Source: Salegentibacter salarius
GTDB lineage: Bacteria > Bacteroidota > Bacteroidia > Flavobacteriales > Flavobacteriaceae
Assembly: GCF_900168265.1 (NCBI RefSeq)
Contig: NZ_FVZF01000018.1
Span: 1 to 64,000 of the forward strand
Direction of reading: 5' to 3'
Length of the DNA: 64,000 nucleotides
Part shown: piece by piece, positions 1-64,000 of the stretch
How positions within the stretch are numbered: position 1 is the first letter of the stretch
Layout of the letters: the number at the start of each line of letters is the position of its first letter
The notes under the pieces: generated by a model
Databases searched by the model: none
What the model saw: only the letters and a program-made list of their open reading frames with translations
Told to the model about the DNA's origin: nothing
Position numbers and translations under genes: made by a program

Positions 1-63
1 AGGTCTTAAATACTGCTTTGGCTTTCATTACATGAAAATACTAAAAACCAGAAAATAATACAA

Positions 64-91
64 CAAAAAAGGCTGCCTTTTCAGACAGCCT
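64..91 (-). terminator. Rho-independent terminator of the DegP-type protease gene
   Basis: On the minus strand a 9-bp stem (AGGCTGTCT with AGGCAGCCT, one T-G pair) closes a GAAA tetraloop at 70-91 and is followed by a run of T. It lies about 25 bases past the protease stop codon. Confidence 0.8.
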
Positions 92-116
92 CTTTATTGG
101 TTTTATGGCTTGATTT

Positions 117-1514
117 TTATCGCCAAACTATTCGCTGTTTTTGACCATTTCTATCCACAATGGTAATAACTATGTCTTCTTTAGGGTTTTTATTTCTAAA
201 AATTCGTTCCACATCGCCTACATTAGAAACTCTCTTATTATCTATCGCGGTAATAATTGTTCCCACTAGTTCTTCAGCCGGTAACTTCGGTGATAAAGTT
301 CGATGGATCTTTACGCCATTTTCAACATTTAAAGCTTTCAGATCTTCATCTGTAGCATTGGCAACTTCAATTTTAATAGGGGAAATAACATAGGTTTCAA
401 ATTTGCTAAGTTTCACCTTGACTTGACTTTCATTACCTTCTCTTAAAAAAGTTACCAGAACTTCGTCTTCTGGTCGTTTGGTATAAATATAACCGGTAAG
501 ATCTGAGAATTTATTGATGTTTATATCATCTATTTTTTTGATAATATCACCCTCTTTTAACCCTGCTTTTTCAGCTCCGCTTCCGCTAGTAACTTCGGCT
601 ACCAATACTCCCTGGGAAGTCTTTAGATCTAATTCTTCAATAGCGCGTTGGTCAACACTTCCACCTCGAATTCCCAGAATTCCTTTCTGAACATCACCAT
701 ATTCCATAATATCTTCTACTATTTTCCTGGTGTTGTTAGAGGGTACTGCAAAAGCATAACCTACATAACTACCGGTTTGAGAAGTGATGGCGGTATTAAT
801 TCCTACTAATTCGCCATTGATATTTACCAATGCGCCACCGCTATTTCCCGGGTTTATCGCGGCATCAGTTTGAATAAAAGACTGAGGAGTGGCATCGTAT
901 GTATTTAAATCTCTCGCTGTGGCACTTATAATTCCTGCGGTAACAGTAGATTTTAAGTTAAACGGATTTCCAACCGCCAAAACCCATTCGCCCAGCTTCA
1001 CATTATCAGAATCTCCAAAAGGAATATAATCCAATCCTTCAGCATCAATTTTTAATAAAGCGATATCTGAAGTTTCATCGGTGCCAATAATTTCAGCCTG
1101 GTAAGTTTTATTGTTGTTCAAGGTTACTTCAACCTCATTTGCCTCTCTAATCACGTGGTTGTTGGTTACAATATAACCATCGGGAGAAATAATAACTCCG
1201 GAACCTGCACCCTGAAGCGCTTTTCCGCCACTATTATTTCCATACATAAGATCTCTAATAGTTCTTGGACCTTTGAAAACCGCCACATTTTTAACGTGAA
1301 CTACACCGTTTACGGTGTTTTCTGCAGCTTCAGTAAAATCGGCATTAGTACCGTAAATATTTCCCGAATAAGTTGCCGGAATTGCTTCAACCGAAGTTTT
1401 AGAAACCGGTGGCAAGCCTGCCGGGATTTCTTCCTCGAAAAACATTTTATAACTCCCTAGGGTCAAGGCGCCTCCAAGTATGGAAACGAGAAGTAGTTTT
1501 GATAAATTTTTCAT
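117..1514 (-). CDS. DegP/DegQ-type periplasmic serine protease (HtrA family)
   Basis: Envelope quality-control protease that degrades misfolded proteins. The 465-residue protein starts with a hydrophobic signal/anchor (residues 5-25). A trypsin-like domain follows with a complete triad: His120 in TNNHVI, Asp150 in SDIALL and Ser225 in GNSGGALV. Two PDZ domains follow (about 280-370 and 385-460). Length and order are typical of Bacteroidota Do proteases. It is monocistronic, divergent from dapF, with a strong terminator just downstream. I leave the symbol blank because DegP and DegQ cannot be told apart here. Confidence 0.93.
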   Translation of the reverse strand: MKNLSKLLLVSILGGALTLGSYKMFFEEEIPAGLPPVSKTSVEAIPATYSGNIYGTNADFTEAAENTVNGVVHVKNVAVFKGPRTIRDLMYGNNSGGKALQGAGSGVIISPDGYIVTNNHVIREANEVEVTLNNNKTYQAEIIGTDETSDIALLKIDAEGLDYIPFGDSDNVKLGEWVLAVGNPFNLKSTVTAGIISATARDLNTYDATPQSFIQTDAAINPGNSGGALVNINGELVGINTAITSQTGSYVGYAFAVPSNNTRKIVEDIMEYGDVQKGILGIRGGSVDQRAIEELDLKTSQGVLVAEVTSGSGAEKAGLKEGDIIKKIDDININKFSDLTGYIYTKRPEDEVLVTFLREGNESQVKVKLSKFETYVISPIKIEVANATDEDLKALNVENGVKIHRTLSPKLPAEELVGTIITAIDNKRVSNVGDVERIFRNKNPKEDIVITIVDRNGQKQRIVWR

Positions 1515-1623
1515 TTTGTAGGATGTATTTTTAAATAATTCAACTTTAAATTTATAATATTAGTATTTGGTGTTTTTAACTTTAACGGCCATTTAACACC
1601 GCAAAAAATCGTGTATTTTATAG

Positions 1624-1631
1624 TATCTTTG
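1624..1631 (+). promoter_or_regulatory. -7 box for the dapF operon
   Basis: TATCTTTG is an exact match to the Bacteroidota TAnnTTTG element, 20 bases before the dapF start codon. No convincing TTG -33 element is seen. Confidence 0.55.
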
Positions 1632-1651
1632 AAGCCCTTAAAATTTAAGTA

Positions 1652-2440
1652 ATGAAAATTCCATTTTATAAATATCAAGGGACGGGAAACGATTTCGTGA
1701 TGATTGATAACCGTCAACAATTAATATCCAAAAACAATACCAAATTAATTAAGAAGCTTTGCGACCGTAAATTTGGTATTGGTGGAGACGGATTAATCCT
1801 TTTAGAAAATCCTGAGGTAGATGGAGATGATTTTAAAATGGTCTATTTTAATGCCGATGGGAACGAAAGTAGTATGTGTGGCAATGGCGGCCGATGTTTG
1901 GTAGCTTTTGCTAAGTTTTTGGGAATCATAGAAAACGAAGCAACATTTACCGCAATAGATGGGCCACATAAAGCGACTATTAGTGATCACCAGGTAAGCT
2001 TGCAAATGCAAAATCTTTCAGAAATAAAACAATTGGGGAATAGTGCTTTTCTGGATACCGGCTCTCCACATCACGTGGTTTTTACAAAAAATGTCACTGA
2101 TCTCGATGTGAAAAAAGAAGGCGCTGTGATTAGGTATTCTAATGAATATATAAGCACGGGCGGGACCAATGTGAATTTTGTAGATATGCAGGAAGAGAAT
2201 ACCTTCCTGGTTAGAACTTATGAAAGGGGAGTGGAAGACGAAACACTTTCCTGTGGTACCGGCGTTACCGCGGTAGCACTGGCTGCGCATGCATCTGGGA
2301 AAGCTAATGGCAATACTATAAAATTAATTGTTCCTGGAGGGGAATTGTCGGTTTCTTTTAAAAAAGAAAATGAAATATATACCGATGTTTGGTTAACCGG
2401 CCCGGCAGAGCAGGTTTTTAAAGGTGAAATAGTATGCTAA
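1652..2440 (+). CDS. dapF: Diaminopimelate epimerase
   Basis: Converts LL-diaminopimelate to meso-diaminopimelate, for lysine and for peptidoglycan cross-links. The 262-residue length fits the family. Both catalytic cysteines are present in their signatures: Cys76 in SSMCGNGGRC and Cys201 in LSCGTG. It is the first gene of an operon; its end overlaps the following acetyltransferase by 7 bases. dapA and lysA of the same pathway lie at 19.9 and 46.6 kb. Confidence 0.97.
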   Translation: MKIPFYKYQGTGNDFVMIDNRQQLISKNNTKLIKKLCDRKFGIGGDGLILLENPEVDGDDFKMVYFNADGNESSMCGNGGRCLVAFAKFLGIIENEATFTAIDGPHKATISDHQVSLQMQNLSEIKQLGNSAFLDTGSPHHVVFTKNVTDLDVKKEGAVIRYSNEYISTGGTNVNFVDMQEENTFLVRTYERGVEDETLSCGTGVTAVALAAHASGKANGNTIKLIVPGGELSVSFKKENEIYTDVWLTGPAEQVFKGEIVC

Positions 2441-2958
2441 GTTTAAAAGGAGATAAGGTATATCTAAGAGCCCTGGAGCCCGAAGATCTCGATTTTGTTC
2501 ACGCTGTGGAGAATAACGAAGAGTTTTGGGAAGTAAGCGCTACTCAAGCTCCTTATTCCCGTTTTATGATTAAGCAATACCTTGAAAATGCACACCGAGA
2601 TATTTATGATGTAAAACAACTTCGCCTGGTGATATGTGATCTAAAGGATAAAGAAGTAGGACTTATAGATATCTTTGATTTTGAACCTAAAGATAGAAGG
2701 GCTGCCCTTGGTATTCTAATAGCCGATGCTTCAGAACGCGGAAAAGGTTATGGGGCAGAAGCTCTTAAACTTATCTGTAATTATTGTTTTAAGCATCTTG
2801 CATTGCACCAGGTTTATGCGAATATTACCGGCGGGAACGAAACCAGTGTGAAACTTTTTGAAAATTTAGGTTTTGAAAGAGTAGGCGTAAAAAAAGATTG
2901 GACTTATTTTGAAGGCCAATTTAAAGATGAAATTCTATATCAATTGATCAATAAATAA
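2434..2958 (+). CDS. GNAT N-acetyltransferase, RimJ/RimL type
   Basis: Predicted acetyl-CoA-dependent N-acetyltransferase of 174 residues. The acetyl-CoA binding motif A is visible as RGKGYGAEAL near residue 108. The C-terminal NETSVKLFENLGFERVG is the usual motif B region of RimJ/RimL relatives. The start overlaps dapF (ATGCTAA) and the stop overlaps the mltG start (TAATG), so the three genes are probably translated together. Substrate is unknown; the neighbours make a cell-wall or protein N-terminal target equally possible. Confidence 0.85.
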   Translation: MLSLKGDKVYLRALEPEDLDFVHAVENNEEFWEVSATQAPYSRFMIKQYLENAHRDIYDVKQLRLVICDLKDKEVGLIDIFDFEPKDRRAALGILIADASERGKGYGAEALKLICNYCFKHLALHQVYANITGGNETSVKLFENLGFERVGVKKDWTYFEGQFKDEILYQLINK

Positions 2959-4001
2959 TGTACATTAAAAAAATTCTCCTGGCCATTGCCATTCTTGGAC
3001 TTATAGGCCTTTCTGTTTTTAGCTATTATATTTATACCAGTATATTTTCGGCAAATACCAGTTTTTCAGAAGAAGAAAAGATGGTTTATGTACCCACCAG
3101 AGCAGATTATCAAACAGTGATAGACAGTCTTCAGCCTTATGTTGAAGATATGGAATCTTTTGATCTGGTGGCCAGGAAAAAAGGTTATGCCTCTAATATT
3201 AGAGCGGGAAGATATGCGATAAAATCAGGGATGAATAATAACGAATTGGTGAATGCCTTGCGTCGTGGGAATGTTCCTGTGAAACTAACTTTCAATAACC
3301 AGGAGCGCCTGGAAGATCTCGCCGGAAGAATCGCCGAACAAATTGAAGCCGATAGTACTGCTTTGATTAAAGCTTTTAAAGATGAAGACTTTTTAGCCGA
3401 AAACGATTTTACGCAAGCGGAAGCTTTAGCAATGTATATTCCTAACCAATATGAATTATACTGGAATACTTCAGCTGAAGAATTTAGAAGCAGGATGAAA
3501 CGTGAATACGAACGTTTCTGGACTGAAGAAAAAAGGAAGAAAGCTGAAGAAATTGGATTGAACCCTAAAGAGGTTTCCACCTTAGCTTCCGTAGTACATA
3601 AAGAAACAGCCAAAGTAGACGAACGCCCAAAAGTTGCGGGCGTTTATATGAACCGGTATAAAAACGGCTGGAAATTAGATGCGGACCCAACGGTGATCTA
3701 TGCACTTAAAAACAAGACCCAAAAATGGGATACCATTATAAAAAGGGTGCTTTATAAAGATCTTGAGCTGGATTCACCTTACAATACTTATATGTATAAG
3801 GAATTACCGCCAGGTCCTATTTTTATGGCAGACATTTCTGCAATAAATGCAGTGCTTAATTATGAAGACCACGATTACTTCTATTTTGTAGCCGATGTAG
3901 AGAATTTTGGCTACCATAAATTTGCTAAGAATTTAGCACAACACAACCGGAATAAGCAGGAATATGTGCGTTGGATTAATAAACAAGGAGTAAAAAGATA
4001 A
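2958..4001 (+). CDS. mltG: Endolytic murein transglycosylase MltG
   Basis: Cleaves nascent glycan strands at the inner membrane and so sets their length. 347 residues: one N-terminal membrane segment (about 5-28), then the YceG domain. The conserved block is ASVVHKETAKVDER with the catalytic-type Glu at about 216, followed by the hallmark DPTVIYAL, YNTY and LPPGPI motifs. The position before KET is His where the E. coli protein has Glu; from memory this position varies in Bacteroidota. Third gene of the dapF operon, which links DAP supply to glycan processing. Confidence 0.95.
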   Translation: MYIKKILLAIAILGLIGLSVFSYYIYTSIFSANTSFSEEEKMVYVPTRADYQTVIDSLQPYVEDMESFDLVARKKGYASNIRAGRYAIKSGMNNNELVNALRRGNVPVKLTFNNQERLEDLAGRIAEQIEADSTALIKAFKDEDFLAENDFTQAEALAMYIPNQYELYWNTSAEEFRSRMKREYERFWTEEKRKKAEEIGLNPKEVSTLASVVHKETAKVDERPKVAGVYMNRYKNGWKLDADPTVIYALKNKTQKWDTIIKRVLYKDLELDSPYNTYMYKELPPGPIFMADISAINAVLNYEDHDYFYFVADVENFGYHKFAKNLAQHNRNKQEYVRWINKQGVKR

Positions 4002-4133
4002 AAAATATTTTCCTTCCTTCTTCTTAAGAAAGTTCTAACGGCTTGACTGGCGCTTTCTTATAGCCATGTTAAGCCAAAATGAAACTTTATAATTTGCTTA
4101 ACACCTTGTTCTTCAGATTTTTAAAATTTGTTG

Positions 4134-4141
4134 TACATTTG
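4134..4141 (+). promoter_or_regulatory. -7 box before the lysozyme-like gene
   Basis: TACATTTG matches TAnnTTTG exactly, 73 bases before the start codon. A TTG at 4106-4108 is 25 bases upstream, longer than the usual spacing. Confidence 0.5.
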
Positions 4142-4213
4142 CACGGCGAAATTGAAAGGGGCGTAAGTTTAATTATTTAACTGAAACCGTTAACCTTTCA
4201 GAAACAAAATGTA

Positions 4214-4885
4214 ATGAGAAGGAAAATTGCAAAATTTTCAATCTTGCCTGTTTTTGCAGGCTGCATGTTTTTCAGTTTTTCAACTAGAGAAGCAGCAAAT
4301 CTGGAAATTGAAGGATATTCAACTTCCAATCTTGATCTAAACTATACCGTGGCCTTAGTAGAGGAAAGCGAATTAGCAAAAGATTTAAGCCTTAAAAGGC
4401 CTTTGCCTAAATTAGGGAAGTCCTATGATGGTTTTAAAGAAGCACTGGGTTTTAAAGAATCCCGTGGAAATTATCAAACCATCAACGAGTTTGGCTATAT
4501 GGGAAAATACCAGTTTGGTATTGGTACCCTAAAGTTACTCGGCATTTATAATGGAGCAGAATTTCTGGGCTCACCAGAACTGCAGGAAGCAGCATTCTAC
4601 ACGAACGCTTCCAGAAACAAATGGATCTTAATTCGAGATATTGCTCGTTTTGAAGGCAAAGTGATCAATGGAGTGAAAGTAACCGAATCTGGTATTCTTG
4701 CCGCTGCTCACCTTGCAGGTCCCGGAAGTGTAAAAAAATACTTGAGAAGTTGGGGCGCGCAATCTTTTAGCGATGCCTTTGGAACTTCAATAAGAAATTA
4801 TATGAAGAAATTTGGAGGTTACGATACCTCTTTTGTTCAGCCGGAGAAAAATCCCAGGGTGAATATAAAAGCTTATAGAGCTTAG
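4214..4885 (+). CDS. Secreted lysozyme/transglycosylase-like protein
   Basis: 223 residues with an N-terminal signal-like segment (about 5-25, ending FAGCMFFSFS). The core at about 70-205 contains FKESRGNYQTIN, GYMGKYQFG, AAHLAGPG and a C-terminal NYMKKFGGY. ESxGxY followed by GxYQF and a later AHxxG is how lysozyme-like and phage-type murein hydrolases look, with Glu in FKESRG as candidate catalytic residue. It probably acts on peptidoglycan in the periplasm. Family assignment is by motif only. It follows the mltG operon but has its own -7 box. Confidence 0.65.
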   Translation: MRRKIAKFSILPVFAGCMFFSFSTREAANLEIEGYSTSNLDLNYTVALVEESELAKDLSLKRPLPKLGKSYDGFKEALGFKESRGNYQTINEFGYMGKYQFGIGTLKLLGIYNGAEFLGSPELQEAAFYTNASRNKWILIRDIARFEGKVINGVKVTESGILAAAHLAGPGSVKKYLRSWGAQSFSDAFGTSIRNYMKKFGGYDTSFVQPEKNPRVNIKAYRA

Positions 4886-5607
4886 ATTTCTTTTTGAAAT
4901 ATAAAAATAGCAGGCCTCTTATGGAGGTCTGTTTTTGTTTTACTCCATTCAGAAACCGGTTTAGTTACGATATATTCTGTAGGTAGAGTAAGGTCACAAG
5001 CTACGCAAAGCCTGGTAGTTGGATGTAAAAGCTGCAGAAAGTCTTCCAGTAACTTATTATTTCGGTAAGGAGTTTCAATAAAAATTTGAGCTTCCTGTTT
5101 TTCTGAAGAAAGTCGCTCTAAATCTTTAATTTCCTTTTTTCTTTCTTTTTTATCTATAGGTAAATAGCCGTTAAAGGTAAAACGCTGCCCGTTCATTCCG
5201 CTGCCCATCATTGCCAGTAGAATTGAAGAGGGCCCAACTAATGGAATTACCTGAATGCCTTCATTATGAGCGATTTTTACAATTTCAGCACCTGGATCTG
5301 CAACGCCGGGACAACCGGCTTCGCTAAGTAGCCCCACATTTTTTCCTTCTTTACAGTCATTTAGAAAGGAAGGAATTTCAGTAGCTTCAGTAAATTTATT
5401 TAAGCTGAAAAACTTTAAAATAGATTGCTGTTTCTCCGGAAGTAGTTGTTTTATATGTCTCCGAGCTGTTTTCTCATTTTCAGCAATATAGATATCCAGG
5501 TCTTCCATAATTTCTTTAACCTGAATAGGTAAAACCTGCATGGGGTTCGCCGCTCCCATAGTAGTGGGAATCAGATAAAGTTTTCCTGAATATCTAAAGT
5601 CTGCCAT
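4882..5607 (-). CDS. SAM-dependent methyltransferase, RsmI-like (tetrapyrrole methylase fold)
   Basis: Member of the family that 2'-O-methylates C1402 of 16S rRNA. I start it at the ATG at 5607 (MADFRYSG), which overlaps the upstream stop codon as TAATG; a longer frame to 5652 only runs into the upstream gene. The 241 residues show GKLYLIPTT, the SAM-binding LLSEAGCPGVADPGAEI and VPLVGPSSILLAMMGSG blocks. Bacteroidota often carry this shorter paralogue beside a full RsmI, so the exact substrate is uncertain. Last gene of the dnaA operon; its 3' end overlaps the convergent gene by 4 bases. Confidence 0.88.
   Translation of the reverse strand: MADFRYSGKLYLIPTTMGAANPMQVLPIQVKEIMEDLDIYIAENEKTARRHIKQLLPEKQQSILKFFSLNKFTEATEIPSFLNDCKEGKNVGLLSEAGCPGVADPGAEIVKIAHNEGIQVIPLVGPSSILLAMMGSGMNGQRFTFNGYLPIDKKERKKEIKDLERLSSEKQEAQIFIETPYRNNKLLEDFLQLLHPTTRLCVACDLTLPTEYIVTKPVSEWSKTKTDLHKRPAIFIFQKEI
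4911..4936 (+). terminator. Terminator of the lysozyme-like gene inside the convergent gene
   Basis: CAGGCCTC, loop TTATG, GAGGTCTG forms an 8-bp stem with one G-T pair, followed by TTTTTG. It lies within the last codons of the convergent RsmI-like gene. Confidence 0.55.
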
Positions 5608-6077
5608 TATGCTTTGTTTTCTTCCTTCAGCTGATCTGCTATTTTTTCGCAAGCCTCATCGAGCATTTGGTACACATTTTCAAACCCGTGCTCGCTACCA
5701 AAATATGGGTCAGGAACATCTACATTTTCCGCAGGGAAAATTACATCCAGGATTAATTGTACTTTAGCGCGATCGTCGTCATTTCTGGCAAGAGAGATCA
5801 CATCTTTAAAATTCTGATTGTCCATCACATAAATGCGATCAAATCTATCAAAATCTTCAGCCTGGAATTGTCTTCCGCGCTGATAAGTGATATCCAGGTT
5901 GTTCTTTTTTGCTATCGCAATAGATCGTGGGTCTGGAGAGTCGTCTATATGATAATCTCCCGTTCCGGCTGAATCTACAAAAACCTGGGATTGGTCTACT
6001 TTAGATTTTAAAATTCCCTCGGCAAGCGGTGATCTGCATATGTTGCCCAGGCACACCATCAATACCTTAGTCTTCAT
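5607..6077 (-). CDS. Low-molecular-weight protein-tyrosine phosphatase
   Basis: Removes phosphate from phosphotyrosine. 156 residues with the P-loop CLGNICRS at the N-terminus (nucleophile Cys9, Arg15) and the general acid Asp123 in VPDPYFG. Length is normal. It lies 11 bases after dnaA and overlaps the next gene by one base, so it is in the dnaA operon. In other bacteria such enzymes act on bacterial tyrosine kinases of polysaccharide export; no such kinase is nearby. Confidence 0.93.
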   Translation of the reverse strand: MKTKVLMVCLGNICRSPLAEGILKSKVDQSQVFVDSAGTGDYHIDDSPDPRSIAIAKKNNLDITYQRGRQFQAEDFDRFDRIYVMDNQNFKDVISLARNDDDRAKVQLILDVIFPAENVDVPDPYFGSEHGFENVYQMLDEACEKIADQLKEENKA

Positions 6078-6088
6078 AAAAAATACGT

Positions 6089-7516
6089 TTATATTGTAAG
6101 TTTCTTGTTGAGGTCTTCAACAAATTTCTTGAATTGCTTATCTGTAGTAGATAAGTTATCTACCGTTTTGCAAGCGTGTAAAACGGTGGCATGATCGCGT
6201 TTTCCAATTTGTGAACCAATGCTTGCCAAAGAAGCTTTTGTGAACTTTTTAGCAAAGAACATAGCCAGTTGTCTTGCCTGTACAATATGCCTTTTACGGG
6301 TTTTAGACTGCAAAGTTTGTACATCCATCTGGAAATAATCACTCACCACTTTCTGAATATAATCTATAGAAACTTCACGCTTGGTATTTTTCACGTAGTT
6401 GTCTACGATCTTTTTAGCAAGTTCTAAAGTGATATCTTTTTTGTTGAAAGAAGAGTGGGCGATAAGCGAAATAATAGCGCCTTCCAGTTCGCGGATATTT
6501 GTTTTAATATTATTAGCTAAAAACTCTACGATCTCTTCCGGCATTTCTACGCCGTCGCGATAAAGTTTGTTTTTAATAATAGAGATTCTGGTTTCAAAAT
6601 CTGGATGTTGCAGTTCTGCCGAAAGTCCCCATTTAAATCTTGAAAGCAGGCGTTGTTCAATATCCTGCATATCTACCGGTGCTTTATCACTGGTAAGAAT
6701 TACCTGTTTACCGTTTTGGTGTAAATGGTTAAAAATATGGAAAAATACATCCTGGGTTCCCGCTTTTCCTGAAAGCAATTGGATATCATCCACAATTAAA
6801 ACATCAATGATCTGGTAAAAATGAATAAAATCGTTTCGGTTATTTTTCTTTACAGATTCTATATACTGTTGTGTAAATTTTTCTGCCGAAATATATAAAA
6901 CGGTTTTTTCAGGGTATTTATCTTTAATTTCAACTCCAATCGCGTGAGCTAAATGAGTTTTTCCCAATCCAACACCACCAAAAATTAGCAGCGGATTAAA
7001 AGAAGTTCCACCCGGTTTATTGGCCACAGCTAATCCTGCCGATCTTGCCAATCGGTTGGAATCTCCTTCCAGGAAATTCTCAAAATTGTAACTCGGGTTA
7101 AGCTGTGATTCGATCTTTACATTTCTAATTCCCGGAATTATAAAAGGATTCTTTAATTCGGGATTTTTATTCTTTATGGGGACATCTACTTCCTGGGAAG
7201 CCATGTTGCTACGCTGGGTGCTCGGAATTTTCTCGGTAAACGGCATTTTGTTTCCGTAGGTATTTTCCATTTTGATCACATAGACCAATTTCGCTTTTTC
7301 TCCTAATTCTTTAGTAAGCGAAACTTTTAAAAGCTTTACGTAGTGTTCTTCTAACCATTCGTAAAAAAACTTAGACGGCACCTGTATGCTAAGTGCACAA
7401 TCTGTAAGTTTTACTGCTTGTATAGGTTCAAACCACGTTTTATATGCCTGTGGAGTGATGTTATCTTTGATAAAAGCCAGACAGCTATTCCAAACTGATT
7501 GCGCAGTTTTTGACAT
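6089..7516 (-). CDS. dnaA: Chromosomal replication initiator protein DnaA
   Basis: Opens the replication origin. 475 residues: N-terminal oligomerisation domain (about 1-85), a linker, and an AAA+ domain with Walker A GGVGLGKTHLAH (about 180) and Walker B LIVDDIQLL. The C-terminal DNA-binding domain has the signature IGKRDHATVLHACKTVD. First gene of a three-gene operon. I searched the 205 bases upstream for a DnaA-box cluster and found none, so the origin is probably elsewhere. Confidence 0.98.
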   Translation of the reverse strand: MSKTAQSVWNSCLAFIKDNITPQAYKTWFEPIQAVKLTDCALSIQVPSKFFYEWLEEHYVKLLKVSLTKELGEKAKLVYVIKMENTYGNKMPFTEKIPSTQRSNMASQEVDVPIKNKNPELKNPFIIPGIRNVKIESQLNPSYNFENFLEGDSNRLARSAGLAVANKPGGTSFNPLLIFGGVGLGKTHLAHAIGVEIKDKYPEKTVLYISAEKFTQQYIESVKKNNRNDFIHFYQIIDVLIVDDIQLLSGKAGTQDVFFHIFNHLHQNGKQVILTSDKAPVDMQDIEQRLLSRFKWGLSAELQHPDFETRISIIKNKLYRDGVEMPEEIVEFLANNIKTNIRELEGAIISLIAHSSFNKKDITLELAKKIVDNYVKNTKREVSIDYIQKVVSDYFQMDVQTLQSKTRKRHIVQARQLAMFFAKKFTKASLASIGSQIGKRDHATVLHACKTVDNLSTTDKQFKKFVEDLNKKLTI

Positions 7517-7721
7517 GCTTTGTTTTGTATTATTTTAGGTTAGTAGTGGTTTATAAGCAGTTAAAAGATATAGGGGTCTTTCAACTTGAGTGGAACAAAT
7601 ATGTGAACAAATTATCTAATAAAAAAACCTATTTAGGGTTGAATTTTAAGAAAATTTTATGCATACTTAAATCCGCTTATGAAAGTACAAAACCTCGTTC
7701 ACTTTACCTGTTAAATTCAAT

Positions 7722-8117
7722 ATGAAAAGTCACGTATCTTATGTTAAAGTCCGCTATGCGGAAACCGATCAAATGGGAGTGGTGCATCACGGGAATTACG
7801 CCCAATACTTTGAAATAGCCCGCCTTGATTGGCTTTCGGCATTAGGAATTTCCTATAAGACTATGGAAGAAAACGGCGTAATGTTACCGGTTTATGAACT
7901 CAATACAAAGTTTTTAAAGCCGGCAGTTTTTGAAGACGAGCTTGAAATTGAAGTGAAACTGAAGGAACTTCCGTCGGTAAAAATTACTTTTGAGTATTTA
8001 ATTTATAATCAAAATAAAGAGTTGCTCACTAAAGCATTTACTACCCTTGTTTTTATGGATTCCAAAACCAAAAGACCAATTCGTTGCCCAAAATATATCT
8101 TAGAGAAGTTGAAGTAG
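7722..8117 (+). CDS. Acyl-CoA thioesterase, 4-hydroxybenzoyl-CoA/YbgC type
   Basis: Single hot-dog domain of 131 residues, hydrolysing acyl-CoA thioesters. The active-site segment YAETDQMGVVHHGNYAQYFE carries the usual Asp (Asp16) and the HGNY motif of YbgC relatives. It is divergent from dnaA, with a 205-base gap in between. The acyl chain it prefers cannot be read from sequence. Confidence 0.9.
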   Translation: MKSHVSYVKVRYAETDQMGVVHHGNYAQYFEIARLDWLSALGISYKTMEENGVMLPVYELNTKFLKPAVFEDELEIEVKLKELPSVKITFEYLIYNQNKELLTKAFTTLVFMDSKTKRPIRCPKYILEKLK

Positions 8118-8146
8118 ATGTACGGTTTTATATTCTTAAATCATTC

Positions 8147-8175
8147 CGTCATCCTGAACTTGTTTCAGGATCTAA
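8147..8175 (+). repeat. REP-like hairpin unit, TC/GA variant
   Basis: CGTCA foot, stem TCCTGAA with TTCAGGA, then TCTAA. The downstream bases to about 8225 look like a decayed inverted partner (TTAGAATCC, then TGAATTCGTGA). The unit lies in the 173-base gap between two convergent genes. Confidence 0.75.
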
Positions 8176-8290
8176 GGTGTGTAAAATTATTTTAGGTTAG
8201 AATCCCAAAGTGAATTCGTGATAAAGTCTGAAAAGAGTTCAGCCAGACGATATGTATCTTTGAATTTCTTCAAGTATTTTACATAATCAT

Positions 8291-8905
8291 TCAATCCTCC
8301 AATTTCTTAATCTCAACTTTATAAGTAGTATCGAATTTTTCAAAAATAGCTTCTGCATCTTTTTTCCTTACAGAAATATAGATCTTACAATCTAACTCCA
8401 GTTTTTGTTCAATAATATTGAGGTTGTTTTCCTTTATTAATCGCATCACGATATTCATTTCAGGATAATCGAAACTGATCTCGAAAAGCTCATCTATGGT
8501 TCGTTTAACGATATTGGCTTCTTCCAGTGCCATTTGCGCTGCGGTCTTGTAGGCATTTATAAGTCCGCCCACACCGAGTTTTACTCCGCCAAAATATCTG
8601 ACTACCACAATTAGAATGTTGGTAACCTCAAAAGATTGAATTTGACCATAAATTGGCATTCCTGCAGAGTTGGAAGGTTCGCCGTCATCATTGGCGCGAT
8701 ATTGAATATCGGCTTCAGATTTTCCAAATTGCCAGGCATAACACCAGTGCCTCGCTTTATGATGTTTTGTTTTTAATTCTTCTAAACGAATATTTGCTTC
8801 TTCTTCTGTCTTAACCGGAAATGCGTAGCCAAAGAATTTTGAATTCCTATCCTTAAATAAGACTTCGGGCGAAGCTTTGGTTATGGTTTTATAGGTGTCT
8901 TTCAT
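8291..8905 (-). CDS. YigZ/IMPACT family protein
   Basis: 204 residues. The N-terminal UPF0029 domain (about 15-125) contains the family signature NDDGEPSNSAGMPI and the RYFGGVKLGVGGLINAY block. A C-terminal DUF1949 domain (about 135-195) follows. YigZ is a conserved single-copy protein related to eukaryotic IMPACT, a regulator of the translation kinase GCN2; its bacterial role is unresolved. It lies after the ribD-HAD-EamA operon on the same strand, separated by a strong hairpin. Confidence 0.9.
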   Translation of the reverse strand: MKDTYKTITKASPEVLFKDRNSKFFGYAFPVKTEEEANIRLEELKTKHHKARHWCYAWQFGKSEADIQYRANDDGEPSNSAGMPIYGQIQSFEVTNILIVVVRYFGGVKLGVGGLINAYKTAAQMALEEANIVKRTIDELFEISFDYPEMNIVMRLIKENNLNIIEQKLELDCKIYISVRKKDAEAIFEKFDTTYKVEIKKLED

Positions 8906-8920
8906 TATTACTAATTTTTA

Positions 8921-8951
8921 GACCTCACAGGTTTCTAAAACCTGTGAGGTC
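8921..8951. repeat. Perfect 14-bp inverted repeat between YigZ and EamA genes
   Basis: GACCTCACAGGTTT, a 3-base loop, then AAACCTGTGAGGTC. It lies just past the EamA stop codon on the minus strand. No long T run follows on either strand, so a dispersed palindrome doing terminator or mRNA-end protection duty is more likely than a classical terminator. Confidence 0.7.
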
Positions 8952-8963
8952 TTCTTGAAAAAA

Positions 8964-9836
8964 CTACTGGCTACTCGCCACCAAAATAATACTTATCACG
9001 GCTAGCGCAATTCCAATCCAGTTTTTCTTTAAGAGAACTTCTTTAAAAAGTACGATTCCCAGTATGGTTGAGGCTAACACAATTCCCACGTGGTTCAGGG
9101 TAAAGATCACAGAATTTTCAAAGCCAGGATATCGCAGTGCCATTACTAAGAAATAGATCGAAAAATAATTGGGAATTCCCAGCGCAATTCCTCCTGCTAT
9201 ATTTTTCCAGGTAATTTTTAGTTTTCCTAAAACTGCCTGTCCAATTAAGATCGTGGTTCCAATAATACCGGCGACTCCAAATATACTGGAAGAGAAAAGC
9301 CCCACATCGGTTTCAGAAACATAGAAATTTTCAAGGTAGTTTATCGTGGTGTCAATAATCCCACTGCCCACGAAAACCAGCAAAGGAAATATGAGGTTTT
9401 CTTTCTTTATGCTAATTCCTTTTTTCGTTTTAATAGAACTCAAATAAACCGCCGCGAGGGCGAGAATAATTCCGGTAACTTTTAAAAATCCAAGGCTTTC
9501 ATTATAAATAAAAATTCCGAAGAAAACGGGAATTGCAACCGACATTTTGGTAGCTACTGAAACCACTGAAAGGCCACTACGCTGCGTGGTAATTGCCGCG
9601 AGATTAAAAACCGTTATAAACATAGCGCCCAAAAATACTGTTCCCAGAAACCAGGATTCTGAAGGGATTCTTACCAGATCGTCAATACTTTCAATATAGC
9701 CGAAAAAGCCCACGATACAGGCGATAAAATAATTGACAATGATGGCCTGGAGTGTGTTCACTCCATATTTTTTGTACAGCCTGAAAACCACAAAAATAAC
9801 CGTGGAAGAAAGTATACTAAGCAGTAGATAGATCAA
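8964..9836 (-). CDS. EamA-family (DMT superfamily) transporter
   Basis: 290 residues, almost entirely hydrophobic, with about ten membrane segments in two EamA halves (about 1-140 and 150-288). Substrate unknown. The start codon is TTG, overlapping the stop of the HAD gene as TTGA; a stop codon lies a few codons upstream in frame and the next GTG would remove most of the first membrane segment. Translational coupling to ribD and the HAD gene hints at a link to riboflavin, for which EamA carriers are known elsewhere, but this is inference. Confidence 0.85.
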   Translation of the reverse strand: MIYLLLSILSSTVIFVVFRLYKKYGVNTLQAIIVNYFIACIVGFFGYIESIDDLVRIPSESWFLGTVFLGAMFITVFNLAAITTQRSGLSVVSVATKMSVAIPVFFGIFIYNESLGFLKVTGIILALAAVYLSSIKTKKGISIKKENLIFPLLVFVGSGIIDTTINYLENFYVSETDVGLFSSSIFGVAGIIGTTILIGQAVLGKLKITWKNIAGGIALGIPNYFSIYFLVMALRYPGFENSVIFTLNHVGIVLASTILGIVLFKEVLLKKNWIGIALAVISIILVASSQ

Positions 9837-10441
9837 AATAACTCTTTTTTAGCAGTAAATAAATCGATCACATCTTCGCGGGTAGGTTCAATATTCCAGG
9901 TATGAATTCCTAAATTTTTAGCAGCCTCGGTATTTTCCCTGGTGTCATCTATAAAAAGACATTCTTGTGGCTTTAAATCGTGTTGCTCTAGCACATACTC
10001 ATAAATTTCAGCATCGGGTTTTCTAAAATTGATCTCGTGAGAAAGATAAAAAGCGTCAAAACAAGCTTTAAAATCTTCAAAAAACGGTACATTTTCTTTC
10101 ACCCAATCTATATGAATTTCGTTGGTATTGCTTAACAGAATTAACTGGTAGTTTTTTTCTGCGGAAAGCTTTTTTAAAAACTGGTAACGGTATTCCGGAA
10201 AACCTATTAGAATCGCGTTCCAGGAATTTTTAAACTGTTTTTCCTGAAGCTGGGAATATTCAGTTTGATAAGATTTTACAAATTCTGAAGAAGAAATCAA
10301 TCCTTTTTCATATTGTTGATTAATATCCAGCAAACTTTCTGAAAGTTCTTCGATTTCATGTTTATTCATTTCGCGCATCGTAGCCGGCTTGTCCAGGTTG
10401 ATGAATACGTCTCCAAAATCGAATATTATTGTTTTAATCAT
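9833..10441 (-). CDS. HAD-family phosphatase (YihX-like)
   Basis: 202 residues. Motif I is IIFDFGDVFINLD with nucleophile Asp8; as in YihX relatives the second position of DxD is not Asp. Motif II is LLSNTNEIH and motif IV is CLFIDDTRENTEAAKNLG. The start overlaps the ribD end by 8 bases. Riboflavin synthesis needs a phosphatase after RibD that in other bacteria is supplied by HAD enzymes, so this gene is a good candidate for that step. Confidence 0.88.
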   Translation of the reverse strand: MIKTIIFDFGDVFINLDKPATMREMNKHEIEELSESLLDINQQYEKGLISSSEFVKSYQTEYSQLQEKQFKNSWNAILIGFPEYRYQFLKKLSAEKNYQLILLSNTNEIHIDWVKENVPFFEDFKACFDAFYLSHEINFRKPDAEIYEYVLEQHDLKPQECLFIDDTRENTEAAKNLGIHTWNIEPTREDVIDLFTAKKELF

Positions 10442-11471
10442 TCTTGTAAATTTTTAAAGTATCCCGCTCCAGAGTGGTTTCTGAAAACATTTTTCCCGAA
10501 AATTCCGGTGCCTTTACGCCTTTATGAAATTCAGAAATCCCGGTAAAAACTCTCGCTTCATCCCAAAGATTGGCATCAATAAAAGTCTGAAGCGTTTTTG
10601 CACCACCCTCAATAATTACCGATTGCAAATTATTTCGATATAAAACCTCACAAATTTGTTCAGGTAAATTTTGCTGAAAATCTAGCTTTTCAAACATCAA
10701 ATTATCTTCTGAACTTCTTACATTATCGGTTAAAACAATGGTTTTTATAGTACCATCAAACAATTCAGAATCCTGGGGAATTTTTAATTCTTTGTCTATC
10801 ACCACCCGAACCGGGTTTTCGCCCTTCCAAAGCCTGGTGTTTAGTTTGGGATTATCGGCAATTGCTGTATTAGTACCCACTAAAATAGCCTGTTCTTTAC
10901 TACGCCATTTATGCACCAGTTGTTTTGAATATTGATTCGTGATCCAAACTGGCTCGCGTTTTTCCTGGATTTTTGGAGCGATAAAACCGTCGGCGGTTTG
11001 CGCCCATTTCAAAATAATATAGGGGCGTTTTTTTTGATGAAAAGTAAAAAAGCGTTTGTTGAGCTTCTGGCATTCTTTCTCCAAAACTCCCACCTTAACT
11101 TCGCAACCGGCTTCCATTAATTTTTTAATGCCCCGTCCGGCAACTTCAGCAAAAGGATCTACAGTGCCAATCACCACTTTTTTAATGCCCTTAGCGATAA
11201 TTAGGTCGCTACAAGGCGGCGTTTTTCCAAAATGGCTGCAGGGTTCAAGGCTTACATAGATGGTAGATTTTTTTAAAAGCGATTCATCTTTCACAGAATT
11301 TACCGCATTTACTTCGGCGTGTGGGGCTCCTGCTTTTTGGTGCCAGCCTTCGCCAATAATTCTATCTTTATGAACAATTACGCTGCCTACCAGCGGATTA
11401 GGATAGGTTGCTTCCAGTCCGTTTTTGGCCAGTTCGATACAGCGTTTTATATATTTTTCGTGTATATTCAC
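10434..11471 (-). CDS. ribD: Riboflavin biosynthesis deaminase/reductase RibD
   Basis: Carries out the second and third steps from GTP to riboflavin. 345 residues: an N-terminal deaminase with zinc motif PHAEVNAV and PCSHFGKTPPCSD (about 50-85), then a reductase domain (about 145-340) with ILKWAQTADGFIA and GGAKTLQTFI. The start codon is GTG; a stop lies six codons upstream and no ATG fits. Only 28 bases separate it from a divergent acetyltransferase gene. First gene of ribD-HAD-EamA. No FMN riboswitch could fit in the gap. Confidence 0.95.
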   Translation of the reverse strand: MNIHEKYIKRCIELAKNGLEATYPNPLVGSVIVHKDRIIGEGWHQKAGAPHAEVNAVNSVKDESLLKKSTIYVSLEPCSHFGKTPPCSDLIIAKGIKKVVIGTVDPFAEVAGRGIKKLMEAGCEVKVGVLEKECQKLNKRFFTFHQKKRPYIILKWAQTADGFIAPKIQEKREPVWITNQYSKQLVHKWRSKEQAILVGTNTAIADNPKLNTRLWKGENPVRVVIDKELKIPQDSELFDGTIKTIVLTDNVRSSEDNLMFEKLDFQQNLPEQICEVLYRNNLQSVIIEGGAKTLQTFIDANLWDEARVFTGISEFHKGVKAPEFSGKMFSETTLERDTLKIYKND

Positions 11472-11499
11472 GCCTCTAAAATAGGATTATTTACCAAGA

Positions 11500-11985
11500 A
11501 TGAGCACGCTAAAAATACGGGAAATTCAACCCGAAGACAATCAACAAGTTGCCGAAGTAGTAAGAACGGTTTTAGTAGAAATGGGTGTACCTAAAGTAGG
11601 CACCGCCTATGAGGACGAAGCTTTGGACGATATGTTTGCTACTTACCAACAGCCGAGAATGAATTATTTTGTGGTGGAAGAGGAAGGAAAGGTTATTGGT
11701 GGCGCCGGAATTGCCCCGTTAATTGGACTGGAAGAAAAAATATGTGAACTGCAAAAAATGTATTTTCTCCCTGAAGCTCGCGGGAAAGGTTTGGGCGCAC
11801 AAATGATGGATACCTGTCTTAAATTTGCAAAATCAGAAGGTTTCGAGCAATGTTATATTGAAACCCTGCCGTATATGGAAAGCGCCAGAAAGCTCTACGG
11901 CCGTAGCGGATTCAAATCTTTAAATAAGCCTATTGGCGACACTGGGCATTACAATTGCACGATGTGGATGATTAAGGATGTTTAG
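11500..11985 (+). CDS. GNAT N-acetyltransferase
   Basis: 161 residues, one GNAT domain. Motif A is LPEARGKGLGAQMMDTCL (about 90-108), preceded by the beta-4 strand CELQKMYF, and the C-terminal part has YIETLPYMESARKLYGRSGF. The substrate cannot be told. It is divergent from ribD with a very short shared 5' region. Confidence 0.88.
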   Translation: MSTLKIREIQPEDNQQVAEVVRTVLVEMGVPKVGTAYEDEALDDMFATYQQPRMNYFVVEEEGKVIGGAGIAPLIGLEEKICELQKMYFLPEARGKGLGAQMMDTCLKFAKSEGFEQCYIETLPYMESARKLYGRSGFKSLNKPIGDTGHYNCTMWMIKDV

Positions 11986-11991
11986 GAAAAA

Positions 11992-12076
11992 TAGTGAAGA
12001 GTGAAAAGTGAATAGTGAAAATTAAAGAGAAAACAGACAACTCACAACTGAGAACTGACAACCCACAACCGGAAAG
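11992..12076 (+). repeat. Degenerate heptad tandem repeats directly before prmC
   Basis: A run of AGTGAAG/AGTGAAA-type 7-8-mers (to about 12030) is followed by a run of AACTCAC/AACTGAC-type 7-mers up to the prmC ATG. Similar tracts occur at 37974-38109, 40137-40172 and 40418-40470. The tract occupies the whole gap, so the prmC ribosome-binding region is made of repeat. Confidence 0.6.
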
Positions 12077-12925
12077 ATGAAACTAAACGCACAAAAAGGA
12101 ACATTTTTTAAAACGCTGGAAAACGAATATCCTCCCGAAGAAATATTTTCTTTTTTTTTTATGCTAACAGAAGCCTTTTTCAAGATCAATCGGTTAAATC
12201 TTGCTTTAAATCCTGAAATTGAAATTGATAAAAATCAGGTTCAGCAATTAGAGTCAGCCTTAGCTCGTTTAAAAAACCATGAACCCATTCAGCATATTAT
12301 TGGAGAAACAGAATTTTTCGGATTGACTTTTAAAGTTGATAAAAATGTATTGGTGCCAAGACCGGAAACCGAAGAATTGGTGCAATGGGTTTTAGATGAT
12401 TTCGCTTCAGAGAAAAAAGCATTGAAGATTCTGGATATAGGAACCGGCAGCGGCTGCATAGCCATAAGTCTGGCGAAAAATCTTCCAAAAGCTCAGATTT
12501 CAGCAATAGATATTTCTGAAAAAGCCTTGCAAATAGCGAAAATTAATGCTGAAATTAACAACGCTAAGATTAATTTTATTCTAGAAGATATTTTAAAAAC
12601 CGAAGCTCTAAACGGAGACTGGAATATTATAGTATCCAATCCGCCATACGTTCGGGAGCTGGAGAAAAAGGAAATGCACCGAAATGTTTTAGATTACGAT
12701 CCGCCAGGCGCATTGTATGTTAAAGATAATAATCCTTTACTTTTCTACGATAAAATCACGAAATTGGCCAAAACCGCTTTAAATCCGGGTGGAAAACTCT
12801 ATTTTGAGATCAACCAATACTTGGCAGAAGAAACCGAAAAAATGATGCAGAAATATGGTTTTAGCACCGAATTACGAAAGGATCTTTTTGGGAATTTTAG
12901 GATGTTAAGAGGTGAGATAAACTAA
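12077..12925 (+). CDS. prmC: Peptide chain release factor N5-glutamine methyltransferase
   Basis: Methylates the GGQ glutamine of release factors RF1 and RF2. 282 residues: an N-terminal helical domain (about 1-85), then a Rossmann methyltransferase with motif I DIGTGSGCIAISLAK (about 117) and the substrate-binding NPPY motif in VSNPPYVRE (about 192). The conserved HIIGETEFFGLTF and VPRPETEELV blocks of PrmC are present. Confidence 0.96.
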   Translation: MKLNAQKGTFFKTLENEYPPEEIFSFFFMLTEAFFKINRLNLALNPEIEIDKNQVQQLESALARLKNHEPIQHIIGETEFFGLTFKVDKNVLVPRPETEELVQWVLDDFASEKKALKILDIGTGSGCIAISLAKNLPKAQISAIDISEKALQIAKINAEINNAKINFILEDILKTEALNGDWNIIVSNPPYVRELEKKEMHRNVLDYDPPGALYVKDNNPLLFYDKITKLAKTALNPGGKLYFEINQYLAEETEKMMQKYGFSTELRKDLFGNFRMLRGEIN

Positions 12926-13055
12926 TCCTGCGAGTTTCTTTTAACCTCGTAGTTATTTTTAGCAGGAAAAGTGTAAAATATAGAATCAGGCTTGTCAAAA
13001 GACATTCGCCACGAATACACGAATATTTTTAGGTATAAGAATACTTAAATCTTTT

Positions 13056-13079
13056 GTCACTTCGAGCGCAGTCGAGAAG
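13056..13079 (+). repeat. Fragment of the GTCACTTCGAG palindrome family
   Basis: GTCACTTCGAGCGCAGTCGA followed by GAAG. CTTCGA can pair with TCGAGAAG. It is a solo half-element shortly before the LOG-family gene; fuller copies are at 37.7, 40.2 and 40.5 kb. Confidence 0.6.
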
Positions 13080-13109
13080 TCTGGTTTGCAAATAAAAATC
13101 TATTGTGTT

Positions 13110-13715
13110 TTGAAAAATAACAATAAAAAACAACTTAAAAGTATTGCCGTTTTTTGTGCAAGCAGCGAAGGTAATGACGAAAAAATATACACCGAATCTT
13201 ATCGCTTAGGTAAAGTTTTAGCTCAAAAAAATATTCAACTCATTTTTGGTGGAAGCAAACTCGGCTTAATGGGACAGGTTGCTGCCGGAGCACTGCAAAA
13301 TGGAGGCGAAGTAATTGGGGTGATTCCAGATTTTTTAAAAACCAAAGAAGTGGTACATACCGGTTTAACCGAATTGATCACCACCAAAGATATGCACGAG
13401 CGGAAGCTTAAAATGCACGAATTAAGTGATGGTTTTATAGCCCTGCCCGGCGGTTTTGGAACTTTTGAAGAGCTTTTTGAAATCGTAACCTGGGGACAAT
13501 TAGGGCTTCATCAAAATCCCATTGGATTATTAAATATTAACGGGTTTTACGACGATCTTATCGCAATGCTTAAAACCATGGTGAGAAAAGGTTTGCTTAG
13601 AAAAGAGAATTTTGATCTTTTGCTTATTGCTGAAAATATAGAAGAACTCCTGGAAAAAATGCATAATTTTAAACCTATGCCGGTTCCCAAATGGATGAAT
13701 AAAGATCAGACCTAA
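13110..13715 (+). CDS. LOG-family protein (TIGR00730 Rossmann fold)
   Basis: Family members include cytokinin-activating phosphoribohydrolases that split nucleoside 5'-monophosphates. The signature PGGFGTFEELFE and the nucleotide-binding IAVFCASSEG and GGSKLGLMG blocks are present. No ATG exists before the conserved domain; I choose the TTG at 13110 (MKNNNKKQLKSIAVFC), about 200 residues. An in-frame TTG at 13086 would add 8 residues. Physiological role in bacteria is mostly purine nucleotide cleavage. Confidence 0.88.
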   Translation: MKNNNKKQLKSIAVFCASSEGNDEKIYTESYRLGKVLAQKNIQLIFGGSKLGLMGQVAAGALQNGGEVIGVIPDFLKTKEVVHTGLTELITTKDMHERKLKMHELSDGFIALPGGFGTFEELFEIVTWGQLGLHQNPIGLLNINGFYDDLIAMLKTMVRKGLLRKENFDLLLIAENIEELLEKMHNFKPMPVPKWMNKDQT

Positions 13716-13726
13716 ATTAAGACATT

Positions 13727-16404
<2,678 letters not shown>

Positions 16405-16410
16405 ATCTGG

Positions 16411-16489
16411 ATACACTTTAAAAACTTCATTATTAGAAATCTGAATTCAAAAAAAATACATATTTTTGTATCTAAGTGAATACACTTAG
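16411..16489 (+). promoter_or_regulatory. Promoter and palindromic operator of the toxin-antitoxin pair
   Basis: A perfect -7 box TATTTTTG lies at 16461-16468. Overlapping the expected start of transcription is a 7-bp inverted repeat, CTAAGTG-AATA-CACTTAG (16472-16489), ending 4 bases before the toxin ATG. A single half-site ATACACTT recurs at 16411-16418. This fits autoregulation by the helix-turn-helix antitoxin. Confidence 0.65.
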
Positions 16490-16493
16490 AAGA

Positions 16494-16793
16494 ATGTGTT
16501 TTATAGAGAAAACAGTAGAATTTGACAAGTGGTTAAGAAAATTAAAAGATTTGAGGGCAAAATCTAAAATTTTGTTACGAATCCAGAAACTGGAAAACGA
16601 CGAACACTTTGGAGACTGTAAACCTGTTGGAGATGGAATAAGTGAGCTCAGAATTAATTATGCAAAAGCTTACAGAATCTACTTTAAAGAAACCGATGGG
16701 AAAATTATTATTCTGTTGGTGGGGGGAGATAAATCAACCCAACAAAAGGACATCGAAAAAGCAAAAGAAATTTGGAGCAAATTAAAAAATTAA
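16494..16793 (+). CDS. Toxin of a type II system, HigB-like (phage Gp49-like / TIGR02683)
   Basis: RelE/HigB-fold predicted mRNA interferase of 99 residues. Diagnostic blocks are VEFDKWLRKLKDLRAK, KPVGDGISELRINY, YRIYF and LLVGGDKSTQQKDIEKA. I start at ATG 16494; the in-frame GTG at 16476 lies inside the operator palindrome. Toxin-first order with the antitoxin 2 bases downstream is usual for this family. The pair lies just after ligA and may be a mobile addition. Confidence 0.9.
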   Translation: MCFIEKTVEFDKWLRKLKDLRAKSKILLRIQKLENDEHFGDCKPVGDGISELRINYAKAYRIYFKETDGKIIILLVGGDKSTQQKDIEKAKEIWSKLKN

Positions 16794-16795
16794 GA

Positions 16796-17080
16796 ATGGA
16801 AACATCAAAATTTGATATTGCAGATTACTTGGACAGCAACGAAATGATTGCCGAATATCTTAATTCTGTTTTAGAAGAAGGGGATACTTCAGATTTAATT
16901 ATTGCATTAAGGCATATTTCAAAGGCTATCGGAATGACAAAAATTGCTGATGAAACCGGGTTAAGTCGGCCTAGTATATACAAAGCTTTATCTGATGGGG
17001 CAAAACCACAATTTTCAACAATAATGAAAGTTTTAAAAGCTGTAGGCGGGCAAATTAAAATCAACCCGATTTCAAATTAA
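16796..17080 (+). CDS. Antitoxin of the type II system (TIGR02684, HTH)
   Basis: 94 residues. The start SKFDIADYLDSNEMIAEYLN and the helix-turn-helix block MTKIADETGLSRPSIYKALS (about 52-72), followed by PQFSTIMKVLKAVG, are typical of the addiction-module antidote partner of Gp49-like toxins. It should bind the toxin and the palindrome at 16472-16489. ATG at 16796 follows the toxin stop by 2 bases. Confidence 0.9.
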   Translation: METSKFDIADYLDSNEMIAEYLNSVLEEGDTSDLIIALRHISKAIGMTKIADETGLSRPSIYKALSDGAKPQFSTIMKVLKAVGGQIKINPISN

Positions 17081-17154
17081 ACGTAATTCATTATCACTTT
17101 AATTCTCTCATTCAAAATTGAATAAAAAGATATTTCCTAACTTTTCAAGAATCA

Positions 17155-18063
17155 CTATACCTCAATCTTGACTCCGTTGGTTTCAATATTATTTTTATCA
17201 TCTAAATAAAAATCAATTCTTCCCAGGTAAAGTCCGTAGCAACCCACCTGGTTTACTAAAACCTTTTTACCGGCTTTGTTGGTTTCAACCGTTGGTTTCT
17301 CTAAGAAGGTATGGGTGTGGCCGCCAATAATTAGGTCTATATTTTTAGTGGTTTGCGCTAGTTTAATATCAGAAATCTTATCGCTGCTGTATTTGTAGCC
17401 TAAATGCGAAAGGCAAATAACCAGGTCGCAATTCTTTTCTTCTTTTAGAATTCGGCTCTGATCCTGCGCAATTTCTATAGGATTAAGGTATTTTGTTTCC
17501 TTATAAAGACTATCATTCACCAGGCCTTGTAACTCAATTCCCAAGCCAAAAATGCCAATTTTCACTCCGTCTTTGGTGAAAATTTTATGATCGTGAGTTT
17601 GCCCATCCATTACCGTATTGCTGAAATCATAATTGGAAGAAATAAAATCAAATTCGGCGTGCGGAAGTTGCGCATATAAGCCATCTATCCCATTATCAAA
17701 ATCGTGGTTTCCAATGGTAGCTGCGTCGTATTTCATTTTGCTCATCAGCTTAAATTCCAATTCGCCTCCATAGAAATTAAAGTAAGGCGTCCCCTGAAAA
17801 ATATCCCCGGCGTCTAATAATAATGTATTCGGATTTTCATTTTTAATCTGCTGAATTAAAGTCGCTCGCCTGGCCACCCCGCCCATATTAGGATTCCTGG
17901 AATCATCGGGTCCAAAAGGTTCTATATGGCTATGCACATCGTTGGTGTGTAAAATGGTAATGTGCTTCTTGTAGCTAGATTTAAATGAAAGTGAACTTAG
18001 GCCACCAATTCCTATAAAGGCTGTGGCTGCTGAGGTTTGTTGTATAAAATTTCTTCTTTTCAT
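17155..18063 (-). CDS. Metallophosphatase half of a split 5'-nucleotidase
   Basis: Hydrolyses nucleotides or related phosphoesters in the envelope. 302 residues. N-terminus MKRRNFIQQTSAATAFIGIG resembles a Tat-type leader with RR. Metal-binding motifs of the UshA N-domain follow: HTNDVHSHIEPF, LDAGDIFQGTP, TIGNHDFDNG, ICLSHLGYK and IGGHTHTF. The C-terminal substrate domain of UshA is absent here and encoded by the gene 6 bases upstream. Confidence 0.9.
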   Translation of the reverse strand: MKRRNFIQQTSAATAFIGIGGLSSLSFKSSYKKHITILHTNDVHSHIEPFGPDDSRNPNMGGVARRATLIQQIKNENPNTLLLDAGDIFQGTPYFNFYGGELEFKLMSKMKYDAATIGNHDFDNGIDGLYAQLPHAEFDFISSNYDFSNTVMDGQTHDHKIFTKDGVKIGIFGLGIELQGLVNDSLYKETKYLNPIEIAQDQSRILKEEKNCDLVICLSHLGYKYSSDKISDIKLAQTTKNIDLIIGGHTHTFLEKPTVETNKAGKKVLVNQVGCYGLYLGRIDFYLDDKNNIETNGVKIEV

Positions 18064-18069
18064 TTCGTG

Positions 18070-18828
18070 TTACTTTCTAATAAACCTATTGTCTTTATCA
18101 ACTTTTAAAGTATCTACCTTCTTAAAGTAATCTATAATAGCGTTACGTAGTTTATAATCTACTTTATTAAGTGTTATAGGATCTTTAAAAAAGCTCATAT
18201 TATCGCCGCCTTGCTGTAGATAATCTGAAGTAGCTACAAAATAGGTTTTATCCTCATCAATCTCTTCACCGTTTATTTTTGCGCCGATAACTTTGTAATC
18301 CTGATCCATTTCAATCTGAATCCCACTTACAGGATGCGCGGTTTTTGCCTGTTCCAGGTAAGTAAGCATTTCCTTAATTTTTTCCCCGGAAAGTTCGGCT
18401 ACCACAATTTCATTTTCGAAAGGCATGAGAGCGTACGCACTTCGGGCAGAAATATTTTCTTTATTAAGGCTAGATCTAATTCCGCCGTGGTTTAACAAAA
18501 CCATATCTATCTCGTTTCCTGTTCTGCTTTTAAAAACAGGACCGGCTTGCTCCATAACCACATCGGCCATTAAATTCCCTATCGCAGTATTTAGATCGCC
18601 ATCACTTTTTACCATAGCGCGAGGATTGTAAGCTAAAGTGCTATCCAATGTATTGTTTAAATGCTCTTTAAATGGCTGTATAAATTCTTCTATTTCAGCA
18701 TTTGCTTTAACCTTTTCGTCTACAGCGATGCGGTGGCCTTTAATTTCGGCAGTTTCAATCGAATTCCCTTTGCAGCCTAAAACGATTATGGCTAGCAGCA
18801 GATAAATACCAGAGGTGAATGTTTTCAT
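18070..18828 (-). CDS. 5'-nucleotidase C-terminal domain lipoprotein
   Basis: 252 residues with a lipoprotein-type signal (LLAIIVLGCKGN, lipid-accepting Cys19). The rest is the UshA C-terminal domain: TAIGNLMADVVME, VLLNHGGIRSSL, ALMPFENEIVVAELSG and YFVATSDYLQQGGDNMSFF. This domain binds the nucleoside. It probably pairs with the metallophosphatase encoded next in the operon, together making one functional enzyme. Confidence 0.9.
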   Translation of the reverse strand: MKTFTSGIYLLLAIIVLGCKGNSIETAEIKGHRIAVDEKVKANAEIEEFIQPFKEHLNNTLDSTLAYNPRAMVKSDGDLNTAIGNLMADVVMEQAGPVFKSRTGNEIDMVLLNHGGIRSSLNKENISARSAYALMPFENEIVVAELSGEKIKEMLTYLEQAKTAHPVSGIQIEMDQDYKVIGAKINGEEIDEDKTYFVATSDYLQQGGDNMSFFKDPITLNKVDYKLRNAIIDYFKKVDTLKVDKDNRFIRK

Positions 18829-19026
18829 TTAAATTTCATTAAAAAAGCAAAGATAAATAGATTATCCGGCTGGGCTAAAGTTTTGCTTTTCAAAATTTGA
18901 TAGTAATTCAGCGAAAAAAGCGAGCATTATATCGAAAAAATCTTGCTTAACCTTAAAAACAGTAATGCTAATGCAAAAAAAGATAATAATAGCCGCAATA
19001 TTTTTATATTTTCGGCTTGCAATTTA

Positions 19027-19731
19027 ATGAAAATGAGTCTTTTTCAGTATTTGTTGTTACTTCTATTTCCGCTGTTGGGGGTGAATTTATATGCCACCAT
19101 AGGGGACGTGGATTGGTTAATGCGGGTCACTCAGCTTATATTTATTCTGGGAGTTTTTATTATTTATTTAAAACGGGATAAAAAGCCCACCTATAATGCA
19201 ATTATATTTTTCAGCTTTTTCTTGTTAGCACAAATAATCGGTTTAATTTTTAATACCCTTAACTTAGAACTTCTTTTGCTACTATGTTATATTGGCGCCT
19301 ATTTTGGCTTAAGTAGGGAAGCTTTTCAACATACACAACGGCAAACCGCCAGTAAAACCATACTTTTATATTTTATCTTACTAATTGCGGTAAATACTTA
19401 TTTATTACTGACGCATGTAATTGAGTTGAAAAGCTACATGAGTAGTAATCTGGAATTTGCTATTTATATATTTTATTACCTTAATTTACTAATTCTGGGT
19501 ATTGTGGCGCTTATTTATTATTTGAATTCCTATTCAAGAAAATCAGTTTACTTTATTACCCTGGTGCTGGCTTTTATATTCGCTGATGTCTTTAGGGATG
19601 CCGCCCATTTCTATTTAAAAGATTCTGCAATTTTAATTACAGGTAATTTTCTTTGGTTTACCGGCTTAATATTCTGCCTGTTCTTTTTCCTCACTCCAGA
19701 GCGTAAACTTCGCCTGATGAACCTTGTGTGA
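19027..19731 (+). CDS. Unknown multi-pass membrane protein
   Basis: About 234 residues from the ATG at 19027, with roughly seven to eight membrane segments. Features include a cytoplasmic-type KRDKKP after the second segment and FADVFRDAAHFYLKD near residue 190. Topology and size recall YhhN/lysoplasmalogenase-like proteins, but I do not see enough to assign it. The reading frame is open from a TTG at 18943; the hydrophobic start MKMSLFQYLLLLLF favours 19027. Confidence 0.7.
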   Translation: MKMSLFQYLLLLLFPLLGVNLYATIGDVDWLMRVTQLIFILGVFIIYLKRDKKPTYNAIIFFSFFLLAQIIGLIFNTLNLELLLLLCYIGAYFGLSREAFQHTQRQTASKTILLYFILLIAVNTYLLLTHVIELKSYMSSNLEFAIYIFYYLNLLILGIVALIYYLNSYSRKSVYFITLVLAFIFADVFRDAAHFYLKDSAILITGNFLWFTGLIFCLFFFLTPERKLRLMNLV

Positions 19732-19849
19732 TTTTCCTTAAAGATGTTTTAATCCTGTTTATTTTTTAACAGAAAAATCAAAGCTGTTAAATATGTGCTT
19801 CATTTGAAAACCAGCAGTGAATTTTACTTTCTGAAATTGACAAAATCAA

Positions 19850-19857
19850 TACATTTG
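19850..19857 (+). promoter_or_regulatory. -7 box for dapA
   Basis: TACATTTG matches TAnnTTTG exactly, 80 bases before the dapA start. The -33 region is weak. Confidence 0.5.
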
Positions 19858-19937
19858 CTGCCCGAAATTTTTGCATTTTTCACTCTTTTCAGAAAATAGG
19901 GCAAATATTTTCGATTATCATCAAAACAAAAAATAGA

Positions 19938-20816
19938 ATGAAGTCATTTATTGGTACCGGTGTAGCTTTGATAACTCCTTTTAAGGAAGATTTATCTGTA
20001 GATGTGCAAGCACTGGAAAACCTGGTAGAAAACCAGATCGCAAATGGAGTAGATTACCTGGTGGTTTTAGGTACAACCGCCGAGAGTGCCAGTCTTGATA
20101 AAGAAGAAAAACAACTTGTAATAGATACCGTAGTTAAGCAGAATAATAAACGCCTGCCTTTGGTTTTAGGTCTTGGTGGGAATAACACGCGTGTAGTATG
20201 TAATGAGTTGGAGTCTGGGGATTTCTCAGGATTTGAAGCTATACTTTCGGTTTCACCTTTTTATAACAAACCAACCCAGGAAGGTATTTACCAGCATTTT
20301 AAAGCTGTAGCTGCCGCTTCGCCGCTGCCGTTAATTCTTTATAATGTACCGGGTAGAACAGCTTCTAATATGCTTCCGGAAACTATAAACCGTATCGCGA
20401 GAGATTTTGATAATGTTATTGGGGTGAAAGAAGCTGCCGGTGATATGGTACAGGCTATGAAATTAATAAGTTTGGTGCCAAAAGATTTCCTTGTAATTTC
20501 GGGAGACGATATGCTTACTTTGCCTATGATCTTAGCCGGAGGGAAAGGAGTGATCTCGGTAATCGGGCAGGGATTGCCTGCGGAATTCTCTAAAATGGTT
20601 TTTCTGGGATTAGAAGGGAAAGCATCTGAAGCATACGCACTTCATTATAAATTGCAACGATCTATAGACTTGATTTTTGCTGAAGGAAATCCCGCCGGAA
20701 TTAAAGCTTTACTTGCTTTAAAAGGGAGTATTCAAAATTACCTAAGATTACCATTGTTGAAAGCTACACCTGCACTTCAGCAGCAAATTGAAGATTTTCT
20801 GAAAAATTTTAAATAA
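19938..20816 (+). CDS. dapA: 4-hydroxy-tetrahydrodipicolinate synthase
   Basis: First committed step to DAP and lysine, condensing pyruvate with aspartate semialdehyde. 292 residues, an aldolase barrel. Schiff-base Lys164 in [10 protein letters not shown], Tyr135 in YNVPGRTA and Thr46/Thr47 in LGTTAES are all in place. It has its own -7 box and is followed by a repeat element that ends in a T run. Confidence 0.97.
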
Positions 20817-20820
20817 ACTA

Positions 20821-20858
20821 GCGAGGAGTATTTAAATCTCGAATATCGAGTAAATTTT
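20821..20858. repeat. Partial copy of the 92-bp dispersed element
   Basis: GCGAGGAGTATTTAAATCTC followed by GAATATCGAGTAAA resembles one end of the elements at 52.7 and 61.5 kb (AATCTCGAT-ATCGAGTAAA hairpin). It starts a few bases after the dapA stop. Confidence 0.5.
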
Positions 20859-20873
20859 AAAAACTAATTACAG

Positions 20874-20999
20874 AGACTGTCTGAAAAGTTTGGTTTCGTC
20901 AAGCTGAACTTGTTTCAGCTTCTAACATGTTTTGAATATCAACATTTTAGATTCTGAAATGAATTCAGAATGACGATTTAAATTCTTTTCAGACAGTCT
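20874..20999. repeat. REP pair inside a 15-bp outer inverted repeat
   Basis: The outer arms AGACTGTCTGAAAAG (20874-20888) and its exact complement (20985-20999) enclose two units: 20897-20925 (AAGCTGAA/TTCAGCTT) and the inverted 20947-20975 (ATTCTGAA/TTCAGAAT). TATTTTTT follows on the plus strand, so it may also end dapA transcription. No clear target duplication was seen. Confidence 0.8.
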
Positions 21000-21108
21000 T
21001 ATTTTTTCAGCTTGGACCTTAATTTCCCCATTTTCAGTATAATAAAAAGGGAGTTAAAAGGTTGTCTAAGGTGGGTACACAAAGTTTTTTTTATACTAAA
21101 GAAAAATG

Positions 21109-21116
21109 TACTTTTG
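21109..21116 (+). promoter_or_regulatory. -7 box that fixes the bamD start
   Basis: TACTTTTG matches TAnnTTTG exactly. It overlaps the codons of an in-frame upstream ATG at 21106, so that ATG cannot be in the mRNA; translation should begin at 21136. Confidence 0.6.
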
Positions 21117-21135
21117 CCAGATGTTTTTACAAATG

Positions 21136-21960
21136 ATGAAGAAAGCAATTTTATTAGCGGCAGTTTTAATGCTAACGGTGTCCTGCGGGGAATATCAGGA
21201 ATTACTTAAAAGCGATGATAGCGGAAAGAAATATAGCTATGCCGAGCAGTTGTACAACGAAGCCCAGGAAGAAGGCGATAAACGTAAATATCGCAAAGCC
21301 TTAAGGTTGTTTGAACAAATTGTTCCGGAATATCGTGGGAAACCCCAGGGAGAAAAGCTTAGCTTTTTATTTGCAAACACTTATTATGAATTAGGCGATT
21401 ATTACCTTTCTTCATACGAGTTTGAGCGTTTTCAGCAATCTTATCCTAATAGTGAGAAAGTAGAAGAGGCAGCTTTTAAAAAGGCAAGAAGTTTTTACGA
21501 ACTTTCCCCAAGTTATGCTCTGGATCAAACCGATACTGATAAGGCAGTTGCAGAACTTCAGGCTTATCTAAATACATATCCGGAAGGCGAACATGTAGAA
21601 GAAGCCAACGATATGGCGGCTGAATTGCGTATAAAACTGGAAAAAAAGGAATACGAAATTGCCAAGCAATATCATTTAACAGGAGAAGCAAGAGCCGGAA
21701 ATTACCGGGCTGCTATCACCTCGTTTACAAACTTTTTAGCTAATAATCCCGGGTCTCCGTTTAGAGAAGGCGCACATTATTACAGGTTCGATTCGGCTTA
21801 CCAATTGGCTGTAAATAGTTTTAGGGATTTAATGGAAGAGCGCCTTAGAGAAGCGCTGGAATTTTACCAGACTTACAAAAAGTATTATCCGGAAGGCGAA
21901 TATATTGAGCCTATGGAAGCTTCAGTAGAAGATATAAAATCACGCTTACAAAATTTTTAA
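21136..21960 (+). CDS. bamD: Outer-membrane assembly lipoprotein BamD
   Basis: Component of the BAM complex that inserts beta-barrel proteins. 274 residues from MKKAILLAAVLMLTVSCGEY, with lipobox LTVSC (Cys17). TPR-like repeats follow, including FEQIVPEYRGKPQGEKLSF, YYLSSYEFERFQQSYP and the BamD-typical YLNTYPEGEHVEEA. The promoter and lipoprotein signal both favour the start at 21136 over 21106. First gene of bamD-omega-coaBC-porD-like. Confidence 0.9.
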   Translation: MKKAILLAAVLMLTVSCGEYQELLKSDDSGKKYSYAEQLYNEAQEEGDKRKYRKALRLFEQIVPEYRGKPQGEKLSFLFANTYYELGDYYLSSYEFERFQQSYPNSEKVEEAAFKKARSFYELSPSYALDQTDTDKAVAELQAYLNTYPEGEHVEEANDMAAELRIKLEKKEYEIAKQYHLTGEARAGNYRAAITSFTNFLANNPGSPFREGAHYYRFDSAYQLAVNSFRDLMEERLREALEFYQTYKKYYPEGEYIEPMEASVEDIKSRLQNF

Positions 21961-21973
21961 TAGTAGAAGAAAG

Positions 21974-22306
21974 ATGGATATTAAAAAGACAGACGCACCA
22001 ATTAACACAATTACCTTCGATAAGAACAAGGTAGACGAGCCAACTAATAACATATACGAGGCTATTTCTGTGGTTGCAAAAAGAGCAAACCAGATCAATT
22101 CTGAGATCAAAAAAGAATTATTGGAAAAGCTTGACGAATTTGCTACTTATAACGACAGTCTTGACGAGATCTTTGAGAATAAAGAGCAAATTGAGGTTTC
22201 TAAGTTTTACGAAAAACTTCCAAAACCACACGCACTTGCTATGCAGGAATGGTTAGACGGTAAGATCTATTACCGAAACACTAAAGATTCTGAAGCAGAA
22301 GCTTAA
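21974..22306 (+). CDS. RNA polymerase omega subunit, Bacteroidota type
   Basis: 110 residues. The central NNIYEAISVVAKRANQINSE matches the omega core (Y-A-ARAxQ-like motif), preceded by a charged N-terminus and followed by a Bacteroidota-specific acidic extension (LDEFATYNDSLDEIFENKEQ). It helps assemble RNA polymerase. Placed between bamD and coaBC; an omega gene next to coaBC is a common arrangement. Confidence 0.85.
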   Translation: MDIKKTDAPINTITFDKNKVDEPTNNIYEAISVVAKRANQINSEIKKELLEKLDEFATYNDSLDEIFENKEQIEVSKFYEKLPKPHALAMQEWLDGKIYYRNTKDSEAEA

Positions 22307-22311
22307 TTAAG

Positions 22312-23517
22312 ATGTCTGTACTAAAAGGCAAAAAAGTGCTTTTGGGCATAAGTGGCGGTATTGCTGCCTATAAATCTGCATTTTTAGTACGCTTGTTTAT
22401 TAAAGCCGGTGCACAGGTAAAAGTTGTGATGACGCCGGCTGCTAAAGAATTTGTTACTCCGCTTACACTTTCTACCTTGTCTAAGAACGAGGTATTTTCT
22501 TCTTTTACAGAAGATGATGAAGATGAGCAATGGAACAACCATGTAGAACTCGGCCTTTGGGCCGATTTTATGGTTTTGGCCCCTGCCACAGCCAATACCC
22601 TATCTAAAATGGCTTCGGGGAATAGTGACAACTTTTTGCTCGCAACCTACCTATCTGCTAAATGTCCGGTATTCTTTGCACCAGCAATGGATTTGGATAT
22701 GTTTAAGCACCCTTCCACAAAAAATAGTTTTGAGAGCCTTAAATCCTACGGAAATATTATGATTCCCGCAGGAACCGGTGAACTTGCCAGTGGTTTAAAA
22801 GGCGAAGGTAGAATGGCAGAGCCCGAGGAGATCATCGAATTTTTGGAAAACTATTTTTCTGAAAATTTACCGCTGCAGGGAAAGAAAATTTTAATTACCG
22901 CCGGCCCAACTTACGAGGCTATAGATCCGGTTCGTTTTATTGGAAACCATTCCAGTGGAAAAATGGGCTTTGAACTTGCCAAAAAAGCCGCTGAACTTGG
23001 AGCTGAGGTGATCCTTATTTCCGGCCCTACACATTTGGAAATCGATGATCCAAAGATCAACTTAATTAGAGTAGTTAGTACAAGAGAAATGTACACCGCT
23101 GTACATGATCATTTTGAAAATGTAGATGTGGCGATTGCTGCTGCCGCGGTTTCAGATTATAAACCGAAGATCGTAGCGGCTCAAAAAATAAAAAAGGCCG
23201 AAGAAAATCTAAGCCTGGAACTTACCAAAACCCAGGATATTCTCTTGTCGATGGGGAAAAAGAAAACCCATCAAAAACTTATTGGTTTTGCTTTAGAAAC
23301 CAATAACGAATTGGAACACGCCCGGGGAAAACTCTTAAAGAAAAACCTGGATTTTATAGTGCTTAATTCTATGAACGATGCCGGCGCCGGATTTAAAAAA
23401 GATTCCAATAAGATCACTTTGGTTTATAAAGATTCAGAAAAAGCTTTTGATCTAAAATCCAAGGCCGAGGTTGCAACCGATATTTTAAACGAAATTGTAC
23501 ATTTGTTAGATGCGTAA
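22312..23517 (+). CDS. coaBC: Phosphopantothenoylcysteine decarboxylase / phosphopantothenate-cysteine ligase
   Basis: Two steps of coenzyme A synthesis. 401 residues: the N-terminal flavin decarboxylase CoaC (about 1-185) with GISGGIAAYKS, His in NNHVELGLWAD, the APATANTLSKMASG loop and PAMDLDM. The C-terminal ligase CoaB has ITAGPTYEAIDPVRFIGNHS, AAAVSDYKP and IKKAEENLSLELTKTQDIL. It is 5 bases after omega and overlaps the next gene by 8. coaE is at 29.8 kb. Confidence 0.97.
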   Translation: MSVLKGKKVLLGISGGIAAYKSAFLVRLFIKAGAQVKVVMTPAAKEFVTPLTLSTLSKNEVFSSFTEDDEDEQWNNHVELGLWADFMVLAPATANTLSKMASGNSDNFLLATYLSAKCPVFFAPAMDLDMFKHPSTKNSFESLKSYGNIMIPAGTGELASGLKGEGRMAEPEEIIEFLENYFSENLPLQGKKILITAGPTYEAIDPVRFIGNHSSGKMGFELAKKAAELGAEVILISGPTHLEIDDPKINLIRVVSTREMYTAVHDHFENVDVAIAAAAVSDYKPKIVAAQKIKKAEENLSLELTKTQDILLSMGKKKTHQKLIGFALETNNELEHARGKLLKKNLDFIVLNSMNDAGAGFKKDSNKITLVYKDSEKAFDLKSKAEVATDILNEIVHLLDA

Positions 23518-24397
23518 ATTGCTATTTCTTATTCTTTTAGTGGCCGGGATGCCTTTTGCTGTCGCCCAGGAACTCAACTGTGAAATAGTGATCAATACCG
23601 AACAAACGGGGCAAAGCAACCTTTCTGTTTTTAGAACTTTAGAAAGTTCGCTTCGGGAATTTGTAAATCAAACTTCCTGGACCGATAAGGAATTTCAACC
23701 GGGAGAACGCATCAACTGCAGTATGTTTATCACCATAAATGAGTTTGAAGGTGAATCTTTCAGTGGGACTATCCAGGTGCAGTCATCAAGACCGGTATAC
23801 GGCTCTAATATGGTAAGTCCTATTTTTAATTTTAACGATAATCAATTCAGTTTTAATTACCGGGAATATCAGCCTTTAAATTATAGTCAGAACTCGTTTT
23901 CCAATAACCTGGTTTCAGTAGTTTCTTTCTATGTATATACCATTTTGGGAATGGACGCCGATTCCTTCGCGCCCGAAGGCGGCACCGAGTATTACCAGGA
24001 AGCCAATCGAATTGTAAATCTCGCGCAACAAAGCGGTAGAACCGGTTGGAGTGGCGCCGATGGGCAAAGCTCTCGCTTTCGTTTGAATTCCGATCTGCTT
24101 TCTAATATGTTCACTGAATATCGTAGCGCTTTGTATCAATATCACCGCCAGGGACTAGATGTGATGCATAAAGATCCTGAAGCCGGTAAAATAACTATTG
24201 CTGATGCGATAGAAGGTTTAACTACTATGAATTCCAGGCGGGCAAATTCTTTGCTGCTTAGAACTTTTTTTGACGCCAAAGCCGATGAAGTAACCCAGCT
24301 CTTTAGCGGAGGCCCCGATATTAATCGTCCTCGCTTTACCGAAACTTTAAGTGGCCTGGCACCACGATATGCCCGTAACTGGAGAAATATTCAATAG
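23510..24397 (+). CDS. DUF4835 family protein, PorD-like
   Basis: 295 residues with a signal peptide (MRKLLFLILLVAGMPFAVAQ). The body begins ELNCEIVINTEQTGQSN and contains FSGTIQVQSSRPVYGSNM and the conserved NYREYQPLNYSQNSFSNNLVSVVSFYVYTI-type region, characteristic of DUF4835. Members are annotated as PorD, an accessory protein of type IX secretion. It overlaps coaBC, a placement I recall as common in Bacteroidota. A T9SS cargo is encoded at 33.2 kb. Confidence 0.82.
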   Translation: MRKLLFLILLVAGMPFAVAQELNCEIVINTEQTGQSNLSVFRTLESSLREFVNQTSWTDKEFQPGERINCSMFITINEFEGESFSGTIQVQSSRPVYGSNMVSPIFNFNDNQFSFNYREYQPLNYSQNSFSNNLVSVVSFYVYTILGMDADSFAPEGGTEYYQEANRIVNLAQQSGRTGWSGADGQSSRFRLNSDLLSNMFTEYRSALYQYHRQGLDVMHKDPEAGKITIADAIEGLTTMNSRRANSLLLRTFFDAKADEVTQLFSGGPDINRPRFTETLSGLAPRYARNWRNIQ

Positions 24398-24406
24398 AAG
24401 ATTTTC

Positions 24407-24568
24407 ACTCGATAATCGGGGTTTAAAAGTTGAATATCCGTAAACAGTCATACTTTTAAAATTTAGACGTCACCCTGAACTGGTTTCAGAGCCTGCTCCG
24501 ATTTCTATTGGAGGTCTAAGTTGGGTAGGTACTATCGTGTTAGATGCTGAAACAAGTTCAGCATGACG
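24407..24568. repeat. Fragment of the 92-bp element plus a long-form REP pair
   Basis: The 350-base gap before recN holds ACTCGATAATCGGGGTTTAA (24407-24426). It also holds a long-form REP unit (24468-24519), with ACCCTGAA/TTCAGAG and an added hairpin CTCCGAT-TTCT-ATTGGAG. An inverted standard unit (24540-24568, ATGCTGAA/TTCAGCAT) follows. Nothing else recognisable lies in the gap. Confidence 0.75.
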
Positions 24569-24747
24569 ATTTTTCATAAATTCACTTTTATGAGGGAAAC
24601 CGGATATATATTTGAAAAGTATTATTTCTTTAGCAAACCTCTGTATAATCAAATTTTTTTCTTTTGATATAACTTCCGGGTTTACCCGAAGTTTATTGTT
24701 GATTAGGAATAATTTCTCCCGTATATTTAGCCCAAATTTAGTTCACT

Positions 24748-26400
24748 TTGCTCACAGCTCTATCCATAAAAAATTACGCCTTAATTGAAGATATCAATAT
24801 TAAACTTCAAGAGGGTTTTACCATTATCACGGGAGAAACCGGTGCCGGTAAGTCTATTATGCTGGGCGCGCTTGGTCTCCTTTTAGGTAACCGTGCCGAT
24901 TACGGAAGTATTCGGGATGCCGATAAGAAATGCGTGATAGAAGGTTCTTTCAATATTTCTAATTACAGGCTAAAAGATTTCTTTTTAACCGAAGATCTGG
25001 ATTATGAAGAAAACACCATTATTAGGCGTGAAATTTTGGCTTCAGGGAAATCCCGGGCTTTTGTAAACGATACACCGGTAAAACTGACTTCCCTTAATAA
25101 ACTGGGAGAGTATTTAATAGATATCCATAGTCAGCACGAAACTTTGAGTTTGGGAAATAACGATTATCAATTCCAGGTGATCGATACTATTGCTAATAGC
25201 GATGCTTTTCTGCTGGAATATAAAACGGAACTTAAAGCTTACAAAAAATTACAAAAACAACTTGTTGAATTAAAGGAACAACAAGCACAGGCTACCAAAG
25301 AATACGATTACAACCTCTTTTTGCTGAATGAACTTGAAGAAGCTCGTTTGGAAAACGGGATGCAGGAAGAACTGGAAACTCGTTACGAAGAACTGAGTAA
25401 TGTTGAAGAACTAACCGAAAACCTGAGTTCAGCTTTAAATTTACTCGAGCAGGAAGAAATAGGAAGTTTAGATAGCTTAAAACAGGCTCGTTCCTCTTTG
25501 GCCAGAATTGCAAACCTTTCTTCAAATTATGAGAATCTACACCAGCGGATTGAAAGTGTAATTATTGAATTGGACGATCTTTCTACTGAAGTAACTGATG
25601 CCTTAGATAGGGTAGAAGCGAATCCCGAAGAATTGGAAGCTACCAATCAAAAGCTTCAGTTGATCTATAATCTACAGAAAAAGCATTCCGCAGAAAATAT
25701 TGCTGAATTACTACAAATAAAAGAAGAGTTGCAGGAAAAAGTTTCGGTAAGTGAAAATGCCGAAAACGCACTTTCAGAATTAGAGAATGCCATTGTAAAA
25801 CAGGAAACCAAATTGGGAACTGTTGCTGCAAAACTTCACGAAAAACGAAAAGCAATTATCCCGACTTTTATCAAAGAAGCCGAGACTTTATTGGACGACC
25901 TTGGAATGCCAAACGCCCGATTAAAAATAGAGCTGAAAAAATCAGGTAACTTTCTTGCTAACGGGCAGGATGAATTATTCTGGTACCTGGCGGCGAATAA
26001 AGGTGGAGACTTTAAAGAAATTAAAAAAGCGGCTTCCGGCGGTGAGCTTTCAAGGATTATGCTGGCCGTAAAAAGTATCCTGGCAGCGCAAAGTAAACTG
26101 CCTACAATAATTTTTGATGAAATAGATACGGGAGTTTCCGGAGATATTGCCCAAAAAATGGCGGGGATCTTACAGCGCATGGGGAATTCTATGCAGGTAA
26201 TTGCAATTACCCATTTGCCGCAAATTGCCGGGAAAGGAAACAGTCATTTTAAAATATTTAAAGAAGATTCAGCTAATGCCACTACCACCAAGATCGAGGA
26301 ATTAAAAGATGGCGAGCGGGTAGAGGAGCTGGCGATGATGTTAGGTGGTAAAAATATAGGAGAATCGGCGCGGGCTCACGCACGTGCACTTTTAGATTAA
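24748..26400 (+). CDS. recN: DNA repair protein RecN
   Basis: SMC-like ATPase for double-strand break repair. 550 residues: N-terminal ATPase half with Walker A GETGAGKS (29-36), a long coiled-coil middle (about 155-370), and C-terminal SGGELSRIMLA signature and Walker B IIFDEIDTGVSG. The start is TTG at 24748: an in-frame TAG lies at 24739 and the first ATG would fall after Walker A. MLTALSIKNYALIEDI also matches family N-termini. Confidence 0.97.
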   Translation: MLTALSIKNYALIEDINIKLQEGFTIITGETGAGKSIMLGALGLLLGNRADYGSIRDADKKCVIEGSFNISNYRLKDFFLTEDLDYEENTIIRREILASGKSRAFVNDTPVKLTSLNKLGEYLIDIHSQHETLSLGNNDYQFQVIDTIANSDAFLLEYKTELKAYKKLQKQLVELKEQQAQATKEYDYNLFLLNELEEARLENGMQEELETRYEELSNVEELTENLSSALNLLEQEEIGSLDSLKQARSSLARIANLSSNYENLHQRIESVIIELDDLSTEVTDALDRVEANPEELEATNQKLQLIYNLQKKHSAENIAELLQIKEELQEKVSVSENAENALSELENAIVKQETKLGTVAAKLHEKRKAIIPTFIKEAETLLDDLGMPNARLKIELKKSGNFLANGQDELFWYLAANKGGDFKEIKKAASGGELSRIMLAVKSILAAQSKLPTIIFDEIDTGVSGDIAQKMAGILQRMGNSMQVIAITHLPQIAGKGNSHFKIFKEDSANATTTKIEELKDGERVEELAMMLGGKNIGESARAHARALLD

Positions 26401-26523
26401 GACAATGTTCCGAAACTAATTTTATTATATTTACCCGATAATAGAGTTTTTAAATAATTTTCCCATTAAATTATCAAGAGCAGAGCTAATTTATGGGCTA
26501 ACAACCAAGAAAAATATATCACT

Positions 26524-27351
26524 ATGTCATATAACCTGTTAAAAGGAAAAAAAGGAATTATTTTTGGCGCTTTAGATGAGAATTCTATCGCCTGGAAAAC
26601 CGCTGAACGTATTAAAGAAGAAGGCGGGGAATTTGTTTTAACCAATGCGCCCATCGCTTTAAGAATGGGAACTATTAAAGAATTGGCTGAAAAGACCGGT
26701 TCTGAAGTTATTCCTGCCGATGCCACTAAAATTGAAGACCTGGAAAACCTGGTTGAAAAATCTATGGAAATTCTTGGTGGGAAAATAGATTTCGTGCTTC
26801 ACGCTATCGGGATGTCGGTAAACGTTAGAAAAGGAAATCATTATACCGAGCAGAACTACGATTTCACCCAAAAGGGCTGGGATATTTCTGCGGTTTCTTT
26901 TCATAAAACCATGCAGGTGCTTTATAAAAAAGAAGCGATGAACGAGTGGGGAAGTATTGTAGCGCTTAGCTATATGGCCGCACAACGTGTATTCCCAGAT
27001 TATAATGATATGGCCGATAACAAAGCCTTTTTAGAATCTATTGCACGTAGTTTTGGTTATTTCTTCGGAAAAGATCACAAAGTAAGAGTGAATACCATTT
27101 CACAATCGCCAACACCAACTACTGCGGGACAGGGTGTAAAAGGATTTGACGGTTTTATCGCTTATGCCGATAAAATGTCGCCGCTTGGTAATGCAACCGC
27201 ATTAGAGTGCGCCGATTATACCGTGAGCCTGTTCTCTGATCTTACTAAAAAAGTAACCCTTCAAAACCTTTTCCACGATGGTGGTTTCGCCAATATGGGA
27301 GTAAGCCAGGAAGTAATGGAATCTTTTGTAAAAGGGCAGGAGGAGAAGTAA
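26524..27351 (+). CDS. fabI: Enoyl-[acyl-carrier-protein] reductase FabI
   Basis: NADH-dependent last step of each fatty-acid elongation cycle; target of triclosan-type inhibitors. 275 residues of the short-chain reductase fold. The FabI-type Tyr-x6-Lys pair is present (Tyr160, Lys167 in DYNDMADNKAFLES), and the start GKKGIIFGALDENSIAW is the nucleotide-binding turn. Ends at a strong hairpin built from REP sequence. Confidence 0.96.
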   Translation: MSYNLLKGKKGIIFGALDENSIAWKTAERIKEEGGEFVLTNAPIALRMGTIKELAEKTGSEVIPADATKIEDLENLVEKSMEILGGKIDFVLHAIGMSVNVRKGNHYTEQNYDFTQKGWDISAVSFHKTMQVLYKKEAMNEWGSIVALSYMAAQRVFPDYNDMADNKAFLESIARSFGYFFGKDHKVRVNTISQSPTPTTAGQGVKGFDGFIAYADKMSPLGNATALECADYTVSLFSDLTKKVTLQNLFHDGGFANMGVSQEVMESFVKGQEEK

Positions 27352-27360
27352 AAAATTAAG

Positions 27361-27393
27361 TTCAGCGTGACGTTTTTTTTACGTCACGCTGAA
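27361..27393 (+). terminator. Terminator-like hairpin after fabI made of repeat sequence
   Basis: TTCAGCGTGACGT, seven T, ACGTCACGCTGAA: a 13-bp perfect stem 9 bases after the fabI stop. The left arm is half of a REP unit and the right arm is the start of the next full unit. Confidence 0.65.
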
Positions 27394-27786
27394 TTTATTT
27401 CAGAGTCTGATATGATTGGAACTCAACTCAACTTAGATTCTGAAACGAGTTCAGAATGACGAAAACCACCTTGCCGTCACGCTGAATTTATTTCAGCGTC
27501 TAACATGAAATGAAGTTATCTCGACTTAGACCTCCGGATAAAAATCGGAGCAGGCTCTGAAACCAGTTCAGGGTGACGTTTTGATTCACGTCATGCTGTT
27601 CCGAAGTAGGGATATTTCAGTGTGAAATTATCTTAGCTAAGACCCTGAAGTTTCTAAAGCCTGTTTAGCATCACAAAAAACACGTCATGCTTAACTTGTT
27701 TCAGCATCTAACGTGATTTAAAATTGTGCTGATCTTAGACCTCCGATAGAAATCGGAGCAGGCTCTGAAACAAGTTCAGGGTGACG
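27382..27786. repeat. Tandem array of four REP pairs
   Basis: The 481-base gap between fabI and the glycosyltransferase gene is nearly all repeat. Units are at 27382-27410, 27475-27503 and 27683-27711. Inverted partners are at 27433-27461 and, in long form with a CTCCGAT/ATCGGAG hairpin, 27526-27578 and 27735-27786. A decayed pair with an insertion lies at about 27589-27673. Stem variants are CG, TT, CC and TG. Confidence 0.8.
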
Positions 27787-27832
27787 TTAAGGAGAAATAT
27801 TTAATTAAAAATCTTCAAATTCTAATTAAAGC

Positions 27833-28840
27833 ATGACCCTGGAATATTCCTTTGTAATTCCCGTGTACAACCGCCCAGATGAGGTAAGGGAATTATTGGA
27901 AAGTATGCTTCAGCTTCAATTTTCCCGAGATTATGAGATCGTAATTGTAGAAGACGGCTCTAGTATTACTTCACAGGAGATCGTAGAAGAATTTCAGGAG
28001 CAACTCAATATTAGCTATTATTTTAAACCAAATTCTGGGCCCGGGGATTCCCGAAATTTTGGGATGAAAAAAGCAAAAGGCAATTTTTGCCTTATTCTGG
28101 ATTCTGATGTTTTACTCCCTCAAAATTACCTGCAGGAAGTAGATAAATTCCTTCAACAAAATTACTGCGATTGTTTTGGCGGGCCAGATGCCTCGCATCC
28201 TTCTTTCAGCAATACGCAAAAGGCCATAGATTATACCATGACCTCGTTTTTTACTACCGGTGGAATTCGTGGAAAGAAGTCTTCGGTTAATGATTTTCAG
28301 CCCAGGAGTTTTAATATGGGAATTTCTCAAAAAGCTTTTGAAGCATCAGGCGGGTTTGGCCAGATTCATCCCGGCGAAGATCCAGATCTTTCCCTCAGGC
28401 TTAAAAAACTGGGTTTTAAACTCTGTTTAATTCCCAATGCCGTGGTGTTCCATAAACGCCGAATAGACTGGTCTAAATTTTATACACAAGTGAAAAAATT
28501 TGGGCTCGTGCGGCCTATTCTCAATAAGTGGCATCCGGGTTCGGCTAAGATCACTTATTGGTTTCCAGCGGTTTTTACTTTTGGACTTTTATTTGCTGTT
28601 CTTCTTTTAAAACTGGGATTTTGGTGGCTATTTCTATTATATGTTTTATATTTTATGCTCATTGCCACTCATGCATCAATTAAAAACAAAAGTTTAGGAA
28701 TTGGTTTACTGGCTGTTTATGCTGCCCTGGTACAATTTTTTGGCTACGGTTACGGTTTTATAAGGTCGGTTTGGTATATTCAAATTTTAAAACAAGATCC
28801 GGAACTCAAATTCCCGAATTTATTCTTTAAAAATGTTTAA
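27833..28840 (+). CDS. Family 2 glycosyltransferase, membrane-anchored
   Basis: 335 residues. GT-A catalytic domain with FVIPVYNRPDEV, VEDGSS (Asp41) and the metal-binding LDSDVLLP (Asp90, Asp92); the downstream GEDPDLSLRLKKLGF supplies the catalytic-base region. Two to three membrane segments follow (about 243-310). Acceptor unknown. Its end overlaps the YbbR-like gene by 8 bases. Confidence 0.9.
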   Translation: MTLEYSFVIPVYNRPDEVRELLESMLQLQFSRDYEIVIVEDGSSITSQEIVEEFQEQLNISYYFKPNSGPGDSRNFGMKKAKGNFCLILDSDVLLPQNYLQEVDKFLQQNYCDCFGGPDASHPSFSNTQKAIDYTMTSFFTTGGIRGKKSSVNDFQPRSFNMGISQKAFEASGGFGQIHPGEDPDLSLRLKKLGFKLCLIPNAVVFHKRRIDWSKFYTQVKKFGLVRPILNKWHPGSAKITYWFPAVFTFGLLFAVLLLKLGFWWLFLLYVLYFMLIATHASIKNKSLGIGLLAVYAALVQFFGYGYGFIRSVWYIQILKQDPELKFPNLFFKNV

Positions 28841-29789
28841 AAACATAAAATTTAAACGCGTTTCCATTAAAAGATCCAGTCTAGAGACCTTTGGGTTCTT
28901 TTTACTGTTTTCGTCCTTTATTTGGATATCCGTACAGTTTGCTAAAGAATATACGCAAATAATAGATATTCCTGTTTCTTATGTGAATATCCCCCTGGAT
29001 AAAAGTATTTCTAAAGAAAGGCCCGAGAATTTAAAATTAAGGATCCAGGATAAGGGCTTTGCTATCTGGTATTACCAGATCTTTAGACCTAAAGTGGAAC
29101 TCGATCTTGGGAAAGCTTCTATACAAAACGGCGCTCTTGTTTATAATTTTGAAGCCAATCGTGAGAGCCTCGAAGACCAGGTAAATATCAATTTTGAAAA
29201 AGCCAGGTTTATTAAAGACAACCTTTTGATAGAATATCAGCCTAAAAAAGAAAAAAAGGTTAAGCTCAATCCTAGAATCAATTTAAGTTATGCAGTAGGC
29301 TATTCTGCTAACGAGAGTGTGAAATTAAACCCCGATTCTATAAAGGTAAGCGGGCCGGAGGGAATTATAGATACTTTAAAAAATCTCAATACCGTTTATC
29401 TTAAAATCAATAACATAAAATCTAATGTTTCGGGGACCGTTAAAGTAGATACCTCAAACCTGGGAATGCTTAGCTTTTATACTACAGAGGTTGCATACAG
29501 CCAGGAGGTTGAAAAATTTACTGAGGGTAGTGTTACAGTGCCGGTAGAAATTAAAAACCTGCCCGAGAATACTAATATTTCTATATTTCCGAAGCAGGTT
29601 ATAGTTTATTTCCAGGTGAATTTAAGGCAGTACGAAATGGTGGAAGCCGAAAATTTTAGAGTGGTTTGTGATTTTAATGATATAGATGAAGGCGATGATT
29701 TTATAATTGCCAGTATCGTGAAATCTCCCTCTTTTGTAAGAAACCTTAGGCTTAATGAGCGTAAAATTCAATTTGTAATCAAACGATGA
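28833..29789 (+). CDS. YbbR-like domain protein
   Basis: 318 residues. One N-terminal membrane segment (about 18-38, FGFFLLFSSFIWISVQF), then extracytoplasmic YbbR-type repeats: SYVNIPLDKSISKERPENLK, LDLGKASIQNG and VSGPEGIIDTLKNLNTVYL. In Firmicutes, YbbR (CdaR) binds the di-AMP cyclase; here no cyclase is adjacent, so that role is not assumed. The stop overlaps the coaE start (ATGA), an arrangement I recall as frequent in Bacteroidota. Confidence 0.82.
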   Translation: MFKNIKFKRVSIKRSSLETFGFFLLFSSFIWISVQFAKEYTQIIDIPVSYVNIPLDKSISKERPENLKLRIQDKGFAIWYYQIFRPKVELDLGKASIQNGALVYNFEANRESLEDQVNINFEKARFIKDNLLIEYQPKKEKKVKLNPRINLSYAVGYSANESVKLNPDSIKVSGPEGIIDTLKNLNTVYLKINNIKSNVSGTVKVDTSNLGMLSFYTTEVAYSQEVEKFTEGSVTVPVEIKNLPENTNISIFPKQVIVYFQVNLRQYEMVEAENFRVVCDFNDIDEGDDFIIASIVKSPSFVRNLRLNERKIQFVIKR

Positions 29790-30376
29790 TGGTGGTAGGT
29801 CTTACAGGCGGAATTGGCAGCGGGAAAACCACCGTGGCAGGCTTTTTTAAAGAAAAAGGAGTGCCGGTTTATATTGCAGACGATGCCGGGAAACGCCTCC
29901 TGGAAACTTCAGCAGAAATAAGGGAAAAAGTAATAGCCTTAATTGGCGAAAAAGCCTACACGGGGAAATCGCCTAACCGCAAACACATCGCTTCCGTAGT
30001 ATTTAAAGAATCAGATAAACTGGATGCTTTAAATAAAATAATTCACCCCGCGGTGGCCAAAGATTTTGAAAACTGGCAAAGCAAGCAAAACTCAGCTTAC
30101 GTGCTTTACGAAGCCGCAATTCTCTTTGAAGCCGGCGGTTATAAGAAATGTGATTTAAATATCCTGGTTACCGCCAGCAAAGAAGAAAAGCTTAAAAGAT
30201 TACAGAAGCGCGACCAAAGCACGCTGGAAGAAATTGAAGCCCGAATGGCCAAGCAATGGAGTGACGAACGCAAGAAAAAACTGGCCGATTTTGAAATAGA
30301 AAACCACGATTTAGCCCTTACCAGAACTCGGGTTGACGAATTACATGAGATTATCTTAAAACGAGGTAAAAATTAG
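29786..30376 (+). CDS. coaE: Dephospho-CoA kinase
   Basis: Last step of coenzyme A synthesis. 196 residues with P-loop GLTGGIGSGKTT (5-16), YIADDAGKRLL, HPAVAKDFENW and the lid ASKEEKLKRLQKRD. Start at the first of two ATG codons, overlapping the YbbR-like stop codon; the second would remove one residue. Confidence 0.95.
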   Translation: MMVVGLTGGIGSGKTTVAGFFKEKGVPVYIADDAGKRLLETSAEIREKVIALIGEKAYTGKSPNRKHIASVVFKESDKLDALNKIIHPAVAKDFENWQSKQNSAYVLYEAAILFEAGGYKKCDLNILVTASKEEKLKRLQKRDQSTLEEIEARMAKQWSDERKKKLADFEIENHDLALTRTRVDELHEIILKRGKN

Positions 30377-30406
30377 CAGAAGTTTTGTTAACATTTGGTT
30401 AAACGC

Positions 30407-30438
30407 TTGAAGCCCTAAATGTTAAAATATTACTTTTG
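30407..30438 (+). promoter_or_regulatory. Promoter of the histidine kinase/response regulator operon
   Basis: TTG at 30407-30409, 21-base spacer, TACTTTTG at 30431-30438. Both Bacteroidota elements are present; the start codon follows 5 bases later, giving a very short leader. Confidence 0.65.
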
Positions 30439-30443
30439 GCCAC

Positions 30444-32015
30444 ATGAATAAAAAGCTTTTCTTACTTCTTGTAATCTTAATGAGCCTCTCCCTTATCGGC
30501 ATTATTTTCGTGCAGGGATACTGGATTAAGAGTACTGTAGATGATAAAGAAGAGCAGTTTACCTACGATGTTAAACAGGTGCTTTTACGCGTGGCTTCCC
30601 AAATTCAAAACCAGGAAATTGAAGATTACTGGATGAAATTTAAGGATGCCGATAGCACGAATAGCCGATTGGAATCTTCCACTATTACCGAATATTCTTA
30701 CTTAAATCAAAATAAATTAAGGAATCAAACCCTGTTTCATTCTGATGCGATCCTGGAAGAAGATTATAAGGTTTCTTCGGGGTTTATAGAATCGGCAAGA
30801 GATAGTATTCCCTTTACCAAGCTTATTAATAAAAAGGTGACCAGTATTGTAAATAGTCGCAATAATCTGGATGGCAGCGGCCTTAGTTCACAACAGCAAA
30901 TAGAGCGTATTATTCGTATGGATGAATATGAAAAGAATTTGCTGAAAGAATATATTGCCGATCATACCAGCAGGTTGCCATTACACCAAAGGGTAAGCGA
31001 AGAAACTATAAAAACGCTATTAAAAAACGAGCTAAGCAACCGGGAGATCGCTTCAGAATTTGAGTTTGGCGTATATAGCAATAGTATTTCAACGAATTTG
31101 CATAGTGATGATTTTTCACTAAGCCATCCCGCTACCTATGGTGTACCGCTTTTTGCCGACGACCTGGGGAATAGCAATTACCAGTTGCTGGTTAATTTTA
31201 CCGAAAAGAAAAAAGTAGTGCTTTCATCTGTAACTTTAATGGCAGCACTCTCTATAATTTTTACGCTAATTATTGTGATCGCTTATTCCAGCGCCTTATC
31301 ACAATTGATAAAACAACGGCAGATCTCGCAGATAAAGACCGATTTTATCAATAATATGACGCACGAATTTAAAACGCCTATCGCCACGATTAACCTGGCT
31401 TTAGACGCGATTAAAAATCCTAAGATCAGTAGCGATGAAGAAAAGAAAAAGCGCTATCTTAAAATGATTAGGGACGAAAATAAGAGAATGCACGCCCAGG
31501 TAGAAAATGTATTGCGTATTTCTAAGCTGGAAAAGAACGAGTTGGATCTTAAAAAAGAGAGAGTTCAACTACACGAAATTGTAGAAGACGCCATTACCCA
31601 CATAGAACTTATTGTAGAAGATCGTGGCGGGTATGTACAAACCCATTTTGGAGCCCTGCGCTCTTCAATTTTAGCCAACCAGGACCATTTTACCAATGTG
31701 ATCGTGAACATGCTGGATAACGCCGTAAAATACTCTGAAGACGAGCCTAAAATTGATGTTTATACAGAAAATGTAAAGAACTACATTATTCTTAAGATCC
31801 GCGACCAGGGAACAGGAATGAGTAAACTGGTTCAAAAGAAAATATTTGAAAAATTTTATCGCGAACATACCGGCGATATCCATAACGTGAAAGGTCACGG
31901 TTTAGGTTTGGCCTATGCCAAGCGAATTATAGAAGACCACCACGGGCAGGTTTCGGTAGAAAGCGAAAAAGGAAAAGGAAGCACATTTATAATTAAATTA
32001 CCTCTAATATCTTAA
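30444..32015 (+). CDS. Membrane sensor histidine kinase
   Basis: 523 residues. Two membrane segments (about 4-24 and 260-288) flank an extracytoplasmic sensor of about 235 residues with no family I recognise. There is no HAMP or PAS domain. H-box MTHEFKTPIATINLA carries the phospho-accepting His307. ATPase boxes are N (NMLDNAVKYS), G1 (DQGTGM) and G2 (GHGLGLAYAKRI). Paired with the response regulator 3 bases downstream. Signal unknown. Confidence 0.94.
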   Translation: MNKKLFLLLVILMSLSLIGIIFVQGYWIKSTVDDKEEQFTYDVKQVLLRVASQIQNQEIEDYWMKFKDADSTNSRLESSTITEYSYLNQNKLRNQTLFHSDAILEEDYKVSSGFIESARDSIPFTKLINKKVTSIVNSRNNLDGSGLSSQQQIERIIRMDEYEKNLLKEYIADHTSRLPLHQRVSEETIKTLLKNELSNREIASEFEFGVYSNSISTNLHSDDFSLSHPATYGVPLFADDLGNSNYQLLVNFTEKKKVVLSSVTLMAALSIIFTLIIVIAYSSALSQLIKQRQISQIKTDFINNMTHEFKTPIATINLALDAIKNPKISSDEEKKKRYLKMIRDENKRMHAQVENVLRISKLEKNELDLKKERVQLHEIVEDAITHIELIVEDRGGYVQTHFGALRSSILANQDHFTNVIVNMLDNAVKYSEDEPKIDVYTENVKNYIILKIRDQGTGMSKLVQKKIFEKFYREHTGDIHNVKGHGLGLAYAKRIIEDHHGQVSVESEKGKGSTFIIKLPLIS

Positions 32016-32018
32016 TAT

Positions 32019-32741
32019 ATGGAAACTGAAGACAAGAAAATTTTGTTAGTAGAAGACGATCCAAACTTTGGAACTGTCTTAAAAGATTATTTGGCGATGA
32101 ACGATTACGAAGTAACGCACGCCAAAAATGGAATGGAAGGATTTGAAAAGTTTAAAAAAGACGATTTCGATCTTTGTATCCTGGATGTTATGATGCCTTA
32201 CAAAGACGGCTTTACGCTGGCTAAGGAGATAAGAGAAAAGAACGAAGAAATTCCAATTATCTTCCTTACCGCCAAAGCGATGAAAGAAGACGTGCTTAAA
32301 GGTTATAAAGTTGGGGCAGACGATTACCTGAACAAACCTTTTGATAGCGAAGTATTGCTTATGAAGATTAAAGCTATTATGCAGCGTAAAGCTACAGATA
32401 GCGTGGCAGATTCTAAGCAATTTGAATTTAAAATTGGTGATTTCCATCTTAATTCTAAGCTAAGGTTCTTAACCTTTAGAGAGGAAGAGCCACAAAAACT
32501 ATCTCCAAAAGAGAACGAATTGTTGCGCTTGCTTGCCCTGCATGAAAACGATTTGATGCCAAGGGAACTGGCGCTTACCAAAATTTGGAGAGACGACAAC
32601 TATTTTACTTCCAGGAGTATGGATGTATATATCGCCAAACTGCGTAAATACCTTAAGAAAGACGAGAATGTAGAGATTCTAAACATTCACGGCGAAGGAT
32701 TTAGATTGGTGGTTAAAAACCAGGAAAACGCTGAAGCATAA
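32019..32741 (+). CDS. OmpR-family response regulator
   Basis: 240 residues. Receiver domain (about 6-122) with acidic pair VEDD, phosphoacceptor Asp56 in LCILDVMMP, switch Thr in FLTAKA and Lys in DYLNKPF. The C-terminal winged-helix DNA-binding domain (about 140-235) has LSPKENELLRLLALHEND and SRSMDVYIAKLRKYLK. Partner of the upstream kinase. Confidence 0.95.
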   Translation: METEDKKILLVEDDPNFGTVLKDYLAMNDYEVTHAKNGMEGFEKFKKDDFDLCILDVMMPYKDGFTLAKEIREKNEEIPIIFLTAKAMKEDVLKGYKVGADDYLNKPFDSEVLLMKIKAIMQRKATDSVADSKQFEFKIGDFHLNSKLRFLTFREEEPQKLSPKENELLRLLALHENDLMPRELALTKIWRDDNYFTSRSMDVYIAKLRKYLKKDENVEILNIHGEGFRLVVKNQENAEA

Positions 32742-32803
32742 AGCGAGGTGATTTTCAGTTTCCGGGAATAATGAGAGTGGCTTATATGTTTTAGTCCATT
32801 TGC

Positions 32804-32941
32804 CGTAGTGCTGAATTTATTTCAGCGCGAAGCGCGCCGTTCTATCGTCATGCTGAACTTGTTTCAGAGGACGTCATCCTGAACTTGTTTCAGGATCTAG
32901 GTTGTTAAGAAGTTAGATGCTGAAATAAATTCAGCATGACG
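32804..32941. repeat. Group of REP units before the large exported protein gene
   Basis: The 419-base gap holds four units: a decayed one from 32804 (CTGAATTTATTTCAG, then GCGCGAAGCGCGC), two in direct tandem (32846-32870 with TG and 32872-32899 with TC/GA stems) and one inverted (32913-32941, ATGCTGAA/TTCAGCAT). The remainder, 32942-33160, shows only the promoter box at 33055. Confidence 0.75.
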
Positions 32942-33054
32942 ATTTTTAGACGAATGCAAGACGTGTAAAAGAGACTTTTAACAAAAAAGGCTGCTCTCAT
33001 TGTTTTCCTACCCGGAATTCCTTACAAAAGCTTCCCGGCTACTATTTGGCCTGG

Positions 33055-33062
33055 TATTTTTG
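33055..33062 (+). promoter_or_regulatory. -7 box before the large T9SS-exported protein
   Basis: TATTTTTG matches TAnnTTTG exactly and would give a leader of about 90 bases. No clear TTG is at the expected -33 distance. Confidence 0.45.
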
Positions 33063-33160
33063 TGACTTTTAAATTACGGGAAACCGTAGAATTAACGTAA
33101 TTTTTAAAGCTTTCCCACCACAAGTTTTATCTTTACTGCCGGAGGCGCTAATTTCCGGTT

Positions 33161-36100
33161 ATGAAGCAACTTTACCCTACAAACTTCACTTTTACTTTTC
33201 GGCTACTGCCGTTATACCGGAACACCAGCCTTTTTCTTCTTATTTTTTTACTGAATTTTACTCTTGGGTTTGGGCAGCAACCTGAAAATACTGTTCCTGA
33301 ATATGATCATTTTAATTGGGTTGATTTGGTGAATCAAACCATATTAAATTTGGATACAGATGAACTGCCTATTAGTATTGATGTTTCGCCAGATAATTAT
33401 TTATATATACTTACTTTCGGCAACGGTGTTGAAAAGAGAAACTCAGCTGCAGAATTAGAACAATCCAATTTTATTTCAGGACTAAGTAGCCCCCTTGATA
33501 TGGCTATTGATTCTGAAGGGTATTTTTACATTGCTGATTATTCCGAAGATGAAGAATGTTCTAAGAATGGGAAAATAAAAATTTTCACACCTACAGGCGC
33601 TTTGGATCGAATAATTTATACAGGGATTTATCGACCTATTGGGATAGAAGTTGATTCTGAAAAAAATATATATGTTGCCGAATACAATCAGGAAGGAAAT
33701 GGCTGTGAGGGCGATGAACTTAGTAGGGTTAGTGCTTATAGTAATTCCGGTAGTAGAATAGCTGAAAATAGTAATGTTCTTCGTCCATATAGGATTGCAG
33801 TAAGCTCCGATAAAACTGTGTATGTTAGTCAGGAAGGTGGAAATGATCCTGCAGTATTGACTTTAGATGGTAATTTAAATATTACTGGAAGATTACCTAA
33901 TATTCAATCCCCCGGTAGTATTAAAATAGACGATTTTGGCTTTATTCATGTTGTTGAATATGCAGGACGAATTGACTTTAGTAACTTTCTGAATATTGAA
34001 AATTTAGGTTTAGGTGAGATTCAAGATATAGCAGAAGAAATAGACAGTGGTATCGATGATGAAGCTTTTTTCATTAGAATTTATAATCAAGCAGAAAATT
34101 ATAGAAATTCTATTACTGAAGAGATAGATTTCCCTGTGGATATAGCATTTAATAGTTGCAATCGTATGTTTGTAAATAATGCTTATGTAGATGGGGAAAC
34201 CATTATTTTTTTAGGGTACTTTCCCGAAGAATTTGAATTCGACCTCGAAATCTACGAAAGAACACCTTCTTTAGATACCAAAAAACCAATTGCCTTATGT
34301 AAAAGTGGTTTAGAATTTACTTTAGAGAATGGAGAAGTCACCATAACAGCCGGTCAAATAGATGGTGGTTCTACCGATAATTGTGAGATAGAAAGTTTAG
34401 AACTTTCTCAGTATACTTTTGACGAAGCCAGGGATTATGATATTGAATTAACCGTTACAGACGCTGCAGGAAATTTTGATACTTGTGAAACTACCATTAC
34501 GATTTTACCTGGGGATGAAGAGGAAACGCCACCTGAAGCAAATTGTAATAGTTTTGAAATTACTCTAGATAGTAATGGAGAAGCTTCAATTACAGCAGAT
34601 CAAGTTTATAGCGGAAGTGAAGATTTGTTACTTGAAATTGATAAAGAAAATTTCACCTGTGAAGATATTGGCGAAAATGAAGTTATTCTTACTGTAAAAG
34701 ATTCAGAAACTGAATTAACTAATACCTGTACCGCCACAATTACGGTATCAGATAATCAAGCTCCTCTGATAAATTGCGTTGCTGAAGGCAAAGAGTTTCA
34801 ATTAGAAAATGGCAGCGTAACAATTGCGGTTGCAGATATTGAATTAAGTTCTTCCGATAATTGTAGTATTTCTACCAAATCACTTTCTGAAACTACCTTT
34901 ACAACGTCAGGCACTAAAAATATAACTTTAACTGTGATAGACGAAGCAGGTAATATTTCAGATTGTTCTACTGATATTGAAATATTACCGGAAGAAGATA
35001 CTTACAATTTCGAGTGTATTGGTGCGCTAACGGTAAATTTGGGAGAAGATGTTCAAAATTCTGGAGTAGAAGAAATCCCAACTTTAGAATTTATAATTAG
35101 TGATACTTCAAATCTAGACTTTGAACTCACCAATCAACAATTCATTTGCGAAGATATTGGTACTAATCCGTTGACTATTAGAGCCACAAATAAAACGACC
35201 GGTGAAGCATATTCTTGTGAAGTAGAAGTTACTGTAGTAGATGTAGGGGCGCCTTTAATTATTTGTCCGGCAGAGCCAATAACTACAAATCTTCCGGAAG
35301 GCGGATATGAAGTTCCCAATTTCTTTGAAAATAGAGTTTCTGATAATTGTAATAGTTTAGAAGAATTGGAATTGGTTCAGGATGTAGAGCCGGGAACCGT
35401 ATTGGATGAAGCTGGAACCTATACCATAAATTTAACCACTACCGATACTTATAACAATGTGGAAACCTGTGAGATTACTATAATTCTGGAGGAAAATGAT
35501 CCAGTAGCTCCCGAAATAGAATGTGTAAGTCACGAGCTTTTCCTGGACGAAAACGGGCAGGTCACTTTAGATCCAGAAGATATTTTTGCTGGTGAGCGAG
35601 GAAACTTGGTATTAAGTACAAATATCCAGGATTTTGATTGTTCCAACCTTGGAGAAAACACCGTGATTTTAACCGCTACAGATCCTGATACAGGCTTAAG
35701 CAGTAGTTGTCCTACCGAAGTTTTTATATTGGATGATATTTTTCCGGAGGCTAATTGTGTAGCACCGGGACGGGAATTTAGATTACAAAATGGTAGTGTT
35801 ACAATTTCGCCATCGGCCATAGATTTAAATTCCGAAGATAATTGTGAGATCACCAGGACGCTTTCCGAAGATACTTTTACAACTCCTGGCACAAAAAATA
35901 TTACACTGTATATAAATGATGCTGACGGAAATGCTGATGAATGTTCAACTTCTATAGAAATTCTACCGGAAAACACAAATTCCCCTACCTACCGCTGTAT
36001 CGAGGAAGAAGATATTCCCGATATTCGGCTGGATGAAAATTGTGAACGTATTATTCCCGATTATACCCGTTTAATTGAAACCGAAAATTTCACTGCTGAG

Positions 36101-37672
36101 TTTACTCAAACCTACGAGCAGCTTACCGAGAATACTTTATATTTTACTATTGAGATAAGAAACGAGGCAAATGGAGAACTGGTAGGAGAATGTTCTTTTT
36201 CTGCTAATATTATAGACCTTATGCCGCCAAAAATAACCTGTCCCGGAGACCAGGTAGAAAATTTTGACCCCGAAGAAGGTTTTGTGATTCCCGATTATGA
36301 AAATATGGCCAGTTTTTCTGATAATTGTGGCGAAGTCACTTTTCAGCAGCGTCCGGCACCCGGTGAGGTAATCTTTGAAGATACGATGGTTACCCTTACC
36401 GCATTTGATGAGAATGGTTTAGCCACGCCCTGCACTTTTGAAATTCAGCTTAGCCAGGGCAACGAGTTGAATATTACCTGCCAGATAGATCAAAATGTAA
36501 ACCCCAACGAGGATTGCAGGTTTACTTTACCCGATTATACTGATACTGCAAGTATTAATTTACCGGGTGCCGAGGTGACCCAAAGTCCGGCTCCAGGAAC
36601 AGTTATTTCAGAAAATACCCAAATAAAACTTACAGCTACCCTGGATCGGCAAACTGATGAGTGCGTTTTTATGGTAAATCTAATAGATAATGAAGACCCA
36701 GTAGCTAATTGCGTTTCCGGTTATGTAGTGAATTTAGATTCCAGCGGCAATGCCACTCTAGCTCCCGAAGTTCTGGATAACAATTCTACCGATAACTGCG
36801 GGATTGTTTCAATGGCTTTAAGTCAAACTGAATTTACCCGCGCCGATATTGGAGAAGTGCCTATAACTTTAACGGTTCGTGACGATGCCGGAAATATGGA
36901 CACCTGTGAGACCACGGTAGAAGTGGTAGATGAAGCTTCAGGAGAATTTCAGTGCCGGGAAAATGTGGTGGTTAATCTTAATGAAAATGGCGAAGCCGTG
37001 CTAAGTCTGCAGGAGCTTTACACCGGTAACGCCAGCGGAATAACTCTGGAGGCAAGTCGGTTAAACTTTAGTTGCAGCGATCTTGGTGCGGTGCAAATTC
37101 AACTGGATTATTCCGGGGCTCAAACCGGCAGCTGTACAATTAATGTGGAAGTTCGGGATGAAATTCCCCCGGTGATCAATACAGATATAGTAGAACTCAC
37201 TTTAGATGATCAGGGTTTTGCTTACCTGGAAGAAAACGATATGTTAGCTGAAGATAATTGCAGCCAGCAACTAATTTACCGTTTTAGTAAGTCGGTTTTT
37301 AACTGTAAAGATGTAGGTTCAAATACAGTAAACGTTGAGGTAGAAGACGCAAATGGGAATATAGCCGAAAAAAATATTGAGGTGAGAGTTAACGGGGAAG
37401 CTTGCGAAATTCCCGATAACGAAGACCTTGAATTTCTATTTATCTACCCTAATCCCAATAACGGAATTTTCACCATTGCCACTCCGGAAGGAATGCTGGT
37501 AGAGCAGGTGCGTGTTTTCGATTCCAGGGGACGCTTTATTCTGCAGAAAGAGTATAAAGACATCGCCCGTTTCTACAGAATGACTATCGAAAGCGTAGCA
37601 GCATCAGTCTACACCCTGCAGATCTTCACCAACGAGGGAGTGATCGTAAAAAGGGTGATTATTAGTCTGTAG
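33161..37672 (+). CDS. Large T9SS-exported modular surface protein
   Basis: 1503 residues. A signal peptide (about 15-40, ending LGFGQQ) is followed by a beta-propeller-like region (about 45-365) with NHL-style strands such as PLDMAIDSEGYFYIADY and PIGIEVDSEKNIYVAEYN. About 1050 residues of Cys-containing Ig/HYR-like modules follow; seven carry a DNC motif and alternate with a second type having ED(I/L)G. The end, FIYPNPNNGIFTIATPEG onward (about 1425-1503), is a type A T9SS sorting domain. Probably surface-attached or released; ligand unknown. Confidence 0.88.
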   Translation: MKQLYPTNFTFTFRLLPLYRNTSLFLLIFLLNFTLGFGQQPENTVPEYDHFNWVDLVNQTILNLDTDELPISIDVSPDNYLYILTFGNGVEKRNSAAELEQSNFISGLSSPLDMAIDSEGYFYIADYSEDEECSKNGKIKIFTPTGALDRIIYTGIYRPIGIEVDSEKNIYVAEYNQEGNGCEGDELSRVSAYSNSGSRIAENSNVLRPYRIAVSSDKTVYVSQEGGNDPAVLTLDGNLNITGRLPNIQSPGSIKIDDFGFIHVVEYAGRIDFSNFLNIENLGLGEIQDIAEEIDSGIDDEAFFIRIYNQAENYRNSITEEIDFPVDIAFNSCNRMFVNNAYVDGETIIFLGYFPEEFEFDLEIYERTPSLDTKKPIALCKSGLEFTLENGEVTITAGQIDGGSTDNCEIESLELSQYTFDEARDYDIELTVTDAAGNFDTCETTITILPGDEEETPPEANCNSFEITLDSNGEASITADQVYSGSEDLLLEIDKENFTCEDIGENEVILTVKDSETELTNTCTATITVSDNQAPLINCVAEGKEFQLENGSVTIAVADIELSSSDNCSISTKSLSETTFTTSGTKNITLTVIDEAGNISDCSTDIEILPEEDTYNFECIGALTVNLGEDVQNSGVEEIPTLEFIISDTSNLDFELTNQQFICEDIGTNPLTIRATNKTTGEAYSCEVEVTVVDVGAPLIICPAEPITTNLPEGGYEVPNFFENRVSDNCNSLEELELVQDVEPGTVLDEAGTYTINLTTTDTYNNVETCEITIILEENDPVAPEIECVSHELFLDENGQVTLDPEDIFAGERGNLVLSTNIQDFDCSNLGENTVILTATDPDTGLSSSCPTEVFILDDIFPEANCVAPGREFRLQNGSVTISPSAIDLNSEDNCEITRTLSEDTFTTPGTKNITLYINDADGNADECSTSIEILPENTNSPTYRCIEEEDIPDIRLDENCERIIPDYTRLIETENFTAEFTQTYEQLTENTLYFTIEIRNEANGELVGECSFSANIIDLMPPKITCPGDQVENFDPEEGFVIPDYENMASFSDNCGEVTFQQRPAPGEVIFEDTMVTLTAFDENGLATPCTFEIQLSQGNELNITCQIDQNVNPNEDCRFTLPDYTDTASINLPGAEVTQSPAPGTVISENTQIKLTATLDRQTDECVFMVNLIDNEDPVANCVSGYVVNLDSSGNATLAPEVLDNNSTDNCGIVSMALSQTEFTRADIGEVPITLTVRDDAGNMDTCETTVEVVDEASGEFQCRENVVVNLNENGEAVLSLQELYTGNASGITLEASRLNFSCSDLGAVQIQLDYSGAQTGSCTINVEVRDEIPPVINTDIVELTLDDQGFAYLEENDMLAEDNCSQQLIYRFSKSVFNCKDVGSNTVNVEVEDANGNIAEKNIEVRVNGEACEIPDNEDLEFLFIYPNPNNGIFTIATPEGMLVEQVRVFDSRGRFILQKEYKDIARFYRMTIESVAASVYTLQIFTNEGVIVKRVIISL

Positions 37673-37701
37673 TCTGTAGTTTGTAGCCGGTAGTAGTTTC
37701 C

Positions 37702-37797
37702 TGTCATTGCGAGCACTTTGTCACTTCGAGTGGTCCGACGCGAGTCGGGATGTATCGAGAAGTGCTTTGAAGTTCCCACTTCGATTGGTTCTCTTTG
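37702..37797. repeat. Mixed palindrome remnants after the T9SS cargo gene
   Basis: GTCATTGCGAGCACT is a fragment of the GTCATTG family. It is followed from 37720 by GTCACTTCGAGTGGTCCGAC and then GTCGGGATGTATCGAGAAGTG, one arm of the GTCACTTCGAG family. A short heptad tract (TAGTCTG-type) lies at 37664-37690. Confidence 0.6.
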
Positions 37798-37852
37798 ATT
37801 TAACACAATAAGCTGAATTTACGGCATGCTCTAAGTTGAGAGAAAAAACAAG

Positions 37853-37959
37853 CTAGACCCTGAAATAAATTCAGGGTGACGTGTTACAGTTGAGTGATTA
37901 GAACAGCTTGCGTCCGGGTGGCAATTCACACGTCATGCTGAACTTGTTTCAGCATCTAA
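37853..37959. repeat. REP units in the 563-base gap before the L,D-transpeptidase
   Basis: An inverted unit (37853-37881, ACCCTGAA/TTCAGGGT read on the opposite strand) and a direct unit (37931-37959, ATGCTGAA/TTCAGCAT), here in tail-to-tail order. A decayed copy, AAGCTGAATTTACGGCATGC, lies at about 37811. Confidence 0.7.
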
Positions 37960-37973
37960 GTAGAGAAAAAAAA

Positions 37974-38109
37974 AAGAAGAGTGAAGAGAACAAAAAAAGA
38001 GTCAAGAAGCAAGAATCAAGAACCAGAAATCTGTATTTTCTCAAACCTAAAAACTAAAACAACAAACTGAGAACTGGGAACTCACAACTGAGAACCGACA
38101 ACCGAAAAC
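37974..38109 (+). repeat. Degenerate heptad tandem repeats
   Basis: AGAGTGAAGAG- and AGAATCAAGAACC-type words lead into AACTGAGAACTGGGAACTCA and further AACYRAC 7-mers ending at about 38109. Same family as 11992-12076. Confidence 0.55.
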
Positions 38110-38235
38110 TTTTTTACCATACCTCCAACAAATTATTAACGCTTCTTTGGCAGCAAAAACTAAGCTTACTGCCTAATTTCGTTGGGTATACCGGGAAGTT
38201 GACTTTCCCGGGAACGCAACCTAAACCTACATACC

Positions 38236-39153
38236 TTGAAACCAAAATACACGAAACTAAGCCTGCTATTTGTAGGGCTTTTTATCATAATTTTTTCTGC
38301 CTGTAATAACAATAACGCACAGGAAAAACTAAAGGAAAAGGAAATTCCATCTACGCAACTGGATACCATTGCCCTGGAACCACCGGTTTTTAAAGCTACC
38401 TACAGGCTGGATTCTATTTCCAGCAGGGAGCACCTGGACAGTCTTCAAAGTAGCTTTTCTGAAGAGGAGCGAAAACTGGTTTATGCGCTAAATAGAATTG
38501 ATGCACACCGGATTAAACCCGGAACCAAACTTATAATTCCCGATTCCCTGGTAAGCGATCTTAATTTATATTCCCCATTTCCGAAGAGTTTAGATCCTTT
38601 GGATTCTATTGGGAAAACGGTAGTGATTTCGCAGCGTATCCAGGCTTTTGCCCTATACGAAAATGGTAATTTGTTACAATGGGGCCCGGTAAGTACCGGC
38701 AAGCAGAGTACAGGAACGCCCTCTGGACTTTACTACGGAAATTATAAAGCCAAAAGAAAAATAAGCACTATAGATAAATCCTGGGTGATGCCATACTATT
38801 TCAATTTTATGAATTTCGAAGGAATTGGCACCCACGAATATACCCTGCCGGGTTATCCGGCCAGCCACGGGTGTGTAAGGATGTTCCAGGAAGATGCTAA
38901 ATTCATTTACGAATGGGCCAGTATGTGGGAATTGGAGAACGATGTAATTGTACAAAATGGCACTCCGTTTATGGTGATTGGCGAATATGATTTTAAGGAA
39001 ATACAGCCCTGGCTTAAACTCGCTGAAGACAATAAGTTTAATGAGTTAAATCCTGAAGAAATGGACACGATTAAGGTGTATGCCCAGCGCTATAAAAACG
39101 ATCCTTTGAATTTTAAATTCGAAGATCTAAGCGAGAAAGAAATCGTGCTTTAA
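38236..39153 (+). CDS. L,D-transpeptidase lipoprotein (YkuD domain)
   Basis: Forms 3-3 cross-links or attaches proteins to peptidoglycan. 305 residues starting at TTG (no ATG fits) with lipoprotein signal LLFVGLFIIIFSACNNNN (Cys23). The YkuD domain (about 130-245) ends in the active-site motif GYPASHGCVRM with catalytic Cys. An LDxxxxS-rich N-terminal region with IKPGTKLIIPDS looks LysM-like. Stands alone. Confidence 0.92.
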   Translation: MKPKYTKLSLLFVGLFIIIFSACNNNNAQEKLKEKEIPSTQLDTIALEPPVFKATYRLDSISSREHLDSLQSSFSEEERKLVYALNRIDAHRIKPGTKLIIPDSLVSDLNLYSPFPKSLDPLDSIGKTVVISQRIQAFALYENGNLLQWGPVSTGKQSTGTPSGLYYGNYKAKRKISTIDKSWVMPYYFNFMNFEGIGTHEYTLPGYPASHGCVRMFQEDAKFIYEWASMWELENDVIVQNGTPFMVIGEYDFKEIQPWLKLAEDNKFNELNPEEMDTIKVYAQRYKNDPLNFKFEDLSEKEIVL

Positions 39154-39286
39154 TCCCTCCAGAGGGGTTAATTCCCACAGGCCTGTCTTGAAATTTCAAA
39201 AGTTTTTTTCAATTCACATCTCATTGACTTACCCGTAGCTTCTTGATTAACTAAGGCATTTTGTATTTTAGTAAGAAATTAAGTTT

Positions 39287-40048
39287 ATGAGATTCAGATT
39301 TCGTGTTTTCAGTTTATTAAGTATTCTTTTATTTTCCTTCGGAAGCCTTGCTGCACAGGAAACCACAGTGATGGTGAGAGCTTTGGCAAAAGATGCAAAA
39401 TTTATAGGAAGCTCTATTGGCGGGGCAAAAATTATTGTTAGAAATGCTGAGACGGGAGAGATCCTGGATCAGGGTTTTACTTCCGGAAGTACAGGAGATA
39501 CCAAACTAATTCTCAAAACTCCGCAAGAACGTTACGATAGTCTAACCGATGAAGAAACAGCAGGTTTCAAAGCGGAATTAGACATTAAAGAACCTACGTT
39601 TGTAGAAGTAGAAGCCCACGCGCCTTTTAATAAAAAGCAAGCCAGGGTGGTGTCCAGTACGCAGCTTTGGGTTATTCCCGGGAAGAATATCACCGGCGAT
39701 GGGGTAGTGCTGGAAGTTCCCGGTTTCGTGGTAGATATTCTTTCTCCACAAACCCACGAGCGTATAAAAGCATCAGAAATAGTAAGTTTAAAAGCCAATA
39801 TTGTGATGATGTGCGGTTGTCCCGTAACCGAAGGCGGTACCTGGGATGCCAATCAATATGAGGTGAAAGCAATTCTAGATGCCGAAGGAAAAGAAAGTAG
39901 GGAAATAGCGCTTAAGCCAACAGAAAAAGCCAGTACTTTTGAGGCAGAAGCGAACTTAAACAAAGGTTACTACACCATCACCATTTATGCTTTTGATCCC
40001 GTGACCGGCAACACCGGCGTTGATAAAACCAATATTATTATTAATTAA
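39287..40048 (+). CDS. Secreted protein of unknown function
   Basis: 253 residues with a clear signal peptide ending SLAAQE (about 24). The body is beta-rich: VMVRALAKDAKFIGSSIGGA and ETGEILDQGFTSG early, then VPGFVVDILSPQTHERI and a distinctive MMCGCPVTEGGTWD segment with the only two cysteines (CxC). It ends in YTITIYAFDPVTGNTGVD. The pattern suggests two immunoglobulin-like sandwiches, but I do not recognise a family. A CxC pair on an exported protein could bind metal. Confidence 0.75.
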   Translation: MRFRFRVFSLLSILLFSFGSLAAQETTVMVRALAKDAKFIGSSIGGAKIIVRNAETGEILDQGFTSGSTGDTKLILKTPQERYDSLTDEETAGFKAELDIKEPTFVEVEAHAPFNKKQARVVSSTQLWVIPGKNITGDGVVLEVPGFVVDILSPQTHERIKASEIVSLKANIVMMCGCPVTEGGTWDANQYEVKAILDAEGKESREIALKPTEKASTFEAEANLNKGYYTITIYAFDPVTGNTGVDKTNIIIN

Positions 40049-40087
40049 CTCACTAAGTGAGATTTGATAACAGGGGTTCGGCATTAC

Positions 40088-40361
40088 CGTCATTGTGAAT
40101 TAATGAAATGAGTGCGGCAATCTTTTGTTGGACAAAGTGAAGAGTGAAGAGTGAAAAGTTAATAGAAAATAGTGAATACACCGTCACTTCGAGTGGCCCG
40201 ACGGGAGTCGGGATGTATCGAGAAGTGCTTTTCAATTCCAACTTCAAAAGGTTCTCGATACGTCGCTATTTTCGTTTCTACTCAAATACCGCTACTCGAA
40301 CTGACGCGTTTAACTATTCAAGAACAGATTGCCACGTTGGCTATCGCCTCCTCGCAATGAT
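40088..40361. repeat. Nested composite palindrome, copy 1
   Basis: The outer pair belongs to the GTCATTG family: CGTCATTGTG and GTGCGGCAATC on the left, GATTGCCACGTTGG and CGCAATGATG on the right. Inside is a heptad tract, then a complete GTCACTTCGAG-family pair at 40182-40306 (CGTCACTTCGAGTGG with CTACTCGAACTGACG, and TATCGAGAA with TTCTCGATA). Confidence 0.75.
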
Positions 40362-40373
40362 GTTGGTGCTTTT

Positions 40374-40656
40374 GTCATTGTGTGCGAATGAAATGAGTGC
40401 GGCAATCTTTTGTTTTGAAAAGTGAAAAGTTAAAAGTGAAGAGTGAAGTGTGAAAAATTAATAGTGAAAACGATCCGTCACTTCGAGTGGCTCGACGAGA
40501 GTCGGGATGTATCGAGAAGTGCTTTTTAGTTCCAACTTCAAAAGGTTCTCGATACGCTGTTATTTTCGTTTCCACTCAAATATCACCACTCGAACTGACG
40601 CGCTTAACTATTCAAAAAACAGATTGCCACGTTGGCACTCGTCTCCTTGCGATGAC
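40374..40656. repeat. Nested composite palindrome, copy 2
   Basis: Same architecture as copy 1, 12 bases downstream: outer GTCATTGTG to GCGATGAC, heptad tract at 40418-40470, inner GTCACTTCGAG pair at 40476-40600. The two copies are diverged by many substitutions, so this is an old duplication or a repeated insertion. Together they fill the 612-base gap. Confidence 0.75.
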
Positions 40657-40660
40657 CTTG

Positions 40661-41938
40661 CTAATTAGCACACTCAAAGCATTTCATTAATTCGGGGCTT
40701 ATTTTAATGTCTTCAGAGCCTTTAAGAGGTTTGTTTAGCAATTCTTTTTCGGTAATAATACGGTGAAATTCTTTTGCATATTTTACTAAATTATCCCTTC
40801 GGGATTTTATTTTTTCAGTGATCTCTTTGCTGTTCTGCTCAGCGATATTTTTGGGCCAAACTTTAAAAGCATCGGCAATGGCATCATCGGTCAATAAATC
40901 CTGTAGCTTTTTTGCTTCCGCAGTAAAGATTTCAACCGGTGTATTAGTAAGGAAATAAACATCGTTTGGGTAAACCAACCCGGGCATATGACTAATCTCT
41001 TTTTCAAAAGGTCTTACTTCAGGCTCAATATTTTTATTAGAAATTATCCCGGGAATTACTCCGCCTAGATTAAAAAAGGCATTATCGCGATCTCCGGCCA
41101 GAGGAATGGCTTTAAAAGTATTGCCTTCCTTTTGAACTACCCAGCCCCATTGCTTGGCGTGCCTGTCCCAATCGCCAATAAGCATATCAAATAAACGCGC
41201 TCTTACAAACGCATTTTTATCTATGGAAACCTGTGAAGGATTTTCTTCTTTTAATTCTTGAAGGTTTTTGGTGTCTAATATTTTATATACATTTTTATAG
41301 CCTGTCCAGTTCTCTTCGCCTTCGGTTTCATATTCTAGCAGAAATAAACGATTTCCATATTTTTCATTGTATTGCTTTCCTAAAAACTCCTGTTTCGGTA
41401 CAAAAACTACTTTGGGATGTGTATGCAAAACCCCTGCTTTTTCAGAAAGAGAAGCTGCCAGAATTGCACCATAAGGGTGCGAAGCCGAAATGGCGTCTAT
41501 AACGATATTTTCAAGGCCCAGGCTGCGAGCGAATTCGGGAACGTGGGTGGAGGGATCTTTATTTACACTACGCAGGGAATATAAAAATCCGTTTTTATCT
41601 TTTAAGCGAAGCGAGTGGGTTTGGGTGCCGCCACCTTCTTTTACAATCTCAATTCCTCCATACAGGCTATCTAGAAAAAGCACCGGAACTTTTACCGGGC
41701 TAGTCCAGGCTTCTCGGTAATTCTCACCCTGCATGATATCCTTAAGTTCATTCGCTTCATACAAGCTACTGGCGGCTACCTCTACCGAATCATGTCTTCG
41801 GAAATCCATGCTTTCCAGATCATCCAATTCCTGAATAGTGACCGTCTCAAATTCTTTATCTGCGCTGGAAACTGAAAAATATACCAGTATTATAAACGCG
41901 ATAAGGAGTATAAAAACTAACCAAAGCAGTTTTTTCAT
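40661..41938 (-). CDS. Membrane-anchored protein with a FAM20/HipA-like kinase fold signature
   Basis: 425 residues, one N-terminal membrane anchor (about 4-24), remainder predicted outside the cytoplasm. Residues 251-260, DMLIGDWDRH, and 283-286, DRDN, match the catalytic and metal-binding loops of FAM20-type and HipA-type kinases in pattern. LYSLRSVNKDP (about 119) may be the Lys-bearing strand, and SASHPYGAIL is conserved in relatives I recall fused to metallophosphatases or Omp85 barrels. Activity is inferred only. Stands alone between repeats. Confidence 0.55.
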   Translation of the reverse strand: MKKLLWLVFILLIAFIILVYFSVSSADKEFETVTIQELDDLESMDFRRHDSVEVAASSLYEANELKDIMQGENYREAWTSPVKVPVLFLDSLYGGIEIVKEGGGTQTHSLRLKDKNGFLYSLRSVNKDPSTHVPEFARSLGLENIVIDAISASHPYGAILAASLSEKAGVLHTHPKVVFVPKQEFLGKQYNEKYGNRLFLLEYETEGEENWTGYKNVYKILDTKNLQELKEENPSQVSIDKNAFVRARLFDMLIGDWDRHAKQWGWVVQKEGNTFKAIPLAGDRDNAFFNLGGVIPGIISNKNIEPEVRPFEKEISHMPGLVYPNDVYFLTNTPVEIFTAEAKKLQDLLTDDAIADAFKVWPKNIAEQNSKEITEKIKSRRDNLVKYAKEFHRIITEKELLNKPLKGSEDIKISPELMKCFECAN

Positions 41939-42020
41939 TTTCTGTGATTTTAGATAGGTTTAAAAATACAGATTTATGAATTATTCTGATGAAAAAAAGG
42001 ATTATACCTGTTGAGGTTTT

Positions 42021-42042
42021 ACGCGATAATCGAGATTAAATG
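42021..42042. repeat. Fragment of the 92-bp dispersed element
   Basis: ACGCGATAATCGAGATTAAA plus TG matches one end of the elements at 52.7 and 61.5 kb. It lies between two minus-strand genes. Confidence 0.5.
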
Positions 42043-42128
42043 ATCCTGGGTCGGGAACTTAGTCGTCTCTTTTTGAAGTAAATGATCACGCTTAAAATTT
42101 TAATCCAAAATAAATAAAAACCTTCTTG

Positions 42129-43133
42129 CTATAGTAATTCCTGAATCTTTTCCTCCAATTCATCTCCGCTAAGATTACGTGCCACCACTTTCCCTTCAGA
42201 ATTTATAAGATAATTAGAAGGAGTTTTTCTAATCCCATAATTAGTGAAAACCGGGCCTTCCCAGCCCTGAAGACTGCTAAGTTGTGGCCACTTTAAATTA
42301 TCATTTTCAATGACCTTAAGCCATTCTTGCTTTTCTGTATCGCGGGAAAGAGCTATTATTGCGAGCCCCTCAGACTTATATTTTCGATATAGCTTTTTTA
42401 GTTCCTGGTTTTGCATTTTGCTGGGATTACAGGTAGAGGCCCAAAATTGTAAAAGCGTTACTTTCCCGGTTAATTCAGAAAATTTTCTTGTTTCACCGTT
42501 GGGGGTGGGTAATTCAAAATCGGTGTATTTTTCTCCAAGTTGCGGGATACTATCGTTATTCAAAAAAGAAAGTATCCGCTTTCCAAAGGAGCTCTGCTTA
42601 ATTTCCTCTGGAAACATTTCAAAATATTTTCCGGTGGTTTCCTGGCCCCATTTTCCGGAAACTTCATAGAGCATTCGAAGGCTTATTAAGGCGTTAGGAT
42701 TGTTTCTGATAAAAGTTTCCTGGCGATTTCTAAGTTCAGCATCACTAATTTTATCAAAATCCCTGTAAATACTTTTTTCTTCCTCAACTAATTCCTGGGA
42801 AACAGAGCCGGTAACTTCTGCATCCTGGAAATCTACATTGCTGGCATCAAAACGCATTGGTTTATCCTGTAGCCATAATTCTTTGAATTTAGAGCGATCT
42901 TTAGTATGAAGCATCACCCATATTGTGGGCTCGGGGAGCTTGGTGTTAAATTTAAAGCTATCGTTTTGCACTTCTGCGGAATCTAAAGTTCCGCCATTTA
43001 CCAGGTCCCTAAAATACAACCAGCTGCCATCTTTTATATCCTTAGTTTCCCCTGTTAAGGAAAAGCTAGATTCCTGCGCCTGAAGCGAAGTGAGAGTAAA
43101 TAGAAAGCTGAAAATGATAAAAATTAATCGCAT
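42129..43133 (-). CDS. TlpA-like thioredoxin-fold protein with an incomplete active site
   Basis: 334 residues with a signal peptide ending SLQAQE. The N-terminal half (about 25-120) resembles the DUF4369 domain common in Bacteroidota; the C-terminal half is a TlpA/AhpC-type thioredoxin fold starting KYTDFELPTPNGETRKF. The redox site reads FWASTCNPSKM: Cys235 is present but the second Cys is Ser238, and Trp before the first Cys is Thr. It is unlikely to be a normal dithiol oxidoreductase. Read directly from the DNA (TGT AAT CCC AGC). Confidence 0.85.
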   Translation of the reverse strand: MRLIFIIFSFLFTLTSLQAQESSFSLTGETKDIKDGSWLYFRDLVNGGTLDSAEVQNDSFKFNTKLPEPTIWVMLHTKDRSKFKELWLQDKPMRFDASNVDFQDAEVTGSVSQELVEEEKSIYRDFDKISDAELRNRQETFIRNNPNALISLRMLYEVSGKWGQETTGKYFEMFPEEIKQSSFGKRILSFLNNDSIPQLGEKYTDFELPTPNGETRKFSELTGKVTLLQFWASTCNPSKMQNQELKKLYRKYKSEGLAIIALSRDTEKQEWLKVIENDNLKWPQLSSLQGWEGPVFTNYGIRKTPSNYLINSEGKVVARNLSGDELEEKIQELL

Positions 43134-43241
43134 AAATCAACGAATTTACATGTCAATACGTTGAAGATAAGGATTAAATCTAGATTGGATGTAAGAAGGC
43201 TTGCTGGGAAAGGGTATTATCTAGAAGTCTTAGTATATACT

Positions 43242-43403
43242 TCAGGTGTTTTTGCCGAATTGACCCCCTAAGACAAAACCAATCCCGATTATAAATCCAA
43301 TGATAAGAGCGCGGGTAATTCCGGTCATGCCATCACTAATAATCAGATAAGTTAATATCCCAATCAAAAGAACTAAAATACCAGCTTTTGCAGTTTTACT
43401 CAT
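43242..43403 (-). CDS. Small membrane protein, 53 aa
   Basis: MSKTAKAGILVLLIGILTYL is followed by a short polar turn (IISDGMTGITRA) and a second hydrophobic segment ending GFVLGGQFGKNT. Two membrane helices are predicted. Lys3, Gly8, Gly15 and the G-G-F-L-G-F tail line up with the 59-residue protein encoded 42 bases upstream in the same orientation, suggesting a diverged duplicate. Confidence 0.6.
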   Translation of the reverse strand: MSKTAKAGILVLLIGILTYLIISDGMTGITRALIIGFIIGIGFVLGGQFGKNT

Positions 43404-43445
43404 ATTTAAAAACAGGATTGAACTGCCAGGATTGAACTGAATTAA

Positions 43446-43625
43446 TTATTGTTTGGCCTCCGGAAATTTCCACTTCCAAAAACGAAATTTTCCGGTAAGC
43501 AGAAAAGGAACTCCTACACCGACTAACATTCCAGCAAAGAAATTTAAATTATGAGCTTCAAAATTATAGCTCCAGATGAGTCCGGTGGTAATAAGAAAAA
43601 GGCCAAATATTCTTGCTTTATTCAC
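43446..43625 (-). CDS. Small membrane protein, 59 aa
   Basis: Starts at GTG. Two hydrophobic segments: RIFGLFLITTGLIWSY and FFAGMLVGVGVPFLL, then a basic aromatic tail KFRFWKWKFPEAKQ. Lies 21 bases after the 34-residue gene. No family recognised. The GTG start rests on frame and position only. Confidence 0.55.
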   Translation of the reverse strand: MNKARIFGLFLITTGLIWSYNFEAHNLNFFAGMLVGVGVPFLLTGKFRFWKWKFPEAKQ

Positions 43626-43646
43626 AGTTAAAAAATATAGGGTGGA

Positions 43647-43751
43647 TTAACCTGCTACGATAGCTTTTAAAGCAAAGTCCAAGAAAATAACCAGCATAAG
43701 TGCAGTGAAAATAATTCCTACTAATTTTAAAGTATTGATGCGATCTTTCAT
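43647..43751 (-). CDS. Small single-span membrane protein, 34 aa
   Basis: Begins MKDRINTLKLVGIIFTALML and ends LDFALKAIVAG. One membrane helix. It aligns without gaps to the 39-residue protein at 45279-45398 with 13 identical positions of 34, including LxxxGII, M-V and LDF. A near-consensus -7 box (AATCTTTG on the minus strand) lies about 20 bases before the ATG. Confidence 0.6.
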   Translation of the reverse strand: MKDRINTLKLVGIIFTALMLVIFLDFALKAIVAG

Positions 43752-43989
43752 ATTTAAATTTTTAGTTACACAAAGATTTTGAGAAATGTTTCGTAGTGAA
43801 AATCAGTTTGATTTTGAAAACATTAATCCCTGGGAAATTCAGTTTTTAATAACGAATTTTAATAAAACTAACGGTAAATATAAGGAATTTTATATGTTTT
43901 ATCCAAATTTAATCTTAAATACGGGCTTTTTATACGTGTTTTGGTTAAAAAATTACAAGTTTTTTAAAATTCTTTTTTCGGTAGAGAAG

Positions 43990-44841
43990 CTAGCTATTTT
44001 CGGCTAAATGTTTTCTTTTCTGATAGTATTTAAAAATAAGCAGGATCAAGGCTATTTGTAGGATAAGAGAAAAAATAGAAGCTTCAAATCCGAATTTTCC
44101 GCCGTTTAAAATATTTTCTTCAGCAATATTAAATTCAACGATAGAATAGAATTCCTGGCCACTTACATTAAAACCAAAATAAGCTTGAAATAAATTCCAG
44201 CTAAAATGCAGGGAAATAGGAAACCATAGGTTTTTGGTATAAATATAGGAAAGGCCCAGTAATATCCCCGCGCCAAATAGGCCTGCAAGCGCTATCCAGC
44301 TGAGGTTAGGATTAAAACTATGGGCCAGTGCGAATAATAAAGAAGAAACAATTAAAGCGATATAATTATTAAAGCTATACATTAAATTCCTTTGAATATA
44401 GCCTCTACACAATAGTTCTTCGCTAATACTTACAGCCATAAAAACTCCAATAGATAATAAAATTTCCTGTAGATCCAGGTTGAAATTTTCAACATTAATT
44501 TCATCTAAAACTACCAGTAGAAAGAAGCCTGTAGCCATGACTATAAGTCCTATTATAATTCCTGCAAGGAAATCGAACCCGCGATCTTTAATTTTTAAGC
44601 CCAGCTCTTTAAATTTTCTTTTTTCAACAAATCTCATAAAGAGATAAAGAACTGTAAGTGTTGCCAGTAACGTAGCTATGGTTATAATAAATGACTGGAG
44701 GCTGGTTTTTTGCAATTCTTCTTCAAAGGATATGCCTCCAATTACATAAGCTATTGTTTGAAATATAGCCAGAATAATAACATAAGGGAAAATAAGAAGT
44801 AGTACTCTTATCCAACCCATTTTTTTATCGTCTCTTTTCAT
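43990..44841 (-). CDS. CPBP-family intramembrane metalloprotease
   Basis: 283 residues, about seven to eight membrane segments. Catalytic motifs of the CAAX-protease/bacteriocin-processing family are complete: EELLCR (Glu141, Glu142, Arg146), FALAH (His174) and HFSWN (His212, Asn216). Family members process prenylated or hydrophobic peptides, or protect against bacteriocins. Flanked on both sides by genes for very small hydrophobic proteins in the same orientation. Confidence 0.9.
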   Translation of the reverse strand: MKRDDKKMGWIRVLLLIFPYVIILAIFQTIAYVIGGISFEEELQKTSLQSFIITIATLLATLTVLYLFMRFVEKRKFKELGLKIKDRGFDFLAGIIIGLIVMATGFFLLVVLDEINVENFNLDLQEILLSIGVFMAVSISEELLCRGYIQRNLMYSFNNYIALIVSSLLFALAHSFNPNLSWIALAGLFGAGILLGLSYIYTKNLWFPISLHFSWNLFQAYFGFNVSGQEFYSIVEFNIAEENILNGGKFGFEASIFSLILQIALILLIFKYYQKRKHLAENS

Positions 44842-44860
44842 TTTTAATATTCGGGAATGC

Positions 44861-45253
44861 TTATGCTTGTTGGGGTTTCAGTTCAATTTGGTTTAAGAGA
44901 TCGGTGAGTTTGTACAAAGACTCATCTTCCATTAGATCCTTGTCGATCTTAAGTTTAGCTTGCCTGGTTTCAAGTGTGAAACTGCTTTTAAACTTCCAAA
45001 TTGCGGTGAGTTCGTTAAGTTTTATGCTTTTAGGAAAAAGGGAATTTTTGGTTAGTCTGCCTTCCGAAATATGTAAATATTGATGTTTCTTTTTATAGTA
45101 CCAGGTGCCCAACTGTAGTAGGCCAAGTAAAGCCCAGGTATAATAAATAAGCGAGAAATTATTAAGGAATACTATTGCAATGCCAATAATTAAAAATCCT
45201 ATCTCGGAATAAAGTTGATAATTAAGCTTTTTCTTTTGGTAATAGATAATCAC
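44861..45253 (-). CDS. Membrane protein of unknown function, 130 aa
   Basis: Starts at GTG. Two hydrophobic segments (about 16-34, IGFLIIGIAIVFLNNFSLIY, and 35-50) followed by a cytoplasmic-type domain with HQYLHISEGRLTKNSLFPKS and a C-terminal helix. The layout resembles PH-like membrane-associated domains of Bacteroidota, but this is a guess. 19 bases before the CPBP gene, so probably cotranscribed. Confidence 0.65.
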   Translation of the reverse strand: MIIYYQKKKLNYQLYSEIGFLIIGIAIVFLNNFSLIYYTWALLGLLQLGTWYYKKKHQYLHISEGRLTKNSLFPKSIKLNELTAIWKFKSSFTLETRQAKLKIDKDLMEDESLYKLTDLLNQIELKPQQA

Positions 45254-45278
45254 GGTTTAGGATACTTTTAAAGTATAT

Positions 45279-45398
45279 TTATAGAGGGCTATTCCAACCG
45301 TCTAACGCGGCTTCTATAGTGAAATCGAGTAGGTAAACTGCCATAATTATTAAACCGATGATCCCTATGATTTCCAGGAAAGTATAGTTGGGTTTCAT
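45279..45398 (-). CDS. Small single-span membrane protein, 39 aa
   Basis: Begins MKPNYTFLEIIGIIGLIIMA and continues VYLLDFTIEAALDG with a short WNSPL tail. One membrane helix. Paralogue of the 34-residue protein on the other side of the CPBP gene. Lies 7 bases after the 41-residue gene and 25 before the 130-residue gene. Confidence 0.6.
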   Translation of the reverse strand: MKPNYTFLEIIGIIGLIIMAVYLLDFTIEAALDGWNSPL

Positions 45399-45405
45399 AG
45401 ATGTA

Positions 45406-45531
45406 TTAAATTCCTAAAAGTCCTTGTTTAAAGTGCTCCCAATCTGAAAGTATTAAATACACAACGATAAGCGCTACACCTATTAAAAAAATACTGGTTT
45501 TGGAGAATTTCTGAGTTTTTTGGTTTTCCAT
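45406..45531 (-). CDS. Small single-span membrane protein, 41 aa
   Basis: MENQKTQKFSKTSIFLIGVA then LIVVYLILSDWEHFKQGLLG and a final Ile. A charged N-terminus, one helix (about 13-29) and an amphipathic tail. First of the run leading into the CPBP protease gene. No family recognised. Confidence 0.55.
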   Translation of the reverse strand: MENQKTQKFSKTSIFLIGVALIVVYLILSDWEHFKQGLLGI

Positions 45532-45599
45532 AGCTTGTTTTCGTGATAAGTGGATGAAAATATTAAAATGTTACAAAAAACCACCTAAAAAATCGATTT

Positions 45600-46139
45600 T
45601 TATTGATTAAAATGAAAATCCCGGTGAGCATGCCAAATTTTCCCATCGTGCTTCATAAGGCTGAAATTTTTAACGGAAAAGGAATCAGTGAATTCGCGCG
45701 CTTTAAAATCTGCCCAGGCTTTGGGAAATTGTTTATGATGAAGATCTCGAGAAGCGAGGGTGATATGCGGATGGATCTTAGAAAAAGTTTCGTGCTTTTT
45801 TAAGCTGAAATTTTTCATAAAAATTTCCTGTAAATCGGCGTGCAGGCTAATTAGTTCTTTGTGATCTTCAATATTTATAAAGATCACTTTTTGACCGAAT
45901 CTTCCAAAATCTTTTAAATTAAGCGGGAAGCTTTTTTGATTTTCAGCAAAGCTTTTTAAACTATCAATTAGTTTTCCTTCTTCGGTTTCTGGAATTTTAA
46001 ATGGAATTTGCAGCGTAATATGCGCCGGCAGTTTCAACGCGTGTTTTGCCTTGTATTTTTCGGCAATCTCCAGCTTCAGCGATTTTATTCGCTTACTTAT
46101 TTCTTCCGGAGGAATTATTGCGAGAAAATATAATGGCAT
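45600..46139 (-). CDS. 2'-5' RNA ligase/phosphodiesterase family protein
   Basis: Two-histidine phosphoesterase fold of 179 residues. Both HxTx motifs are present: HITL at His40 and HITL in HPHITLASR (about His123). Family members act on cyclic or 2'-5' phosphodiester bonds in RNA or nucleotides. I start at ATG 46139 (MPLYFLAIIPP); an in-frame GTG at 46163 adds 8 residues outside the fold. Confidence 0.85.
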   Translation of the reverse strand: MPLYFLAIIPPEEISKRIKSLKLEIAEKYKAKHALKLPAHITLQIPFKIPETEEGKLIDSLKSFAENQKSFPLNLKDFGRFGQKVIFINIEDHKELISLHADLQEIFMKNFSLKKHETFSKIHPHITLASRDLHHKQFPKAWADFKAREFTDSFSVKNFSLMKHDGKIWHAHRDFHFNQ

Positions 46140-46238
46140 TTCAGTTGAAATTTGAATTGACACTGCTTTAATTTCCGAAGAAAATTTTACAGGACTTCTG
46201 GAAAACGCTTTTAATTAACTGCAAAAATTGCCAGGAAT

Positions 46239-46616
46239 TTAAAACTGACTACTTTCAGCAATAAAAACGGTTTTCTTATTAAAATAATAGATGATCAAAC
46301 CAAAGGTGAACAACAGTAAATTTTGCACCAGGCTGTCTACCATAAAATTTAGATCGTCTCCCGTTGCCACTTTTATGAGTTTTCCAAGTATGGAAAGTCC
46401 GGGACCAATCATCATGATAATCGCCCAAAAGTGGATGGCCGTTTTTGCCAGTCTGTGTTTGTTAAATAGTAAATATAACAGCGCTAATTCTATGACTACT
46501 GCAATTAATCCCAGGAGGTTGCCGGTAACCACCATATAAGTGTTCCAGATTAGTAAAAGAAAAATATAAACAATAAGCAGTCGGTAAAACCACTTGTTCT
46601 TAAAAACCATTTCCAT
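46239..46616 (-). CDS. Four-span membrane protein of unknown function
   Basis: 125 residues with four hydrophobic segments (about 10-28, 32-50, 60-80 and 92-110) joined by short loops, including FNKHRLAKTAIHFWA and KVATGDDLNFMVD. No motif or family recognised. It lies 6 bases after lysA on the same strand, so it may be cotranscribed with it. Confidence 0.65.
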   Translation of the reverse strand: MEMVFKNKWFYRLLIVYIFLLLIWNTYMVVTGNLLGLIAVVIELALLYLLFNKHRLAKTAIHFWAIIMMIGPGLSILGKLIKVATGDDLNFMVDSLVQNLLLFTFGLIIYYFNKKTVFIAESSQF

Positions 46617-46622
46617 AAGGAC

Positions 46623-47855
46623 TTATTTTGTAGCTTTTTTGGCTGGTGCTTCTAAATCTACAATTTTTTGATGTCTCAGCAAATCTTCAAAAGTTTCGCG
46701 TTCCCTAATTAAATGCGCTTTGCCGTTATACCATAAAACTTCGGCGGGGCGGTAGCGAGAATTAAAATTGCTGGCCATAGAGAAAGAATAGGCGCCGGCA
46801 TTGATAAAAGCGAGGATATCACCTTCGGTAATTTCGGCGATTCTGCGGTTGTTGGCAAAGGTGTCGGTTTCGCAAATATAACCTACCACAGAATAAAATC
46901 TGAATTTCCCATCGGGATTGGAAACGTTTTTAATATCGTGGTGTGACCCGTAAAACATAGGCCTAATTAAATGATTAAAACCTGAATCTACCCCGGCAAA
47001 AACCGTGGAAGTTGTTTGTTTTATCACGTTTACTTTAGCAAGGAATTTACCGGCTTCGCTCACCAAAAATTTTCCCGGTTCAAAAACCAGGGTAAGTTCC
47101 CGGCCGTATTCTTCACAGAAATTTTCAAAACGCTCGGTTAGTTTTTCTCCTAATTCCTCTATATCGGTTTCAATATCATTTTCCCGGTAAGGCACTTTAA
47201 AACCGCTCCCGAAGTCAAGGAATTCAAGGTTTTTAAAATTTTTAGCCGAATCAAAAAGAATTTCAGAAGCACGAAGAAAAACTTCAATATCCAAAATATC
47301 GCTTCCGGTGTGCATATGGATTCCGTTAATCGTCATCCCCGTGTTTTCGACAATACGCAGCAAAAGTGGCATTTGATGAATAGAAATTCCGAATTTAGAA
47401 TCTACGTGACCCACCGAAATTTTAGAATTTCCGCCGGCTAAAATATGCGGATTTATACGAATACAAACCGGCACCTCTGGATGCTTGGCTCCAAACTGCT
47501 CCAAAATAGAAAGGTTGTCTATATTAATTTGCACTCCCAATCTTACTACTTGTTCAATTTCTTCTAAAGAAACTCCGTTTGGCGTATAAATAATATCCTT
47601 TGGAGCAACCCCGGCTTCCAGTGCAAGTCTTACTTCCTGGATAGAAACGGTATCCATTCCGCTACCCAGGGAGTTTAAAAATTTTAGGATAGAAATATTA
47701 GAAAGTGCTTTTACCGCATAATGAATACGTAAATCTTTGATTTCTGAGAAAGCATTTTTTAAACGATTGTATTGGAAAGCAATTTTTTCGGCATCGTATA
47801 CATATACGGGGCTTCCGAATTCCTGGGCAACAGCAAGTAGATCTTGATTGGTCAT
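46623..47855 (-). CDS. lysA: Diaminopimelate decarboxylase
   Basis: Last step of lysine synthesis, from meso-DAP. 410 residues from ATG 47855; the TTG-led extension to 47879 is outside the family. PLP-binding Lys49 in HYAVKALSN, HMHTGSDI, the glycine-rich FLDFGSGFKVPY, EPGKFLVSEAG, and the dimer-partner Cys in VGYICETDTF are all visible. dapA and dapF are elsewhere in the window. Confidence 0.95.
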   Translation of the reverse strand: MTNQDLLAVAQEFGSPVYVYDAEKIAFQYNRLKNAFSEIKDLRIHYAVKALSNISILKFLNSLGSGMDTVSIQEVRLALEAGVAPKDIIYTPNGVSLEEIEQVVRLGVQINIDNLSILEQFGAKHPEVPVCIRINPHILAGGNSKISVGHVDSKFGISIHQMPLLLRIVENTGMTINGIHMHTGSDILDIEVFLRASEILFDSAKNFKNLEFLDFGSGFKVPYRENDIETDIEELGEKLTERFENFCEEYGRELTLVFEPGKFLVSEAGKFLAKVNVIKQTTSTVFAGVDSGFNHLIRPMFYGSHHDIKNVSNPDGKFRFYSVVGYICETDTFANNRRIAEITEGDILAFINAGAYSFSMASNFNSRYRPAEVLWYNGKAHLIRERETFEDLLRHQKIVDLEAPAKKATK

Positions 47856-47975
47856 AACAGCTATAAAATTAGTTGGCAAAAGAGAGGAGAAATTTCAACT
47901 CCTACAAACGCAAGTTCCAAAAATAACGAATTCCTTTAAATTGTTAAGATTAAAAAAAACATCTTTTTGCAAGTC

Positions 47976-49148
47976 TTAGCTTGCGGTGGCTATGGCGCTT
48001 TCTCTTCTTTTTCTTAAAAGAATAATAGCCGTAGCGATAAAAACACCAAGCCCGGCCATAATTGCTCCTACCAGTGAGGCCGAAGTAAAACTATACCCAA
48101 AGGCAATAGGTAGGCCGGCAAAATAAGCACCGGAGGCATTCCCCATATTAAAAGCGCTTTGGTTCATAGAAGATCCTAAACTTTCTGAGCCTTTAGCAGA
48201 GTTGATCATTACCATTTGAATTGGAGTGGAAAGACAAAAAGCGATCGTGGCAATAAGGAAAGTCATTACCAAAATTGCGATTTGATTTCCGGCAACGTAG
48301 GCATTGGTGATAAGAGCGATAACCATTAAAATCATACTCATAATCACAGCATAAATTGGTGAAAATTTCTCCGCAAGTTTCGCGCCTATCAGGTTTCCTA
48401 TAACCATTCCCAGTCCCGCTAAGATCATTACGTAGCTTACAATCCCTTCAGGATGGCCGGCTACTTTGGTAATTAAGGGAGCGATATAACTATACCAGGC
48501 AAAAAATCCTCCGGTACCAATGGTAGTAAGTAAGATCACCATCCAGAGTTCGCCGCGTTTCAGCACATCCAGATCTTTTCTAATTCCTGCAGAAGAAGAT
48601 TTTGGTAATTCTGGCATCCAGAATTTTACACTGGCAATAGCCATTAAACCTACTACGCCCACTAACATAAACGAAACGTTCCAACTAAAGTTATGGCCTA
48701 AATAAGTGCCCAGCGGTACACCAATTACATTTGCTAAAGTTAATCCGGTGAACATCGTGGCAATGGCCTGGGCAGATTTCCCGGGTTTTGCGAGTTGCCC
48801 GGCAACCACGGCACCAATTCCGAAGAAAGCTCCGTGCGGTAAACCAGATAAGAAACGAGAAACCAATAAAAGTTCGTACGAATTAGCAAAAGCCGAAAGC
48901 GAATTAAAAACCGTAAACCAAACCATAAGCAGGAGCAGGGCTTTATGCGCCGGCCACTTCCCGCCAAAAGCAGTTAATATTGGAGCGCCAATCACTACGC
49001 CTAAAGCATAAGCAGAAATAAAATGCCCTGCCTGCGGAATACTGATGTCTAAAGCCGAAGCTACGTCTGGCAGGATTCCCATAATTACAAATTCGGTCAT
49101 TCCAATTCCGAAGCCTCCAATAGCAAGGGCGATAAGTGCTTTATTCAT
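47976..49148 (-). CDS. Major facilitator superfamily transporter, DHA1/AraJ-like
   Basis: 390 residues with about twelve membrane segments. The start MNKALIALAIGGFGIGMTEF with FVIMGILPDVA is typical of the AraJ/PbuE-like drug:proton antiporter branch, which exports sugars, purines or drugs. I start at ATG 49148 rather than the TTG at 49178. Substrate cannot be assigned. Confidence 0.9.
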   Translation of the reverse strand: MNKALIALAIGGFGIGMTEFVIMGILPDVASALDISIPQAGHFISAYALGVVIGAPILTAFGGKWPAHKALLLLMVWFTVFNSLSAFANSYELLLVSRFLSGLPHGAFFGIGAVVAGQLAKPGKSAQAIATMFTGLTLANVIGVPLGTYLGHNFSWNVSFMLVGVVGLMAIASVKFWMPELPKSSSAGIRKDLDVLKRGELWMVILLTTIGTGGFFAWYSYIAPLITKVAGHPEGIVSYVMILAGLGMVIGNLIGAKLAEKFSPIYAVIMSMILMVIALITNAYVAGNQIAILVMTFLIATIAFCLSTPIQMVMINSAKGSESLGSSMNQSAFNMGNASGAYFAGLPIAFGYSFTSASLVGAIMAGLGVFIATAIILLRKRRESAIATAS

Positions 49149-49350
49149 TTTGTAGGTTAATTTTTGAGCAAAGAGCAAAATTAAATGGGATAATGCTAAT
49201 AAAATATAAAATGGCCAAAAATCTATGATAAGCTTATAGTTACGAAATCGCAGTAATAGCGCACATTTTGAAAATTGGGAATCCTTAAGGAAAAGCTAAA
49301 TTTTTCTGCGGAAATAGATTATAGCAGGGCTGGGGATATCCTAAAAAAGA

Positions 49351-49382
49351 TTGGTACAATAGCTATACATTTGTTACTTTTG
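49351..49382 (+). promoter_or_regulatory. Promoter of sucC with two adjacent -7 boxes
   Basis: TACATTTG (49366-49373) and TACTTTTG (49375-49382) both match TAnnTTTG exactly. A TTG at 49351-49353 is 21 bases before the second, the same spacing as at 30407-30438. Confidence 0.65.
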
Positions 49383-49416
49383 CTAACCGTAATTAATACT
49401 GAAGAAATAGCTGATT

Positions 49417-50610
49417 ATGAACATACACGAATATCAAGGAAAAGAAATTTTAAGCAGTTTTGGCGTACGCATTCAGCGTGGTTTAGTTGCACATAATGCA
49501 AAAGAGGCCGTAGATGCCGCTAAAGAACTAACCGAACAAACCGGTACCGGATGGCACGTTATAAAGGCCCAGGTACACGCGGGTGGCCGTGGAAAAGGTG
49601 GTGGTGTAAAACTTGCCAAAAACTTAAAAGAGGTAGAAGAAGTTGCAGGAAACATTATTGGAATGGATCTGGTAACGCCACAAACTTCTGCTGAAGGTAA
49701 AAAAGTGCACCAGGTGTTAGTTGCTGAGGATGTTTATTATCCTGGAGATAACGAGCCAGAAGAATACTATATGTCTGTATTGCTTAACCGTGCAACCGGC
49801 CGTAATATGATTATGTATTCTACTGAAGGTGGTGTAGATATTGAAACTGTTGCCGAGGAAACTCCGCATTTAATTTTTACCGAAGAAATAGATCCTGCAA
49901 CAGGACTTATGCCTTTTCAGGCTAGAAGAATAGCTTTTAATCTTAAGCTTAGCGGTACAGCTTTTAAAGAGATGACCAAGTTTGTAATGTCACTTTACAC
50001 AGCTTTTGATAAATCTGATTCTTCTCTTTTTGAGATCAACCCGGTTTTAAAAACAAGTGATGATAAAATCCTTGCAGTTGATGCAAAAGTAACCCTTGAT
50101 GATAATGCGCTTTTCCGTCATAAAGACTATGCTGAGATGCGTGATATTCGTGAAGAAAATCAAACTGAAGTTGAAGCTGGGGAAGTCGGGCTTAATTTTG
50201 TAAACCTAGACGGAAACGTAGGTTGTATGGTGAACGGCGCCGGACTTGCAATGGCAACAATGGACCTTATTAAGCAAGCTGGTGGTGAACCTGCAAACTT
50301 CCTTGACGTTGGTGGTACAGCTGATGCCAAGCGAGTGGAAGAAGCTTTCCGTTTGATCTTAAAAGATGATAAAGTAGAAGCCATCCTGGTAAATATCTTT
50401 GGAGGTATTGTTCGTTGTGACCGAGTGGCACAGGGAATCGTAGATGCCTATAAGAATATGGGTGATGCTGTTAATGTGCCAATAATTGTACGTTTACAGG
50501 GAACTAACGCAGATATCGCCAAGAAATTAATTGACGATAGCGGATTCAAGATCCACTCTGCGGTTCAATTCCAGGAAGCTGCAGATAAAGTACAGGAAGT
50601 ACTTAAATAA
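49417..50610 (+). CDS. sucC: Succinyl-CoA ligase (ADP-forming) beta subunit
   Basis: TCA-cycle enzyme that makes ATP or GTP from succinyl-CoA. 397 residues: ATP-grasp domain from MNIHEYQGKEILSSFGV with KAQVHAGGRGKGGGVKLA, ENPVLKT-like FEINPVLKTSDDKILAVDAK, then the CoA-ligase domain with NFLDVGGTAD and NIFGGIVRCDRVAQGI. No sucD in the window; the two subunit genes are often apart in Bacteroidota. Confidence 0.97.
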   Translation: MNIHEYQGKEILSSFGVRIQRGLVAHNAKEAVDAAKELTEQTGTGWHVIKAQVHAGGRGKGGGVKLAKNLKEVEEVAGNIIGMDLVTPQTSAEGKKVHQVLVAEDVYYPGDNEPEEYYMSVLLNRATGRNMIMYSTEGGVDIETVAEETPHLIFTEEIDPATGLMPFQARRIAFNLKLSGTAFKEMTKFVMSLYTAFDKSDSSLFEINPVLKTSDDKILAVDAKVTLDDNALFRHKDYAEMRDIREENQTEVEAGEVGLNFVNLDGNVGCMVNGAGLAMATMDLIKQAGGEPANFLDVGGTADAKRVEEAFRLILKDDKVEAILVNIFGGIVRCDRVAQGIVDAYKNMGDAVNVPIIVRLQGTNADIAKKLIDDSGFKIHSAVQFQEAADKVQEVLK

Positions 50611-50626
50611 TCCCGAAGCTTCGGGA
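50611..50626. repeat. 16-bp perfect palindrome after sucC
   Basis: TCCCGAAGCTTCGGGA immediately follows the sucC stop codon. The same 16-mer is inserted in a REP unit at 60579-60594. Confidence 0.7.
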
Positions 50627-50653
50627 CAGGAATTTATTTCCTTTTGAATTAAG

Positions 50654-50820
50654 ACTGTCTAAAGTTTAATGTAGACTGTCTGAAAAGTTTTATAATTCGT
50701 CATTCTGAATTTATTTCAGAATCTAAGTTGCTAAGAATTTTAGAAGCTGAAACAAGTTCAGCTTGACGCAAGAAGGACTTTACAGATAGTTATAACATAC
50801 CAAACTTTAGACAGTTTTTT
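50654..50820. repeat. REP pair inside an outer inverted repeat ending in a T run
   Basis: Outer arms ACTGTCTAAAGTTT (50654-50667) and its exact complement (50802-50815), then TTTTTT. Inside are AGACTGTCTGAAAAG (50673-50687, identical to the arm at 20874), a unit at 50698-50726 (ATTCTGAA/TTCAGAAT) and an inverted unit at 50740-50768 (AAGCTGAA/TTCAGCTT). Likely also ends sucC transcription. It occupies most of the 315-base gap. Confidence 0.78.
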
Positions 50821-50925
50821 TATACCCTAATTTTAAGCTGTTAATTTTTGTTAAAATAATATAAACCTGTAACGTTTAGAGATTTAACCCGGTCTTTAAA
50901 ATGTATAACCTTTAAATTTTATATT

Positions 50926-51261
50926 ATGAAGACTTTAAAATTAGTATTATTTGCATTAGCCTTTAGCGCCGGAAGCCTACTTCAAGCTGCACCAAAAGAT
51001 TCGCCCGAAACCTCAGAAGTTGCTTTTAATAAGGAAATTCAGCAATTATTGAAAAACGTTGAGATTACGGTTGAAAAAGATGTAGTTGCCTACTTAATAG
51101 TTAAGTTTAATTGTAAAAACGAAATGGAAGTGCTTTACGTGGGATCAAAAAATGTGGAAGCCGGAAGAAAGATTAAAAAGTTTTTAAACAATAAAGAGAT
51201 TAAAACTGTTTTGGCTCCTTCAATTAAGACCTATAAGCTGCCAATAATATTAAAAGCCTAA
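50926..51261 (+). CDS. Small secreted protein of unknown function
   Basis: 111 residues, signal peptide ending SLLQAAPKD (about 22). The mature part, about 88 residues, has FNKEIQQLLKNVEITVEKD and VAYLIVKFNCKNEMEVLYVG followed by a basic helix and a LAPSIKTYKLPIILK end. It has one Cys. The pattern of a strand-helix-strand with KxxxFLNNKEIK is seen in short flavobacterial secreted proteins; no function is known to me. Single gene with its own terminator. Confidence 0.75.
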   Translation: MKTLKLVLFALAFSAGSLLQAAPKDSPETSEVAFNKEIQQLLKNVEITVEKDVVAYLIVKFNCKNEMEVLYVGSKNVEAGRKIKKFLNNKEIKTVLAPSIKTYKLPIILKA

Positions 51262-51295
51262 TCATTGCTTCAATCAAAAAATGGAAAAAAACAAA

Positions 51296-51325
51296 AAACC
51301 CGGTTCATCACCGGGTTTTATTTTT
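51296..51325 (+). terminator. Bidirectional terminator between convergent genes
   Basis: AAAACCCGG, loop TTCATCA, CCGGGTTTT, followed by ATTTTTAT; preceded by an A run, so it works for the convergent minus gene as well. Confidence 0.8.
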
Positions 51326-51340
51326 ATAAAGGATTAATAC

Positions 51341-52147
51341 TTATTCTTCTCTATCAGGATACCAATTTAGCATTTTAACTTCTATATCCTTATTGCCTTC
51401 GTTTACCAATTTTTTAAATTTTTCCACATCAGCAAAGCCATCCTGGCCTCTAAAGTGGTAAGGAATTACCTTTTTTGGTGCAAAAGCTAAAACGCCATTA
51501 GCAGCCTCTTCAACCGTCATGGTGTAAGGAAGGTTCATGGGCACTAAAGCAGTTTCGATATTTTCCAACTCCTTCATTTCAGGTATATTTTCAGTATCAC
51601 CTGCAATATAAAGTCTTTGTCCGTTTCTTTCAACAACATAGCCGTTGCCCCTTCCCTTAGGGTGAAAAGCTTCCGGATCTTCGGGTAGATTGTACATAGG
51701 AATAGCTTCAATATAGAAGTCTAGAACTTTGGTAGTAGCCCCATTTTCCAGGGTTCTAAGAACATTATTCATTTCGGCCGGTAGTTCATCTTTTACGGCT
51801 TGCGGAACAATAATATGCACGCCTTCAAGATCCATAGCTTGTAAAGTCTCAGCACTCATATGATCTCCGTGAATATCGGTGATAAGAATGAAATCTGGTT
51901 TTTCCATTCCTTCAAATGCTTCAGCTCCACCTACCGGGTCTATATAAAAGCTTACATCGCCCCAGTTAATAACGGCAGTAGCGTGTGATATCGGCTGGAT
52001 TTCAATATCTACCGAATCAGATTCCAGGGTGTTTTTTCCCTCGCTGTAAGGATTTTCCTCAGCAGTGTTATTTTGATTTTCCTTTCCTTCATTTTTGCAA
52101 CCGGTGAATAGAATTCCCGCTGCGAGTAATGTGAATAAATATCTCAT
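51341..52147 (-). CDS. Metallo-beta-lactamase-fold lipoprotein, UlaG-like
   Basis: Predicted metal-dependent hydrolase. 268 residues from ATG 52147 (MRYLFTLLAAGILFTGCKNE; lipid-accepting Cys17), not the TTG at 52180. The metal motif reads ITDIHGDHMS, so the first His of HxHxDH is Asp, as I recall for this subfamily. Further ligands are in LYIAGDTENIPE and IPYHFRG. Substrate unknown. Confidence 0.85.
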   Translation of the reverse strand: MRYLFTLLAAGILFTGCKNEGKENQNNTAEENPYSEGKNTLESDSVDIEIQPISHATAVINWGDVSFYIDPVGGAEAFEGMEKPDFILITDIHGDHMSAETLQAMDLEGVHIIVPQAVKDELPAEMNNVLRTLENGATTKVLDFYIEAIPMYNLPEDPEAFHPKGRGNGYVVERNGQRLYIAGDTENIPEMKELENIETALVPMNLPYTMTVEEAANGVLAFAPKKVIPYHFRGQDGFADVEKFKKLVNEGNKDIEVKMLNWYPDREE

Positions 52148-52210
52148 ATTTGGTTGTTTTGAAATAAAAATAAGTAACAAGCCTTAGAAAAACATAGATT
52201 TTGTGAAATT

Positions 52211-52669
52211 TTATGAAAGCTCAAGCCTCATCTTTATATCGCCCCGCGTGTAGGGATTATTTTCCCCAATAGGAATTTCCTTAAAACCGTACTTTTTATA
52301 AATATAAATAGCATTTTCAAGTTTTCGGTTAGAAAAAATAATAAGATGATCCCAGCCTTGGTTTTTAGCGAAATTTAGGGTGTGTTCCATTAATTTCTGG
52401 CCTATTTTCTTTCCCTGGTATTCTGGGCTCACCGCCATTTTGGTAAGTTCAAAAACACCTTCTTCTATTTTCATTAAAGCTACGCAGCCAACGATCTTTT
52501 CTTTTTCTTTTACGAAAAAAATATTCCCGCCGGTTTCAATAATATATTTTTTAGGATTCCCAAGTACTTCTTCATCGTGGGGTTCTACCCAAAAATACTT
52601 TTCTAACCAGGCCAGGTTAAGGTTCTTAAAATCTTCGGTGTAGTGTGTTTGGTAAGGGATTATTTCCAT
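52211..52669 (-). CDS. GNAT N-acetyltransferase
   Basis: 152 residues with a complete GNAT fold: VGCVALMKIEEGVFELTKMAV (strands 3-4), motif A SPEYQGKKIGQKLMEHTL (about 85-102) and YIYKKYGFKEIP at the C-terminus. Substrate unknown. Single gene. Confidence 0.88.
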   Translation of the reverse strand: MEIIPYQTHYTEDFKNLNLAWLEKYFWVEPHDEEVLGNPKKYIIETGGNIFFVKEKEKIVGCVALMKIEEGVFELTKMAVSPEYQGKKIGQKLMEHTLNFAKNQGWDHLIIFSNRKLENAIYIYKKYGFKEIPIGENNPYTRGDIKMRLELS

Positions 52670-52739
52670 TTTTTTACTGAAATTTCTGGCTAAAATAATA
52701 AATAAAGCTTTTTCTGTAGATTGCCTTAAAGTAAACTAC

Positions 52740-52830
52740 TTCGGATCAAGCTCACGAAGCATTATTATTGAAAATATAATTTGATTTCGAAGCAAGCCTC
52801 GGAGCATTAAATCTCGATTATCGAGTAAAC
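52740..52830 (+). repeat. Dispersed 92-bp element, copy A
   Basis: Reads CTTCGGATCAAGCTCACGAAG, AT-rich centre, CGAAGCAAGCCTCGG, AATCTCGATTATCGAGTAAA (each quoted in part): three small hairpins. It is about 90% identical, by eye, to the inverted copy at 61522-61613. It fills the gap before the trehalase gene. Confidence 0.75.
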
Positions 52831-52888
52831 AGCGAATTGCAAATTATTTTTTACTTTCACGGTTGGCTGACTAATCAAAATCAAATTT

Positions 52889-54493
52889 ATGAAAAAGCTT
52901 TCGGTGAATTTTCTGTTTCTATGTTCCTTTATATTGTTGAATGCCTGCTCTTCAGCAGTAAAAACCGAAGAAAAATCGGTTAGTATTCTTCCTCCTGAAG
53001 AACTTTATGGCGACTTGTTTTATGAGGTGCAGGAAAATGAAAATTTGTTTGCCGATAGTAAGACTTTTGTAGATGCGGTGCCACGTACCGCTCCTAAAGA
53101 GATCAGGAAAAAATATGCTGAAGAACAACCGGAAACCAATGCTGAATTAAAAGATTTTATAAATGAGAATTTTAGAATTCCGGAAGAAGCCAGCACATAT
53201 AAAACTGATTCTTCTTCGATTAACCTGCATATAAAAAAGTTATGGGAGGTGCTTAAACGCCCTGCCGATGAACAGGTTTCGGGTACTTTGATCCCTTTAC
53301 CGAATCCATATATTGTTCCGGGCGGAAGGTTCCGTGAGATCTATTATTGGGATAGTTATTTTACAATGCTGGGGCTTCAGGAAGATGGAGAAATTGAAAC
53401 CATTAGAAATATGGTAGATAATTTTGCCTGGCTCATTGAAACCTATGGTTTTATTCCTAACGGAAATCGGACTTATTATTTAAGTCGTTCCCAACCACCA
53501 TTTTTCGCGAAAATGGTAGAACTTCTCGCTGAAATTGAGGGAGAACAAGTTTATTCAGAATATCTCTCAGCTTTGCAAAAAGAATATGATTTCTGGATGA
53601 AAGGCAGCGAAAATAAAGAATTAGAAGCTTACAAAAGAGTGGTGAAACTTCCGGGTGGCGAAATCCTTAATCGCTATTGGGATGATAAAAATACACCAAG
53701 ACCCGAAAGCTATCGCGAGGATGTGGAAACCGCTGAAAAAGCAGTAACTAAAAATCCAGGCCGAACCAGGGAAGAGGTATATCGAGACTTAAGAGCCGCC
53801 GCCGAATCTGGTTGGGATTTTTCAAGCAGGTGGCTAAGTATTAATGGCAATGGGGACTTTAATCTTTACAGCATTCACACTACGCAAATAATTCCGGTAG
53901 ATCTTAACAGTTTGCTTTATAAGCTGGAGCAAACACTTGCCCGTGCCTATAAATTAGAAGAAGCTGAAGAAAAGGCTGAAACCTTCCGAAGAAAGGCAGA
54001 AAATAGAAAGGCTGCTATTCAGAAATATCTTTGGGAAGAAGAAACGGGCTTTTATTTCGATTATAATTTTAAAAAGGAAAATACTACAGGAATCTATTCC
54101 CTGGCCGGAGTTTATCCGCTTTTTCTTGAAATTGCAGAAGAAGAGCAGGCAAATAAAGTTGCCGCTTCTCTGGAACGGGTTTTTCTTAGGCCTGGCGGCC
54201 TGGTAAGCACCCCGCACAATACCGGGCAGCAATGGGATGCGCCCAATGGCTGGGCACCGTTGCAATATATGAGTATAGAAGGCCTTCGAAATTATGATAA
54301 AAACCAGCTAGCTTCAGAAATCAAACAGCGGTGGTTAGATCTTAACCAAAACGTATATAAAAATACTTATAAGTTGCTAGAAAAATATAACGTTGAAGAT
54401 CTAAGTAAAGAGAGTGGAGGCGGAGAATATCCCACCCAGGATGGTTTTGGCTGGACCAATGGAGTTTACCAAAAATTGTCAAAAGAAAAATAA
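52889..54493 (+). CDS. Trehalase, glycoside hydrolase family 37, lipoprotein
   Basis: Splits trehalose to two glucose. 534 residues with lipoprotein signal FILLNACSS (Cys20). Both GH37 signatures are present: PGGRFREIYYWDSYF (about 147) and QWDAPNGWAPLQ (about 450). Catalytic acid Asp in ESGWDFSSRW (about 312) and the C-terminal GGGEYPTQDGFGWTNGV are visible. The lipid anchor places it in the periplasm or outer membrane. No trehalose transporter is adjacent. Confidence 0.95.
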   Translation: MKKLSVNFLFLCSFILLNACSSAVKTEEKSVSILPPEELYGDLFYEVQENENLFADSKTFVDAVPRTAPKEIRKKYAEEQPETNAELKDFINENFRIPEEASTYKTDSSSINLHIKKLWEVLKRPADEQVSGTLIPLPNPYIVPGGRFREIYYWDSYFTMLGLQEDGEIETIRNMVDNFAWLIETYGFIPNGNRTYYLSRSQPPFFAKMVELLAEIEGEQVYSEYLSALQKEYDFWMKGSENKELEAYKRVVKLPGGEILNRYWDDKNTPRPESYREDVETAEKAVTKNPGRTREEVYRDLRAAAESGWDFSSRWLSINGNGDFNLYSIHTTQIIPVDLNSLLYKLEQTLARAYKLEEAEEKAETFRRKAENRKAAIQKYLWEEETGFYFDYNFKKENTTGIYSLAGVYPLFLEIAEEEQANKVAASLERVFLRPGGLVSTPHNTGQQWDAPNGWAPLQYMSIEGLRNYDKNQLASEIKQRWLDLNQNVYKNTYKLLEKYNVEDLSKESGGGEYPTQDGFGWTNGVYQKLSKEK

Positions 54494-54581
54494 GAAAGAA
54501 ACTTTTAATTTTTCTTTCTTATTCTAATGGACCATAGCTTCTGTAACTATAGCCAGTGTTTTATTAAGTTTTAGAACTTTA

Positions 54582-55589
54582 TTATTTATAAGGTTCTTTG
54601 ATGAAATCTGTTATAAAAAACGATAATGCTTTACCAACCTGCACCGGACTTGTAGAACTTGGGGCAGCTTCACAAATATGTAAATATTTACAATTTTTTT
54701 CTTCGGAAGTAAGCTGGAGAAAGTTACGAACCATATTTAAGGCAAATCCGGAAGGGGATTGTGCGCTGCTGGGGAAATTTATGATGGCATCACAGTCCAG
54801 TTCCAAACCAAAGGCCTGTTTATTTATAAATTCCAGCTGGGAATTAAAAGCGGCCATTTTTCCCTGGTGAGTTTGTAAAATAAGGTCTTCAAAAAGATGA
54901 AATTTAATGTTGGAGACCGACTTTATTTCATCAAAAATATATTGCGGGGTATAATTCTTATGCAAACCGAAAATCGCATATTTCCCCAGGAATCCGTCAC
55001 GCTGGGCAAAGCTGAATCCATTGCCGCTGTGGCGGTGTTCTAACTTTCTAAGGTCGGTGTGCGCATCAATATTTAAAATATTCAGCGGCTTCTTTGTCGC
55101 TTTAGAAGTGCCTTTTATATTGCCAAAGGCATTGTTGTGACCCCCGCCAATTATAATTGGAGTTTTTCCTGCGGCAACTATTTTTTCTACCAGGAAGCTT
55201 ACTTTCTCATCGATCTTTTCTACCAGGTCACCAAGTTTTGCATAATAATTAGGATCTTCATCATCTATATTGGCTGCTTTTTGCATTTCGGTTTTGCAGT
55301 CAATTTCGCCGAGTAGTAGAATATTTTCAGCATTGGTAAATTCATTTTCCTGAATATTTAAAAAGGAATTCAAACAGGTTTCCCAAGCCTTTGAAGCACC
55401 TGGTTTCCCGTGGTTAGCTCTAATCCCAATATCTTCCGGAATTCCAAAAAGCACAAATTTAGCCTTGCTTTTTGATATTACTTCCAGGTTTTCAATAAAA
55501 CTGATCATCTCCCCCAGGCGCGTTTCACCTTCTCTTTTCGAAACCAGTTTTTCTATGGTTTTATAGTTGTATAATTTTAAACCGTCCAT
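54582..55589 (-). CDS. hutG: Formimidoylglutamase, arginase family
   Basis: Last step of histidine breakdown, formimidoylglutamate to glutamate and formamide. 335 residues with arginase-fold manganese motifs GGGHNNAFGN, NIDAHTDLR and ELDCDAI. The arginase fold alone does not set the substrate; the assignment leans on its place 2 bases after hutI. hutH and hutU are not in the window. Confidence 0.85.
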   Translation of the reverse strand: MDGLKLYNYKTIEKLVSKREGETRLGEMISFIENLEVISKSKAKFVLFGIPEDIGIRANHGKPGASKAWETCLNSFLNIQENEFTNAENILLLGEIDCKTEMQKAANIDDEDPNYYAKLGDLVEKIDEKVSFLVEKIVAAGKTPIIIGGGHNNAFGNIKGTSKATKKPLNILNIDAHTDLRKLEHRHSGNGFSFAQRDGFLGKYAIFGLHKNYTPQYIFDEIKSVSNIKFHLFEDLILQTHQGKMAAFNSQLEFINKQAFGLELDCDAIINFPSSAQSPSGFALNMVRNFLQLTSEEKNCKYLHICEAAPSSTSPVQVGKALSFFITDFIKEPYK

Positions 55590-55591
55590 TG

Positions 55592-56827
55592 TTATACCGT
55601 TTTTCCGTTTATAAAAACCGACTCAATAGAATTTGTTCCGAAGGCATAAGGCAGAAAAGTATATGAAGGAATTTCTTTTGTAAGTATAAAATTGGCTTGT
55701 TTTCCCCTGGTAATACTACCGTGGGTTTCGCTAAGTTCCATGGCATAAGCACCATTTATAGTGGCGGCGTTTATAGCTTCTTCCGGAGTCATTTTCATTT
55801 TTATACAAGCCAGTGAAACTACTAAATTCATGTTTCCGCTGGGTGTACTTCCCGGATTAAAATCTGTTGCTAAAGCCAATGGTAATCCGGCTTCCAGTAT
55901 TTCCCGTGCCGGCGTATACGGAATGCTTAAAAATAGGGAGCAGGAGGGAAGCGCAACCGGCATTGTGGTTGTGTCTTTTAAACTTTCAATATCTTCCGGG
56001 CGCATCACCTCCAGGTGGTCTACGCTTAGGGCGTTATGCTCGATTCCCGCCTGGATACCGCCAATAGCATTAAATTGATTGACGTGTATTTTTGGTTTTA
56101 AACCGAATTTTTTCGCTGCGGAAAGCAATTTATGAGTATCAGCTACGCTGAAATATCCTTTTTCGCAAAAAATATCAATGTATTCTGCCAGATTTTCTTC
56201 GGCTACTTTTGGTAAGATTTTCTCAATAACCAAATCCATATAGGCATCTGGTTTTTCTTTGTATTCCTTCGGAATAGCATGCGCTCCTAGAAAAGTAGCT
56301 TTAATGGGAATATTATAATTTTGCTGAAGTTTCTTTATAACCCGAAGCATTTTTAACTCGCCTTCTTCGGTTAAACCGTAACCCGATTTAATTTCTACCG
56401 CACCGGTGCCGAGTTTCATTACTTCTTCCAGCCTTTTAGCCGATTGCTTATAAACTTCTTCTTCCGGAGTTTCCTGCAGGGTTTTAGCAGAATTCAAAAT
56501 TCCGCCACCGCGATTGGCTATTTCCTCATAGGAAAGTCCGTTAATGCGGTCGGCAAATTCCAATTCCCTGTTCCCGGCATAAACAATATGTGTATGAGAA
56601 TCGCACCAGCTGGGCAGGATTATTTTCCCTTCAGCATCAATAGTTTTATCGGCATTGATTTTAGGGATTGACTTCATTTCGCCATAATCGGCAATTTTAT
56701 CGTCTTCAATAAGTAACCAGGCGTTTTTTATAGTGGGTAACTCCTTCATCTCAGTTCCCGATAGTTTATCTACCGTATTTTCCCTTACCTGAAGAAGTTC
56801 TTTTATGTTGGTGAATAATTGTTTCAT
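55592..56827 (-). CDS. hutI: Imidazolonepropionase
   Basis: Third step of histidine degradation. 411 residues of the amidohydrolase fold with metal-binding SHTHIVYAGNRELEF, GAVEIKSGYGL, the AHAIP, HVNQFNAIGG and DHLEVM blocks, and ATDFNPGSTPSGNM at the C-terminal ligand Asp. First gene of hutI-hutG. Confidence 0.94.
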   Translation of the reverse strand: MKQLFTNIKELLQVRENTVDKLSGTEMKELPTIKNAWLLIEDDKIADYGEMKSIPKINADKTIDAEGKIILPSWCDSHTHIVYAGNRELEFADRINGLSYEEIANRGGGILNSAKTLQETPEEEVYKQSAKRLEEVMKLGTGAVEIKSGYGLTEEGELKMLRVIKKLQQNYNIPIKATFLGAHAIPKEYKEKPDAYMDLVIEKILPKVAEENLAEYIDIFCEKGYFSVADTHKLLSAAKKFGLKPKIHVNQFNAIGGIQAGIEHNALSVDHLEVMRPEDIESLKDTTTMPVALPSCSLFLSIPYTPAREILEAGLPLALATDFNPGSTPSGNMNLVVSLACIKMKMTPEEAINAATINGAYAMELSETHGSITRGKQANFILTKEIPSYTFLPYAFGTNSIESVFINGKTV

Positions 56828-56921
56828 TTCGGTTAGTTTTTGGTATTTGTTCTCTGCTGAAAACTCCAGTTAAACAAAGATAAAAACTAAGCCGTGAAAA
56901 CCTGCTTTTTCAGTAGAAACA

Positions 56922-57060
56922 AAAAAAGCTTGCTTAAGAATATTGGTTTCGTCAAGCTGAACTTGTTTCAGCTTCTAATAGGATATCAATAATAATTTAA
57001 TTAGATCCTGAAACAAGTTCAGGATGACGTATAGAAAAATATTTTTCAGTCAGCTTTTTA
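56922..57060. repeat. REP pair with outer inverted repeat between hutI and the dehydrogenase
   Basis: Units at 56950-56978 (AAGCTGAA/TTCAGCTT) and inverted 57001-57029 (ATCCTGAA/TTCAGGAT). Imperfect outer arms, AAAAAGCTTGCTTAAGAATA and AATATTTTTCAGTCAGCTTT, enclose them. It lies just past the dehydrogenase stop on the minus strand. Confidence 0.75.
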
Positions 57061-57066
57061 TAAATT

Positions 57067-58116
57067 CTAATTCTTCAGCGATTTCATATCGATCACAAAG
57101 CGATATTTTACATCAGATTTTACAACTCGATCAAAAGCTTCGTTGATATTTTGCATATCTATCATTTCAATATCTGAAACAATATTATGTTCCCCGCAAA
57201 AATCCAGCATTTCCTGGGTTTCTTTAATACCACCAATCACCGAACCGGCAATACGTTTACGGCCGCCAATCAATCCGCCGCCGTGAACAGGATCAAGAGG
57301 TTCAATTGCACCAACCAGAACCATAGTGGCATCTCTTTTTAGTAAAGCTATATAAGGATTCATATCGTGACCAACCGGAACTGTATTAAGAAGAAAATCG
57401 AAAGAGCCGGCTTGTTTTTTCATGTCTTCTTCATTCTTCGAGATTAGCACTTCATCGGCGCCAAGTTTTTTCGCGTCTTCAGATTTTGAGGGAGAAGTAG
57501 TGATCATTACCACATGCGCTCCTATAGCGTGCGCAAATTTAACTCCCATATGGCCAAGTCCGCCAAGACCAATTACACCAACTTTATCTCCTTTTTTTAC
57601 ATTCCAGTGGCGTAGTGGAGAGTAGGTAGTAATTCCGGCACAAAGCAATGGGGCTGCTGCTTTCGCGTCTATATTTTCTGGAACTTTAAGTACAAATTCT
57701 TTATCTACCACAATTTGTTCAGCATAACCTCCAAAAGTATGGCCACCTAAATGCTCATCTTTACTGTTGTAAGTTAGCGTAGCGCCATTTTCGCAGAATT
57801 GCTCTAAATCTTCTTTACAGGAATCACACTCCTGGCAGGAATCTACCATACAGCCCACTCCTACAAGATCACCTTCTTTAAAGTTGCTCACATTTTTTCC
57901 AACCTGGGTTACACGGCCTATAATTTCGTGACCTGGTACAACAGGATATTTAGAATTTTTCCAGTCGTTTCTAACCTGGTGAATATCGCTGTGGCAAACA
58001 CCACAGTAATCTATTTCTATCTTTACATCGTCTGCGGTAATTTCCCTGCGTTCAATATTTAAGGCTTCTAAATTGGCGTCGCTGGCTTGCGCACCATATG
58101 CTTTTACTTTACTCAT
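57067..58116 (-). CDS. Zinc-dependent NAD(P) alcohol dehydrogenase, YahK/CAD type
   Basis: 349 residues, medium-chain dehydrogenase. Catalytic zinc ligands in CGVCHSDI and GHEIIGRV; structural zinc in CQECDSCKEDLEQFC; nucleotide fold VIGLGGLGHMGVKFA (about 180). Reduces aldehydes or oxidises primary alcohols; the preferred substrate is not readable. Single gene ending in a repeat element. Confidence 0.93.
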   Translation of the reverse strand: MSKVKAYGAQASDANLEALNIERREITADDVKIEIDYCGVCHSDIHQVRNDWKNSKYPVVPGHEIIGRVTQVGKNVSNFKEGDLVGVGCMVDSCQECDSCKEDLEQFCENGATLTYNSKDEHLGGHTFGGYAEQIVVDKEFVLKVPENIDAKAAAPLLCAGITTYSPLRHWNVKKGDKVGVIGLGGLGHMGVKFAHAIGAHVVMITTSPSKSEDAKKLGADEVLISKNEEDMKKQAGSFDFLLNTVPVGHDMNPYIALLKRDATMVLVGAIEPLDPVHGGGLIGGRKRIAGSVIGGIKETQEMLDFCGEHNIVSDIEMIDMQNINEAFDRVVKSDVKYRFVIDMKSLKN

Positions 58117-58296
58117 ATCAATTTGTTTTTCTTAAAGGTAAAGAATTAGGAGAGCAATTTTTAATACAAATATTGCTTTAGCTTTATTTAACTATTGTTT
58201 CAAAAAATAATTTCCGGCATATAGGAAACAGCCTGAAAACGCAGGACATTTAGAATATTTCTTTTTACATTAGGGCGAATTTTGAAAGCACTAGAA

Positions 58297-59451
58297 ATGA
58301 CAAAAAAACATCCCGGAATAAATACCATTTGCACCCATAGCGGAGAACTGGAAGACAAACAATTTAAAGGCGCTGTTTCGCCATTGTATATGGCTACTTC
58401 TTATGCTTTTGAAGATGTAGAGGTAAAGCGTTATCCACGTTATTTCAACACTCCAAATCAAGTCGCTTTAGCGCAAAAAATGGCAGCCCTGGAACACGGG
58501 GAAGCTGCTTTGATCTTTGGAAGCGGAATGGCAGCGGTAAGCACTTCGCTTATGGCTTTTGCCCAAAAAGGAGACCACGTGGTTTTTCAAAACACCCTTT
58601 ACGGCGGAACCAGTAATTTGATTACCGAGGAATTTGAGAAATTCGGACTGGAATATTCATTTACTAAAGATTCGAAACCTGAATCTTTTGAAGCCGAAAT
58701 CAAAGAAAATACAAAGGTTATCTATATAGAAACACCTTCAAACCCACTGCTTACCGTAACCGATATTAAAGCGATTGCTGAAATTGCTAAAAAGGATAAG
58801 CTGGTAAGTATGATAGACAATACGTTTGCTTCCCCGGTGAACCAGAACCCTATAGATTTTGGAATTGATATTGTATTGCATTCCGCCACAAAATATATGG
58901 GTGGACATAGCGATATTCTTGCGGGAACCGCTATAGCTTCTGAAGAGCACATAGATAAAATCTTTCAGCTGGCTAAGAATTTTGGCGGTAACTTAAGCGA
59001 TTTTACGGTTTGGATGCTGGAACGCAGCTTAAAAACCATGGGTTTAAGGGTAAGAGCGCAAAATGAAAATGCGTTGGAATTAGCTCGTTTTCTGGAAAAA
59101 CATGAAGATATTTCGAGGGTTTTTTATCCAGGACTTGAGTCTCACCCAGATCACGAATTGGCCAAATCTCAAATGAAAGGTTTTGGAGGCATGATGTCTT
59201 TTGAACTGCGTGAAGGATTAGATTTTGACCTTTTTCAGAAAAAATTAAAATTAATAAAATCTTCTATGAGCCTGGCAGGTGTAGAATCAACCATACTTTC
59301 TCCCTCAAAAACCTCGCACGGTTTGCTTTCTCCTGAAGAAAGGGAAGCCCAGGGAATTAAAGACGGTTTAATGCGATTTTCCGTGGGGATAGAGGAGAAG
59401 AAAGATTTAATGGAAGACCTGGAACAGGCATTAAAAGAAATTAGAGGCTAG
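58297..59451 (+). CDS. PLP-dependent trans-sulfuration enzyme (Cys/Met metabolism)
   Basis: 384 residues from ATG 58297 (a TTG-led frame opens at 58282). PLP-binding Lys in SATKYMGGHSD (about 209), IETPSNPLLTVTDI and FGSGMAAVS are typical. The active-site-loop region reads YPRYFNTPNQ rather than the YSRxxNPT common in the family. It could be a cystathionine synthase or lyase, or methionine gamma-lyase. Next gene is bshB1, which also depends on cysteine supply. Confidence 0.9.
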   Translation: MTKKHPGINTICTHSGELEDKQFKGAVSPLYMATSYAFEDVEVKRYPRYFNTPNQVALAQKMAALEHGEAALIFGSGMAAVSTSLMAFAQKGDHVVFQNTLYGGTSNLITEEFEKFGLEYSFTKDSKPESFEAEIKENTKVIYIETPSNPLLTVTDIKAIAEIAKKDKLVSMIDNTFASPVNQNPIDFGIDIVLHSATKYMGGHSDILAGTAIASEEHIDKIFQLAKNFGGNLSDFTVWMLERSLKTMGLRVRAQNENALELARFLEKHEDISRVFYPGLESHPDHELAKSQMKGFGGMMSFELREGLDFDLFQKKLKLIKSSMSLAGVESTILSPSKTSHGLLSPEEREAQGIKDGLMRFSVGIEEKKDLMEDLEQALKEIRG

Positions 59452-59493
59452 GAAATACGAGGTGTGAAGTTTGAAGTACTAACTTAAAATTAG

Positions 59494-59526
59494 ATTTCCG
59501 TCCCGATTTTTTATCGGGACGGAAAT
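59494..59526. repeat. 14-bp perfect inverted repeat before bshB1
   Basis: ATTTCCGTCCCGAT, five T, ATCGGGACGGAAAT, ending 15 bases before the bshB1 ATG. No T run follows, so it is more likely a dispersed palindrome or a leader structure than a terminator. Confidence 0.65.
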
Positions 59527-59541
59527 GACAAAGTAAATATT

Positions 59542-60258
59542 ATGAAACTAGATATATTGGCTATAGGCTCGCATCCCGATGATGTTGAACTAAGTTGCTC
59601 GGGCACTATAGCAAAAGAAGTAGACAGAGGAAAAAAAGTAGGGATTTTAGATCTTACACGGGGAGAATTAGGAACCCGTGGCACGGCAGAAACCAGGGAT
59701 AAAGAGGCAAAAAATGCAGCTGAGATCTTGGGAGTTTCTGTAAGAGAAAATCTGGAATTTAGTGACGCTTTTTTTATAAATAACACCGCGCATCAGCTTG
59801 AAATTATAAAGATATTGCGAAAATATCGACCTGAAATTGTCTTGTGCAACGCAGTAGACGATAGACATATAGACCACGGAAAAGGAGCAAAACTCACTAG
59901 TGACGCTTGCTTTTTAAGCGGACTTCGGAAGATTGAAACTATTTACGAAGGAGAGAGCCAGCAAGCCTGGCGCCCAAAGCACGTTTATCATTATATTCAG
60001 TGGAAAAATTTGAAACCCGATGTAGTGGTAGATATTTCGGGATATATCGATAAAAAAATGGAGTCGGTAAAAGCTTATAAAAGTCAGTTTTTTGATGAAA
60101 GCAGTAAAGAGCCGCAAACCCCAATTTCAAGCAGTAATTTCCTGGAAAGTATCACCTATAGAGCACTAGACCTGGGAAGATTAATCAATACCGAGCACGC
60201 CGAAGGCTATACGGTGGAACGTTATCCCGCAGTAGATTCGATCTTTGATTTAATTTAG
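59542..60258 (+). CDS. bshB1: Bacillithiol biosynthesis deacetylase BshB1
   Basis: Removes acetyl from GlcNAc-malate during synthesis of bacillithiol, the low-molecular-weight thiol of many Firmicutes and Bacteroidota. 238 residues with zinc motif IGSHPDDVELSCSG (His/Asp/Asp), TRGELGTRGT and DDRHIDHGKGA, plus HVYHYIQWK. Matches the BshB1 branch of LmbE-like deacetylases. bshA and bshC are not in the window. Confidence 0.93.
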   Translation: MKLDILAIGSHPDDVELSCSGTIAKEVDRGKKVGILDLTRGELGTRGTAETRDKEAKNAAEILGVSVRENLEFSDAFFINNTAHQLEIIKILRKYRPEIVLCNAVDDRHIDHGKGAKLTSDACFLSGLRKIETIYEGESQQAWRPKHVYHYIQWKNLKPDVVVDISGYIDKKMESVKAYKSQFFDESSKEPQTPISSSNFLESITYRALDLGRLINTEHAEGYTVERYPAVDSIFDLI

Positions 60259-60356
60259 GTTGATTTTTAGCATTTGCTAATTATTTAATTTGAAGCTTTT
60301 TAGCCGCATAGACTTGAAATAGGCTTAAATTTCAATTTAATATTGAAATTTTTTCT

Positions 60357-60386
60357 TTGGGAAATTGCTAAAATAAACTACATTTG
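60357..60386 (+). promoter_or_regulatory. Promoter of tRNA-His
   Basis: TTG at 60357-60359, 19-base spacer, TACATTTG at 60379-60386. Both elements fit the Bacteroidota consensus; the tRNA begins 17 bases later. Confidence 0.75.
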
Positions 60387-60403
60387 CAACCGCAATTAAA
60401 ATG

Positions 60404-60477
60404 GTGGTTGTAGCTCAGCTGGTTAGAGCGCCGGATTGTGGTTCCGGAGGTCGCCGGTTCGAAACCGGTCTTCCACC
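60404..60477 (+). tRNA. tRNA-His (anticodon GTG)
   Basis: Cloverleaf read by eye: D arm GCTC/GAGC, anticodon stem CCGGA/TCCGG with anticodon GTG at 60438-60440, five-base variable loop, T arm GCCGG-TTCGAAA-CCGGT. The extra G typical of tRNA-His is encoded at 60403, opposite C at 60477. CCA is not encoded. Acceptor positions 5-68 and 6-67 are T-T mismatches. Confidence 0.95.
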
Positions 60478-60485
60478 CTTTATTC

Positions 60486-60514
60486 AAGCCTTCAGTTTTC
60501 TGAAGGCTTTTTTT
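60486..60514 (+). terminator. Terminator of tRNA-His
   Basis: AAGCCTTCAG, TTTT, CTGAAGGCTT: 10-bp perfect stem followed by further T residues, 9 bases after the tRNA. Confidence 0.88.
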
Positions 60515-60569
60515 ATGGGATAATTTTATTAGTACGCCTCTGTCTGAGGAAAATGATTAAAGAATCCAA

Positions 60570-60660
60570 GTCATGCTGTCCCGAAGCTTCGGGATTGTTT
60601 CAGCATCTAGTAGATTTTGAACTCGCCTACATCATAGATTCTAAAATGAATTCAGAATGA
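60570..60660. repeat. REP pair, first unit interrupted by a palindrome
   Basis: GTCATGCTG, then TCCCGAAGCTTCGGGA (60579-60594), then TTGTTTCAGCATCTAG; the inverted partner follows to 60660 (AGATTCTAAAATGAATTCAG then AATGA). It lies in the 484-base gap between bshB1 and mazG, which otherwise holds tRNA-His. Confidence 0.7.
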
Positions 60661-60742
60661 TTCCAGATATTTATTTTCCTGCTTTAGTTTCTAAAATCCT
60701 AAAAGCAATCCTTATTTTTACCAAAATCAAAAATTTCTACGA

Positions 60743-61516
60743 ATGAACTCCAGAGAAGCGCAGCTAAAGGCATTTGATCGTTTATTAACTATTATGGATG
60801 AGCTTAGAGAGCAATGTCCCTGGGATAGAAAGCAAACGATGGAATCGCTGCGGCATCTTACCATTGAAGAAACTTACGAGCTTGGAGATGCAATTTTAGA
60901 CAAGGATCTGGAGGAAGTGAGAAAAGAGTTAGGAGACCTTTTGCTTCACCTGGTTTTTTATGCTAAAATAGGTAGTGAAACCAATGATTTTGATATTGCT
61001 GATGTTGCCAATGGAATTTGCGATAAATTAATAGATCGCCATCCTCATATTTACGGAGATGTTGAGGTTGCCGATGAGGAAGAAGTAAAAAGAAATTGGG
61101 AAAATCTAAAATTAAAAGAGGGCAAGAAAAGCGTATTAGAAGGTGTGCCACGTTCTCTGCCGGCTGTTGTGAAGGCAAGTAGAATTCAGGAGAAAGTAGC
61201 GGGTGTTGGTTTTGACTGGGAAAAACCGGAACAGGTTTTTGAGAAACTACAGGAAGAACTGGGTGAATTGCAGCATGAAATAGAGACAGAGAATAAAGAT
61301 AAAATGGAAGCCGAATTTGGCGATGTGATGTTCTCTATGATTAATTATGCACGCTTCCTGGGTATAAACCCTGAAAATGCTTTAGAGCGCACCAACAAGA
61401 AATTTATAACTCGTTTCCAGTATCTGGAAGCTAAAGCAGCTGAGAAAAATAAAGCTTTAAAAGATATGACTTTGGCCGAAATGGATGTCTTTTGGAATGA
61501 AGCTAAGTTGTTGTAG
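60743..61516 (+). CDS. mazG: Nucleoside triphosphate pyrophosphohydrolase MazG
   Basis: Hydrolyses (d)NTPs to monophosphates, cleaning the nucleotide pool. 257 residues with two MazG domains: MDELREQCPWDRKQT and EETYELGDAI...EELGDLLLHL-type metal motif (about 38-75), repeated as EELGELQHEIE and EFGDVMFSMINYARFL in the second half (about 170-210). Length fits the two-domain E. coli type. Confidence 0.94.
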   Translation: MNSREAQLKAFDRLLTIMDELREQCPWDRKQTMESLRHLTIEETYELGDAILDKDLEEVRKELGDLLLHLVFYAKIGSETNDFDIADVANGICDKLIDRHPHIYGDVEVADEEEVKRNWENLKLKEGKKSVLEGVPRSLPAVVKASRIQEKVAGVGFDWEKPEQVFEKLQEELGELQHEIETENKDKMEAEFGDVMFSMINYARFLGINPENALERTNKKFITRFQYLEAKAAEKNKALKDMTLAEMDVFWNEAKLL

Positions 61517-61521
61517 AGTTA

Positions 61522-61613
61522 TTTACTCGATAATCGAGATTAAATGTTCCGAGGCTTGCCTCGAAATCAAATTATATTTTCGAATAATAATGCTTCGTGA
61601 GCTTGCTCCAAAG
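61522..61613 (-). repeat. Dispersed 92-bp element, copy B
   Basis: Inverted copy of 52740-52830: TTTACTCGATAATCGAGATT, CCGAGGCTTGCCTCG, AT-rich centre, CTTCGTGAGCTTGCTCCAAAG. It ends exactly at the stop codon of the downstream minus-strand methyltransferase. Confidence 0.75.
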
Positions 61614-62240
61614 TTATTTGCTAAAAACAATCGCGTTCGGATGAATTTCCAAAGCTGAGAAATCCAGGTTGTCTTTTATCCATTGCAGGCTTTTCGCCGT
61701 GTAAAAAAAGATATGGGTGACGTCATTTTTATAGTACCAGTTATCAAAATCAATTTTTTCTGAATAGAGGGAGGTTTTGCAGTAGAGCTTTCCGCCAGGC
61801 TTTAAAAGGGAAGCTAATTCACTAAACTCCTTATTTGGAGCAGAGAAATGTTCCATTACTTCGCAGCAAATTATAAAATCGTATTTGGTTTTTAATACCT
61901 CTTTATTGGGATAAAAGTAAAGATCATAAAGCGAGATAGTATATCCTTTTTTTTCTAATTGTGAAGTTGTTACGGGTCCATTACCACAACCATAATCCAA
62001 ACCGCTTTGTTCAGTAGAAAAATCTTTTAAGATTCGTGAAGTTATTGGCTTTACGAAATCCTGGTACCTTAGATCTTCTACATCATTATTATGGGTAAGA
62101 TAACGAGCTTCCTCCGCTTTTTCTGAAATATAAAATCGGGGTAAAAGTTGAATGCCCCCGCAATTGGTGCATTCAACAAATTCCCTGTTTTTACTCTTCC
62201 AAAATTTCTTTGTATCGCCTTCGCATAGGATGCATTTCAT
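61614..62240 (-). CDS. Class I SAM methyltransferase with N-terminal zinc motif
   Basis: 208 residues. Four cysteines at 3, 6, 24 and 27 (CILC and CTNC) form a probable zinc knuckle. The methyltransferase part has motif I DYGCGNGPVTTSQLE and a post-motif CCEVMEHF, ending with LKPGGKLYCKTSLY. Similar zinc-plus-methyltransferase proteins modify sugars or small metabolites; the substrate here is unknown. Lies 11 bases after the DUF349 gene. Confidence 0.87.
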   Translation of the reverse strand: MKCILCEGDTKKFWKSKNREFVECTNCGGIQLLPRFYISEKAEEARYLTHNNDVEDLRYQDFVKPITSRILKDFSTEQSGLDYGCGNGPVTTSQLEKKGYTISLYDLYFYPNKEVLKTKYDFIICCEVMEHFSAPNKEFSELASLLKPGGKLYCKTSLYSEKIDFDNWYYKNDVTHIFFYTAKSLQWIKDNLDFSALEIHPNAIVFSK

Positions 62241-62251
62241 AGCCGCTTTGT

Positions 62252-64000
62252 TTAGTAAAGCGACTTGATTTTACGCAATTTTTCTTTCCAAACTTCAAGC
62301 TGCTCTTTTTGGTTAGCGATATTTTTGTGTACGTCCTGTACTAAAGGATTATCTTCATCTACATTAGAGAAGAATTGCAGGTTATTTTCCAACTGCCTAA
62401 TTTCAGCTCTAGTTTCTTCTATTTTCTTGGTTAAGAAATAATGCTCGTTGCGAAGTTTTTTATCGTCGTCAGCATCATTTAAAGCCTGTACTTTATTTTC
62501 GTATTTAAGCATTTCAGCTTTGGTGTGATCTACATCCAGCTTATTAAAAAGCTGATCCAGGGCTTTGTTGAATTTCCCTTCAATAAAACGCTTATTATAA
62601 GGTACACGGCCTAAATTTTTCCAGTCTTCAATAAACTGTTTTATTTTAGGTAGATCTTGTTTTTTATCGCCGCTAAGCTCAACAGCCTTCACCTGTTCCA
62701 GCAACTCTTTTTTCTTGTCAAAAGCTTCGAACTCTTCTTTGTTCTCGTCTTTACGTGTTTCGTGCAGACGCTCAAAGTAGTGATTACAGGCTGCTTTAAA
62801 TTGCTTCCAAACCTTGTCACTATCTTTTCTTGGTACGTGGCCAACTTTCTTCCAGTCTGCCTGGATCTTCTTCATTAAAGGCGTTACCGTTTTAAAGTCA
62901 TCGCTATCCTTATTGTCTTCAGCAATTTTGATAAGCTCTTTTTTCTTTTCGAGGTTATCGTATTGTTGCTTTTTTAGATTTTTATAGAACGCGTTTTTAT
63001 TCCGGTTAAATCGGCGAACGGTTTGTTTGAAATCTGTCCAGGTTTCTTCATTTTTACTACGCGGAACTTTCCCGGCATTAAAGAATGCTTCCCTTAGCGC
63101 TTCAATTTCTTTAATCTTCTGCTGCCATTTGTTGTGGCTTTTATAATCTTCGTCTGCAATTACTCTTATCTTCTCAATAATAACCTGCTTGGCTTTCCAG
63201 TTCTCTTCGTAGCGTTCATCTAGCGTATTGAAATACTCCTGGCGTTTATCGTGAATTTGTTTGGTGGCGCTGCTAAAACGATCCCAAATATCTTCACGAA
63301 ACTCTTTGGCAACAGGACCAAGCTCTTCTTTCCACATTTTGTGAAGCATTTGTAACTCCCTAAACGCACGGTTTACATCGGTTTCCTGGGCTAATTCTTC
63401 AGCACGATCAATCACTTTTAATTTTTGATCAAGATTATGTTTAAAATCCAGATCCCGGAACTCACGATTTAAATGTAGAAAATCATAGAAATTCTCTACG
63501 TGATGGTGATAGGTGTTCCAAACGTCGTTATATTTTTCTCGCGGAATTGGTCCCGCAACGCGCCAGCGATCCTGAAGTTCCTTAAAATGCTTGTAAGTGG
63601 TGTTTATATTCTCTTCAACATCAATAAGACCTTTTAATTCTTCAATTATTTCCAGGCGCTTGTCCAGGTTTTTATTAAGGTCTTGTTTAAGTTGTTTGTA
63701 GTAATTATTGCGTTTTTCCCGATAATCGAAATAAAGGGAGTTAAAACGTTTTTTAAGCGGAGTAGAGTAGTGGAAGTCTATAATATTCCCGCCATCGGCA
63801 AGGAATTCCTCTTTTTTCTCCTCTTCCTCTTCATTGAATTTGGCATTGAATTCAGCACGAATTTCAATTACGTGCTCTTTAATAGCCTGTACTTTTTCCT
63901 TTTTAAGCAAAGCTTCAAACTCATCTACGAGCTGCTCTTTGCTCATCGCGTGATAATCTTTTTTCGGAATATCGTGGCGCTCAGCTTTAGTCTCATCTTC
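62252..64000 (-). CDS. DUF349 repeat protein (5' end outside the window)
   Basis: At least 582 residues. The frame stays open past the internal Met at 63946 (MSKEQLVDEF) to the window edge, adding EDETKAERHDIPKKDYHA, so the true start is beyond 64000. Highly charged, helical, with at least five DUF349 repeats carrying W-K-x-x-G-x-V-PR patterns such as WKKVGHVPRKDSDKVW and WKNLGRVPYNKRF. A coiled-coil end (about 490-564) follows. Function in Bacteroidota unknown. Confidence 0.88.
   Translation of the reverse strand, partial: EDETKAERHDIPKKDYHAMSKEQLVDEFEALLKKEKVQAIKEHVIEIRAEFNAKFNEEEEEKKEEFLADGGNIIDFHYSTPLKKRFNSLYFDYREKRNNYYKQLKQDLNKNLDKRLEIIEELKGLIDVEENINTTYKHFKELQDRWRVAGPIPREKYNDVWNTYHHHVENFYDFLHLNREFRDLDFKHNLDQKLKVIDRAEELAQETDVNRAFRELQMLHKMWKEELGPVAKEFREDIWDRFSSATKQIHDKRQEYFNTLDERYEENWKAKQVIIEKIRVIADEDYKSHNKWQQKIKEIEALREAFFNAGKVPRSKNEETWTDFKQTVRRFNRNKNAFYKNLKKQQYDNLEKKKELIKIAEDNKDSDDFKTVTPLMKKIQADWKKVGHVPRKDSDKVWKQFKAACNHYFERLHETRKDENKEEFEAFDKKKELLEQVKAVELSGDKKQDLPKIKQFIEDWKNLGRVPYNKRFIEGKFNKALDQLFNKLDVDHTKAEMLKYENKVQALNDADDDKKLRNEHYFLTKKIEETRAEIRQLENNLQFFSNVDEDNPLVQDVHKNIANQKEQLEVWKEKLRKIKSLY

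Follow-up and report, generated by a model that had tools for sequence, protein, structure and literature searches.

The 64,000-nt stretch of the Salegentibacter salarius genome analysed here (the window) carries two facing hairpins at positions 20874-20999, and the question that this locus raises is to which repeats they belong and which enzyme could spread them between genes. REPs are widespread bacterial repeats. Those with a GTAG foot have an enzyme, the RAYT, whereas those with a CGTC foot had none in the 2013 survey of Di Nocera, De Gregorio and Rocco, which, in its passages on this CGTC superfamily (families 1-4), describes the repeats as not associated with transposase genes and apparently without a dedicated transposase, and leaves open how they spread (PMC3733652). 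A compact and conserved nuclease of about 92 residues, which we find beside CGTC repeats in many phyla, makes the question of their spread directly testable and could reveal a new enzymatic mechanism by which non-coding DNA is moved or maintained.

The locus consists of two units with their tails inward, placed inside a perfect 15-bp inverted repeat, AGACTGTCTGAAAAG (20874-20888 / 20985-20999). The family to which they belong (Table 1) has the consensus CGTC-A-N1N2-CTGAA-(C/T)NN(G/A)T-TTCAG-N2'N1'-T-CTAA, with an 8-bp stem, a 5-nt loop and, as seen in 118 CGTC-tagged units, an apical pair inside the loop. The initial annotation of the window had counted about 24 copies, all between genes; the family is present, at a count of 22 when up to three mismatches are allowed (two of these units are degenerate) and of 21 with the exact CTGAA...TTCAG core, and none of the 21 units in the statistical set overlaps an ORF, with the ORF list covering 86.8% of the window. 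Collecting copies by pattern throughout the genome (3.33 Mb, 48 contigs), as had been proposed, yielded 171 strict copies, 86 forward and 85 reverse, and 0 copies of the reversed pattern used as a control in the same search. In 1.25 Mb of the genome we found 132 units, against 6 matches in one simulated sequence of second-order make-up. The hairpin family is confirmed as genuine and far above chance at the coordinates of Table 1. Rfam at gathering scores returned for the window one tRNA gene (RF00005, 60404-60477) and no match on the repeats.

Table 1. Positions of the repeat units and associated features in the window, and of the palindromes that accompany the Y1 gene (G000 is the window's own genome)
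Feature	Position	Strand
CGTC unit (TC)	8147..8171	+
Degenerate CGTC unit (GG)	8225..8249	-
GACCTCACAGGT/ACCTGTGAGGTC palindromes, the two on C15 flanking the Y1 gene	window 8921-8951; G000 C15:153180-153210 and 153802-153832	
Outer inverted-repeat arm AGACTGTCTGAAAAG, terminator-like stem	20874..20888	+
CGTC unit, N1N2 = AG, loop CTTGT	20897..20921	+
29-nt spacer, CTAA at start, TTAG at end	20922..20950	.
CGTC unit, N1N2 = TT, loop TTCAT, inverted partner of 20897	20951..20975	-
Outer arm CTTTTCAGACAGTCT, complement of 20874-20888	20985..20999	+
CGTC unit (CC), variant with extra inner hairpin	24468..24492	+
CGTC unit (TG)	24544..24568	-
CGTC unit (CG, imperfect)	27382..27406	+
CGTC unit (TT)	27437..27461	-
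CGTC unit (CG)	27475..27499	+
CGTC unit (CC), inner-hairpin variant	27554..27578	-
CGTC unit (TG), one core mismatch	27683..27707	+
CGTC unit (CC), inner-hairpin variant	27762..27786	-
Degenerate unit, tag CGTA	32804..32828	+
CGTC unit (TG, 3' arm broken)	32846..32870	+
CGTC unit (TC)	32872..32896	+
CGTC unit (TG)	32917..32941	-
CGTC unit (CC)	37857..37881	-
CGTC unit (TG)	37931..37955	+
Outer arm AGACTGTCTGAAAAG of the 50698 pair, nested within a second terminator-like stem	50673..50687	+
CGTC unit (TT)	50698..50722	+
CGTC unit (AG)	50744..50768	-
CGTC unit (AG)	56950..56974	+
CGTC unit (TC)	57005..57029	-

The foot had been annotated as GTCA. It is indeed other than GTAG, but it reads CGTC (118 of 132 units, with TGTC in 3), since the A that follows is already part of the stem and forms an A-T first pair in 103 of the 118 CGTC-tagged units; the tail is short and mostly CTAA. 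The second stem pair is T-A in 56 of these 118 units, A-T in 37 and C-G in 16, and N1N2 takes several values, as had been noted (TC 33, AG 32, TT 15, TG 11, CC 8, AC 4 and single others, in 107 well-paired units). The N1 pair is Watson-Crick in 110 of the 118 units, where 500 shuffles gave at most 63, the N2 pair in 100 (56 or fewer in shuffles) and the apical pair in 114 (82 or fewer), counts that are not equal to independent events because the N1N2 values form a handful of haplotypes; the remaining stem pairs scarcely vary and are therefore uninformative on covariation either way. This covariation, which the initial annotation had described, supports its view of a REP- or REPIN-like hairpin family whose folded form is maintained, and we propose that the stem bases co-vary because selection acts on the folded form.

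The window repeats are a new member of the CGTC REP superfamily, and they usually occur as inverted pairs, in REPIN-like fashion. The superfamily is defined by an unpaired CGTC (or TGTC/CCTC) end, a stem of 8-9 bp and a loop of 4-5 nt (PMC3733652), and in the passages that describe it the same survey reports several features found here: the CGTC foot, 8-bp stem, 5-nt loop and intergenic location, pairs with CGTC outside (their HH), which are mostly heterodimers in families 2 and 3, and the occurrence of the superfamily in Bacteroidetes. The tail differs, being mostly CCA in the survey and CTAA here, as does the stem, where the first two positions are 'almost invariably' A and T in PMC3733652 whereas here the second pair varies. 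The survey's intragenic count excluded repeats inside hypothetical proteins shorter than 120 aa, and its repeats are described as being without transposase genes, whereas here such repeats flank GIY-YIG genes. The REPIN-RAYT system, in the account of Bertels and Rainey from 2011 (PMC3116915), likewise has an inverted REP doublet as its unit, an enzyme gene flanked by the same REP, and repeat and enzyme types that are matched, but its enzyme is the RAYT (Y1-HUH), whereas the candidate here is a GIY-YIG nuclease, and the foot of RAYT REPs is GTAG (as used in PMC3733652) rather than CGTC.

Pairing is the rule among these units: 101 of the 132 have a neighbour less than 200 nt away, and 47 of the 53 such pairs are inverted with CGTC outside, which bears out the earlier description of mostly inverted pairs. 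Three spacer classes are seen (about 12, 20-22 and 28-32 nt), and a variant has an extra inner hairpin (for example CTCCGATTTCTATCGGAG). Identical N1N2 types are joined in none of the 35 inverted pairs (of the 47) in which both stems are intact, where 7.5 would be expected and 0 of 5000 shuffles were as low; the pairs left out of this count include an AG unit with an imperfect AG partner. Heterodimers were reported in the 2013 survey without obvious explanation (PMC3733652). A matching outer stem encloses 19 of the 47 inverted pairs, against 12% with shuffled partners, several of these stems resemble intrinsic terminators, and 20 of 40 matches to the AGACTGTCTGAAAAG motif lie within 60 nt of a unit. 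A longer mobile element with AGACTGTCTGAAAAG ends was considered and set aside, since arms of one site resemble each other more than arms of different sites do (19/47 versus 12%), and we therefore tentatively read the arms as terminator stems around the pair. The contigs themselves end in a repeated IS-like element (window 1-95; contig ends L040, L078 and L092), presumably IS1182-like. At its end lies a terminator-like hairpin, GGCTGTCTGAAAAGGCAGCC, whose motif recurs in the arms that flank many pairs.

The enclosing stems (19 of 47 against 12% shuffled), the T-runs that follow some of them and the intergenic position of all 21 tested window units could be taken to mean that the units are maintained for stopping or shielding transcripts between genes. 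We regard such a function as an unlikely explanation, given that 28 of the 47 pairs lack an outer stem at that threshold, that copy number ranges from 0 to 213 within the genus, and that it leaves the nuclease association described below unexplained.

The initial annotation had assigned the units to REP/BIME elements moved by a Y1-HUH transposase (RAYT) encoded in the genome. The architecture is RAYT-like, with a short foot, a hairpin and inverted pairs, the genome does have one Y1 gene, and across the 249 family genomes Y1 genes and units show a weak co-occurrence (odds ratio 2.0, p 0.024). The search for a Y1 gene flanked by the CGTC unit nevertheless ended elsewhere: the single PF01797 (Y1) match in the whole genome is bracketed on both sides by a different palindrome, GACCTCACAGGT...ACCTGTGAGGTC, and so goes with another repeat and not with the CGTC unit. 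The GACCTCACAGGT-loop-ACCTGTGAGGTC family occupies 23 places in the genome at up to three mismatches, one of them in the window, and is part of a second, separate palindrome-enzyme pair in the same genome. Y1 proteins of the Bacteroidetes subclass 2.6 are described in PMC6006769 as flanked by atypical secondary structures, to which the GACCT palindrome beside the Y1 gene L009 can be likened, whereas the motifs of L009 (NHFH, FQ and YIHLNP, by eye) look closer to subclass 2.1, listed there without REPs. Among 60 Y1 loci of the genus and family, 8 match the loose unit pattern and 2 were judged to have true units, both of them Y1 fragments at contig ends of a single genome (G252), with one unit about 125 nt away. 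Moreover, a genome of the same genus (G249) has 133 units and no Y1 match, and another genome (G258) has 0 units and 5 Y1 matches. Taken with the foreign palindrome beside the only Y1 gene, this makes a RAYT a very improbable enzyme for these units.

A different gene was found at places in other genera where the pattern occurs as CGTC pairs 300-350 nt apart. Between those pairs lies an ORF of about 92 codons that encodes a GIY-YIG domain (Pfam PF01541, E 5e-17), and one further such gene (L192) came from a stretch of the related genome G256 that had been retrieved on other grounds. The window's own genome has two GIY-YIG genes amid CGTC units, at G000 C8:7881-8150 and C8:9348-9617, and the profile search of the genome gave no match on the window's contig. 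Probably, then, a GIY-YIG nuclease belongs to CGTC REPs in the way that RAYTs belong to GTAG REPs, and is encoded in this case elsewhere in the genome. The residues of the GIY-YIG site (Tyr, Gly, Arg and Glu) are invariant in the aligned homologues, and the predicted model (pLDDT 90.7) has UPF0213 and Slx1 as its nearest solved folds, with a modest best E of 1.4e-3. The sequence profile of the nuclease also matches UPF0213 chains; for UPF0213 and SLX1-type nucleases, the nearest in both profile and model fold, the extracts of PMC9071465 consulted mention no association with repeats, which is where the present proteins differ. NCBIfam gave weak matches below cut-off and PADLOC weak partial matches only.

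The association of gene and repeat holds across phyla and is specific to the tag. Homologues were scanned with a profile of 18 proteins on genome contigs by protein similarity alone, and the best 80 of 571 confirmed loci were kept. Because most members of the profile are themselves neighbours of CGTC units, the scan is biased towards their nearest relatives; among GIY-YIG proteins at large the rate is certain to be below that of these 80 loci, which are the ones closest to a query that itself has CGTC units nearby. By record title they come from groups of Pseudomonadota, from Planctomycetes, Chloroflexi and others. A (C/T)GTC stem-loop lies within 300 nt of the gene in 69 of these best 80 loci and on both sides in 46, with CGTC itself at 53 and TGTC only at 16, compared with 163 of 2322 control placements away from the gene in the same loci (7.0%) and 43 of 361 neighbouring ORFs with any intergenic length (11.9%, Fisher p 8e-39). 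Unit density in the same set is 4.3/kb within 150 nt and 0.09-0.10 at 600-1800 nt, with 0.30, 0.13 and 0.13 in the farther bins; the density detector and the 300-nt locus detector differ slightly, and one locus (L367) passes the former only. When stem-loops near the gene were counted free of any tag, CGTC was the commonest tetranucleotide beside them (100 stem ends in 50 of the best 80 loci), followed by CTGG and ATGG, which we take to be the opposite side of those hairpins, and then by TGTC, while GTAG occurred 0 times and each of the other eleven orderings of the letters of CGTC at no more than 3 of the 80 loci. No unit was found within 300 nt at 11 of the 80 loci, at 4 of 16 plasmid loci and at 18 of 41 loci on viral contigs.

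Among the plasmid loci (16 fetched of 33 records, near-duplicates skipped), a CGTC stem-loop lies within 350 nt of the gene in 12 of 16 cases, these 12 all being alpha-, beta- or gammaproteobacterial, and on both sides in 10, against 0.025 units per region in shuffled sequence. On a plasmid of Azospirillum lipoferum (L283) the GIY-YIG gene sits between sufB and sufC and is flanked on either side by a CGTC pair. One protein encoded in the window has six matches on plasmids, all of Persicobacter or Hymenobacter, two genera of Bacteroidota. On viral contigs (L379-L419) a CGTC/TGTC stem-loop lies within 300 nt of 23 of 41 nuclease loci; the element may travel with phages or prophages, or these contigs may hold host DNA.

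Closer to the window, a unit lies within 300 nt of all 7 high-scoring genes of the genus and of 6 of 23 low-scoring GIY-YIG loci. The high-scoring subfamily was cut at >=133 bits, a threshold set after seeing the gap to 121. Loci L100-L107, the first of the flavobacterial type, had been fetched for CGTC pairs 300-350 nt apart or for clusters, and six of them together with L192 make up profile A1; since these seven seed loci were selected on repeats, the counts for the family are also given without the seed genomes. A unit accompanies 26 of 27 loci in the family set, and 19 of 20 without the seven seeds. Locus L236 was scored on its neighbouring gene, which is the same gene as in L226, and its second gene (1501-1770) has units at 1349 and 1835. 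Across 249 genomes of the family, units are present in 27 of the 28 with the subfamily and in 35 of the 221 without it (p 6e-18); leaving out the seven seed genomes, 20 of 21 genomes with the subfamily have units (p 1e-13). Within the genus, the five genomes with the enzyme carry 213, 200, 197, 149 and 89 units and the ten others 0-133 (p 0.0035), so that copy number spans 0 to 213. Of the 18 genomes of the family that have 10 or more units, 5 lack the subfamily (G031, G084, G138, G164 and G179), and, in the genus, G249 has 133 units with no match to the enzyme and another genome 122 units with no close homologue; G249 and the five family genomes indicate that units persist without the enzyme. 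The enzyme genes of the five genomes of the genus share one conserved neighbourhood, which argues that the gene itself is not freely mobile there. In this respect they resemble single-copy RAYTs, which have moved little at the species level according to PMC3116915.

The stem type of the repeat differs between lineages and follows the enzyme clade. CTGAA-type units accompany enzymes in the family of the window and in Sphingomonadales, CCCGC-type units (4-nt loops) those of many Pseudomonadota, including a Neisseria locus, and GGGCTTGACCC types those of Rhizobiaceae; the CCCGC-type repeats of Neisseria are equated with dRS3 on the basis of the description in PMC3733652. Four repeat types placed on the enzyme tree require 9 changes, against 43.1 in shuffles, and three types within the alphaproteobacteria alone require 3 against 14.1; the tree has 104 rows, 95 columns and few well-supported branches, relatedness alone makes labels cluster, the repeat classes are our own, and loci without a unit, of class 'other' or long-loop, or on viral contigs were left out. 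The CTGAA enzymes of the window's family are 42.9% identical to the sphingomonad CTGAA enzymes and 40-41% to enzymes with other units, hence by sequence identity they appear scarcely closer to the former, which speaks against a simple story.

Association is not activity, and the gene could be a passenger, or the CGTC clusters its insertion hot spots, with no action on the repeats. The single neighbourhood of the enzyme locus within the genus and the persistence of units without the enzyme would both fit this. Passenger status is nonetheless quite unlikely in our view, since different repeat types flank the gene in distant lineages, each time in a tag-specific manner, and since the type follows the enzyme clade, to which shared ancestry adds some of the clustering. 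The association between GIY-YIG genes and CGTC repeats is well supported, and we found no description of it in the open-licence PMC literature (preprints not included), where a subscription paper or a preprint may hold one. From these sequence comparisons the GIY-YIG gene emerges as a strong candidate for the missing enzyme of the CGTC repeats.

How would such an enzyme work? GIY-YIG nucleases hydrolyse DNA and are not known to have a strand-transfer step, so a GIY-YIG nuclease could not transpose in the HUH manner. We infer instead that the protein recognises, cleaves and thereby mobilises the hairpin. During replication or when the DNA is supercoiled, the unit would extrude as a hairpin that bears the CGTC tag, the GIY-YIG protein would recognise foot and stem and nick there, and repair or template switching would then copy, delete or flip the pair, by which pairs could spread and persist between genes. 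It is an even call whether, beyond this, the CGTC REPs of Bacteroidota, Pseudomonadota and other phyla form a second mobile class of REPs, with a hairpin-cutting GIY-YIG enzyme in place of HUH, in which a nick with repair or template switching, and not covalent strand transfer, spreads the inverted pairs, and in which enzyme and cognate repeat stem evolve together.

Occupancy by units differs between related genomes. The relative G255, on average about 90.6% identical to the window's genome across long matches, offers 22 comparable sites, and at the window's 50698 site it has the outer terminator stem only and no pair. The nested inner arms of this site are present in G252, G256, G254 and the more distant G258, and absent from G249, G261 and G257, where single or fused remnants only are found; from these alignments we lean towards G255 having lost the insert rather than never having had it. 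Across relatives this one terminator loop (window 50650-50810) is either empty or occupied by a pair, by one unit alone or by a fused remnant, as would be expected if loops of terminators tolerated or attracted insertions of this kind. At two sites the pair is reversed in place between the same arms, 20897-20975 in G256 and 56950-57029 in G261 (L117), as judged by eye from type order and flanks. These reversals fit homing-like repair or template switching and could also arise without the enzyme.

Pairs reversed between the same arms are also what hairpin processing could leave, and the nuclease may possibly, with a lesser but real chance, be no mobiliser at all, acting as a structure-specific resolvase on the hairpins or cruciforms that REPs form and so keeping replication going. 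Its fold, nearest to UPF0213 and Slx1, points the same way, SLX1 being a structure-selective endonuclease, and the most promiscuous one of the GIY-YIG superfamily according to PMC9071465. Such a role sits poorly with genomes of the same genus that hold 133 or 122 units without a close homologue, and the position of the gene between units is that expected of a mobile system. The enzyme locus of G256 was considered as a filled version of the window at 32.8 kb and rejected, as its flanking genes do not match those of the window. In G164 (L108 and L109), successive CGTC units share one orientation and are spaced about 139-163 nt apart, which resembles a tandem array.
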